Part shown: piece by piece, positions 1 to 34,365 of the stretch
Numbering within the stretch: position 1 is the stretch's first letter
How the letters are laid out: the number at the start of each line of letters is the position of its first letter
NCBI RefSeq assembly: GCF_000328305.2
Contig: NZ_ANPE02000106.1
Span: forward strand, 1-34,365
Length of the DNA: 34,365 nt
From: Arthrobacter crystallopoietes BAB-32
Lineage (GTDB): Bacteria; Actinomycetota; Actinomycetes; Actinomycetales; Micrococcaceae
Direction of reading: 5' to 3'
The notes under the pieces: model-generated
Seen by the model: the letters and a program-made list of their open reading frames with translations, nothing else
Databases searched by the model: none
What the model was told of the DNA's origin: nothing
Made by a program: the position numbers and the translations under genes

Positions 1-389
1 CGGCTGGCGTCGCGCGCGAGCTGGCAGTAGAGCGAGCGGTCGAACAGGACCAGGCCGCTGCTGTTCCGGGTCCGCCAGTAAGCGCCCAGAGCCATGGCGG
101 CGCGGACGCCGTTCTCCACGGCAGTCAAGCCTCCGTGGCCGAAGACCCGCTGTGCTGTGGTGCCGAACCGGCCGGCCCAGCGCTCCAGCGTCTTGCGCCC
201 GGCGTAGATCCCGTGGACGGAGATGGGTTCGCCAGCGGCGGCGAACCGGGCCTGCACATCGGCGGCGACAGACGTCTTGCCGGCACCATCGATACCGGCC
301 AAGGCAACGCGGAACGGCCCGCGAGCACCGGCCAATGGCACGCTCTGCAGGCTGGGGGAGACGAGCGCTTCTTCGGCCGTGGCGGTCAC
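1..389 (-). CDS. Thymidylate-kinase-like P-loop kinase, C-terminus outside window
   Basis: The reverse strand encodes a P-loop kinase whose 3' end lies beyond the left edge; 129 residues are visible. Walker A is G-I-D-G-A-G-K-T-S at residues 32-40, the form typical of dTMP-kinase-like proteins. A second element, F-D-R-S-L-Y near residues 116-121, resembles their DR(Y/H) motif. The expected reaction is ATP-dependent phosphorylation of a nucleotide or similar small molecule in the cytosol, but the substrate is not evident. An in-frame TGA lies 15 bases upstream, so GTG at 389 is the earliest possible start. It has no clear Shine-Dalgarno sequence, and a later start is possible. The gene is co-directional with the flavin reductase, 149 bases away, so it probably has its own promoter. 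The first 20 residues carry no obvious motif. Family call is fairly sure, exact role is not. Confidence 0.7.
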   Translation of the reverse strand, partial: MTATAEEALVSPSLQSVPLAGARGPFRVALAGIDGAGKTSVAADVQARFAAAGEPISVHGIYAGRKTLERWAGRFGTTAQRVFGHGGLTAVENGVRAAMALGAYWRTRNSSGLVLFDRSLYCQLARDAS

Positions 390-538
390 GGGAAGGCGCG
401 GCCGTCAGGGCAGGCCGCGGCGGCCCTCGTCGTCGTCATCATTCGCTTTACTTTAGGGACGAAAGCTGGACGTCCGCTTGGAACTGCCCGGTAGCGGGAC
501 CGACGCCGGCAGGACTGGACCGGACCGGCGGGCGAGCG

Positions 539-1045
539 CTACACGAAGGCAGGCTGCTCCAGCCGGCGGAAGGCCGAACCGTGGAACACCAGCGGCTCGT
601 GCGCCTCGTCGTGGGTGGTCAGTGCGTGCACGCGCAGCAGCACCACGTGGTGGTCGCCGGCCGGAACCTCGTTCTCCACCGAGCAGTCCAGCCAGAGTGC
701 GGCTTCCTCGAGGAACAGCGCGCCGCCGTCCGTGGAGTGCAGCTCAAGTCCGGCGAAGCGGTCCCCGGTCTTGGACGCGATCTGGCGGCAGACGCCGTCG
801 TGCCCGGTGCCCAGGACGGAGACGCCGATCCGTTCCGCAGTACGCACAATCGGCCAGGTCCGGGAGGTGTTCTGCACGGCGAACATCACCAGCGGCGGGT
901 CCATGGAAACGCCCACCGTGAAGGAGGAAGCGACAATGCCCTGGGGCGCGCCGTCGACAATGGCGCACAGGGCGGCGATGCCGGAGGGGAACCGCCCGAA
1001 GGCCTTGCGGAGGGTGTCCGGCTGCAGATCATCGTGGAGGGACAT
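539..1045 (-). CDS. Flavin reductase family protein under SAM-IV riboswitch
   Basis: This 168-residue protein matches the flavin-reductase-like FMN-binding split barrel: an N-terminal F-P-S-G-I-A-A-L block, then A-S-S-F-T-V-G-V-S and P-P-L-V-M-F-A near residues 38-56, and the late G-D-H-H-V-V-L-L element. Such proteins use NAD(P)H to reduce FMN or FAD and hand it to a partner monooxygenase. The ATG at 1045 follows AAAGGAA with good spacing. Upstream lies a SAM-IV riboswitch, so expression should fall when S-adenosylmethionine is plentiful. This points to sulfur scavenging, for instance supplying reduced flavin to a desulfonating monooxygenase; that is inference. No partner monooxygenase is in the same transcript, though an LLM-class oxidoreductase lies 1.4 kb away on the other strand. 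Confidence 0.85.
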   Translation of the reverse strand: MSLHDDLQPDTLRKAFGRFPSGIAALCAIVDGAPQGIVASSFTVGVSMDPPLVMFAVQNTSRTWPIVRTAERIGVSVLGTGHDGVCRQIASKTGDRFAGLELHSTDGGALFLEEAALWLDCSVENEVPAGDHHVVLLRVHALTTHDEAHEPLVFHGSAFRRLEQPAFV

Positions 1046-1099
1046 GCGGATTCCTTTGCCGTCAGGCGGATTTGCCGGTGTCCTCAGCCGCCGGCAGAT

Positions 1100-1219
1100 G
1101 CGCGGTACTTGCTCCGCAGGCCAGGTGGCCAGCGGGCCGAATCATCACCTGGAGCACCCCGCTACGGCGAGAGGGTTGCCGGCCAACCAGCCAGGGCTTG
1201 GTGTTGGCGCTCATGATTC
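1100..1219 (-). promoter_or_regulatory. SAM-IV riboswitch
   Basis: Read on the reverse strand, this leader matches my memory of the actinobacterial SAM-IV consensus. P1 is GAATCAT (1219-1213) pairing with ATGATTC (1145-1139), a perfect 7-bp stem. Inside it are ATGAGCGCCAACACCAAGCC, then GGCCGGCAACCCTC, then GCGGGGTGC and CCAGGTGATGA, in the order expected for the core. Downstream, a GCAAG-containing segment (about 1118-1101) fits the conserved 3' element and pseudoknot. TGCGGA at 1118-1113 is complementary to TCCGCA at 1050-1045, which includes the A of the start codon. Ligand control could therefore act on translation of the flavin reductase; this last step is inference. The 3' boundary is approximate. 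Confidence 0.88.
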
Positions 1220-1227
1220 TGGTTTCC

Positions 1228-1256
1228 ACGGTAGAAGCGCGGGCGCGCAGGGTCAA
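1228..1256 (-). promoter_or_regulatory. Promoter for the SAM-IV riboswitch transcript
   Basis: On the reverse strand a -35 box TTGACC (1256-1251) is followed after exactly 17 bases by a -10 box TACCGT (1233-1228). Transcription would start near 1221, just before the first base of riboswitch helix P1. The placement independently supports the riboswitch call. Confidence 0.75.
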
Positions 1257-1297
1257 CGCGGAGGGCCAAGTGCGGCAATACTTCGTAACCCGGCGGC

Positions 1298-2305
1298 TTA
1301 CTCCGCCGGTTCCGGTTTCCCGAAGGTTTCCGTGTCCACATCGGCCTGGGCGGCGGCGTTGTAGCGTGCGCCGTGCACCGTCTGCTCATTAATCAGCCCG
1401 TCGAGGCGCTGCAGCATGTTTTCGTCAAGTACGACGGCGGCCGCCGCCAGGTCTTCGTCCAAGTGCGCACTGTTCGTGGTTCCGGGAAGGGCGATGATGT
1501 TGCCGTCCTGGTGGAGCACCCAGGCCAGGGCCAGCTGCGCGGGCGTGCAGCCCGCCTCCTCGGCGAGCCGGGTGTAGCCGTCCAGCAGCCGCAGGTTCAG
1601 CGGGAAGTTCGCGGGCGAGAAGCGCGGCATGCCCCGGCGGAGGTCGCCCTCGGGCAGGGCGGAAGGATCGCGCAGCTTGCCGGTCAGGAAGCCGCGGGCC
1701 AGCGGGCTGAATGCGACGAACGCCGTGCCTAGCTCGCGGCAGGCGGACAGGACGCCGAGCTCCGGATTGCGCGTCCAGAGCGAATACTCGGTCTGCAGGG
1801 CCGCGATGGGGTGCACGGTGTGTGCCCGGCGCAGCGTGTCCGCCGAAACCTCGGACAGGCCGATGCCGCCGATCTTTCCCTCAGCCACCAGCTCCGCCAG
1901 CGCGCCGACGCTCTCCTCGACGGGGATGGTCTTGTCCCAGCGGTGCAGGTAGTAGAGGTCGATGTGGTCGGTGCGCAGCCGCCGCAGCGCCTCCTCGCAG
2001 GTGGCCTTCAGGGTGTGCGGCCGGCCGTCGATGACGCGCTTGCCGTCCACGCTGGTCATGCCGCCCTTGCTCGCCAGGAAGTACTCGTCCCGCCGCGGGC
2101 CGAGCACCTCGCCGACCAGGGTCTCGTTCGCGGTGGCGCCGTAGATGGCGGCGGTGTCGAAGTGCCGCACCCCGCGGTCCAGGGCGTGCAGCAGCAGGGC
2201 CTCGGCGTCCTCGCGGACCGGCGGAACCCCGTAGGCGTGGCTGAGGTTCATGCAGCCGAGCCCGATGCTGCCGACGTCCCTGGTTCCAATGCGGCGAGTG
2301 TCCAT
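1298..2305 (-). CDS. Aldo/keto reductase
   Basis: This 335-residue TIM-barrel oxidoreductase has the full AKR catalytic tetrad: D50 (HFDTA), Y55 (AAIYG), K80 (ASKGG) and H121 (YYLHRWD). The late S-P-L-A-R-G-F-L-T-G-K-L segment and the P-G-T-T-N block fit the NADP(H)-binding side. It should reduce aldehydes or ketones with NADPH in the cytosol; the substrate cannot be read from sequence. Length is normal for the family. The ATG at 2305 follows GGAAGG. The gene points toward the riboswitch-controlled flavin reductase, but that unit has its own promoter, so the two need not be co-expressed. It is divergent from the LLM oxidoreductase, with about 130 bases between the starts. Confidence 0.93.
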   Translation of the reverse strand: MDTRRIGTRDVGSIGLGCMNLSHAYGVPPVREDAEALLLHALDRGVRHFDTAAIYGATANETLVGEVLGPRRDEYFLASKGGMTSVDGKRVIDGRPHTLKATCEEALRRLRTDHIDLYYLHRWDKTIPVEESVGALAELVAEGKIGGIGLSEVSADTLRRAHTVHPIAALQTEYSLWTRNPELGVLSACRELGTAFVAFSPLARGFLTGKLRDPSALPEGDLRRGMPRFSPANFPLNLRLLDGYTRLAEEAGCTPAQLALAWVLHQDGNIIALPGTTNSAHLDEDLAAAAVVLDENMLQRLDGLINEQTVHGARYNAAAQADVDTETFGKPEPAE

Positions 2306-2435
2306 GCTGCCTTCCGTCGCGGTTGCTTGTCCCGCCTAACTTCCTACCACACGCGCTGTGCCTGCCCGCATCGCCTCCGGCGCGAATACCGGCCGATGCC
2401 TCGACAACCCCCGGACCGCGGGGTAAGCATGGACC

Positions 2436-3392
2436 GTGGCTGTCATCGGGTTCCATGCATCGCACGAACAGATCGCGCCGGCCCAGCTGCTGGCCGATGT
2501 CCAGCTCGCCGAGCAGGCCGGTTTCGGTGCTGCGATGTGCTCCGACCACCTGGAGCCGTGGTCGGAGCGGCAGGGCCATTCCGGCTTCGCCTGGTCCTGG
2601 CTCGGTGCGGCGCTGGCGACGACGCGGCTGCGCTTCGGCGTGGTCACGGCCCCGGGCCAGCGCTACCATCCCGTCGTGCTCGCGCACGCCTCGGCAACCC
2701 TGGCATCCATGTTCCCGGGCCGGTTCTGGTTTGCCCCGGGCAGCGGCGAGAACATCAACGAGCACGTCACGGGGGATGCCTGGCCGGCCAAGGATGTCCG
2801 GCAGCAGCGGCTGGAGGAGTGCGTGCAGGTCATCCGGCAAATGCACGACGGCGGCGCGGTCACCCACCGGGGACTCGTCACCGTGGAGCAGGCCAGGATT
2901 TGGGACGTGCCCGATCCGAAGCCGGCCATCATTGCCCCGGCGATCAGCCCGGACACCGCCGCGCGGGCAGCGGCCTGGGCGGACGGACTCATTACGGTCA
3001 ACCAGCCGGCCGAGCAGCTGCGCAAGGTTCTCGGTGCCTACCGGGACAACGGCGGCAAGGGAAAAGCCGCACTCCAGGTGCACCTGTCGTGGGCGCCCGA
3101 GGAGGATGCCGCCGTCGGAATTGCCCTGGACCAGTGGCGCAGCAATGTCTTCCCCTCGTTCGTAGGCGGTGACCTGCCCACCGCGGCGCATTTCGATGCC
3201 GTCAGCACCATGGTGGGGGAGGAGCAGATCCGGCAGGCGGTGAACGTCTCGGCCGACACCGGCCGGCACGTGCAGTGGCTGCGGGAGTACCTGGAGCTGG
3301 GCTTCGACGAGCTGTACCTGCACTTCGTCGGGCAGGAGCAGAAGCCGTTCATCCACGCCTTCGGCCAGGACGTGCTGCCGCAGCTGGGCTAA
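2436..3392 (+). CDS. LLM-class flavin-dependent oxidoreductase (non-F420 type)
   Basis: This 318-residue protein is a luciferase-like TIM barrel. It opens with A-V-I-G-F-H-A-S-H-E-Q and carries S-D-H-L-E-P-W near residue 36, T-A-P-G-Q-R-Y-H-P and F-W-F-A-P-G-S-G-E-N. These resemble the 'probable non-F420 flavinoid oxidoreductase' subfamily (TIGR03885 by memory). It probably uses FMNH2 or another reduced flavin to oxidise an unknown substrate. The GTG at 2436 is the start that best matches family N-termini; the SD is weak (GGGTAAG). Its stop overlaps the stop region of the convergent ligase gene by 4 bases. A flavin reductase sits 1.4 kb upstream, but on the opposite strand and under separate control, so partnership is only possible. 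Confidence 0.88.
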   Translation: MAVIGFHASHEQIAPAQLLADVQLAEQAGFGAAMCSDHLEPWSERQGHSGFAWSWLGAALATTRLRFGVVTAPGQRYHPVVLAHASATLASMFPGRFWFAPGSGENINEHVTGDAWPAKDVRQQRLEECVQVIRQMHDGGAVTHRGLVTVEQARIWDVPDPKPAIIAPAISPDTAARAAAWADGLITVNQPAEQLRKVLGAYRDNGGKGKAALQVHLSWAPEEDAAVGIALDQWRSNVFPSFVGGDLPTAAHFDAVSTMVGEEQIRQAVNVSADTGRHVQWLREYLELGFDELYLHFVGQEQKPFIHAFGQDVLPQLG

Positions 3393-4486
3393 GCCAGCAC
3401 GTCCGCGAGGTTGTACTTGACCGGTTCGTCCAGCTGCTCATAGGTGCAGGACTCGGGGTCGCGGTCCGGCCGCCAGCGGACAAACTGTGCCGTGTGCCGG
3501 AAGCGCTCGCCCTCCATGTGGTCGTACTTGACCTCGAGCACGCGTTCGGGCCGCAGCGGCACGAACGAGAGGTCCTTGCCGGCGCTCCAGCGGCTGCCCT
3601 CGGAGGTCAATGGCGTGCGCTTGCCGGCTTCATGCTCGGTCCGGTTCCACGGGTGGGTGCCCGAATCGGCGATCAGCGGCTGCAGTTCCTCGAACAGTTC
3701 CTTGCGCCGCTTCATGGAGAAGGCGCCCGCGACCCCCACATGGGTGAGGTTACCGCCGTCGTACAGGCCCAGCAGCAGCGAGCCGACAAGCCCGGGACCG
3801 CTCTTGTGCACGCGGTAGCCGGCCACTACGCAGTCAGCCGTGCGTTCGTGCTTGATCTTGAACATGGCCCGCTTGTCCGGCTGGTACGTCCCGTCCAGCG
3901 GCTTGGCGACAATGCCGTCCAGCCCCGCACCTTCGAAATGCTTGAACCACTCTTCGGCCTCGGCATGATCCTGCGTGGCGCGGGTCAAGTGGACCGGCCC
4001 TGCGGCGTCGGCGAGGACTTCCTCCAGAGCGTTCCGACGGGCGGAGAACGGCAGCGGCATCAGGTCCACGTCGTCGAGCGCCAGCAGGTCGAAGGCCACA
4101 AAGCTCGCCGGAGTGTCCTTGGACAGCAGCTTCACCCGGCTGGCCGCCGGATGAATGCGTTGCTGCAGCAGTTCGAAGTCCAGCCGGTCGCCGCCGGGAC
4201 GGACCAGGATGATCTCGCCGTCCACCACGCACCGCTCTGGCAGCTGCTCCAGCGCGGCCTCGACCACCTCAGGAAAGTAGCGCGTCATCGGCTTCTCATT
4301 CCGGCTGCCAATCTCCACGTTGTCGCCGTCGCGGAAGATGATCGACCGGAAGCCGTCCCACTTGGGCTCATAGCTCAGCTCGCCCTCCGGGATCCTCGCC
4401 ACGGACTTGGCGAGCATGGGCGCGACCGGGGGCATCACAGGCAGTTGCATGAGGCCCATTCTTGCCGCTGGCCCCGGCGCTGTCAT
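3389..4486 (-). CDS. ligC: ATP-dependent DNA ligase, LigC type
   Basis: The protein has an adenylation domain followed by an OB-fold domain, without the extra polymerase or nuclease domains of LigD. Motif I is K-W-D-G-F-R with nucleophile K42; V-V-D-G-E-I (motif III), D-G-I-V-A-K (motif IV) and a late F-K-I-K-H (motif V) follow in order. It seals nicks using ATP, and in actinobacteria LigC is considered a repair ligase beside the essential NAD-dependent LigA. The ATG at 4486 overlaps the IclR stop as ATGA, suggesting translational coupling. An internal ATG at 4450 (M-Q-L-P-V-M-P-P) matches the N-terminus of mycobacterial LigC as I recall it and could be the true start. No Ku gene is present in the window. 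Confidence 0.93.
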   Translation of the reverse strand: MTAPGPAARMGLMQLPVMPPVAPMLAKSVARIPEGELSYEPKWDGFRSIIFRDGDNVEIGSRNEKPMTRYFPEVVEAALEQLPERCVVDGEIILVRPGGDRLDFELLQQRIHPAASRVKLLSKDTPASFVAFDLLALDDVDLMPLPFSARRNALEEVLADAAGPVHLTRATQDHAEAEEWFKHFEGAGLDGIVAKPLDGTYQPDKRAMFKIKHERTADCVVAGYRVHKSGPGLVGSLLLGLYDGGNLTHVGVAGAFSMKRRKELFEELQPLIADSGTHPWNRTEHEAGKRTPLTSEGSRWSAGKDLSFVPLRPERVLEVKYDHMEGERFRHTAQFVRWRPDRDPESCTYEQLDEPVKYNLADVLA

Positions 4487-5382
4487 CCCTTGGTGCCATC
4501 CCGGCGCAGGCCGGGACCGGCTGGAGTGCGGTCGGGGCGCGGCGCCGAGGGCAGGTACTCGAGCGAATCCACCGATGAGCCGACCAGCGTGCGGTACCGG
4601 CTCCCTGCCGCCGCACTGCCGGTTGGGGCATAGGCGGCCAGCAGGTCCTTGGTGATCGCCCTGGAGGCAGCCTTGAGCAGGCCGACGAGCGGCAGCACGG
4701 GAGCGTCGTCGTTGGGCACCACCACACTGACGCCTGCAACCACGGCATCATTGACCCCGAACACGGGCACCGCGATGCCGCGCGCGTCCGGATGGATATA
4801 GCCGCTGGCCACGACGTGGCCGGACCTGCGGATCTCGTGCAGCGTGCGGCGCAGGTCTTCGGGGTCGCGGATGGTGTGGTCCGTGTACTGGAACAGTTCC
4901 TTACGCACGATGTCCTCCTGGTAGGCCTCCGGGGCATGAGCCAGCAGGACGAGACCGCTGCTTGAGGCATGGAGAGGCAGGCGGCCGCCGACCAGCGTCA
5001 CGTTGACCACCGCGTCCCGTGCCGAGAGCCGTTCGAGGAAAAGGACTTCGTTTCCCTCCAGGATGCCCAGCTGGGTGTGCTGCCGCACCCGGGACTGCAC
5101 GGCCTGGAGATGCACCATCGCGATCTCACGCAGTCCCAGAGCGCCCGGGGTGCGGCAGGCCAGTTCCCACAAGCGCACTCCCAAGCGGTAGGTCTTGTCC
5201 GGCTGGCGTTCGAGAAGGCCGAATTCCTCGAGCTCGGCGACCAAGCGGTGGGTCGTGGCCAGCGGCATTCCGCTGCGCCGGGACAGCTGCGAGATCGAGA
5301 GGAAGACCGCATCGACGTCGAACGCGGCGAGCAACTGCATGGTGCGGCTAAGTGCGGAACGTCCGGCGGAAGCCTTCGCCAT
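4483..5382 (-). CDS. IclR-family transcriptional regulator
   Basis: This 299-residue protein has an N-terminal winged helix-turn-helix (about residues 8-65; L-S-I-S-Q-L-S-R-R-S-G-M-P-L-A-T-T-H-R-L is the recognition region) and a C-terminal IclR ligand domain. IclR proteins often control aromatic-acid catabolism in response to the substrate. The gene is divergent from the binding-protein/P450/ferredoxin operon across 136 bases, so that operon is the likely target. The ATG at 5382 follows GAAAGGA. The last ~30 residues are rich in Pro and Arg and run past the usual IclR end, possibly an added tail. Its stop overlaps the ligase start by ATGA. The effector is unknown; a para-substituted benzoate is a guess from the neighbouring P450. 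Confidence 0.9.
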   Translation of the reverse strand: MAKASAGRSALSRTMQLLAAFDVDAVFLSISQLSRRSGMPLATTHRLVAELEEFGLLERQPDKTYRLGVRLWELACRTPGALGLREIAMVHLQAVQSRVRQHTQLGILEGNEVLFLERLSARDAVVNVTLVGGRLPLHASSSGLVLLAHAPEAYQEDIVRKELFQYTDHTIRDPEDLRRTLHEIRRSGHVVASGYIHPDARGIAVPVFGVNDAVVAGVSVVVPNDDAPVLPLVGLLKAASRAITKDLLAAYAPTGSAAAGSRYRTLVGSSVDSLEYLPSAPRPDRTPAGPGLRRDGTKG

Positions 5383-5392
5383 GAGTTTTTCC

Positions 5393-5468
5393 TTTCAAAT
5401 GAAAACCGGGTTCTCCCCAGAATGTGTCACGGGTCATAGTTCTGTCCAGCCGGTGCATGAACCGGGTT
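5393..5468. promoter_or_regulatory. Candidate IclR operator region (palindrome plus direct repeats)
   Basis: The divergent intergenic region holds three symmetric elements: TTTCAAATGAAA (5393-5404; arms TTTCA/TGAAA, overlapping the ribosome site of the iclR-like gene), and AACCGGGTT twice (5404-5412 and 5460-5468), 56 bases apart. The second copy overlaps the right arm of CCGGT-N6-ACCGG (5450-5465). Pairs of symmetric sites between an IclR gene and its target operon are commonly operators. Binding is inferred only. Confidence 0.4.
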
Positions 5469-5518
5469 GGGGCAATCAGATGGCGGAGCGTGCAGCGCCC
5501 GCGCGGGAAAGGACACTG

Positions 5519-6496
5519 ATGATTCAACGTCGAAGCATCCTGAAGACGAAGGCTTCCATGGTGGCGGCAGGAGCCGCTGCCGTGGCGCTTGGCCTGACCG
5601 CTTGCGGCGGGAGCAGCAGTGCGGCGCCTGAGGGTGCCGACGCCACCGCGGAAACAGTCCAGGTCGGCTACTTCCCGCTGGTCCACACTTCCACCGCCGT
5701 GCATGCCGATGAAGCCGGGATCTTCGAGGCGAACGGGCTGGACGTCGAGCTGGTTTCCACCCAGGGCGGCGCCGCAGCCATCCCCGGACTGGTCTCCGGC
5801 AGTGTCGACTTCACCTACACCAACTACACCTCGGCCCTGCTGGCCGCCGAGCAGGGCCTCCCGGTCCGCCTGGTCGCCGGCAACGACGTCGGCAAGGCGG
5901 ACCACGGGATCTTCGTCGCCAAGGATTCGGGCATCGAGAGCATTGCCGACCTGAAGGGCAAGTCCTTCGCAGTGAACAACCTGCAGAACATCGGCACCGT
6001 GGCCATCAACGCCCTGCTCGAGGAGGCAGGCCTGCAGGCTTCCGACGTGAAGCTCGTGGAAATGCCGTACCCGGACATGCAGGCGGCATTGGAGCGCGGC
6101 GACGTGGATGCCATCTGGCAGGTCGAACCCTTCCAAGCCGGCGCGGCAGCCGCCGGGCTCGTCAAGATCGGCGACCTGTTCACCGGCCCGGTTGCGGACA
6201 TGCCGGTTGCCGGCTGGATCACGACCGAGAAGTTCGCCCAGGAGAATCCCGAGGCAGTGGCGGCGTTCAAGGAAGCGCTCGCTGCATCGGCGGAGGAACT
6301 GCAGGGTGACCGGGACCGGCTGGTCGAACTGGTGCCGACGTTCACCAAGGTGGGGGCCGACGTCGTCCAGGCCATCGAGATGCCGCAGTTCCAGGGTGAG
6401 CTGGATGTCGAGGCGCTGCAGAAGACGGCCGACCTGATGTTGAAGTACCAGATCACGGACAGCGAGCTGGACGTCCAGACGCTGGTCGCCGAATAG
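5519..6496 (+). CDS. ABC-type substrate-binding lipoprotein (NrtA/SsuA/TauA-like)
   Basis: This 325-residue exported protein has a lipoprotein signal ending in G-L-T-A-C-G-G, so Cys near residue 29 should be lipidated. The mature part opens with V-Q-V-G-Y-F-P-L and has F-T-Y-T-N-Y-T-S-A-L-L-A-A-E-Q-G, as in the NMT1/THI5-like periplasmic-binding family that carries sulfonates, nitrate, taurine, pyrimidine precursors or aromatic acids. The ATG at 5519 follows AAAGGA; an in-frame ATG at 5480 is less likely. Only 8 bases separate it from the P450, so the two are co-transcribed. No permease or ATPase gene accompanies it, which is unusual. The context suggests that it delivers the P450 substrate, perhaps an aromatic acid, to a transporter encoded elsewhere. 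Confidence 0.88.
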   Translation: MIQRRSILKTKASMVAAGAAAVALGLTACGGSSSAAPEGADATAETVQVGYFPLVHTSTAVHADEAGIFEANGLDVELVSTQGGAAAIPGLVSGSVDFTYTNYTSALLAAEQGLPVRLVAGNDVGKADHGIFVAKDSGIESIADLKGKSFAVNNLQNIGTVAINALLEEAGLQASDVKLVEMPYPDMQAALERGDVDAIWQVEPFQAGAAAAGLVKIGDLFTGPVADMPVAGWITTEKFAQENPEAVAAFKEALAASAEELQGDRDRLVELVPTFTKVGADVVQAIEMPQFQGELDVEALQKTADLMLKYQITDSELDVQTLVAE

Positions 6497-6504
6497 GAGG
6501 AGCC

Positions 6505-7716
6505 ATGACCACCGAGACCTCAGCGCTGAGCGGAGTCGCATCGCTGGAGCTGGACCCCTTCAGCGACAGCTTCCTCACCAACCCCTACCCGGCCCACGAG
6601 GAAATGCGCGAAGCCGGCCCGGTGTTCTGGCTGGAGCGCTACGAGCTGTGGGGTGTCGCCCGGTACAGCGAGGTGACGCAGGTGCTGGTCGACCACGAAA
6701 CGTACGTCTCCTCGCGCGGCGTGGGGATCTCGGACTTCGCCAAGGAGAAGCCGTGGCGGCCGCCGAGCCTGCTGCTGGAAGCCGATCCGCCCCACCACAC
6801 CAAGGCGCGGCACGTCGTCTCGCAGATCCTGACCCCGAAGTTGCTGCGCACGCTCAAGGAAGGGTTCCAGGAGCGCGCCGACGAACTGGTGGCCCGCGTA
6901 GCCGCCCGCGGCGGGGAAATCGACGGCGTGGCCGACTTGGCCGAGGCGTACCCGCTCGAAGTCTTTCCGGACTTCATCGGCCTGCCCAAGGAGGGCCGGG
7001 AGAACCTGCTGCCCTACGGTTCGATGGTCTTCAATACCTTCGGGCCGCGGAACAGCCATTTCGAGCGGGCGATGGAGCGCGGCGCGAAGGCGCAGGGCTG
7101 GATCATGGAACAGTGCCAGCCGGGTGCGCCGGCACGGGACGGCCTGGGCGCGAAAATCCACGCCGCCGCGGCCGAAGCCGGCTATGGCGCCGAGGACCAG
7201 GCGAAGCTGCTCCGGTCCTTCCTGTCGGCAGGCGTGGACACCACCGTGCACGGCATCGGCAACGCTCTGGAGTGCCTGGCCCGGAACCCGGAGCAATTCG
7301 CCGCACTGCGCGAGGACCCGGCGCTGGCCCGTGCCGCCTTCGAAGAGACAGTGCGTTTCTCTTCCCCGGTGCAGACCTTCTTCCGCACCACGAGCAGGGA
7401 CACGGAACTCTCCGGCATGGCCATTCCGGAAGGTTCCAAGGTGCTGATGTTCTTGGCCGCCGCGAACCGCGACCCGCGGCAGTGGGAGCGGCCCGACGAA
7501 TTCGACATCCGCCGCAAGGCCGCCGGACACGTCGGTTTCGGCTTCGGGGTCCACGCCTGCCTGGGGCAGATGCTGGCCCGGTTGGAAGGTGAATGCTTCC
7601 TCAGTGCCCTGGCACGCCACGTGGACACCATCGAGCTGGCCGGCGAACCGGTCCAGCAGCTCAACAACACGCTCCGCGGACTGGACAGCCTGCCCCTGCG
7701 GCTCACCGCCGCCTGA
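6505..7716 (+). CDS. Cytochrome P450, CYP199A-like (para-substituted benzoate monooxygenase)
   Basis: This 403-residue soluble P450 has the I-helix A-G-V-D-T-T (D245, T246), ExxR at E281-R284, and the heme loop F-G-F-G-V-H-A-C-L-G with ligand C352. It closely resembles my memory of CYP199A2/A4 of Rhodopseudomonas palustris, which hydroxylate or O-demethylate para-substituted benzoates such as 4-methoxybenzoate. Shared segments are S-S-R-G-V-G-I-S-D-F, K-P-W-R-P-P-S-L, G-R-E-N-L-L-P-Y and N-N-T-L-R-G-L. The residues that hold the substrate carboxylate in CYP199A4 (Arg92, Ser95, Arg243, Ser244) appear here as R85, S88, R237 and S238. A G-G-A-G SD precedes the ATG. The ferredoxin follows after 18 bases; no ferredoxin reductase is nearby. 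The substrate is inferred, not shown. Confidence 0.93.
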   Translation: MTTETSALSGVASLELDPFSDSFLTNPYPAHEEMREAGPVFWLERYELWGVARYSEVTQVLVDHETYVSSRGVGISDFAKEKPWRPPSLLLEADPPHHTKARHVVSQILTPKLLRTLKEGFQERADELVARVAARGGEIDGVADLAEAYPLEVFPDFIGLPKEGRENLLPYGSMVFNTFGPRNSHFERAMERGAKAQGWIMEQCQPGAPARDGLGAKIHAAAAEAGYGAEDQAKLLRSFLSAGVDTTVHGIGNALECLARNPEQFAALREDPALARAAFEETVRFSSPVQTFFRTTSRDTELSGMAIPEGSKVLMFLAAANRDPRQWERPDEFDIRRKAAGHVGFGFGVHACLGQMLARLEGECFLSALARHVDTIELAGEPVQQLNNTLRGLDSLPLRLTAA

Positions 7717-7734
7717 GCAGGGAAGGACAAGACC

Positions 7735-8049
7735 ATGCCGAAGATTACTTTCGTCCAGCCGGACGGGCTGGAAAACGTCGTCGACGCCGAGGCCGACGTC
7801 AGCGTGATGCGGGCCGCCGTTGCCAGCGGCGTGCCCGGCATCGTCGCCGAATGTGGCGGCAGCGCGATGTGCGCGACCTGCCACGTCTACGTCGACGCGG
7901 GGAACCTGGACGGGCTGCCGGAACTCGGCGACGTAGAGGACGAGATGCTGGATTGCACGGCTGCCGAGCGGCTGGACTGCAGCCGGCTCTCCTGCCAGCT
8001 GCCGGCCACACGGGACCTCACGGTCCGGATTCCGCCCACCCAGGTGTAA
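7735..8049 (+). CDS. [2Fe-2S] ferredoxin, P450 partner
   Basis: This 104-residue ferredoxin is of the adrenodoxin/putidaredoxin type. Cluster ligands C40, C46, C49 and C87 have the spacing C-x5-C-x2-C-x37-C. Two further cysteines, C74 and C82, are not ligands by position. The E-L-G-D-V-E-D-E-M-L acidic helix before the last ligand is the usual docking face for P450 and reductase. It should pass electrons from an NAD(P)H-dependent ferredoxin reductase, encoded elsewhere, to the upstream CYP199A-like enzyme; CYP199A systems are known to use such a cognate ferredoxin. SD GGAAGGA precedes the ATG. It is the last gene of the operon and ends 12 bases from a convergent gene. Confidence 0.93.
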   Translation: MPKITFVQPDGLENVVDAEADVSVMRAAVASGVPGIVAECGGSAMCATCHVYVDAGNLDGLPELGDVEDEMLDCTAAERLDCSRLSCQLPATRDLTVRIPPTQV

Positions 8050-8061
8050 CCCGGGAGGGAG

Positions 8062-8904
8062 CTAACGACGGCGGCGGGCGGTTGGGTTGTCGGGGGCGTC
8101 GGCGGCTGCTTCCAGGTTGGGCAGGTCCGGGCGGGCGGCAGGGGCAGCGCGCCGGATATCCGGGCCGGGCTCCGGCCGGTCGAGGAAGCGGCTGAGGATG
8201 ACGGCATTGCCCCACAGGATGGCGGCGGCGGCGAGCCACGGGCTGTGCACCGCGCCGGCGCTGTCCGGATAGACCAGCCAGCAGAGGCCGAGCACGATGG
8301 CGCTGGTGCCGGTGGTGGTGCCGAGCAGGGTCCGTCCCGGCGGCCAGAAGGCCATCACCAGGACCGAGGTGGCCAGCAGGAGGCCGAGCGCGGCTTGGAT
8401 GGGCCAGTGCGAGAGCCCCCAGGAGGTGTCGTCGACGACGCCGGGGGCTAGGGATTGTTCGACGGCGACGGCCGCGTAGCTCCACCAGCCCGGGGCGCCA
8501 AGCAAAGCCAGGGCCAGCAGGGGGCCGCTGGGCATGAGCCGCCGGTTCGCGCGCTTCGGCCGGTCGGCGCGGGAGAGCAGCGGGACCAGGCTCATGGGCA
8601 GCAGCATCAGCGCGGCGGCCAGCGGGCCGGCGTCCTCGGCGGCAACGCTGGCGAGCAGCAACGCCGCAACCACCAGCCACAGTTGGACCATGGCCGGCCA
8701 CGGCTGGGCCGGCCTTGCGGCAATGGCCAGGAAAGCGCCGCTGACAATGAAGGTGAAGAGCACACCCCAGCTGGCCTCAAGCCCCATCACGGCGAAGAAA
8801 GCCGGGTTGACGCCGAGGAGCATCACTAGGTCGATGACGCCGAAAAAGCCAACGGTCCAGAAGAGCACCGCGAAACAGGCCCAGATGCGCGCGCCCGTGA
8901 GCAT
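8062..8904 (-). CDS. Multi-pass integral membrane protein, function unknown
   Basis: The 280-residue protein has about eight hydrophobic segments, from I-W-A-C-F-A-V-L-F-W near the N-terminus to A-A-A-I-L-W-G-N-A-V-I-L near residue 225, then a Pro/Ala/Arg-rich cytoplasmic-type tail ending in R-R-R-R. I do not recognise a family motif. The open frame continues upstream, but the preceding residues are Arg/Pro-rich and overlap pheA, so ATG 8904 is preferred; GTG at 8910 is an alternative, and no strong SD supports either. It lies downstream of pheA on the same strand, separated by 97 bases that contain a palindrome. It may be a membrane protein of general actinobacterial type; I assign no role. 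Confidence 0.75.
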   Translation of the reverse strand: MLTGARIWACFAVLFWTVGFFGVIDLVMLLGVNPAFFAVMGLEASWGVLFTFIVSGAFLAIAARPAQPWPAMVQLWLVVAALLLASVAAEDAGPLAAALMLLPMSLVPLLSRADRPKRANRRLMPSGPLLALALLGAPGWWSYAAVAVEQSLAPGVVDDTSWGLSHWPIQAALGLLLATSVLVMAFWPPGRTLLGTTTGTSAIVLGLCWLVYPDSAGAVHSPWLAAAAILWGNAVILSRFLDRPEPGPDIRRAAPAARPDLPNLEAAADAPDNPTARRRR

Positions 8905-8941
8905 GTCCACAGGATACGCCCGGGGCTGCTGGGGCGGTGCG

Positions 8942-9005
8942 GGCGGACATTGTCCGCCGGGCCCAAGGTGCCGGAACCGGCGAAGCCGCGCCCCGCCGTC
9001 GTTAT
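8942..9005 (-). repeat. Intergenic palindrome and repeated 18-mer after pheA
   Basis: The stretch between pheA and the membrane protein holds a near-perfect palindrome GGCGGACAtTGTCCGCC (8942-8958). It also holds GCGCCCCGCCGTCGTTAT (8988-9005), identical to 22498-22515 after acdS. The pheA stop codon lies inside the 18-mer. In the acdS copy the sequence forms a hairpin; here no matching arm is found, so this may be a half copy. No T-run follows, so it is not a classic terminator. Confidence 0.6.
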
Positions 9006-9856
9006 TTTCCGCCGCTGGCCAGCCGGAACGGGTGTGCCGGGTAGACGCCCAGCACTTTGATCTTGGTGGTGAAGAAGTCCAGCTCCTGGAAGGCGTGCAC
9101 CATCGCCGGATCCTCCGGGTGGCCCTCGACATCCACCATGAATTTCGTGGCGGCGAACTGGTTGCCCTCCATGTAGCTTTCCAGCCGGGTCATGTTGATG
9201 CCGTTCGTGGCGAAGCCGCCCAGCGCCTTGTAGAGCGCGGCCGGCACGTTACGGACCCGGAAGACGAAGCTGGTCACGGCCGGGCCGGGCAGCTGCTCGC
9301 GCGACGGGATCGGCTGGTTGTCCGCGAGCAGGATGAAGCGCGTGGTGTTGGTCGGATCGTCCTCGGCGTCCGTGGCCAGCACGTCCAGCCCGTACAGTTC
9401 GGCGGCCATCGGCGGGGCGAGCGAGACCTTGGTCGGGTCCTGCCACTGGCTGACTTCCCGTGCCGATCCCGCCGTGTCGCCGGCGATCACCGGCTTGAGG
9501 CCATGGCGCCGGATCAGCTTCCGGCACTGGCCGAGCGCGTGGATGTGGCTGTGCACCTCACGTGCCTGCTCGATGCTGGACCCGGGGATGCCGAGCAGAC
9601 TGAAGCGGATGCGCAGGAAATGCTCGCCGATGATCTGCAGCGAGGTCTCGGGCAGCATCGCGTGGATGTCTGCCACCCGGCCCGCGATCGAGTTGTCGAT
9701 CGGGATCATCGCCAGCTGCGCCTCGCCGCTGGTGACCTTCGCGAAGGTGTCTTCGAAGCTCGCGCAGGGCACGGCCTCCCAATCCGGGCGCACTTCAGTG
9801 CAGGCCATGTGGGAATTGGAGCCGGGTTCTCCCTGGTAAGCAATCGCGAAGGTCAT
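9002..9856 (-). CDS. pheA: Prephenate dehydratase
   Basis: This 284-residue protein converts prephenate to phenylpyruvate in phenylalanine synthesis. The N-terminal catalytic domain has the Y-Q-G-E-P-G-S-N-S opening, I-P-I-D-N-S-I-A-G-R and the catalytic N-T-T-R-F near residue 170. A C-terminal ACT domain follows (about residues 195-270). In the ACT domain the usual phenylalanine-binding E-S-R-P reads E-S-Y-M, and the surrounding P-A-A-L-Y-K-A-L-G-G-F-A-T-N-G-I-N-M is the form I associate with alphaproteobacterial enzymes. Feedback inhibition may therefore differ from classical PheA. The gene follows the MgtC-like gene after 23 bases and may be co-transcribed with it. No chorismate mutase domain is fused. 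Confidence 0.95.
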   Translation of the reverse strand: MTFAIAYQGEPGSNSHMACTEVRPDWEAVPCASFEDTFAKVTSGEAQLAMIPIDNSIAGRVADIHAMLPETSLQIIGEHFLRIRFSLLGIPGSSIEQAREVHSHIHALGQCRKLIRRHGLKPVIAGDTAGSAREVSQWQDPTKVSLAPPMAAELYGLDVLATDAEDDPTNTTRFILLADNQPIPSREQLPGPAVTSFVFRVRNVPAALYKALGGFATNGINMTRLESYMEGNQFAATKFMVDVEGHPEDPAMVHAFQELDFFTTKIKVLGVYPAHPFRLASGGK

Positions 9857-9879
9857 GGGTGGAATTATCCCATCCGCGG

Positions 9880-10587
9880 TCAGGTGTTCTCGTCGCTGAG
9901 CACCGTGACGGTCATGACCGGTTCCAACGCGGAGAGGCCCTTGACCAGTTCATCGAGCGAGCCGGCGGCGTGTTGGATCCGCAGGTCCGCCTGCAACAAG
10001 GCCTCGCCGTCCAGCCGCGAGCGGCGGGTTCGGCTCAACGCTGCATCGAACCCGAGTTCGGCGGCACAATCCACTACCTGCTGCAGCACGCCCTCCAGGT
10101 CCCGCACTTCCACGGTGAAATCGCGGACCTTGTCGCCCGGGGAAATCCAGCGGCCCACAGTCTTGAGCATCACGACGGTGGCCAGGTGCAGCACAGTGGC
10201 CGCAACAGCGATGAGCGGCATGCCCGCACCGCAGGCCATGCCGATGGCCGCGGTCATCCAGATGGAGGCGGCGGTGGTCAGCCCGGAGACGGCATGCTGC
10301 CGGACAAAGATGACGCCGGCGCCAAGGAAGCCGATGCCGGTCACAATCTGGGCGGCAATCCGGGACGGGTCCAGGACGACGTCGCTGCCGAGCACGTGCG
10401 CAAAGCCGTAGGCCGATACCAGCGTGAACAGCGCGGAACCGAGGCCAACCAGCGTGTGCGTGCGCAGCCCGGCGCTCTTGAGCCTGCTTTCCCGTTCCAT
10501 CCCGACCACGGCAGAGAGGACGAAGGCCAGCACCAGCATGGCCAGTTGGGTCAGCATGCTCTCCGGCAGTAGTTCGATGTCCAGCAA
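9880..10587 (-). CDS. MgtC/SapB family membrane protein
   Basis: This 235-residue protein has the MgtC/SapB N-terminal membrane domain with about four or five helices. Family signatures are G-M-E-R-E-S-R near residue 30, G-L-R-T-H-T-L-V-G-L-G-S-A and I-G-F-L-G-A-G-V-I near residue 88, followed by T-T-A-A-S-I-W. A soluble C-terminal domain of about 80 residues follows. MgtC proteins are linked to Mg2+ starvation, acid pH and F1F0-ATPase modulation in other bacteria; the role here is not known. The start is a TTG at 10587 behind an excellent SD (GGAAGGAG). It is divergent from the Ig-like surface protein. I looked for an M-box Mg2+ riboswitch in the leader and did not recognise one. Confidence 0.93.
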   Translation of the reverse strand: MLDIELLPESMLTQLAMLVLAFVLSAVVGMERESRLKSAGLRTHTLVGLGSALFTLVSAYGFAHVLGSDVVLDPSRIAAQIVTGIGFLGAGVIFVRQHAVSGLTTAASIWMTAAIGMACGAGMPLIAVAATVLHLATVVMLKTVGRWISPGDKVRDFTVEVRDLEGVLQQVVDCAAELGFDAALSRTRRSRLDGEALLQADLRIQHAAGSLDELVKGLSALEPVMTVTVLSDENT

Positions 10588-10890
10588 ACGTGCTCCTTCC
10601 GGCCGATGAGGCCCTGGCTCGATTGCCTTTCAGCCTACTGTGCATGCCCCGCCAAGAGTCCCGGACGCGGGAACCGGGGCAGTGTACGACGGCGGCGGGA
10701 GGTTTGCATGCCGAAGATGAACTTTGCGGAACATTGGGCAAAAACCGGTCGCAGGGCTCGGCAACCCGTTGCTTAATCGATACATTCGAAGGGACGGTGC
10801 AGTCGCCAGCTGCGCCGTTTTCCCTGCTCAGGGAAGTAAACAATGGATTGATTTCGATTCTGACACCCCCTAACTGAAGCGAGTATCAGC
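10588..10890. promoter_or_regulatory. 303-base divergent intergenic region with two symmetric elements
   Basis: The region between mgtC-like and the Ig-like gene must hold both promoters. I see a nested hairpin at 10645-10681: TGCCCCG pairs with CGGGGCA and encloses TCCCGgacgCGGGA. I also see a perfect palindrome TTCCCTGctCAGGGAA at 10820-10835, 56 bases before the Ig-like start, which could be an operator. A copy of ACGACGGCGG occurs at 10686. No promoter pair is convincing. Confidence 0.4.
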
Positions 10891-11418
10891 ATGAAAAAGA
10901 CTTTGTCAGCCACGGCGCTGGCGCTGGCCCTGGCCTTTGGCTCGGGAACTGCCGCCCACGCCACCATGGATTACCCCGCACCGGACCAGAGCGTCGTCGT
11001 CTCCGATGCACGTGTTGAAGCCGGTGGAACCGTCACGGTTTCCGCCACGGGCCTGAACGCCGGTGAACGCACCACCATCACCGTCGCGAAGAACCAGTCA
11101 GCCCAGAACTTCAAGGGCGACGTCAACATCACTTCGGCCAACGCCGAAGGCGAGATCTCCGAGGAAGTTACCTTCAACCAGAACGGCCGCCACTGGATCA
11201 CCGTCACCGGTGACGAGACCGGCGAAGTCGGCACCGCCTCCGTCGTCGTGACCGGCAACGGAAACGCTGCAGGCAACGGCCCGAAGAAGCTGGAGGTGGA
11301 CCGCTCCGGCGCCACCAGCGAAACCGATCCCGCTGCCCTCTGGGCCATGGGTGGAGCAGGCCTGCTGCTGGTCGGCGGGGCTGCGGGTGCTGTGGCACTG
11401 AAGCGCCGCAACAGCTAG
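10891..11418 (+). CDS. Secreted, C-terminally anchored Ig-like surface protein
   Basis: The 175-residue protein has a Sec signal peptide (M-K-K-T then a hydrophobic run, cleavage expected after A-H-A near residue 24), a beta-rich domain of about 90 residues (V-E-A-G-G-T-V-T-V-S-A-T-G-L resembles bacterial Ig-like folds), a Gly/Asn linker, one hydrophobic helix (about residues 150-168) and a short K-R-R-N-S tail. This is the architecture of sortase substrates, but no LPXTG is present; the residues before the helix read S-E-T-D-P-A. It is probably anchored by the helix itself or by an unusual sorting signal. The SD before ATG is weak (GAAGCGAG). Codon use has more A-ending and AAC/AAG codons than its neighbours. 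It ends in a strong hairpin terminator, so it is monocistronic. Function unknown. Confidence 0.8.
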   Translation: MKKTLSATALALALAFGSGTAAHATMDYPAPDQSVVVSDARVEAGGTVTVSATGLNAGERTTITVAKNQSAQNFKGDVNITSANAEGEISEEVTFNQNGRHWITVTGDETGEVGTASVVVTGNGNAAGNGPKKLEVDRSGATSETDPAALWAMGGAGLLLVGGAAGAVALKRRNS

Positions 11419-11434
11419 GTCCTGAGCCTGGCGT

Positions 11435-11471
11435 GAGCCGGCCGGTAGTCGGGGGGACTGCCGGCCGGCTC
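11435..11471 (+). terminator. Hairpin terminator after the Ig-like surface gene
   Basis: A 16-bp stem pairs 11435-11450 (GAGCCGGCCGGTAGTC) with 11456-11471, with one G-T wobble and a five-G loop. A T-poor tail (GTCATTTAAGG) follows 16 bases after the surface-protein stop, so termination could need another factor. Confidence 0.7.
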
Positions 11472-11672
11472 GTCATTTAAGGCTTCCGGTGCGATTCGAC
11501 ATCCGCGCCAGCGGCGCCGTACCTGTTCATCCCTGTCCTCCTCCTGCGGCAAGACTCATCTAAAGTGCTCGCGAAATGGGGCGCGTGCCTCATTTGGGTA
11601 GGGTAAAGCGCATTCTCCATATCAAAATGCATAACCCAGTATCCAAACATGCGGATATAGAGTTATGAGCTC
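11472..11672. other. Gene-free stretch with locally low G+C
   Basis: No credible gene is visible. Bases 11555-11670 are distinctly AT-richer than the rest of the window (TCCATATCAAAATGCATAAC, ATGCGGATATAGAGTTATGA). This fits a boundary of foreign or decayed DNA. It lies immediately before the truncated tetR fragment. Confidence 0.5.
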
Positions 11673-11930
11673 TTATGCAACACCATCTCCTGCGGCCAAG
11701 GAATCGGAGGGTGCACGGTGAGCGACGAGGTCGAGGAGCCGATCGACCAGTCTCACGGCCGCCGCGTCCGTCACAGGTTCGGTGAACAGTGCGTAGAAGT
11801 ACAGAGGCGCGATGACCAGCTCGAGGAGCTCATTGAGTGTCGGTACCGGTTCACCGCGGTCCGCGGACTGGTCGATGAGACGACGAACCCACGTGCAGCC
11901 AGGCGCGCGGCAGCAGGGATGGTCGCTACC
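11673..11930 (-). pseudogene. TetR-family regulator, C-terminal fragment
   Basis: The reverse-strand frame encodes a typical C-terminal TetR ligand-domain end: W-V-R-R-L-I-D-Q-S, L-L-E-L-V-I-A-P-L-Y-F-Y-A-L-F-T, then V-R-L-V-D-R-L-L-D-L-V. The DNA-binding N-terminal half is missing. Upstream of about 11930 the frame continues only into sequence antisense to the first membrane helix of the next gene and has no helix-turn-helix. The fragment therefore cannot bind DNA and is most likely dead. The exact junction is uncertain by a few tens of bases. Confidence 0.7.
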
Positions 11931-11934
11931 AAGG

Positions 11935-12414
11935 CCATGGCGGCGCGTCTGGCTGGTGTGCCACATCGTCGCGGCGGGGGCCTGGATCGGCATCGACGTG
12001 ATCGTCGCCGTGCTCGTGCTGGTCGGGTGGTTCGCCGACGACCTCGGGCAACGAAGTCTGGCCTACCGGGCGCTGGCGCAGTTCACCGTCGCGCCGATGC
12101 TCGCCGCAGGTCTCACCTGCCTGTTGAGCGGGGTGCTGCTGGGACTGGGCACGAAGTGGGGGCTGCTGCGCTACTGGTGGGTCGCGGTCAAGCTCGGGCT
12201 CAACGTCGTCCTGTGCACGGTCATGGTCACGGTGCTCGCGCCAGGGATGCCCGACCTCGACCGGTACGGCGCCGGGCTGCTGACCGGTGCCACCCCCGAT
12301 CTGCGCATCGCGTCCATGTTCTTCCCACCGGCCGTATCCCTGACCGCTCTGACGTTCGCAGTCATCCTGGCGGTAGCCAAGCCGTGGGGCCTCACCCGCG
12401 GAGGAGACAAGTGA
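11935..12414 (+). pseudogene. DUF2269-like integral membrane protein lacking a normal start
   Basis: The frame encodes about 159 residues with four hydrophobic helices, beginning at R-R-V-W-L-V-C-H-I-V-A-A-G-A-W-I-G, which looks like the first transmembrane helix of a DUF2269-type protein. No ATG lies in frame just before it; the upstream open frame runs into the antisense of the tetR fragment. A GTG at 11956 is in frame but would remove part of helix 1 and lacks an SD. The simplest reading is that the original start was deleted together with the tetR 5' half. The gene is otherwise open to its stop, which overlaps the next ATG by one base (TGATG). If expressed from the GTG it might still work. 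Confidence 0.6.
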
Positions 12415-12887
12415 TGAGATTCCACCCGTTCCCGCTCACCGACATGCCCTGGCCGCTGATGGCCGCCCTCGTCGCCGTCGGGCTGCCGCGCACGGTGCTC
12501 GCCGATCTCGACATCGTCGCACCCGAGAGCGGGTTGCTGTACTACGTGCTCGCCCTTGTGCCGTTCGCGGCGTGGCTGGCAGTTGCCATCGTGCGCGATA
12601 CGCGGCGGCCTGTGAGGGACTTCCTCGTCCTCGGCGTGCTCTACGGGCTGTCGCTGATCCTGGCCCACCAACTGCTTTGGAACGCGCCCGGCGCGGCGCA
12701 CAGCATCCCGCAGGGCGCGGTCGACTTCGCCAGCGGGTTCGAGCCGGGTGCGCAGCAGTTCTTCCTGCGGGGCTACACCGCGCTGATCGGCCTCGGGATC
12801 GGCATCGGCACCGGGCTCGTCGCCGCCGTCCTCGCGTTCATCGCCCATCGGGTGCGGATCGTTCGACGTCTTGGCCGCCAATCGTAG
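12414..12887 (+). CDS. Small integral membrane protein, function unknown
   Basis: This 157-residue protein has about four hydrophobic segments (P-L-M-A-A-L-V-A-V-G-L, L-L-Y-Y-V-L-A-L-V-P-F, D-F-L-V-L-G-V-L-Y-G-L-S-L-I-L and the late G-L-G-I-G-I-G-T-G-L-V-A-A-V-L) and a basic C-terminus R-V-R-I-V-R-R-L-G-R. It starts at ATG 12414 behind GAGGAGA and overlaps the stop of the preceding DUF2269-like frame, so the two form a translationally coupled pair. I do not recognise a family. Codon use (CTC, GTC, TCG-rich) resembles the preceding frame and differs somewhat from the flanks, consistent with joint acquisition. Confidence 0.72.
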   Translation: MRFHPFPLTDMPWPLMAALVAVGLPRTVLADLDIVAPESGLLYYVLALVPFAAWLAVAIVRDTRRPVRDFLVLGVLYGLSLILAHQLLWNAPGAAHSIPQGAVDFASGFEPGAQQFFLRGYTALIGLGIGIGTGLVAAVLAFIAHRVRIVRRLGRQS

Positions 12888-12925
12888 TTGTCAGGGGCAG
12901 TATCAAGATCAGAAGGAATCAGATC

Positions 12926-13060
12926 GTGTCTGCATCAGTGCTGCTCATGTCGATGTCGCTGGACAGCTGCATCGTAGGCCCGAACGACGGGCCGGACAAT
13001 CCCGGCGGAGACCAAGGCGCGGTGGAAACAAACTCGCTTTCGTCCCTCTGCTCCCGGTAG
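12926..13060 (+). pseudogene. N-terminal fragment of a RibD/DHFR-like reductase
   Basis: A GTG at 12926 behind AAGGAA opens a frame reading V-L-L-M-S-M-S-L-D-S-C-I-V-G-P-N-D-G-P-D-N-P-G-G. This matches the N-terminus of YwjB/RibD-C-type dihydrofolate-reductase-like proteins (usually S-L-D-G-F-I-A-G-P-N-D-G-P-D-N-P). After about 32 residues the similarity stops and the frame ends at 13060. The rest of the gene is not found in any frame up to 13183, so this is a remnant. Confidence 0.65.
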
Positions 13061-13183
13061 GTCTCCTCGCCGAGGTGCTGTTACAGGCGAGCGATGGTGC
13101 GTTCGTGATCCGGCAGGTCGATGGGCGGCTTGGATAGCCGATCCGTTCCCAGTCGGCATCTGCGGCGGCCAGCGGCTGCTCTC

Positions 13184-13981
13184 CTAGAACGGATTGAGCA
13201 GCCGGTGCACGAACTGGCGCGTCCGTTCCTCGTGGGGATCACGCAGCACCTGGTCGGGGTGGCCGCGCTCAACGACCACGCCACCGTCCATGAAGACGAC
13301 CTCGGAGGCTACCTCGCGGGCGAAGGCCAGCTCGTGGGTGACCATGACCATGGTCCAGCCGTCCTCGGCCAGCTCCTTGATCACGTGCAGGACGTCGCCC
13401 ACCAGCTCGGGGTCCAGGGCCGACGTGGGCTCGTCGAACAGCAGCAGGGCCGGTTTGAGCGCGAGCGCGCGCACAATCCCCACGCGCTGCTGCTGGCCGC
13501 CGGAAAGCTGGTGCGGGTACTGGTCCTTCTTGTCGTGCAGGCCCACCCGGCGCAGCAGATCCTCGGCTTCCCGCACGGCTTCGGCCTTGGGCCGCTTCTG
13601 CACCTGGACCGGCCCCTCGATGATGTTCTCCAGCACCGTCCGGTGCGGGAAGAGGTTGTAGTGCTGGAACACCATGCCGGACTGGTCGCGCAGCGCGGCC
13701 AGCTGCTTGCGGGAAACCCGCTGCCCGAAGTCCACGGCCGGTCCGCCGCGAAAGGCGACCCGTCCGCCGTCGGGAATTTCCAGCCCGTTCAGGCACCGCA
13801 GCACGGTGGTCTTGCCGGAACCGGACGGGCCGATCAGCGCCAGGACCTGGCCCTGGCTGACGGACAGGTCGATGGACTTGAGCACCTGGTTGCTGCCGAA
13901 GGACTTGCGCAGTTCCGCCACGCTGAGGACGGGATTGTCGGCGGCGCCTGATGGGGCCGCGGCCGGATCAGTGGGCGACAT
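13184..13981 (-). CDS. Polar amino-acid ABC transporter, ATP-binding protein
   Basis: This 265-residue ATPase has Walker A G-P-S-G-S-G-K-T-T (about residues 51-59), the Q-loop V-F-Q-H-Y-N-L-F-P, signature L-S-G-G-Q-Q-Q-R, Walker B L-L-L-F-D-E-P and H-loop V-T-H-E. The Q-H-Y-N-L-F-P-H variant and length fit the GlnQ/TcyC amino-acid importer class. It overlaps the permease gene by 14 bases. The matching binding-protein gene lies 4.5 kb upstream on the same strand, beyond three opposite-strand enzyme genes. The substrate is probably a polar or sulfur amino acid or a derivative thereof; sequence alone does not decide. Confidence 0.95.
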   Translation of the reverse strand: MSPTDPAAAPSGAADNPVLSVAELRKSFGSNQVLKSIDLSVSQGQVLALIGPSGSGKTTVLRCLNGLEIPDGGRVAFRGGPAVDFGQRVSRKQLAALRDQSGMVFQHYNLFPHRTVLENIIEGPVQVQKRPKAEAVREAEDLLRRVGLHDKKDQYPHQLSGGQQQRVGIVRALALKPALLLFDEPTSALDPELVGDVLHVIKELAEDGWTMVMVTHELAFAREVASEVVFMDGGVVVERGHPDQVLRDPHEERTRQFVHRLLNPF

Positions 13982-14633
13982 AGCGGTCCAGCCTCCTTTC
14001 CAATCGGGTCTGGCCGGCGGAGAGGACCAGGCAGAACACCCAGTAGACGGCGGCGGCTTCCAGGTAGAGGACCATGAACTCCTGGCTGAACGCCGCGATC
14101 TCCTGCGCCTGCCGGAACAGCTCGGTGACCAGGATCAGCGAGGCCAGCGAGGTGTCCTTCACCAGGGAGATGAAGGAGTTGGACAGCGGCGGCACGGAGA
14201 CCCGTGCGGCCTGCGGCAGGATCACCCGGCGCAGCGTCAGCGCGGGTGACATGCCGATGGTGTGCCCGGCCTCCCACTGGCCCTTGGGCACGGAGAGGAT
14301 GGCGGCCCGGATGATCTCCGCCGCGTACCCGGCGACGTTGAGCGAGAAGGCGATGATGGCGCTCGGCCAGGGATCGATCACCACGCCGATCGAGGGCAGG
14401 CCGAAGAAGATGACGAAGAGCTGCACCAGCAGGGGAGTGCCGCGGATGACCGAGACGTAGGCCCGCGCGATGCCGGCCAAAATGGCGCTGCCGCTCAGCC
14501 GCATCAGCGCCACCACGAGCGCCAGCACGAGCCCGAGGGCGAAGCTGGCCAGGGACAGCGGAATGGTCCCGGTGAGGCCGCCCTGGACGATCGGCCAGAG
14601 CGAGGTCCTGACCAGCTCCCAGTCGACATTCAT
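13968..14633 (-). CDS. Polar amino-acid ABC transporter, permease
   Basis: This 221-residue permease has about five transmembrane helices and the HisM/GlnP-type signature: R-G-T-P-L-L-V-Q-L-F near residue 64 and the E-A-G-H-T-I-G-M-S-P coupling loop that contacts the ATPase. Homodimeric permeases of this length are normal for TcyB/GlnP-type importers, so one permease gene can suffice. The ATG at 14633 has no SD in the preceding CGTAGCCCT, suggesting a leaderless or nearly leaderless transcript. It is divergent from the glutamine-synthetase-like gene across 114 bases, so a shared regulatory region is likely. Confidence 0.93.
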   Translation of the reverse strand: MNVDWELVRTSLWPIVQGGLTGTIPLSLASFALGLVLALVVALMRLSGSAILAGIARAYVSVIRGTPLLVQLFVIFFGLPSIGVVIDPWPSAIIAFSLNVAGYAAEIIRAAILSVPKGQWEAGHTIGMSPALTLRRVILPQAARVSVPPLSNSFISLVKDTSLASLILVTELFRQAQEIAAFSQEFMVLYLEAAAVYWVFCLVLSAGQTRLERRLDRYVAH

Positions 14634-14747
14634 AGGGCTACGCTAGTACAGCATCCGAAGGCAGAGGGCCAGGGCCTTCCCGTTGCTGGCCGGAAGTGGT
14701 TGAATCAGCGCATCGCGCGCATTGCGGATCCAGCCGAGGGGGACCGG
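14634..14747. promoter_or_regulatory. Divergent promoter region, permease / glutamine-synthetase-like gene
   Basis: These 114 bases must serve both directions. On the reverse strand TACTAG (14655-14650) could be a -10 for a leaderless permease mRNA; its -35 is poor. A small inverted repeat GAAGGC/GCCTTC lies at 14658-14684. A GAGGGGGA ribosome site precedes the plus-strand ATG. No regulator gene is adjacent. Confidence 0.35.
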
Positions 14748-16055
14748 ATGGCTGAACAGGAACTGGCTTTCCTCGCCACCAATGACCTCTGCGCGATCAC
14801 CCGCGGCCGGGCGATGCCGCTGGCCCAGCTCGATCCCGCCACCGGCTGCGGCTGGGTGCCGGCCAACCTCGGCGTGGGCGCCTTCGGCACCATCGTGGAG
14901 GGCAGCCCGTTCGATGCCACCGGCGACCTGCGGCTGATTCCGGACCAGCGCTCCACGGCCCGCATCGATGGCATCCCGGGCCGGCCGCCGCTGACCGTGA
15001 TGCTGGCGGACATTACCCATAACGACGGCGGCGAGTGGGAGTGCTGTCCGCGCACCTTCCTGCGGCATGCCATCCGCGATCTCGAGCAGGAGGCCGGGCT
15101 GCAGGTCTTGGGCGCCTTCGAGCACGAGTTCATGCTGGCCTCCGCCGGTCCGCCCGAGCCGCCGATGTCGCTGCAGGCCATGCTCCGGGCCGAACCGCTG
15201 GGCACCGAACTGGTGGGGATTCTTGCCAACGCCGGGCTGCAGCCGGAAAACTGGCTGGCCGAGTACGGCGCCCACCAGTGCGAGATCACCATTGCTGCCA
15301 CTGACGCCCTGACCGCGGCCGACCGGGCCGTCCTGCTGCGCGATATCGTGCGGAACCTGGCCCATGCGCACGGACAGCGCGCCACCTTTGCGCCGCTGCT
15401 GGAGCCGGAAGCCGTGGGCAACGGCGTGCACGTGCACTTCAGCCTGCGGGACAGCTCCGGGCGGCCGGTGACCTACGACGGCGCGCGTCCCGGCCGGCTC
15501 TCGGCCGCGGCCGGTGCTTTCGCGGCGGGGATTGTCCGGCATGCACCGGCGCTGCTGGCGTTCACGGCGGCGAGCGAAGTGTCCTACCTGCGGCTGGCCC
15601 CGCACCGCTGGTCCGCCACCCATGCCTTCCTTGGCCGGCACAACCGCGAGTCCATGCTCCGGCTCTGCCCGACCATCGACCTGGCCGGACGGGAGCCGGC
15701 CGGCCAGCTGAACCTGGAGTTCCGCGCGGGCGATGCCACCGGCAACCCGTGGCTCGTCATGGGGCTGCTCATCCGCGCCGGACTGGAAGGTATCCGGACG
15801 AAGCTGGAGGCCCCTGCCCTGATCGAGGGCCCGATCGAAGAGGTGGGCGAGGAGGAGCAGCGCCGCGCCGGCATCATCAGGCTCCCCGGCACGCTCACCG
15901 ATGCGCTCGCCGCCCTCGAGGCGGACCGCGTGGTTTCCGGCTGGTTCGCGCCGGACCTGCTCACCGTCTACCGGGCCCTCAAACGGGACGAACTGCGGCG
16001 GCTGGCAGAGCTTGACGATGCCGCCAAATGCCTCAGGTACGCCGATGTCTACTGA
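14748..16055 (+). CDS. Glutamine-synthetase-family ligase (gamma-glutamyl-amide type)
   Basis: This 435-residue protein is a GS-fold ATP-dependent ligase. Metal and glutamate-site elements are present: E125-H-E127, the A-E-Y-G-A-H-Q-C-E-I block with E179, N-G-V-H-V-H-F near residue 225-231, R300, and L-N-L-E-F-R at 321-326. It is shorter and divergent from GlnA (about 470 residues), and lacks the adenylylation-loop tyrosine context. Such paralogues (PuuA, IpuC, the GS half of FluG) join glutamate to amines rather than ammonia. A FluG-type amidohydrolase follows with 11-base overlap, recreating as two genes the two-domain FluG/nodulin-GS fusion. I infer gamma-glutamylation of an imported or related amine; the substrate is unknown. 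ATG 14748 is behind GAGGGGGA. Confidence 0.88.
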   Translation: MAEQELAFLATNDLCAITRGRAMPLAQLDPATGCGWVPANLGVGAFGTIVEGSPFDATGDLRLIPDQRSTARIDGIPGRPPLTVMLADITHNDGGEWECCPRTFLRHAIRDLEQEAGLQVLGAFEHEFMLASAGPPEPPMSLQAMLRAEPLGTELVGILANAGLQPENWLAEYGAHQCEITIAATDALTAADRAVLLRDIVRNLAHAHGQRATFAPLLEPEAVGNGVHVHFSLRDSSGRPVTYDGARPGRLSAAAGAFAAGIVRHAPALLAFTAASEVSYLRLAPHRWSATHAFLGRHNRESMLRLCPTIDLAGREPAGQLNLEFRAGDATGNPWLVMGLLIRAGLEGIRTKLEAPALIEGPIEEVGEEEQRRAGIIRLPGTLTDALAALEADRVVSGWFAPDLLTVYRALKRDELRRLAELDDAAKCLRYADVY

Positions 16056-17205
16056 AACAGGCAGGCTGCCGGAGGCCGGATCGGTGATGGCGGGGATGGC
16101 GCTGACGGACCACCACTGCCACGGAATCACGGTGGAGCCGCTGGACCGCGCCGGATTCGAGGCGCTGCTCACCGAGTCCGAATGGCCGGCCCCGCCGGGC
16201 ACCAGCATGTTCGACAGCCAGCTGGGTTTTGCGGTCCGCCGCTGGTGCGCGCCGCTGCTGGACCTGGAACCGCACGCAGCACCGGAGGAATACCTGGCGC
16301 GCCGGCAGGAACTCGGCCCCGACGCCGTGAACCGGCGGCTGCTGGGCGCGGCCGGGATCGGCACCTTCCTGGTGGACACCGGCTACCGCGCCCCGGAACT
16401 GACGTCCCCGCGGGAGCTCGCGGACCTGGCCGGCGGCGTGGCCAGGGAGATTATCCGGCTGGAACACCTGGCGGAACAGGTCGCGGCGAACGGAACCACG
16501 CCGCCGTCGTTCGCCGCGGACTTTGCCGAGACGCTGGCCGGTGCGGCCCGGGACGCCGCCGGGCTCAAGTCCGTGGCGGCCTACCGGTTCGGACTCGGCT
16601 TCGACCCCTCGCCGCCGACCGCACGCGAGGTGGAGCTGGCGGCCGCCCGGTGGCTGGGGCGGGAAGCCGACGGTTCCGTGCCGCGGCTGGAGGACCCGGT
16701 CCTGCTGCGCCACCTGCTCTGGACCGGCGTTCAGCTCGGCAAGCCGATCCAGTTCCACACCGGCTATGGGGACGCCGACCTCGATCTGGCCCGCTGCAAT
16801 CCGCTGCTGCTGACCGGCTGGCTGCGGGCCACGCGCGAAACGGGGGTGCCGGTGATGCTGCTGCACTGCTATCCCTACCACCGCGAGGCCGGCTACCTGG
16901 CGCAGGTGTTTCCGCACGTCTACGCCGACGTCGGCCTGGCGGTCAACCATACCGGCAGCCGCTCCGCCGCGGTGATCGCCGAGTCCCTGGAACTGACGCC
17001 TTTCCACAAGGCGCTGTTCTCCACGGACACCATCGGCCTGCCCGAGCTGTACTACCTCGGCGCGCTGCTGTTCCGCCGCGGTTTCGGCCGCGCCGCGGCC
17101 CAGTGGATTGACGACGGCGAGTGGTCGCCGCGGGACGCGGAACGGGCGGCGGAACTCATCGGGTACCGCAACGCGGCCCGCGTCTATGGACTGGAGCTGA
17201 CATGA
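16045..17205 (+). CDS. FluG-type amidohydrolase (amidohydrolase-2 family)
   Basis: This 386-residue TIM-barrel metallohydrolase has the N-terminal metal motif D-H-H-C-H-G (about residues 22-27), a mid-barrel Q-F-H-T-G-Y-G-D-A-D, L-L-H-C-Y-P-Y near residue 272, and F-S-T-D-T near residue 332, as in the amidohydrolase half of eukaryotic FluG and nodulin-like GS proteins. It should hydrolyse an amide or related bond. ATG 16045 overlaps the GS-like stop by 11 bases; a second ATG at 16087 gives a start closer to the metal motif. It ends in an ATGA overlap with the M20 gene, so the three are translated together. Substrate unknown, but pairing with the ligase suggests that it cuts a gamma-glutamyl or acyl-amide intermediate. 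Confidence 0.88.
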   Translation: MSTETGRLPEAGSVMAGMALTDHHCHGITVEPLDRAGFEALLTESEWPAPPGTSMFDSQLGFAVRRWCAPLLDLEPHAAPEEYLARRQELGPDAVNRRLLGAAGIGTFLVDTGYRAPELTSPRELADLAGGVAREIIRLEHLAEQVAANGTTPPSFAADFAETLAGAARDAAGLKSVAAYRFGLGFDPSPPTAREVELAAARWLGREADGSVPRLEDPVLLRHLLWTGVQLGKPIQFHTGYGDADLDLARCNPLLLTGWLRATRETGVPVMLLHCYPYHREAGYLAQVFPHVYADVGLAVNHTGSRSAAVIAESLELTPFHKALFSTDTIGLPELYYLGALLFRRGFGRAAAQWIDDGEWSPRDAERAAELIGYRNAARVYGLELT

Positions 17206-18407
17206 TGCCCTCGGCGCACACCCTGTTCGAAGCGCTCAACACGGCGCTCGACGGCGAACTGGACGCCGCCGTCGCCCTTCGCCACAGCCTCCACCAGTAC
17301 CCTTGCCTGTCCGGCAAAGAGGGGCCGGCCGCTTCCACCCTGGCCTCGGCGCTGGGCCTGCCAGTCCATAAGGTGGCGGGGACCGGCTTCCTGGCCCGCA
17401 CCGGGCCGGACGACGTCCCGGCCATCGGCATCCGCGCGGAACTCGACGCGCTGCCCATGTACGAGAGCACCGGCGTCGAATGGGCCGCGGAGAACGGAGT
17501 CATGCACGCCTGCGGCCACGACGTTCACCAGGCCGCCATGGTCGCCTTCATGCGGGCCGCCGGCCGGATCAGGCTGCCGGCTGCCGTGGTGGCCATCGCG
17601 CAGCCGCGCGAGGAATGCCATCCCTCGGGTGCCCGCGACATCGTGGACGAAGGCGGACTGGAAGCCGCCGGGATCGGGGCGGTGCTGGCGGTCCATGTCC
17701 ACCACTCGCTGCCGGCCGGCTCGGTCAGCATAGTTTCCGGGGCGGTCAACGCCGCCTATGACGAGTTCACCGTTACTGTCCATGGCCACGGCGGGCACGG
17801 CGCCTACCCGCATCTGGCGGTGGACCCGGTGCCCATCGCCGCGCGGATTACCCTCGCGCTCTACGACCTCGTCCGGAACAGCGTCAGCCCGGTCGAGGCG
17901 GCCACGCTGACGGTCGGACTGCTGTCTGCGGGCTCCGCCGCCAACGTCATCCCGGACACGGCGGTGCTGCGCGGCACGCTGCGGAGCATGACCGCGGCGG
18001 ACCAGGACCGGTTGCACAAGGGGCTGCGGGAGATTGCCGAGCACCTGGCCATGGCGTTTGGCGCGCGGGCGGTGGTGGGCATCGACCGCGGTGATCCGGT
18101 GCTGGAGAACGATGCCGGCATCGCGCTGCACTCCGCCGAGTGGGTCGAGCGGGCGGGGCTGCCGCTGGCCGAACCGCTGCGCAGCTGCGGTTCGGACGAC
18201 TTCGCCTTCTTCACGCAGCGGGTGCCCGGCCTCATGGCGTTCCTCGGCGTGGACGGCCATGAAGCGACCAGCCCCGCGGACCACCCGCGGGCCCTGCACT
18301 CGAGTTCCTTCCTGCCGGCGGACTCGGCTGTGGAGCACACGGCCCGCGCCCTGGCCGGGATGTATGTCGGGACGGCGGTCAGGCTCGGTCTCGCCGACGA
18401 CAGCTGA
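17202..18407 (+). CDS. M20-family amidohydrolase (amino-acid amide / N-acyl amino acid type)
   Basis: This 401-residue protein belongs to peptidase family M20D. Metal residues lie in I-R-A-E-L-D-A-L-P-M and H-A-C-G-H-D-V-H, with Q-P-R-E-E, the A-V-H-V-H-H block and the late G-S-D-D-F-A-F-F. The central dimerisation domain (G-H-G-G-H-G-A-Y-P-H) is intact. Relatives remove acyl groups from amino acids or cleave indole-acetyl-amino-acid conjugates. It starts at ATG 17202 or 17205, overlapping the previous stop, behind GGAG. It is the last of three coupled genes and converges on the binding-protein gene 24 bases away. With the ABC importer it suggests uptake and stepwise deacylation of an amino-acid conjugate. 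Confidence 0.92.
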   Translation: MMPSAHTLFEALNTALDGELDAAVALRHSLHQYPCLSGKEGPAASTLASALGLPVHKVAGTGFLARTGPDDVPAIGIRAELDALPMYESTGVEWAAENGVMHACGHDVHQAAMVAFMRAAGRIRLPAAVVAIAQPREECHPSGARDIVDEGGLEAAGIGAVLAVHVHHSLPAGSVSIVSGAVNAAYDEFTVTVHGHGGHGAYPHLAVDPVPIAARITLALYDLVRNSVSPVEAATLTVGLLSAGSAANVIPDTAVLRGTLRSMTAADQDRLHKGLREIAEHLAMAFGARAVVGIDRGDPVLENDAGIALHSAEWVERAGLPLAEPLRSCGSDDFAFFTQRVPGLMAFLGVDGHEATSPADHPRALHSSSFLPADSAVEHTARALAGMYVGTAVRLGLADDS

Positions 18408-18431
18408 GCAGCGCAAGGGCCGCCCGCGCAG

Positions 18432-19256
18432 CTACTGGCTGACGTCCTCGCCGAAGTACTTCTCCGAGAGCCTGGCCAATGTGCCGTCGGCGCGCAGTTC
18501 GTCGAGCGCCTTGTTGGCGGCCTCGACGAGGTCCGTGCTGCCCTTCGGGAAGGCCAGCCCGACTTCGGACTGGTCCTCGGTCTCGGCCGCAATCTTGATG
18601 TTCTGGTTGTTGTTGTCCTTCTGGTAGTCCAGATAGGTCAGCTTGTCGTTGATGGTTGCGTCCACGCGGCCCTGCTCCAGCAAGGAGACGGACTGGGCCC
18701 AGCCTTCGACGGCTTCGACGTCGGCGCCGGACTCCTGTGCCAAGGCGTACCAATTGCTGGTGAGCGACTGGGCCGTGGTCTTGCCCTCCAAGTCCGCAAA
18801 GGAGGTGATCTCGTTATTGTCCGCGGTGGTCACCAGCACGCCGTTGCTGACCGTGTACGGATCGGAGAAGTCGTACTTGGCCAGGCGCTCGTCGTTGATG
18901 GTCACCTGGTTGGCGATCACGTCGAAACGGCCGGCCTCCAGGCCCGCGAAGATCGCATCCCACTGCGTTTCCTCGAACTGCGCCTCGACGCCGAGCTTGT
19001 CCGCCACGGCCCGCATGACTTCGACGTCGTAGCCGGTCAGCTCACCGGCTCCGTCCTGGTGGAACGAGAAGGGGCGGTAGGTGCCCTCGGTGCCGACGGT
19101 GATGACACCCTCGTCCTGGATCTGCTGCAGCGTCACCGGCGCTGCGCTGGCGGTGCCGTCCGGGCCGTCTTGTGCAGGTCCGGAACCGCCGCAGCCAGCC
19201 GCGGCAAGGGTGATGGCAGCAGCTGCTCCGAGCAGGGAAAGACGGCGACGGTTCAT
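18432..19256 (-). CDS. Polar amino-acid ABC transporter, substrate-binding lipoprotein
   Basis: This 274-residue exported protein has an R-R-R signal peptide and lipobox A-A-A-G-C, then a family-3 binding fold: G-V-I-T-V-G-T-E-G-T-Y-R-P-F-S-F, G-Y-D-V-E-V-M-R-A-V-A, and F-D-V-I-A-N-Q-V-T-I. The N-Q-V-T-I-N-D-E-R segment and the Y-D-F-S-D-P-Y stretch look like the cystine binder TcyA, but this is a weak basis for naming. The matching permease and ATPase lie on the same strand beyond the three plus-strand enzyme genes. ATG 19256 follows AAAAGGA. A 12-bp hairpin sits in its leader. Confidence 0.93.
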   Translation of the reverse strand: MNRRRLSLLGAAAAITLAAAGCGGSGPAQDGPDGTASAAPVTLQQIQDEGVITVGTEGTYRPFSFHQDGAGELTGYDVEVMRAVADKLGVEAQFEETQWDAIFAGLEAGRFDVIANQVTINDERLAKYDFSDPYTVSNGVLVTTADNNEITSFADLEGKTTAQSLTSNWYALAQESGADVEAVEGWAQSVSLLEQGRVDATINDKLTYLDYQKDNNNQNIKIAAETEDQSEVGLAFPKGSTDLVEAANKALDELRADGTLARLSEKYFGEDVSQ

Positions 19257-19281
19257 GCTTCAATTCCTTTTCAATTTGTAC

Positions 19282-19317
19282 GTGTGCGTCCTCCGCGGCA
19301 GGGCAGAGGACGCACAC
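19282..19317 (-). terminator. 12-bp hairpin between the SRPBCC and binding-protein genes
   Basis: GTGTGCGTCCTC (19282-19293) pairs perfectly with GAGGACGCACAC (19306-19317) around a 12-base loop. In the reverse-strand direction it lies 16 bases after the SRPBCC stop and 25 bases before the binding-protein ATG. It has no T-run. It could end the upstream message, or sit in the leader of the binding-protein mRNA as an attenuator or stability element. Confidence 0.5.
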
Positions 19318-19333
19318 CTTCGGATGTGACGGG

Positions 19334-19909
19334 CTAGACCGGGCGGCCGGGCGGCAGGTCGTCCATTCCCGTGGTCCCCGGACGGCCGGTCGTGCCGGGC
19401 AGGTCCGTGCTTTCCGGGACGCCGGGGGAGCCGGCTGCCGCGGTGCCGGTGGGCCCGCTGTCACTGACATCGCCGCGCCACGCGCCGGTTTCGGTGCCGC
19501 GGGTCTCGATGAACTCCTTGAACTTCCGCATATCCGACTTCACCTTGGCGCTGTCGATGCCGAGTTTCGCGCCGGCCTTCTCCACGAAGGTTTCCGGATC
19601 CCACTCGAAGCGCACGGACACCTGGGTATTGCGGTCATCGAGCCGCTGGAAGGTCACAGCACCGGCATGCGACTTCCCGTCCGTGCTCCGCCAGGCGATC
19701 CGCTGGTCCGGCACCTGCTCGATAATCTCGGTGTCGAACTCGCGCTCCACACCGCCGATCTTGGTGATCCAGTGGTTCGTCGTGTCTGTCAGCTGGGCGA
19801 CCGACTCAACACCGGACATGAAATTCGGGAATGATTCGAACTGCGTCCACTGGTTGTAGGCCGTGCTGACCGGGACTGCCACATCAATGGTTTCTTCCAC
19901 GGTTTCCAT
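19334..19909 (-). CDS. SRPBCC-fold (polyketide cyclase/dehydrase-like) protein
   Basis: This 191-residue protein begins with V-E-E-T-I-D-V-A-V-P-V-S-T-A-Y-N-Q-W-T-Q-F-E-S-F-P-N-F-M, a classic SRPBCC/COG5637-type opening, and continues with W-R-S-T-D-G and R-F-E-W-D-P. It likely binds a small hydrophobic ligand in a helix-grip cavity; no enzymatic residue is evident. The last ~45 residues are a low-complexity Gly/Pro/Thr tail (G-T-T-G-R-P-G-T-T-G). ATG 19909 behind AAAGGAG is preferred over an open frame extending to 19987. It stands 131 bases from the E1 gene upstream and probably is a separate unit. Confidence 0.85.
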   Translation of the reverse strand: METVEETIDVAVPVSTAYNQWTQFESFPNFMSGVESVAQLTDTTNHWITKIGGVEREFDTEIIEQVPDQRIAWRSTDGKSHAGAVTFQRLDDRNTQVSVRFEWDPETFVEKAGAKLGIDSAKVKSDMRKFKEFIETRGTETGAWRGDVSDSGPTGTAAAGSPGVPESTDLPGTTGRPGTTGMDDLPPGRPV

Positions 19910-20040
19910 GGTGAGCTCCTTTGGCTGGGTTTCAATCGGTCCGCCGTCGCGGACCAGCCGTGGCCACGATCCCCACGCTACATCCACGCCCGAAAGCCCA
20001 CAACGGAAAACCGGGACTGCGGGGCTTGCCGGCGCTGCGC

Positions 20041-22419
20041 CTAGAGCCCGGCCAGATCAGCCGCCGCGCGTACGATCGAATCTACGTCGATCCCGTGGAT
20101 CCGGTAGGCATCCTCGACGCTGGAGGATTGGCCGAACTCCGTCACGCCGAGGTTGCGGATCCTATCGCCGCGGACACCGGCCAGGAAGGACAGCGTATGC
20201 GGGTGCCCGTCCATGACGGTTACGAGCGGGGCAGGCTCGGCGGCCGGGAAGAGCGCTTCGACGATGGCGGTCCGCTGGCTGCCTCCCGTCTTATGGCGTT
20301 CCTGCAGCGAGCGGAAGACCAGGTCCGGGCTGGTGAGGCAAACGACGCCGGCATGCACCCCGAGTGCCTCCAGCCGCCGCGCAGCCTCCAGCACCTCCGG
20401 CATAATGGCACCGACGCCGACCAGGGTGACCTGCTCGCTGCCGGGCGCGTGGCGGATGATCCGGTAACCGCCGGCGACGGCATGTTCGCGCCGCCGCTCC
20501 AGCAGTGCCGGGTCCTCCGGAAGCCGGGCCAGCGACTGCTCGACGGGCCGGGTGGACAGCCGGAAGTAAGCGGACGTTCCGCCGGGGCGGCCGATGAGGT
20601 TCATCGCCGCGAGCATGCACCACTCCAGGTCCTGCGCGAAGGCCGGTTCCCAGGCAATGCAGCCCGGCTGTTCCAGGCCGATCGACGGCGTGTTGATGGA
20701 TTGGTGTGCGCCGCCCTCAGGCGCGAGGGTCACGCCGGAGGGGGTGCCGACCAGGATCGATTGGCCGCCGGCGTAGATACCGTAGGACCACGGCTCCAAG
20801 GCGCGGTTGACGAACGGATCGTACAGCGTGGCGATGGGGATCAGCGGCTGGCCCCAGCGGCTCCAGGTGGCACCGAGTTCGCCGGCAAGGCAAACGAGGT
20901 TGACCTCGGCAATGCCCAACTCAATGTGCTGGCCGTGGGCACCCTCAGTCCACTTCAGCAGGCGGTCGGCATCATCGGCGAACCAGTCGCGGCGCTCGCC
21001 GGGGGACCAGACGCCGGTCTTGTTGATCCAGCCGCCGAGGTTGGTGGAGGACGCCACATCCGGACTGAGCGTCACGACGCGCTCGGCTGCTTCGGGCACG
21101 CCTCGGGCCAGGTCGGAGAGGAAGCGGCCAAGAGCGGCCTGCGTGGAGCCTATGGCTTTGTAGGACCACGGGAGTTCGGCCGGAAGTTCCGGGATGCGGC
21201 CTTCACCGACGGCAGGGCGGGCCAGCCGCTCTGCCGCCACCCGGCAGGCTGCCTCCTCGGCCGTCCCGGCGGCGAACCGCTGCCAGGGGTTGGCCAGGTC
21301 CATGCCGGAGAGCTGTGCGAGCTCCTGCATCTGCGCTTCGTTCAGCTGGGCAGCGTGGTTGTTCGGATGGCCCTCGGTGGCCAGGCCGCGGCCCTTGACC
21401 GTGTAGGCGAAGAGGACCGTCGGACGCGTCGGATCGACTTGGCGGTAGGTTTCCAGCAGCAGCCCGATATCGTGGCCGCCCAGGTCGCGGATGGCAACGC
21501 CAAGCTCACGGGGCGTGAGCGGGTCAACCAAGGCTGCGAGCCTCGGATCCGGCGCACTGCCGAGCAGCCGTTCGTGCAGCTGCCCGGGGTCGCTGCGCAG
21601 CAGCCGCTGGTATTCCTCGTTCGGCATGTCCTCGAGCCGGGCGCGCAGCAGGTCCCCGCCCTCGGCCGCGAAGAGCTGCTTGATCCCGCGGCCCCACTTG
21701 CAGGTGAGCACCTGCCAGTCGGCCGCGGCGAACATACCCTGCAGACGTTGGATCTGGACGTCGGGGATCACCCGGTCCAGCGATTGGCGGTTCAGGTCGA
21801 CGATCCAGAGCAGTTCTCCGAGCTGGCGGACACCCGGGTCCGTCACTGCTTCCCAGACCGCACCCTCGTCCAGCTCCGCGTCGCCGAGCAGGCTGATGAA
21901 ACGTCCGCCCTTGGGCGTTTCCGGAAACTGGTCGCGCAGGTAGCGGTGCGACATGGCCGCCCAGATAGGTGCCGTGGCGCCGATGCCGACGCTGCCGGTG
22001 GAGAAGTCCACGGTGTCCGGGTCCTTGAGCCGGCTGGGGTAGCTTTGCAGCCCGCCTTTTTCGCGCAGCCGGCCCAGATAGGACTCGTCCAGTTCGCCGA
22101 GCAGGTAGTTGATCGAGTGCAGCACCGGCGAGGCATGCGGCTTGACCGAAACCCGGTCCTCCGCGGTGAGTTCGGCAAACCAGAGCGACGTCATGATCCC
22201 GGCCATCGAGGCGCTGGAGGCCTGGTGCCCGCCGGCCTTGACGCCGGAGGAGTTCGGCCGGCCGCGGTTGGCCGCGTCGATCATGGCGGTGGAGAGCCAG
22301 AGGACACGCTGCGCGATCGAATCCAGGACGCTGCCGTCCAGCGTCGCCGCCGCGGAAAGCGGCCGACCATTGACGGACGGAGAACTCTCGGCTGCCTGGT
22401 AAACGGTATCGGTGGTCAT
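20041..22419 (-). CDS. 2-oxoacid dehydrogenase E1 of AceE/MdeB type (thiamine-diphosphate enzyme)
   Basis: This 792-residue protein has the homodimeric E1/transketolase architecture: an N-terminal ThDP domain with G-G-H-Q-A-S at 63-68, K-P-H-A-S-P at 93-98 and a ThDP-binding G-D-A-E at 179-182 with N210, then a Pyr domain with the catalytic-Glu region H-I-E-L-G-I-A-E, then a C-terminal domain. It would decarboxylate a 2-oxoacid and pass the acyl group to an E2; no E2 or E3 gene is nearby. It is about 100 residues shorter than actinobacterial AceE. It directly follows ACC deaminase, which releases 2-oxobutyrate. Pseudomonas MdeB, an AceE homologue, oxidises 2-oxobutyrate beside methionine gamma-lyase. 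A 2-oxobutyrate role is therefore inferred. GGAAGGGA precedes ATG 22419. Confidence 0.85.
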   Translation of the reverse strand: MTTDTVYQAAESSPSVNGRPLSAAATLDGSVLDSIAQRVLWLSTAMIDAANRGRPNSSGVKAGGHQASSASMAGIMTSLWFAELTAEDRVSVKPHASPVLHSINYLLGELDESYLGRLREKGGLQSYPSRLKDPDTVDFSTGSVGIGATAPIWAAMSHRYLRDQFPETPKGGRFISLLGDAELDEGAVWEAVTDPGVRQLGELLWIVDLNRQSLDRVIPDVQIQRLQGMFAAADWQVLTCKWGRGIKQLFAAEGGDLLRARLEDMPNEEYQRLLRSDPGQLHERLLGSAPDPRLAALVDPLTPRELGVAIRDLGGHDIGLLLETYRQVDPTRPTVLFAYTVKGRGLATEGHPNNHAAQLNEAQMQELAQLSGMDLANPWQRFAAGTAEEAACRVAAERLARPAVGEGRIPELPAELPWSYKAIGSTQAALGRFLSDLARGVPEAAERVVTLSPDVASSTNLGGWINKTGVWSPGERRDWFADDADRLLKWTEGAHGQHIELGIAEVNLVCLAGELGATWSRWGQPLIPIATLYDPFVNRALEPWSYGIYAGGQSILVGTPSGVTLAPEGGAHQSINTPSIGLEQPGCIAWEPAFAQDLEWCMLAAMNLIGRPGGTSAYFRLSTRPVEQSLARLPEDPALLERRREHAVAGGYRIIRHAPGSEQVTLVGVGAIMPEVLEAARRLEALGVHAGVVCLTSPDLVFRSLQERHKTGGSQRTAIVEALFPAAEPAPLVTVMDGHPHTLSFLAGVRGDRIRNLGVTEFGQSSSVEDAYRIHGIDVDSIVRAAADLAGL

Positions 22420-22454
22420 TGCGGTCCCTTCCGGTCAGAGGTTTTGGCAGGGGT

Positions 22455-22515
22455 ACGACGGCGGAGCGCGACCTGTGTGGGGCCAGCTGCCCAAGGTGCG
22501 CCCCGCCGTCGTTAT
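22455..22515 (-). repeat. Stem-loop between acdS and the E1 gene (ACGACGGCGG family)
   Basis: On the reverse strand ACGACGGCGGGGCGC (22512-22498) pairs over 15 positions, with one G-U wobble, with GCGCTCCGCCGTCGT (22469-22455). The 28-base loop can form an inner GGGC/GCCC helix. There is no T-run. The left arm with its flank, 22498-22515, is identical to 18 bases at the pheA end. It lies between two co-directional genes and could protect or cleave the message so that acdS and E1 differ in level. Confidence 0.65.
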
Positions 22516-22518
22516 GGC

Positions 22519-23541
22519 CTAGGAGCGGAACAGTCCGCTGTAGGCGTTGATGGCCGGCTGCCCGCCCAGATGGGCGTACAGCACGTTGCTGTCGGCCGGG
22601 ATCTCCTTGCTGCTGACCAGGTCGATCAGGCCGGCCAGGGACTTGCCCTCGTAGACCGGGTCGGTGATCATCGCTTCCAGCGAGGCGCCCAGGCGCATGG
22701 CGGCGAGGGTGGACTCCACCGGGATGCCGTAGAGGTCGCCGGCCCAGCCTTCCAAGACAGTGATTTCGTCTTCGCGCAGGTCGCGCTCGAGGCCGATCAG
22801 CTTGGCCGTGTTCCGCGCGATCCGGCTGACCTGCTCGCGGGTCTTGTCCAGCGTGGCGGAGGCGTCAATGCCGATGATGCGGCGGGGCCGGCCACCCTCG
22901 TCTTCGAGGGCGGCGAAGCCGGCGATCATGCCGGCATGGGTCGAGCCGGTCACGGTGCAGACCACGATGGTGTCGAAGAAGACGCCCAGGTCCTGCTCCT
23001 GCTGCCTGACCTCGTAGGCCCAGTTGGCGAAGCCGAGGCCGCCGTACTTGTGCTCCGACCCGCCGGCCGGAATGGCGTAGGGCTTGCCGCCCGCCGCCTC
23101 GACCTCGGCGATGGCGTCCTTCCAGGAGTCGCGGATGCCGATATCGAAGCCGGCGGGGTCCAGCCGGACATCGGCCCCCATCAGGCGGGAGAGCAGGATG
23201 TTGCCGACGCGGTCGTTCAACGGATCCGGCCAGTCGACCCAGTTCTCCTGCACCAGACGGGCCTTCAGGCCGAGCTTCGCCGCCACCGCCGCGACCTGGC
23301 GGGTGTGGTTGGACTGGAAGCCGCCGATCGAGACAATCGTGTCCGCGCCCTCGGCCAGGATGTCCGGCACGATGTACTCCAGCTTGCGGGTCTTGTTGCC
23401 GCCGAAGGCCAGTCCGGAGTTCACGTCCTCCCGCTTGGCCCAGAGCTGCGCGCCGCCCAGGTGCTGCGAAAGCCGGGGCAGATGGTGGATGGGGCTGGGC
23501 CCGAAGGTAAGGGGGTACCGCTCGAAATCAGTGATGGCCAT
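22519..23541 (-). CDS. acdS: 1-aminocyclopropane-1-carboxylate deaminase
   Basis: This 340-residue PLP enzyme opens the ACC ring to give ammonia and 2-oxobutyrate. PLP lysine K50 lies in G-G-N-K-T-R-K, with S77 (Q-S-N-H-T-R-Q). The residues that separate true ACC deaminase from D-cysteine desulfhydrase are both of the deaminase type: E298 in V-Y-E-G-K-S and L325 in A-H-L-G-G (Glu295 and Leu322 of the Pseudomonas ACP enzyme). Y271 and Y297 complete the site. The ACC precursor of ethylene is made by plants, so the gene suggests rhizosphere or plant association. ATG 23541 follows AGGACC; the open frame continues upstream but overlaps the regulator. It is divergent from gntR-like, with a perfect palindrome between them. 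Confidence 0.95.
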
Positions 23542-23583
23542 GGTCGGTCCTGTCTGCTCGGTGTGCTGTGGCATTGTTCTGGT

Positions 23584-23599
23584 ATGCAATATATTGCAT
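23584..23599. promoter_or_regulatory. Perfect 16-bp palindrome, candidate GntR operator
   Basis: ATGCAATATATTGCAT is perfectly symmetric and AT-rich in a GC-rich context. It lies 42 bases from the acdS start and 33 bases before the gntR-like start. This is the expected placement for an operator controlling both genes. The GntR/FadR link is inferred from position. Confidence 0.72.
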
Positions 23600-23632
23600 C
23601 CTGCAGGGCGGCCGTCAAGTAGAATTTTGGGC

Positions 23633-24286
23633 ATGCCCATTCCGTCGAAACATGGCCTCCACCGGCGCTCACTCCTGCGCGACCACGTGTACGAGTCGAT
23701 CCGCGACGCCATTGTGGACGGCACCCTGGTTCCGGGGGAACGCCTGCGCGACGGGGAACTCGAGGAGTGGCTCGGCGTCAGCCGCACGCCGATCCGCGAG
23801 GCTCTGCTGCGGCTGGAGCGTGCCGGCCTGGTGATCGCCCAGCCGGGCAAAGCTACGACGGTGGCCCCCTACGACGAGGCCTCTACAGTGAACGCCCAGC
23901 AGGTTGTGGCAGCCATGCACGAACTCGCAGCACGCCTGGCGGTCCCCTTGGTCGGCGCCATGGATATCCAGGCGATGGCCAGGGCCAATGCGGAGTTCGC
24001 CGACGCGCTTCAGCGGCAGGACGTCGACCGGGCGCTGGCAGCCGACGACCAACTGCACGGAGTGCTCGTGGCGGCCTGCGGCAACGCCGCCGTGGCGGCC
24101 GTGCTCGAGCAGTGGACGCCGGTGCTGCGGCGGGTGGAACGCAATAGGTTCGGCAGCCTCGCCGCCCGCAATTCAGTGCAGCAGCACGCCCGGATCATCA
24201 GCTGCGCCGAAGCCGGGGACGCCGAAGGCGCCGCCCGGGCCAGCCGCGAGAACTGGCTTTCGCTCAGTTACTCCGAGGAGTCCTGA
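23633..24286 (+). CDS. GntR-family regulator (FCD subfamily)
   Basis: This 217-residue protein has an N-terminal winged HTH (about residues 14-78; [21 protein letters not shown] is the classic recognition block) and a helical FCD effector domain with weak metal-site motifs (D-Q-L-H-G-V-L and Q-Q-H-A-R-I-I). FadR/FCD regulators respond to small acids. It is divergent from acdS across the palindrome and is known in other actinobacteria to accompany acdS. ATG 23633 lacks a clear SD; TTG at 23627 is an alternative. The likely effector is ACC or its product, but this is not visible in sequence. Confidence 0.9.
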
Positions 24287-24353
24287 AAAGCCGGTTCCGG
24301 CACCAAGCAACACGAAGGCCAAGGCCGCCTTCCCGAGCCCGAACGGAGCTTCC

Positions 24354-25871
24354 TTGTCCCTAACCACCGGCACAGCGCCGGGCCTGACCCCGGAAGAGCG
24401 GCAGTCGGTGCTGCGCACCCTGAAGTCGCCACGCCTGCTGAAGACCGAGGTGCTGGCGGGCCTCGTCGTCGGTTTGGCGCTGATCCCCGAGGCCATTGCC
24501 TTCTCGATCATCGCCGGCGTCGATCCGCGGCTGGGCCTTTTCGCCTCCTTCACGATGGCGGTGTCCATCGCTTTCCTGGGCGGGCGCCCGGCGATGATGT
24601 CGGCGGCCACCGGCGCCGTCGCCCTGGTGATCGCTCCGTTGGTCGCTTCCCACGGGATCGACTACTTCATCACTGCGGTCATCCTCGCCGGCATCATCCA
24701 AGTGTTGCTGGCCGTCCTCGGGGTGGCCAAGCTGATGCGCTTCATTCCGCGCCAGGTGATGGTCGGGTTCGTCAACGCGCTGGCCATCCTGATCTTCCTG
24801 TCGCAGGTGCCGGAGCTGCTGGGTGTGCCGTGGCTGGTCTACCCGCTCACAGCCCTCGGCCTGGCGATCGTTTTCGGGCTGCCGCGGCTGACCAGCGCAT
24901 TCCCCGCTCCGCTGGTGGCGATCGTCGTGCTGACGCTCATCACCGTGCTGGCCTCCATCGCCGTGCCGACAGTAGGGGACAAGGGCGAGCTGCCGGACAG
25001 CCTGCCCACGCTGTTCTTCCCGAACGTGCCATGGAACCTGGAGACGCTGCAGATCGTCTTCCCGTACGCCCTGGCGATGGCTTTCGTGGGCCTGCTGGAG
25101 TCGCTGATGACCGCCAAGCTCGTTGACGACATCACCGACACCCGCTCCAAGAAGACGCGCGAGTCGTGGGGCCAGGGCGCGGCGAACATCATCACCGGTT
25201 TCCTCGGCGGCATGGGCGGCTGCGCGATGATCGGCCAGACCATGATCAACGTGAAGGCCTCCGGCGCCCGCACGCGGATCTCCACCTTCCTCGCCGGAAC
25301 CTTCCTGCTCATCCTGGTGGTGGCGCTCGGCGACATCGTCGCGCTGATCCCGATGGCCGCCCTGGTGGCGGTGATGATTTTCGTGTCCATTGCGACCTTC
25401 GACTGGCACAGCATCCGGCCCTCGACGCTGAAGATGATGCCCAAGAGCGAAACCGCGGTCATGGCGGTGACGGTCATCGTCACTGTGTGGACCCACAACC
25501 TGGCCATCGGCGTTGGCGTTGGCGTGCTCACCGCGATGGTGCTCTTCGCCCGCCGGGTGGCGCACTTCGTCTCGGTTGAGCGCACCGTGCTGGAAATCAA
25601 CGGGGAACAGACCGCGGCCTACGCCGTCGACGGCGAGCTGTTCTTCGCATCGTCCAACGACCTCTACACGCAGTTCGAATATGCGCACGATCCGCAGAAG
25701 GTGCTCATCGACATGCATGCCTCCCATCTCTGGGATGCCTCCACGATTGCGGCCCTGGATGCCATCACGGAGAAGTACCGGGCCCATGGCAAGGACGTGG
25801 AGATCATCGGGCTGAATTCCGCCAGCGCCGTCATGCGCGAGCGCCTGGCCGGCAAACTCGGCGGCAGCTGA
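24354..25871 (+). CDS. SulP-family anion transporter with STAS domain
   Basis: This 505-residue protein has an N-terminal membrane domain (about 10-12 helices; G-L-V-V-G-L-A-L-I-P-E-A-I-A-F near residue 31 is the SulP signature) and a C-terminal STAS domain from about residue 405 with A-S-H-L-W-D-A-S-T-I-A-A-L-D-A-I. SulP proteins move sulfate, bicarbonate, dicarboxylates or other anions by symport. The start is TTG 24354, preceded by GGAG. It follows the GntR gene after 67 bases and ends at a strong terminator. A role next to ACC deaminase is unclear; transport of an organic acid or bicarbonate is possible. Confidence 0.9.
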   Translation: MSLTTGTAPGLTPEERQSVLRTLKSPRLLKTEVLAGLVVGLALIPEAIAFSIIAGVDPRLGLFASFTMAVSIAFLGGRPAMMSAATGAVALVIAPLVASHGIDYFITAVILAGIIQVLLAVLGVAKLMRFIPRQVMVGFVNALAILIFLSQVPELLGVPWLVYPLTALGLAIVFGLPRLTSAFPAPLVAIVVLTLITVLASIAVPTVGDKGELPDSLPTLFFPNVPWNLETLQIVFPYALAMAFVGLLESLMTAKLVDDITDTRSKKTRESWGQGAANIITGFLGGMGGCAMIGQTMINVKASGARTRISTFLAGTFLLILVVALGDIVALIPMAALVAVMIFVSIATFDWHSIRPSTLKMMPKSETAVMAVTVIVTVWTHNLAIGVGVGVLTAMVLFARRVAHFVSVERTVLEINGEQTAAYAVDGELFFASSNDLYTQFEYAHDPQKVLIDMHASHLWDASTIAALDAITEKYRAHGKDVEIIGLNSASAVMRERLAGKLGGS

Positions 25872-25918
25872 CCAGCCGGCGCTGCCCGCACAGCCTGGGC
25901 AGCACCACAGCGGAACGC

Positions 25919-25958
25919 AAAACAACGACGGCGGCCGCGCGGCCGCCGTCGTTGTTTT
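25919..25958. terminator. 40-bp perfect palindrome, bidirectional terminator
   Basis: The 40 bases are a perfect inverted repeat with arms AAAACAACGACGGCGGCCGC in the forward copy and its complement, no free loop beyond the fold-back, and a T-run on the right (TTTTT). It lies between convergent genes (SulP and the AMIN-like gene), so it can stop transcription from both sides. It shares ACGACGGCGG with two other gene-end elements. Confidence 0.9.
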
Positions 25959-25970
25959 TGGGGTTGGGAG

Positions 25971-26516
25971 TTACCACCGGTGCGCTACATCGATCACCAG
26001 CCTCGAGTTGGAACCTGGTCCGGCGATGGTGAAGGCGCGGAACGGCAGCCGGGCGCGGACACCCAGGCCGATGGTGGTTTGGCCTTCGAAGCTGCCGGCC
26101 CAGGCGATCTGCCGGAAGGTCCGGAAGTCCGAGACGTCCGCAAGGTTCTTGCGGTCACGCGGCGTGTAGGTCGGCTGGCCCTTGCTGTTGTAGGCAGGGG
26201 AGCGGACGATGACGCGCAGGTCCGCCGCGCCCTTGAGCGGGACGACGAAGCCCGAGCCTTCGGAACGGACGTTCTTGACATAGCGGACGTCGAATCCGGT
26301 GCGCTTGCCCTTGATATCGACGACCATCCGGTCGAAGCAGGCGTGCCTGCCGGCCCGGACGTTGGTGATCGGTGCGGTGCTCATGCGTGACGATGATTTG
26401 GCGAGTGATCCCCAGGAGATGCCGCAGTATGAAGACGCGGTGGCCGAGCTGGGTGCGACAAGCCCCAGTCCAACGATCATCAGGAGGACCGCCAGCCACG
26501 CGTGCAGTTTCTTCAT
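25971..26516 (-). CDS. Secreted AMIN-like domain protein
   Basis: This 181-residue protein has a Sec signal peptide (M-K-K-L then a hydrophobic run, cleavage near A-T-A at residue 27) and a beta-rich domain with R-A-G-R-H-A-C-F-D-R-M-V-V-D-I-K-G and a late G-P-G-S-N-S-R-L-V-I-D-V-A-H-R-W. It resembles AMIN-like domains, which bind peptidoglycan in cell-wall amidases, but no catalytic domain is attached. Two cysteines in the mature part may form a disulfide. AAAGG precedes ATG 26516. Function in the envelope is inferred. Confidence 0.78.
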   Translation of the reverse strand: MKKLHAWLAVLLMIVGLGLVAPSSATASSYCGISWGSLAKSSSRMSTAPITNVRAGRHACFDRMVVDIKGKRTGFDVRYVKNVRSEGSGFVVPLKGAADLRVIVRSPAYNSKGQPTYTPRDRKNLADVSDFRTFRQIAWAGSFEGQTTIGLGVRARLPFRAFTIAGPGSNSRLVIDVAHRW

Positions 26517-26758
26517 GGCCGGAGCCTTTCGAAATAGCGCGAATGATGGACCAAGACTAAAGGCGCCGCGGACGAAAGGATCCGGCTTACGTTGTACTGA
26601 TTTCGAACCGTTGTGCGCATTGCGGAACGGGTGGCATTGGCGCCGGCGCCGGGCCTGCTGCGGCGTTTCATCGGAGCCGATGGTTGCGGTTCCGAAACCG
26701 CCGGGTCACAGCGGATCACGCTGCGTTCAGCTGTTGTCGGTAGGGGCTGCTCCGCCGC

Positions 26759-27376
26759 TTAGCTGTTATCGCCGCGGATCCGCCTCCTGAGCAGGTCTGC
26801 CAGCGCACCGGAAGCCGCGGCGACGTCGTCGGCTGTGGCAGCGGCGTCCTGCAGGCCCTGAACCGCAGCGTCGTCGGCCAGGTGTGCGGCGTTGGTTTCC
26901 AGCGTGGCCGCGGCGGTTCCGGCGGCCGAGCGGATGGACTCGGCGGCGGCGGCGATGTCGCTGAGCACGTTGGGATTGGCCTCCGGCTCGAGCCCGCGGG
27001 CCAGATCCAGCAGCTCTGCCGCCAGCTCCACGAGCCTCAGGGGCGGGGCGGCGGCCTTGCGGAGCCCGCTCTGCACCTCGTTGCTCCGATGCGCCTTGTC
27101 CTCAGCGGTGTCGGCCGGCAGTTCGTAGGCGGAGGCTGCTTCGCCGAAGGCGTGTTCGTCCGCGTCCGCGACGGCCAGCGCCTGCGGGATGAGCTGCCGG
27201 ACAGCGGAGCCGAACCGTTCCGCGGGTTCGCTGCCGCCGCTGCTGAAATTGGCGGCCATGGACAGCAGGGCTGCGGCCTGCGCCAGCTGGACCGCCGCCG
27301 TGGCGCCGCCGCCCGGGGTCGGCTGGCCGGAGGCGAGCCGGTCCAGGTAGCCTGCGATGCGCTCCTGACTGATCAT
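26759..27376 (-). CDS. Cyclodeaminase/cyclohydrolase family protein
   Basis: This 205-residue protein is mostly helical and carries P-G-G-G-A-T-A-A near residue 21, the hallmark of formimidoyltetrahydrofolate cyclodeaminase (FTCD C-terminal domain). That enzyme releases ammonia from 5-formimino-THF in histidine breakdown; some relatives hydrolyse methenyl-THF. No partner formiminotransferase gene is nearby. The Ala-rich composition is typical. ATG 27376 is not preceded by a strong SD. It is divergent from the penicillin-binding protein. The reaction is assigned from family membership only. Confidence 0.85.
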   Translation of the reverse strand: MISQERIAGYLDRLASGQPTPGGGATAAVQLAQAAALLSMAANFSSGGSEPAERFGSAVRQLIPQALAVADADEHAFGEAASAYELPADTAEDKAHRSNEVQSGLRKAAAPPLRLVELAAELLDLARGLEPEANPNVLSDIAAAAESIRSAAGTAAATLETNAAHLADDAAVQGLQDAAATADDVAAASGALADLLRRRIRGDNS

Positions 27377-27393
27377 GGTGTGATGGTACCTAC

Positions 27394-27422
27394 TCGACAG
27401 ATGCCCGTGGCGCGGATAGGTT
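27394..27422 (+). promoter_or_regulatory. Promoter for the penicillin-binding protein gene
   Basis: TCGACA (27394-27399) and TAGGTT (27417-27422) are separated by exactly 17 bases. A start near 27429 would give a short leader before the ATG at 27455. The -35 differs from consensus at one base. Confidence 0.6.
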
Positions 27423-27454
27423 CAATCCGGATATCCAAGGTTTCTAGGGGGAAC

Positions 27455-29362
27455 ATGCTGCGGCGCGCGGTTGGCACGGTACTGGCTTTGGCTCTGGTCG
27501 GGACGGCGGCGGCGTGCGCCCCGCAGGACGACGGGCGCGGCACCGCGGACGGCCTGGCCGCCGCGCTCACCGAGGGCGACGTTTCCGGGCTGGCCTTCAC
27601 CACGGCCGCGGACGCGGTCCAGGAGGAACTCGCCGGCATCCTCGAAGGCATGGACCCCCTGCAGCCGGCTGTCTCCGTCGCCTCCGTTTCGGAGCCCGAG
27701 GGGGACAACGCCACCGCCACGCTCAACTACGTCTGGGACGTGCCGGATACCGAGCAGGACTGGACCTACACCACCACGGCCGGACTGGTCCGCTCCGGCA
27801 ACGACGAGGTGCCCTGGCAGATCCAGTGGGCGCCCTCCGTCGTCGAACCTTCGCTGCAGGCGGGCGAGACGCTGGCCCTGGCGACGGAGGAAGCGGAACG
27901 GGGCGAAATCCTCGACGCCGCCGGCGAACCCATTGTCACGGAGCGTCCGGTCCGGGTGGTCGGGATCAATAAGAAAGGCCTGACCAGCGCCCAGGCGCAG
28001 GAAGCCGCGAAGGAACTTGCCGCCGTCGTCGATATTGAGGCCGCGGACTACGCGGCCAAGGTGGAGGCCTACGGGCCGGACGCGTTCGTGGACGCCATCA
28101 CCCTGCGCGAGGCCGCGTTCGAGGACCTCGACCAGGACGAGCTGGAGTCCATCGACGGTTTCCTCGCCGTGGAGGACAAGCTCCCGCTGGCGCCGACCCG
28201 CGGTTTCGCCGCCGGGCTGCTGGGCTCCGTGCGCGAGGCCACCGCGGAGGACATCGAGAAGTCCGACGGCGCCATCGTAGCCGGCGACACCGTCGGAGCC
28301 GGGGGGATCCAGGCCGCCTTCAACGAAAGCCTCGCCGGCACGCCCGGCCTGCGCATTGCTGCAGTCGGCGAGCCCGCAGCCGAGGGGGCAGAGGCTCCGC
28401 GGCGCGAGTTGTTCAGCACCGAGGTCGCGGCCGGCAAGGACGTGCAGCTGACCCTCGATCCGAAACTGCAGACCGCCGCCGAGGAGGTCCTCGAAGACAC
28501 CGATTCGCCCAGCTCGATCGTGGCCCTCCGCCCTTCGACCGGGGAGATCGTGGCGGCGGCCAACGGCCCGGCGAGCGAAGGCTACAACACGGCCTTCCTG
28601 GGCCAGTATGCCCCCGGCTCCACCTTCAAGATCGCCACTGCGCTGGGCCTGCTGCGCCAGGGCATGACGCCGGAGTCGGACATCACCTGCGCGGCGGAGT
28701 TCACCGCGGACGGCCGGACCTTCGAGAACGCGGACGGCTATGATCCGGCCTTCCTGGGCGAAATCAGCCTGACCGAGGCCATCGCGCACTCCTGCAACAC
28801 AGCCTTCGTCTCCGAATACGAAAACCTGTCGCAGGACCAGCTGGCGGACGCCGCCGGCGCCTTGGGCATCGGCATGACGGCGGATATCGGGCTGGAGGCC
28901 TTCTGGGGCGCCATCCCGCGCGAGGACAACGAGGGAACGGCGCATGCGGCATCGATGATCGGGCAGAGCCGTGTCCAGGCCTCGCCGCTGGCCCTGGCCG
29001 TGATGATGGCCTCCGTGGTCGAGGGCGAACTGGTGGTTCCGCGCCTGGTGGACGGGTACGACGGCGAGGCGGAGCCGGCCAAGGGCGCCGAACTCACCAC
29101 GGAGGAGGCGGACCAGCTGCGCAGCATGATGCGCGCGGCGGTGACGGACGGCTACCTCGCCAACCTGGCCGCGCTGCCCGGAGAACCCGTGATCGGCAAG
29201 ACCGGCACGGCGGAGTACGGCAACCAGGATCCGCTGCAGACCCACTCCTGGGTCATCGCCGCCCAGGGCGACCTGGCGCTGGCCGTCTTCGTCGAGGACG
29301 GCGACCTGGGCGCGGTCACCGGCGCGCCGATGGTCGAGGAGTTCCTGACCGCCATCCGTTGA
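27455..29362 (+). CDS. Penicillin-binding protein (class B-like transpeptidase lipoprotein)
   Basis: This 635-residue exported protein has a lipobox G-T-A-A-A-C near residue 22, an NTF2-like MecA-type N-terminal domain (about 30-145), a PBP-dimer-like linker with the E-R-G-E-I-L-D motif at about 149-155, and a C-terminal transpeptidase. Active-site motifs are S389-T-F-K392, S446-C-N448 and K582-T-G. It should cross-link peptidoglycan outside the membrane and bind beta-lactams at S389. The MecA-like N-terminal domain is seen in actinobacterial PBP2a-like proteins and does not by itself imply resistance. The ATG follows AGGGGGA; upstream open frame is ignored. It ends at the promoter of the next gene. 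Confidence 0.95.
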   Translation: MLRRAVGTVLALALVGTAAACAPQDDGRGTADGLAAALTEGDVSGLAFTTAADAVQEELAGILEGMDPLQPAVSVASVSEPEGDNATATLNYVWDVPDTEQDWTYTTTAGLVRSGNDEVPWQIQWAPSVVEPSLQAGETLALATEEAERGEILDAAGEPIVTERPVRVVGINKKGLTSAQAQEAAKELAAVVDIEAADYAAKVEAYGPDAFVDAITLREAAFEDLDQDELESIDGFLAVEDKLPLAPTRGFAAGLLGSVREATAEDIEKSDGAIVAGDTVGAGGIQAAFNESLAGTPGLRIAAVGEPAAEGAEAPRRELFSTEVAAGKDVQLTLDPKLQTAAEEVLEDTDSPSSIVALRPSTGEIVAAANGPASEGYNTAFLGQYAPGSTFKIATALGLLRQGMTPESDITCAAEFTADGRTFENADGYDPAFLGEISLTEAIAHSCNTAFVSEYENLSQDQLADAAGALGIGMTADIGLEAFWGAIPREDNEGTAHAASMIGQSRVQASPLALAVMMASVVEGELVVPRLVDGYDGEAEPAKGAELTTEEADQLRSMMRAAVTDGYLANLAALPGEPVIGKTGTAEYGNQDPLQTHSWVIAAQGDLALAVFVEDGDLGAVTGAPMVEEFLTAIR

Positions 29363-29386
29363 CCAGCGCGGGCGGCTCCATAGACT
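29359..29386 (+). promoter_or_regulatory. Promoter for the dienelactone hydrolase gene
   Basis: TTGACC (29359-29364) and TAGACT (29381-29386) are 16 bases apart. The -35 overlaps the penicillin-binding protein stop codon. Transcription should begin near 29393, 28 bases before the TTG start of the hydrolase. Confidence 0.7.
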
Positions 29387-29420
29387 GGGGACGGTATGTT
29401 CCGCTCTTGAAGGAGGAAAC

Positions 29421-30119
29421 TTGGCCGAGACCACCCCGCACCAGAACCTGACCTTCCCGTCCGCCGGCGGCGAAGCCCACGGCTACCTTGCCCTGCCCGA
29501 ATCCGGCAAGGGCCCCGGCGTCATCGTCATCCAGGAATGGTGGGGCCTGGTGGACCACATCCGCGACGTCGCGGACCGGCTGGCGGCCGAAGGCTTCGTG
29601 GCCCTCGCCCCGGACCTGTACGGCGGCCGGATCACGCACGACGGCGCCGAAGCAGGGAAGATGATGTCCCAGCTGCCCGAGGAAGAGGGCGCCCGGCTGC
29701 TCGCGGGGGCGGTGGACTACCTGCTCGGCAGCGAGGCGGTGACAAGCAAGACCGTCGGGGCGATCGGCTTCTGCATGGGCGGCGGCTTCGTCCTGGCGCT
29801 CGCTGCACAGCAGGGCGAAAAGATCGGCGCCGCCGTACCGTTCTACGGCGTGGGCCAGGGCGTGCCGGACTCCTACGCCGGAGTGCGCGCCGCGGTCCAG
29901 GGCCACTACGGTAAGCAGGACTCCTCGTACCCGGTGGAAAAGGCCAAGGCCCAGGCCGAGCAGATCAAGCGCGAATCCGGCGCCGAGGTCGAGTACTTCT
30001 ACTACGACGCGCCGCACGCCTTCCACAACGACGAGAACCCGCAGGGCAACTACCGCCCGGAGGAAGCCAAGCTGGCCTGGAAGCGCGCCGTGGCCTTCCT
30101 GAAGGACAAGGTGCGCTGA
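29421..30119 (+). CDS. Dienelactone hydrolase family protein
   Basis: This 232-residue alpha/beta hydrolase has the DLH triad: C118 in G-F-C-M-G-G, D167 in G-K-Q-D-S-S and H199 in A-P-H-A-F-H-N, with the E39 hydrogen-bond partner in Q-E-W-W-G-L. DLH converts dienelactone to maleylacetate in chlorocatechol and related pathways, but many bacterial homologues act on other esters or lactones. No chlorocatechol genes are near. It has its own promoter and starts at TTG 29421 behind a perfect AGGAGG. Cytosolic. Confidence 0.93.
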   Translation: MAETTPHQNLTFPSAGGEAHGYLALPESGKGPGVIVIQEWWGLVDHIRDVADRLAAEGFVALAPDLYGGRITHDGAEAGKMMSQLPEEEGARLLAGAVDYLLGSEAVTSKTVGAIGFCMGGGFVLALAAQQGEKIGAAVPFYGVGQGVPDSYAGVRAAVQGHYGKQDSSYPVEKAKAQAEQIKRESGAEVEYFYYDAPHAFHNDENPQGNYRPEEAKLAWKRAVAFLKDKVR

Positions 30120-30133
30120 CCGGTGGGGGCGGC

Positions 30134-30427
30134 TCAGCCGTTCATCGGCCCTTCCGCGTGGAGGTCCGCTGCGCCGGGTCCGCTGACGCGGATTGTGCAG
30201 CGCACCACCACCCGGCCGCGGCCTGACTCGCCATGGTTGAGCAGGGAGCCGTCGTCGTCCACTACGGTGTAGACCGCGGTGGCGGCGTCGGCCTCCACGC
30301 CCTTGCGCTCCGCCTCCTGCAGCGCGTTCTCCAAGGCTTGGCCGCGCAGTGTGCCCAGGTACGCCTCGTCGGCCTCCCGGCCGGGGTCGCCGAAGGCCCA
30401 GCCGAATAAGGTGCCCTCTGCTGCCAT
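30134..30427 (-). CDS. Small conserved-type protein of unknown function
   Basis: This 97-residue protein opens with A-A-E-G-T-L-F-G-W-A-F-G-D-P-G and has a beta-rich second half (V-Y-T-V-V-D-D-D-G, R-V-V-V-R-C-T-I-R-V). No signal peptide or membrane segment. I do not recognise a family. ATG 30427 follows AGGAGC with good spacing, and coding bias (GC3) is normal, so the gene is credible. It lies between DLH (convergent) and the lipid kinase (same strand, 36 bases upstream). Confidence 0.65.
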   Translation of the reverse strand: MAAEGTLFGWAFGDPGREADEAYLGTLRGQALENALQEAERKGVEADAATAVYTVVDDDGSLLNHGESGRGRVVVRCTIRVSGPGAADLHAEGPMNG

Positions 30428-30463
30428 GAGTTGCTCCTGCCTCCGTTGATCCTCCGGCCCAGG

Positions 30464-31426
30464 CTACGGCTCGGGGCTGACCAGGACGGCCGGATCCTTA
30501 TGACCGTACGGCATCCGCACGCGCAGCGAATTCGGATAGACCCGCATCAGCAGGTGTGTGCCCTTGCCCAGGTAGTCGCCGTCGATCTCCACGTCCTGCG
30601 GTTCATAGGTCTGGATTTCCGCCGACCGGCACTGGAAGTACTCGATCGAGGGGTCCTTGCTCTTGCCGCGCCGCAGCAGCTCGGCCACGACCGCGAACCA
30701 TCCGAACCGCCCCCGCGGCGCCACCGTCATGATCTCCAGCAGCCCGTCGTCGATCTTCGCCCCGGGGAAGATCTCCAGCCCGCCCACGATCTTGCCGCAG
30801 TTGCCGCCCATCACGCTGCGCAGCCGGCGCAGGAACGGCTTGCCGTCGTCGATAGTGATCCGGGTCCTGGCCGGCTTGCCCGGCAGGTGCCGGATGCCGG
30901 CGTCCACATAGGCCAGCCAGCCGACCTTGTCCTTCAGGTCATCGCGCGTGTCGCCCATCAGCGCCGCGTCGAACCCCAGCCCCGCCATCACCAGGAAGAC
31001 ATGCGCCTTCTGCGCGTGGTCCACGGTGATGTGCACGACGTCGATCTTGCGTTCCGTGCCGGACAACGCGGCGTGCAGGGCGCCTTCGGGATCGTCGACG
31101 GCGATATCGAGGTTCCGCGCGAGCAGGTTGCCCGTGCCGAGGGGCAACAGACCCAGCGGCACGTTGGTGCCGGCGAGTTCCTCGGCGACGCAGCGCACCG
31201 TGCCGTCCCCGCCGGCCGCGATCACCAGGTCCACGCCCTCGGCGATCGCCTGGCGCGCCATGCCGTGGCCGGGGTCGTCCTTGGTCGTCTCCAGCCACAG
31301 CGGTTCCTCCCACCCTTCGCCGCGGCAGACCTTCGCCGCCAGGCTATGCAGGTCCACATCCGTGTGCTTGATGGGATTGACGACGACGGCGGCGCGCCGG
31401 GGTGTGCGCTCATCTGGCTCTGTCAT
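30464..31426 (-). CDS. Diacylglycerol-kinase-family lipid kinase
   Basis: This 320-residue protein has the diacylglycerol/sphingosine kinase catalytic domain: A-A-G-G-D-G-T near residues 71-77 is the nucleotide-binding signature, followed by G-L-L-P-L-G-T-G-N-L-L-A-R-N and V-M-A-G-L-G-F-D-A. It likely phosphorylates diacylglycerol or a related lipid at the membrane face. ATG 31426 behind AAAGGA is preferred to GTG 31441. TAGACT at 31468-31463 could be its -10, but no good -35 pairs with it. Confidence 0.92.
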   Translation of the reverse strand: MTEPDERTPRRAAVVVNPIKHTDVDLHSLAAKVCRGEGWEEPLWLETTKDDPGHGMARQAIAEGVDLVIAAGGDGTVRCVAEELAGTNVPLGLLPLGTGNLLARNLDIAVDDPEGALHAALSGTERKIDVVHITVDHAQKAHVFLVMAGLGFDAALMGDTRDDLKDKVGWLAYVDAGIRHLPGKPARTRITIDDGKPFLRRLRSVMGGNCGKIVGGLEIFPGAKIDDGLLEIMTVAPRGRFGWFAVVAELLRRGKSKDPSIEYFQCRSAEIQTYEPQDVEIDGDYLGKGTHLLMRVYPNSLRVRMPYGHKDPAVLVSPEP

Positions 31427-31649
31427 GGGTATCCTTTGCACTCTCCGGCAGGCTGTGGAATGAGTCTAATGCTCCACCTGTCCCTGCGGCTCCAACTCGT
31501 CGTCCTGCTCGCTTGCGGCCGCTGCCGGTGCTGTCGGTGCAGGCCGGTATTCTGGGAGGCAGGAATCAAGCGCAGCTCTCCGCCCGTCCACTTGTCCTAC
31601 ACAGGCATGACGGGCGGGAAGAAGCTGGCGGAAGTTGGGGGAGCGGTCT

Positions 31650-32716
31650 GTGGGGGACAGGCAAAAAGCGGGGCGGATGCGCCGTAAGGCAGGGCTCGCT
31701 GCGGCCATCGCGGCGGTGCTGCTGCTGTTGGGCTGGGCCGGCGGAGCCGCAGCCGGGGTCGGGGACGAATCCGCGGGCAGCACCCCAAGCTCCGGTGCGC
31801 ACGTCCCGGAAGCCGCGGTCACGCCGTCGTCCACGGCTACGGCGGAAGCACCAACACCGCTGCACACCACGGCGGAGGGGACAAACCCAACCCGGCAGGC
31901 GGTTCCGGCGGTTCCGGCGGAAACCACGGCCGGCGAGGACGAAGCCGGCGGCCAACGGCCAAGCGCGTCGACTGCACAGGCACTGCTGGAGACGCTGCCG
32001 GTCAAGGGTCGGGCGCCGAAGACCGGCTACGACCGGGATGAATTCGGCGAGGCGTGGGCGGACGTTGACCGCAACGGCTGCGACACCCGGAACGACATCC
32101 TGGCCCGGGACCTGGACCAGGTCGCCTTTCGCAGCGCCTCGTCCTGCCGGGTGGTCGGCGGAATGCTCGACGACCCGTACTCCGGCCAGCAGGTGCCGTT
32201 TGCCTACGGGGAAGGCACCAGCCAGCTCGTGCCCGTGGACCACGTGGTCTCGCTCAGCGACGCCTGGCAGAAGGCGCCCGGCAGTTGTCGCTCCAGCAGC
32301 GGACCCAGCTGGCGAATGATCCGCTGAACCTGCTGGCCACCACCCGTGAGATGAACAGCCAGAAATCGGACGGCGACGCCGCGACCTGGCTGCCGAAGAA
32401 CAAGTCCTTCCGCTGCACCTTCATCGCCACGCAGGTTTCGGTCAAGGCCGCCTACTCCCTCTGGGTCACGCAGGCCGAGCACGACGCTATGGCGCGGGTG
32501 CTGCAGGGCTGTCCGGGCCAGGCAGTGAAGGAGCCGGTGGCCGCAGCATCCCGGGCCGAGGCTCCGCAGCCGGCGCCGGCACGCGGTGTCAACTGCTCGG
32601 ACTTCGGCACGCAGCGCCAGGCGCAGCAGTGGTTCGAGTACTACCACCCGCAGCTCGGCGATATCGCCGGGCTGGACGGCGACGGCGACCTGCTCGCCTG
32701 CGTCAGCCTGCCCTAG
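31650..32716 (+). pseudogene. HNH endonuclease-like protein with excalibur C-terminus, frameshifted
   Basis: Two frames together make one gene. The first (GTG 31650 behind GGGGGAG; TTG 31635 and ATG 31677 are alternatives) encodes a signal/transmembrane segment, a Pro/Thr/Ala linker, the Y-D-R-D-E-F-G-E-A-W-A-D-V-D-R-N-G-C-D-T-R block and V-D-H-V-V-S-L-S-D-A-W of the DUF1524/GmrSD-type HNH domain. The second, a frame away, continues with L-A-N-D-P-L-N-L-L-A-T, the K-S-D-G-D-A-A-T-W-L-P block, then an excalibur calcium-binding motif D-G-D-G-D-L-L-A-C. Adding one G in the run at 32273-32274 restores a continuous protein of about 355 residues. The function would be a secreted DNase; as read, it is broken. 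Confidence 0.85.
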
Positions 32717-32734
32717 CACCACGCCGGCGGCGGA

Positions 32735-33064
32735 TCAGGAGGCCGCAGGCTCCGGGACCCGGTAGGCCCGGAACAGGCCGGCCCGGTCCGCCGGGATCAG
32801 GCCGAGGTACTGCGGATGCTGCTTCATGTACTGCCTGACCAGCGGGCAGAACGGCAGCACCCCGATGCGTCGCCGGTGGGCCTGGTCCAGGGCCGTCTGG
32901 ATCAGTGGTTCGGCCAGCCCGCGGTCGTGGAAGCCGCGGCTGATGCCGGTATAGAGCATCCAGATTTCGTGACCCTCGACGCGGTACCGGACCCAGCCGG
33001 CGATTTCCCCGTCGATATACATGTCGAATTCGGAGTCAACCGGGTTGTCGTGGACAGTTTGCAT
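32735..33064 (-). CDS. Small GNAT-like N-acetyltransferase (Acetyltransf_CG type)
   Basis: This 109-residue protein matches the short GCN5-related family also called YidJ-like: G-E-I-A-G-W-V-R-Y near residue 20, S-R-G-F-H-D-R-G-L-A-E-P-L-I near residue 43 and I-G-V-L-P-F-C-P-L-V-R-Q-Y-M-K-Q-H-P-Q-Y. Such proteins bind CoA and acetylate unknown targets; some lack activity. ATG 33064 follows AGGAGG at 7 bases, preferred over TTG 33070. It converges on the broken HNH gene. Confidence 0.88.
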   Translation of the reverse strand: MQTVHDNPVDSEFDMYIDGEIAGWVRYRVEGHEIWMLYTGISRGFHDRGLAEPLIQTALDQAHRRRIGVLPFCPLVRQYMKQHPQYLGLIPADRAGLFRAYRVPEPAAS

Positions 33065-33126
33065 GAGCAACCTCCTGTAGCCGCATGGACCGAATCAGCA
33101 GTCGAGCGCAGCCCCTGCTTCATCTA

Positions 33127-33138
33127 TAAGCATGCTTA
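33127..33138. promoter_or_regulatory. Palindrome TAAGCATGCTTA in the leader of the GNAT-like gene
   Basis: A perfect 12-bp palindrome lies 63 bases before the GNAT-like start; an overlapping CATGC-TTA-GCATG adds symmetry to 33143. It may be an operator. The gene-free stretch 33065-33266 shows nothing else I can name. Confidence 0.3.
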
Positions 33139-33266
33139 GCATGTCCCGGTGCTCCAGCCCAAGCATTCATCAGAGAACGACGCCGTTTGGCCCCAAAGTC
33201 TTGATCCTGCGGTTGCGGAGGGCTAGGGTTTCCCCGCCCCGGACTGCAGCGCGTGATTCCGGCCGC

Positions 33267-33563
33267 TCAGCCGACGCCGAAGGCCGAAAATTCCCCGGTC
33301 GCGTGCGAGTAGGTGGTTTCCAGTCGCTCCACCTTGCCCGGCGTGCGGCCGGAGGCCAACTCAAGCCGCAGTACTTCGACAGCCTCCTCGGAACCTTCGG
33401 CGATGATCTTCACCGAGCCGTCCGGCTGGTTCACCGCGGCTCCGGTCAGCCCAAGCCGGTCAGCCTGGTCCCTGGTCCAATAGCGGAAGCCCACTCCCTG
33501 GACCCGCCCGCTGACGCGGGCGAGGAGCCTGGTCCGCCGGCCGGTCTTGTCGTTCTCAGCCAT
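33267..33563 (-). CDS. acyP: Acylphosphatase
   Basis: This 98-residue protein hydrolyses carboxyl-phosphate bonds. The phosphate-binding loop reads G-R-V-Q-G-V-G-F-R-Y-W with catalytic R27; the catalytic asparagine N45 is in A-A-V-N-Q-P-D-G-S-V (usually N-L-P-D-G-S). Length and order are normal. It is cytosolic. ATG 33563 is weakly supported by an upstream SD. It is divergent from the nitronate monooxygenase-like gene. Confidence 0.95.
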   Translation of the reverse strand: MAENDKTGRRTRLLARVSGRVQGVGFRYWTRDQADRLGLTGAAVNQPDGSVKIIAEGSEEAVEVLRLELASGRTPGKVERLETTYSHATGEFSAFGVG

Positions 33564-33674
33564 GGCTCCAACCTAACCAGCCCAGCGGGGCATGGTCGAG
33601 GGGCAGGCCGGCCTTGCCGGGCAGCCGGCTGCCTCTGCTACGGTCCGTTGGCCGTTCGATAGTAGTCTTCGATC

Positions 33675-34365
33675 ATGTGGAACGTTGCAGACCTGGCTGT
33701 CCCCGTGATCGCAGCGCCCATGGCGGGCGGACCGTCAACGCCTGAACTCGCCGCGGCCGTTGGCTCCGCCGGCGGGCTGGGCTTCCTGGCCGGCGCGCTG
33801 AAATCCCCGGCCAAGCTGGACCAGGAGATCGCCCGGGTCCGCTCGCTCGGGCCGAGCCCTTTCGGGGTCAACCTGTTCGTCCCGGCTGCCGGTGCAGGGC
33901 AGCCCGATCCGGACGACGTGGAGGCGCTGGAAGCGTACCGCCGCCGCCTGGCCGAGTATCTGGAACAGTCCGTGCCGGAGCCGGATTGGCAGGACACGGA
34001 TGAGTATGCGGAGAAAATCGAACTCCTGGTGAGGGCCAAGCCGGCGGTGGTGTCCTTCACCTTCGGCCTGCCGGAACCCGAAACGGTGGAGGCGCTGCAT
34101 AAGGCGGGCACCGCCGTCGTTGTCATGGTCACCGATGCGCAGGATGCCAAGGCAGCCGAGGCGGCCGGCGCGGATGCGCTGGTGGTGCAGTCGACCGAAG
34201 CCGGCGGCCACCGCTCCACCTTCGCTGTGCGGGTGGACCCGAACGACCTGACCTTGGCCGAACTGCTGCCGCAGGTGCGCGATACGGTCCGGCTGCCGCT
34301 GATCGCGGCCGGCGGGATCGGCCGGGCCAGCCACGTGCGCACCGCGCTGGACCTCGGTGCCGCAG
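33675..34365 (+). CDS. Nitronate monooxygenase-family flavoprotein, cut by window edge
   Basis: 230 residues are visible of an NPD/nitronate monooxygenase-like TIM barrel. It opens with [16 protein letters not shown], has G-G-L-G-F-L-A-G near residue 37, P-F-G-V-N-L-F, then Q-S-T-E-A-G-G-H-R with the likely catalytic His, and A-A-G-G-I-G for FMN phosphate binding. It oxidises nitronates or related substrates with FMN. ATG 33675 has no good SD. The 3' end lies outside the window. Confidence 0.92.

Follow-up and report, generated by a model that had tools for sequence, protein, structure and literature searches.

Three enzyme genes on one strand separate the genes of an amino acid ABC importer on the other strand in Arthrobacter crystallopoietes BAB-32. 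The locus raises the question whether importer and enzymes form one dedicated uptake system or whether an independent enzyme module was placed into an existing transport operon.

Organization of the locus

The analyzed window is the whole 34,365-nt contig NZ_ANPE02000106.1 (GCF_000328305.2), in which the six genes occupy 13184-19256. The genes, their strands and their coupling were all confirmed as described in the original prediction. The following features were assigned:

13184..13981, minus strand: ABC ATPase, amino-acid (cystine-type) family (Pfam ABC_tran, 128.7 bits)
13968..14633, minus strand: ABC permease, amino-acid (cystine-type) family (Pfam BPD_transp_1, 97.7; TIGR01726, 102 bits, cut-off 42.2)
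14634..14747, no strand: divergent region of 114 bp between the permease and GS genes (alignment, five species)
14748..16055, plus strand: GS-like gamma-glutamyl-amine ligase (GS), predicted PA5508 type (type A), 435 aa (Gln-synt_C, 233.1 bits; 4HPP match)
16045..17205, plus strand: FluG-type binuclear metal amidohydrolase (AH), 386 aa (Amidohydro_2, 47.8 bits; 2QPX match)
17202..18407, plus strand: M20-family amidohydrolase/deacylase, 401 aa (Peptidase_M20, 81; TIGR01891, 242.1 bits)
18432..19256, minus strand: solute-binding lipoprotein of the same ABC importer, 274 aa (SBP_bac_3, 153.6 bits)
14650..18431 (approximate extent), no strand: segment inserted at the ancestral binding protein-permease junction (empty-site comparison)

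The plus-strand genes overlap by 11 nt (GS/AH) and 4 nt (AH/M20). The M20 and binding-protein genes are convergent with 24 bp between them, and the permease and GS genes are divergent. Within the 114-bp divergent region, blocks are kept in five species of the genus, one of which is without the GS start. No sigma-70-type match was found in this region, and the promoter/terminator scan returned no sites. In A. hankyongi (G009, L015), the six genes are present in identical order and on the same strands, together with one additional 98-aa gene, at 66-83% identity. Because of this shared arrangement and the clustering of enzyme neighbors near related AH genes, the six-gene arrangement is not considered to be due to chance.

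The ligase and the amidohydrolase

The best PDB match of the ligase was 4HPP with 333 bits, full-length, with 188 of 428 aligned residues identical. The protein has the GS fold by Gln-synt_C, and its metal, ATP and glutamate residues are as in 4HPP (10 of 10). At the catalytic positions the agreement is 12 of 12, including Val37 and Trp288, which are Asp and Glu in true glutamine synthetases. Among homologues longer than 330 aa, to which the comparison was restricted, all 22 type-A and all 46 type-B sequences have Trp at position 288, and 21 of the 22 type-A sequences have Val at position 37, the remaining one having a gap. For the three other GS homologues of the same genome, position 288 was determined to be Glu in two and Phe in the third. 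A true glutamine synthetase was rejected, since Val37 and Trp288 replace the ammonia-handling Asp and Glu. Judged by these residues, the enzyme is a gamma-glutamyl-amine ligase of the PA5508 type with a predicted glutamylating function.

For the AH, 2QPX was the sole convincing PDB sequence match, and the predicted model (pLDDT 92.5) reached a TM of 0.82 to 2QPX in the fold search. By visual inspection of the alignment, the metal site of 2QPX (HxH, Lys, His, His, Asp, plus Tyr) corresponds to H24, H26, K175, H238, H274, D328 and Y180 of the AH, all invariant across 38 sequences. In the accessible text of PMC6478659, the genes for 2QPX and 4HPP served as stand-ins for the FluG halves, and the proposal of a 'split FluG' is borne out by these two matches.

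Another identity considered for the AH was an O2-activating, amidohydrolase-related oxygenase (AibH2/SfbO kind) with the glutamylated amine as its substrate. AibH1H2 structures come up in the fold search, and in the pathways for aniline and naphthylamine the step after glutamylation is an oxidation of the glutamylated amine, as described in the available part of PMC11335346. However, the TM values were 0.36-0.37 for AibH1H2 compared to 0.82 for 2QPX. The related dinuclear oxygenases have three His and three carboxylates as ligands (PMC10811679, available part), whereas the AH carries four His, a Lys and an Asp at the 2QPX positions. A Rieske gene was not seen among the labelled neighbors, as far as labels go. 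The oxygenase was rejected and is rated very improbable. Most likely, the AH is the partner hydrolase of the ligase and a candidate for cutting a gamma-glutamyl amide or a processed conjugate.

Gene neighborhoods of related amidohydrolases

The neighborhoods were surveyed for the best 80 of 548 AH relatives, and all counts out of these 80 loci describe the nearest family only. The census of AH genes and their neighbors was done by tblastn (E 1e-12), ABC matches below 45% identity were dropped, and the stretches reached at most 10 kb, with 6 kb on either side in 62 of the 80 loci. AH genes missed by the gene caller in L058, L081 and L084 were covered by the tblastn census, and the genes of L018 were set by hand.

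Within 6 kb of the AH gene, a GS gene was found in 68 of the 80 loci (best 80 of 548), and 57 of 71 GS matches were located at 1.5 kb or less. In 12 of the 80 loci no GS was seen, some of these being on short contigs. For the 62 loci with 6 kb on both sides, GS was near in 51, M20 in 22 and an APC permease in 19. Beyond 6 kb there were 0 GS, M20, RpiR or aminotransferase matches and 3 of the 25 APC matches. The recurrent neighbors among the best 80 of 548 were an APC permease (22/80), an RpiR regulator (19/80) and a class III aminotransferase (14/80). With start codons chosen by script, GS-AH junctions ranged between -13 and +7 nt in 32 of 43 cases, and AH-M20 junctions were overlapping in 21 of 26, 15 of these by 4 nt. 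The adjacency of GS and AH is meaningful, as the original prediction had stated. Within this nearest family, the pair recurs as a 'split FluG' of bacteria.

On plasmids, for which gene names are taken from record annotations (one match is without annotation), AH, APC permease, class III aminotransferase, M20 and GS genes lie within 15 kb in a haloarchaeon, and an acetamidase/formamidase gene lies near GS-AH in 3 of 5 Deinococcus plasmids. In Allomeiothermus, the GS-AH pair adjoins a gene annotated as N-formylglutamate-amidohydrolase family. This family was proposed as the gamma-glutamyl cutter in the GlnA4 pathway (PMC6529630, accessible portion). If deprotection were carried out by these N-formylglutamate-type or acetamidase/formamidase genes, the AH would do something else.

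Alternatively, the AH may act first. It would open a cyclic amide or N-acyl amine, and the freed amine would be glutamylated for storage, detoxification or as a signal, as may happen in FluG, so that the pathway would be biosynthetic or protective and not catabolic. The metal site of the AH is of the hydrolase type, which fits this order. In A. nidulans, the ligase half of FluG is necessary and sufficient for development and the AH merely improves conidiation (PMC6478659, in the text at hand); since the ligase half suffices alone, an order with the AH before the ligase fits at least as well. However, the recurrent neighbors (permeases, aminotransferase, deacylase) look catabolic, and where the two genes directly adjoin on the same strand, GS precedes AH in 43 of 49 pairs. 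An AH-first order is given a low probability.

The class III aminotransferase and the APC permease of homologous modules could also indicate a Puu-like catabolism of polyamines or diamines that employs other hydrolases. Among NCBIfam models, gamma-glutamylputrescine synthetase scores highest for the ligase, but its 235.6 bits are below the cut-off of 650. In Brevibacterium celere and Gulosibacter sediminis, the module has an Orn/Lys/Arg decarboxylase gene next to it. However, these are just 2 of the 80 loci (best 80 of 548), and PA5508, the nearest characterized ligase, was reported to favor bulky amines over polyamines (PMC6478659, accessible text). In the same genome, another GS homologue is located on contig C262, with two PF07722 (PuuD-type) genes no more than 2.5 kb away, and a prompt polyamine-pathway reading was rejected on account of this separate homologue. 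A Puu-type set (oxidase, aldehyde dehydrogenase, PuuD-type hydrolase) was not found among the six genes, the PF07722 genes of the genome being on other contigs. Since the three enzyme genes include neither an amine oxidase nor a dehydrogenase, the locus does not encode a complete Puu-like route. Polyamine catabolism is considered quite unlikely.

The putative M20 deacylase

The M20 protein scored 242.1 bits against TIGR01891 (M20D amidohydrolases), which is over the curated cut-off of 153.75, and its top PDB match was YxeP. Among the best 80 of 548 AH loci, M20 was present in 17 of the 20 loci that have a type-A GS, compared with 6 of the 48 type-B loci (Fisher p 1.8e-8), and 45 of the 68 AH-GS loci are without M20 inside 6 kb. 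In the M20 tree, four of the five paralogues of the window genome and the M20 of L065 are placed outside the AH-linked M20s (branch 100/99); the fifth paralogue is on a very long branch and was not placed. The L065 match, at 32% and on the opposite strand, is likely to be there by chance but remains included in the M20 count of 27.

Two sister species have kept intact M20 homologues, 82-83% identical, without GS-AH. A comparison of these two species gave a dN/dS of 0.073 at a dS of 0.32, and by this measure the M20 gene kept without GS-AH is under purifying selection. An obligate partnership of M20 with GS-AH was rejected, as M20 is retained alone in these two species and is rare at type-B loci. 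M20 is most likely a separable deacylase with a predicted role.

The ABC importer

The importer proteins are those of a polar amino acid ABC importer, with an SBP family 3 binding protein and an HEQRo-type permease. The cystine importer equivalogs (FliY-YecSC / TcyLN) gave the best NCBIfam models for the ATPase (TcyN, 325.9 bits, cut-off 406) and for the permease (cystine permease, 263.8 bits, cut-off 300). With the cystine model of the binding protein (210.4 bits, cut-off 312), all three proteins remain below the cut-offs. The best PDB match of the binding protein was the amino-acid binding protein 2YLN (243 bits). Its N-terminus looks lipoprotein-like by eye.

In 25 of the 30 loci read, the importer genes are contiguous with no enzyme genes between them. 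Five of the 10 genomes of the genus have a split importer: two of these with all three enzymes, two with M20 alone, and one with eroded pieces and a transposase. In one genome (G003), the GS start is fused to the AH end, replacing both genes, which indicates that GS and AH were lost jointly. At the empty sites of relatives the permease follows straight after the binding protein, and about 16 bp ahead of the permease start are alike in empty and filled sites. Four genomes (G002, G007, G017, G059) have a contiguous importer and an AH homologue at a separate place. This comparison of sites shows that the enzyme genes were inserted into the importer operon and are in the course of loss within the genus. 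A single insertion event is likely, because the site is identical and the inserts are alignable; the ABC gene tree does not order the split and contiguous groups.

The original prediction had joined importer and enzymes into one set for uptake and for gamma-glutamylation or deacylation of an amine, amide or amino-acid conjugate. As worked out in this analysis, the importer would bring in an N-acyl or amide conjugate, M20 would deacylate it and the ligase would glutamylate the product, the insertion having made one regulon. The full set is kept in the window and in A. hankyongi, M20 is still beside the importer in the two species without GS-AH, and the shared divergent region is conserved in five species. 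In addition, the window genome is without a close homologue of the APC permease of related modules (best match 27%, 47 bits). Against this, the importer is contiguous without enzyme genes in most loci read, a contiguous importer and GS-AH are at different places in G002, and a complete ABC importer was found beside the enzymes at 1 of the 80 AH loci (best 80 of 548) in addition to the window. A dedicated uptake system is regarded as unlikely, and the importer was rejected as the ancestral partner of the enzymes. More probably, the importer predates the module as a general amino-acid (cystine-like) transporter and is not dedicated to it. The insertion and decay series within one genus cautions against deriving the function of an operon from ABC importer genes that happen to flank it.

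Proposed function

Taking the observed gene arrangement, families, catalytic residues, co-occurrence, and insertion and decay history together, the locus stands an even chance of being a catabolic (or detoxifying) split-FluG module inserted in an amino-acid ABC operon, consisting of the ligase with its partner hydrolase AH and a separable M20, with an importer that is not dedicated to it. In one lineage of the Arthrobacter-like genus, the module would have entered the operon at the junction of the binding-protein and permease genes. In an ATP-dependent reaction, the GS-like ligase would attach glutamate through its gamma-carboxyl to an amine that is not ammonia, and the translationally coupled AH may cut the gamma-glutamyl amide or a processed conjugate. 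The AH would thereby fill the role that hydrolases unrelated to it have in other gamma-glutamylation pathways (PuuD, AtdA2 and, by prediction, SCO1615). N-acyl conjugates may be cleaved by M20 to give free amines or amino acids, and M20 would have a use of its own once GS-AH is lost. In other lineages, the module seems often to bring its own APC permease. The outcome would be a glutamylation-dependent use of amines, with catabolism as the presumed direction.

A wider proposal is possible but tentative. The AH may represent a new class of gamma-glutamyl-amide hydrolases that occurs with PA5508-type ligases in bacteria, a haloarchaeon and, as a fusion, fungi. The operon would then be a soluble two-protein FluG, with M20 marking the conjugated nutrient that feeds it.

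Comparison with known systems

The literature search found no description of a pathway with exactly this gene set, in agreement with the original prediction; in the parts available, the haloarchaeal genome paper is silent on the set. For the YxeP/cystine parallel, the search gave nothing useful. The accessible parts of papers on Rv1878 and Rv1877 contain only expression measurements for Rv1879, and those of PMC10401708 contain no list of ligands.

The yxe operon of Bacillus subtilis places the M20 enzyme YxeP beside an amino-acid ABC importer and is not known to contain a ligase or AH gene. Unlike in the yxe operon, the M20 gene of the window runs opposite to the importer genes and lies within the gap that splits them.

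The GlnA4 ethanolamine cluster of Streptomyces is similar in its gamma-glutamylating GS-like enzyme, a permease (in several species) and a predicted gamma-glutamyl hydrolase, GlnA4 being paired with a predicted gamma-glutamylglycine hydrolase (PMC6529630, accessible portion). It differs in two predicted dehydrogenases and an N-formylglutamate-type hydrolase, whereas the window has a FluG-type AH and an M20 and no dehydrogenase. AtdA1-AtdA2 and NpaA1-NpaA2 of the aniline and 1-naphthylamine pathways likewise combine a ligase with a gamma-glutamyl-amide hydrolase (PMC11335346, available part). Their hydrolase is GAT-like and a Rieske dioxygenase acts next, neither of which is among the genes of the window. 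PA5508 (4HPP) of Pseudomonas aeruginosa, which ligates bulky monoamines, is the full-length match with the 12 of 12 catalytic positions. In contrast to PA5508, which was compared as a protein alone, the ligase gene of the window is coupled to AH and M20.

The closest likeness in both parts, a 2QPX-type amidohydrolase and a 4HPP-type ligase, is to FluG of Aspergillus nidulans, for which PMC6478659, in its accessible text, describes the metabolic or signalling pathway as unidentified and the enzyme activity of 2QPX as unknown. FluG is one chain with the AH N-terminal, whereas the window has two overlapping genes with the ligase first, plus the M20 gene. A fused AH-ligase gene was not found in the 86 stretches, where the longest called AH or GS gene was 546 aa. 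The bacterial split version, with separate but coupled enzymes, a deacylase, and the permease and aminotransferase of its relatives, points to amine conjugates, and the operon is a tractable system that offers a handle on how FluG-type enzymes act.

Gene arrangement

Six genes fill positions 13184-19256 of the window. Three plus-strand enzyme genes are flanked by the minus-strand genes of an ABC importer, with ATPase and permease on one side and the binding protein on the other. Coordinates, strands and families were as described in the original prediction, and the family assignment was clear for all six genes. The three enzyme genes are:

14748-16055, plus strand, GS-like ligase
16045-17205, plus strand, Amidohydro_2 protein (AH, a FluG-type amidohydrolase)
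17202-18407, plus strand, M20 hydrolase

Ligase and AH genes overlap by 11 nt, AH and M20 genes by 4 nt, which makes translation as one operon very probable. Elsewhere in the window (5558-8049, plus strand), genes for an SsuA-like binding protein, a cytochrome P450 and a small ferredoxin-like protein (by eye) are consecutive.

The ligase and the amidohydrolase

By far the nearest solved relative of the ligase was 4HPP (PA5508 of Pseudomonas aeruginosa), with 333 bits vs. 122 for the next. Catalytic residues of true GS, 4HPP and FluG are given in PMC6478659, and after mapping via the alignment all 12 of 12 positions in the ligase were as in 4HPP. The Asp of true GS is replaced by Val37 and the Glu by Trp288, both as in 4HPP. 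The Trp is kept in all aligned homologues of type A (PA5508-type, like the ligase; 22 of 22) and type B (the more distant GS found beside AH in other loci; 46 of 46); at this position, the three other GS homologues of the genome carry Glu (two) and Phe (one). Since these residues, including Val37 and Trp288, are 4HPP-like, the ligase is predicted to couple glutamate with an organic amine rather than with ammonia. This type of ligase is rare: of 395 other genomes sampled from the phylum, 3 had it (E 1e-70).

For AH, the sequence search of the PDB yielded 2QPX from Lactobacillus (149 bits with a single sequence, besides one chance-level second match), which was the sole match of the profile search (220 bits). 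The metal ligands of 2QPX correspond to H24, H26, K175, H238, H274 and D328 of AH, plus Y180 (alignment mapped by eye), and all of these are invariant across 38 aligned sequences. The structure model built from these 38 sequences (pLDDT 92.5) matched 2QPX with a TM of 0.82. Next came 4I6V, an uncharacterised amidohydrolase, at 0.63-0.65, and then uronate isomerases at about 0.6. According to PMC6478659, the 2QPX enzyme and PA5508 can replace the two halves of FluG from Aspergillus nidulans, so that the proposed reading of the gene pair as a 'split FluG' is well founded.

Recurrence of the enzyme genes and age of the importer

In a search of 148 related genomes, the window genome among them, 10 had an AH homologue (E 0.001), some of these weak or truncated. 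When one genome per species was scanned, 548 AH relatives emerged; the 80 best of them, all Actinobacteria by title, were examined. A GS lay within 6 kb of AH in 68 of these 80 loci (20 type A, 48 type B). Other recurrent neighbours within this distance were M20 (27 loci), an APC permease (22), an RpiR regulator (19) and a class III aminotransferase (14); no GS, M20, RpiR or aminotransferase match lay beyond 6 kb in the stretches around these loci. The M20 accompanies type A in 17 of 20 and type B in 6 of 48 cases (Fisher p 1.8e-8). The GS-AH junction measured between -13 and +7 nt in 32 of 43 cases, and 21 of 26 AH-M20 junctions overlap. Except for that of locus L065, the M20 proteins of AH loci cluster apart from four of the five other M20 genes of the genome, the fifth of which could not be placed in the tree.

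Outside the Actinobacteria, GS directly precedes AH on plasmids from Deinococcus (five) and Allomeiothermus (one). On one haloarchaeal plasmid, a span of 15 kb includes genes with the annotations AH, APC, class III aminotransferase, M20 and GS; a second such plasmid has AH, M20, an amino acid permease and a pair of GS genes.

All 10 genomes of the genus had a close homologue of the binding protein, as did 39 of the 99 genomes searched overall, counting the window genome (E 1e-40); for 30 of these 39 the locus was read. In 25 of the 30, among them all 20 from outside the genus, the genes for binding protein, permease and ATPase form an uninterrupted block on a single strand; the five split importers all belong to the genus. 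The empty site is visible in longer stretches of three related genomes (G005, G006, G039), and about 16 bp ahead of the permease start are similar between empty and filled sites. Four genomes (G002, G007, G017, G059) combine a contiguous importer with an AH homologue elsewhere. A complete ABC importer lies within 6 kb of AH in one of the best 80 of 548 loci, that of Arthrobacter hankyongi. The importer is older at this site than the enzyme genes, and the idea of importer and enzymes as one set did not hold, as the enzymes recur together and the importer stands outside.

The A. hankyongi locus (L015, 11516-11812) encodes a 98-aa protein between M20 and binding protein, for which Pfam and NCBIfam gave no match at E 1e-5 and which was not found at the other 79 of the best 80 of 548 AH loci.

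Loss of the enzyme genes within the genus

All three enzyme genes are present in the window genome and in A. hankyongi (G009). In the syntenic sisters G003 and G008, M20 stands alone between permease and binding protein. The intergenic DNA of G003 aligns in two parts, first to window positions 14575-14832, which take in 85 nt from the start of the ligase gene, and then to 17155-17332, covering the final 51 nt of AH and the beginning of M20. In G008 the aligned blocks are 14549-14734 and 17223-17348. Judged from its alignment, the G003 junction is evidently a deletion scar, most of ligase and AH having been removed together. Ligase and M20 survive as eroded pieces in G001, together with a transposase-like gene. 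G002 has a contiguous importer and a ligase-AH pair at another site, where G007 has a truncated pair. In G003 and G008, M20 is an intact reading frame of 401 codons (dN/dS 0.073 at dS 0.32). Together with the decay series, this indicates that ligase and AH were lost as a unit and that M20 is useful without them.

The transposase-like pair of reading frames in G001 (L136, 9677-10738) is IS630-like by eye and lies within the split importer, amid what is left of ligase and M20. Gene content also differs at window 20041-23541 (minus strand), which has a pyruvate-dehydrogenase-E1/transketolase-like gene and one for an ACC deaminase (TIGR01274, 537.7 bits; cut-off 392). In G003 and G008 the genes flanking this segment adjoin each other, so either the window acquired it or both of these genomes lost it.

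Predicted function and comparison with known systems

PuuA-PuuD is a ligase-hydrolase pair of gamma-glutamylation. In aniline degradation, the ligase AtdA1 is paired with the hydrolase AtdA2 (PMC11335346), and in ethanolamine use GlnA4 goes together with a predicted gamma-glutamylglycine hydrolase (PMC6529630). AH might, tentatively, serve as the hydrolase of a pair of this kind. For M20, the chances are about even that it is a deacylase, which would release amines or amino acids from conjugates. Homologous modules with APC permease and aminotransferase look catabolic. However, the GS-AH pairs of Deinococcota have hydrolases of other families as neighbours, with an N-formylglutamate amidohydrolase family gene on the Allomeiothermus plasmid and an acetamidase/formamidase gene on three of the five Deinococcus plasmids, and AH acting before the ligase would suit the fungal data; both speak against AH as partner hydrolase. 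The hydrolase neighbours on these plasmids (L149, L151, L156, L157) may reveal the GS-AH chemistry. An Orn/Lys/Arg decarboxylase adjoins the aminotransferase of the module in two genera with differing gene orders (L080, L097), which is a mere hint to the amine.

In FluG the AH half precedes the ligase half; the gene order in the window, ligase before AH, is the opposite. Rv1879, the neighbour of glnA3 in M. tuberculosis, is presumably an amidohydrolase of the AH kind. The ligase-AH-M20 set offers a simple bacterial test system for the unsolved chemistry of FluG, and is a variant of the gamma-glutamylation modules already known.
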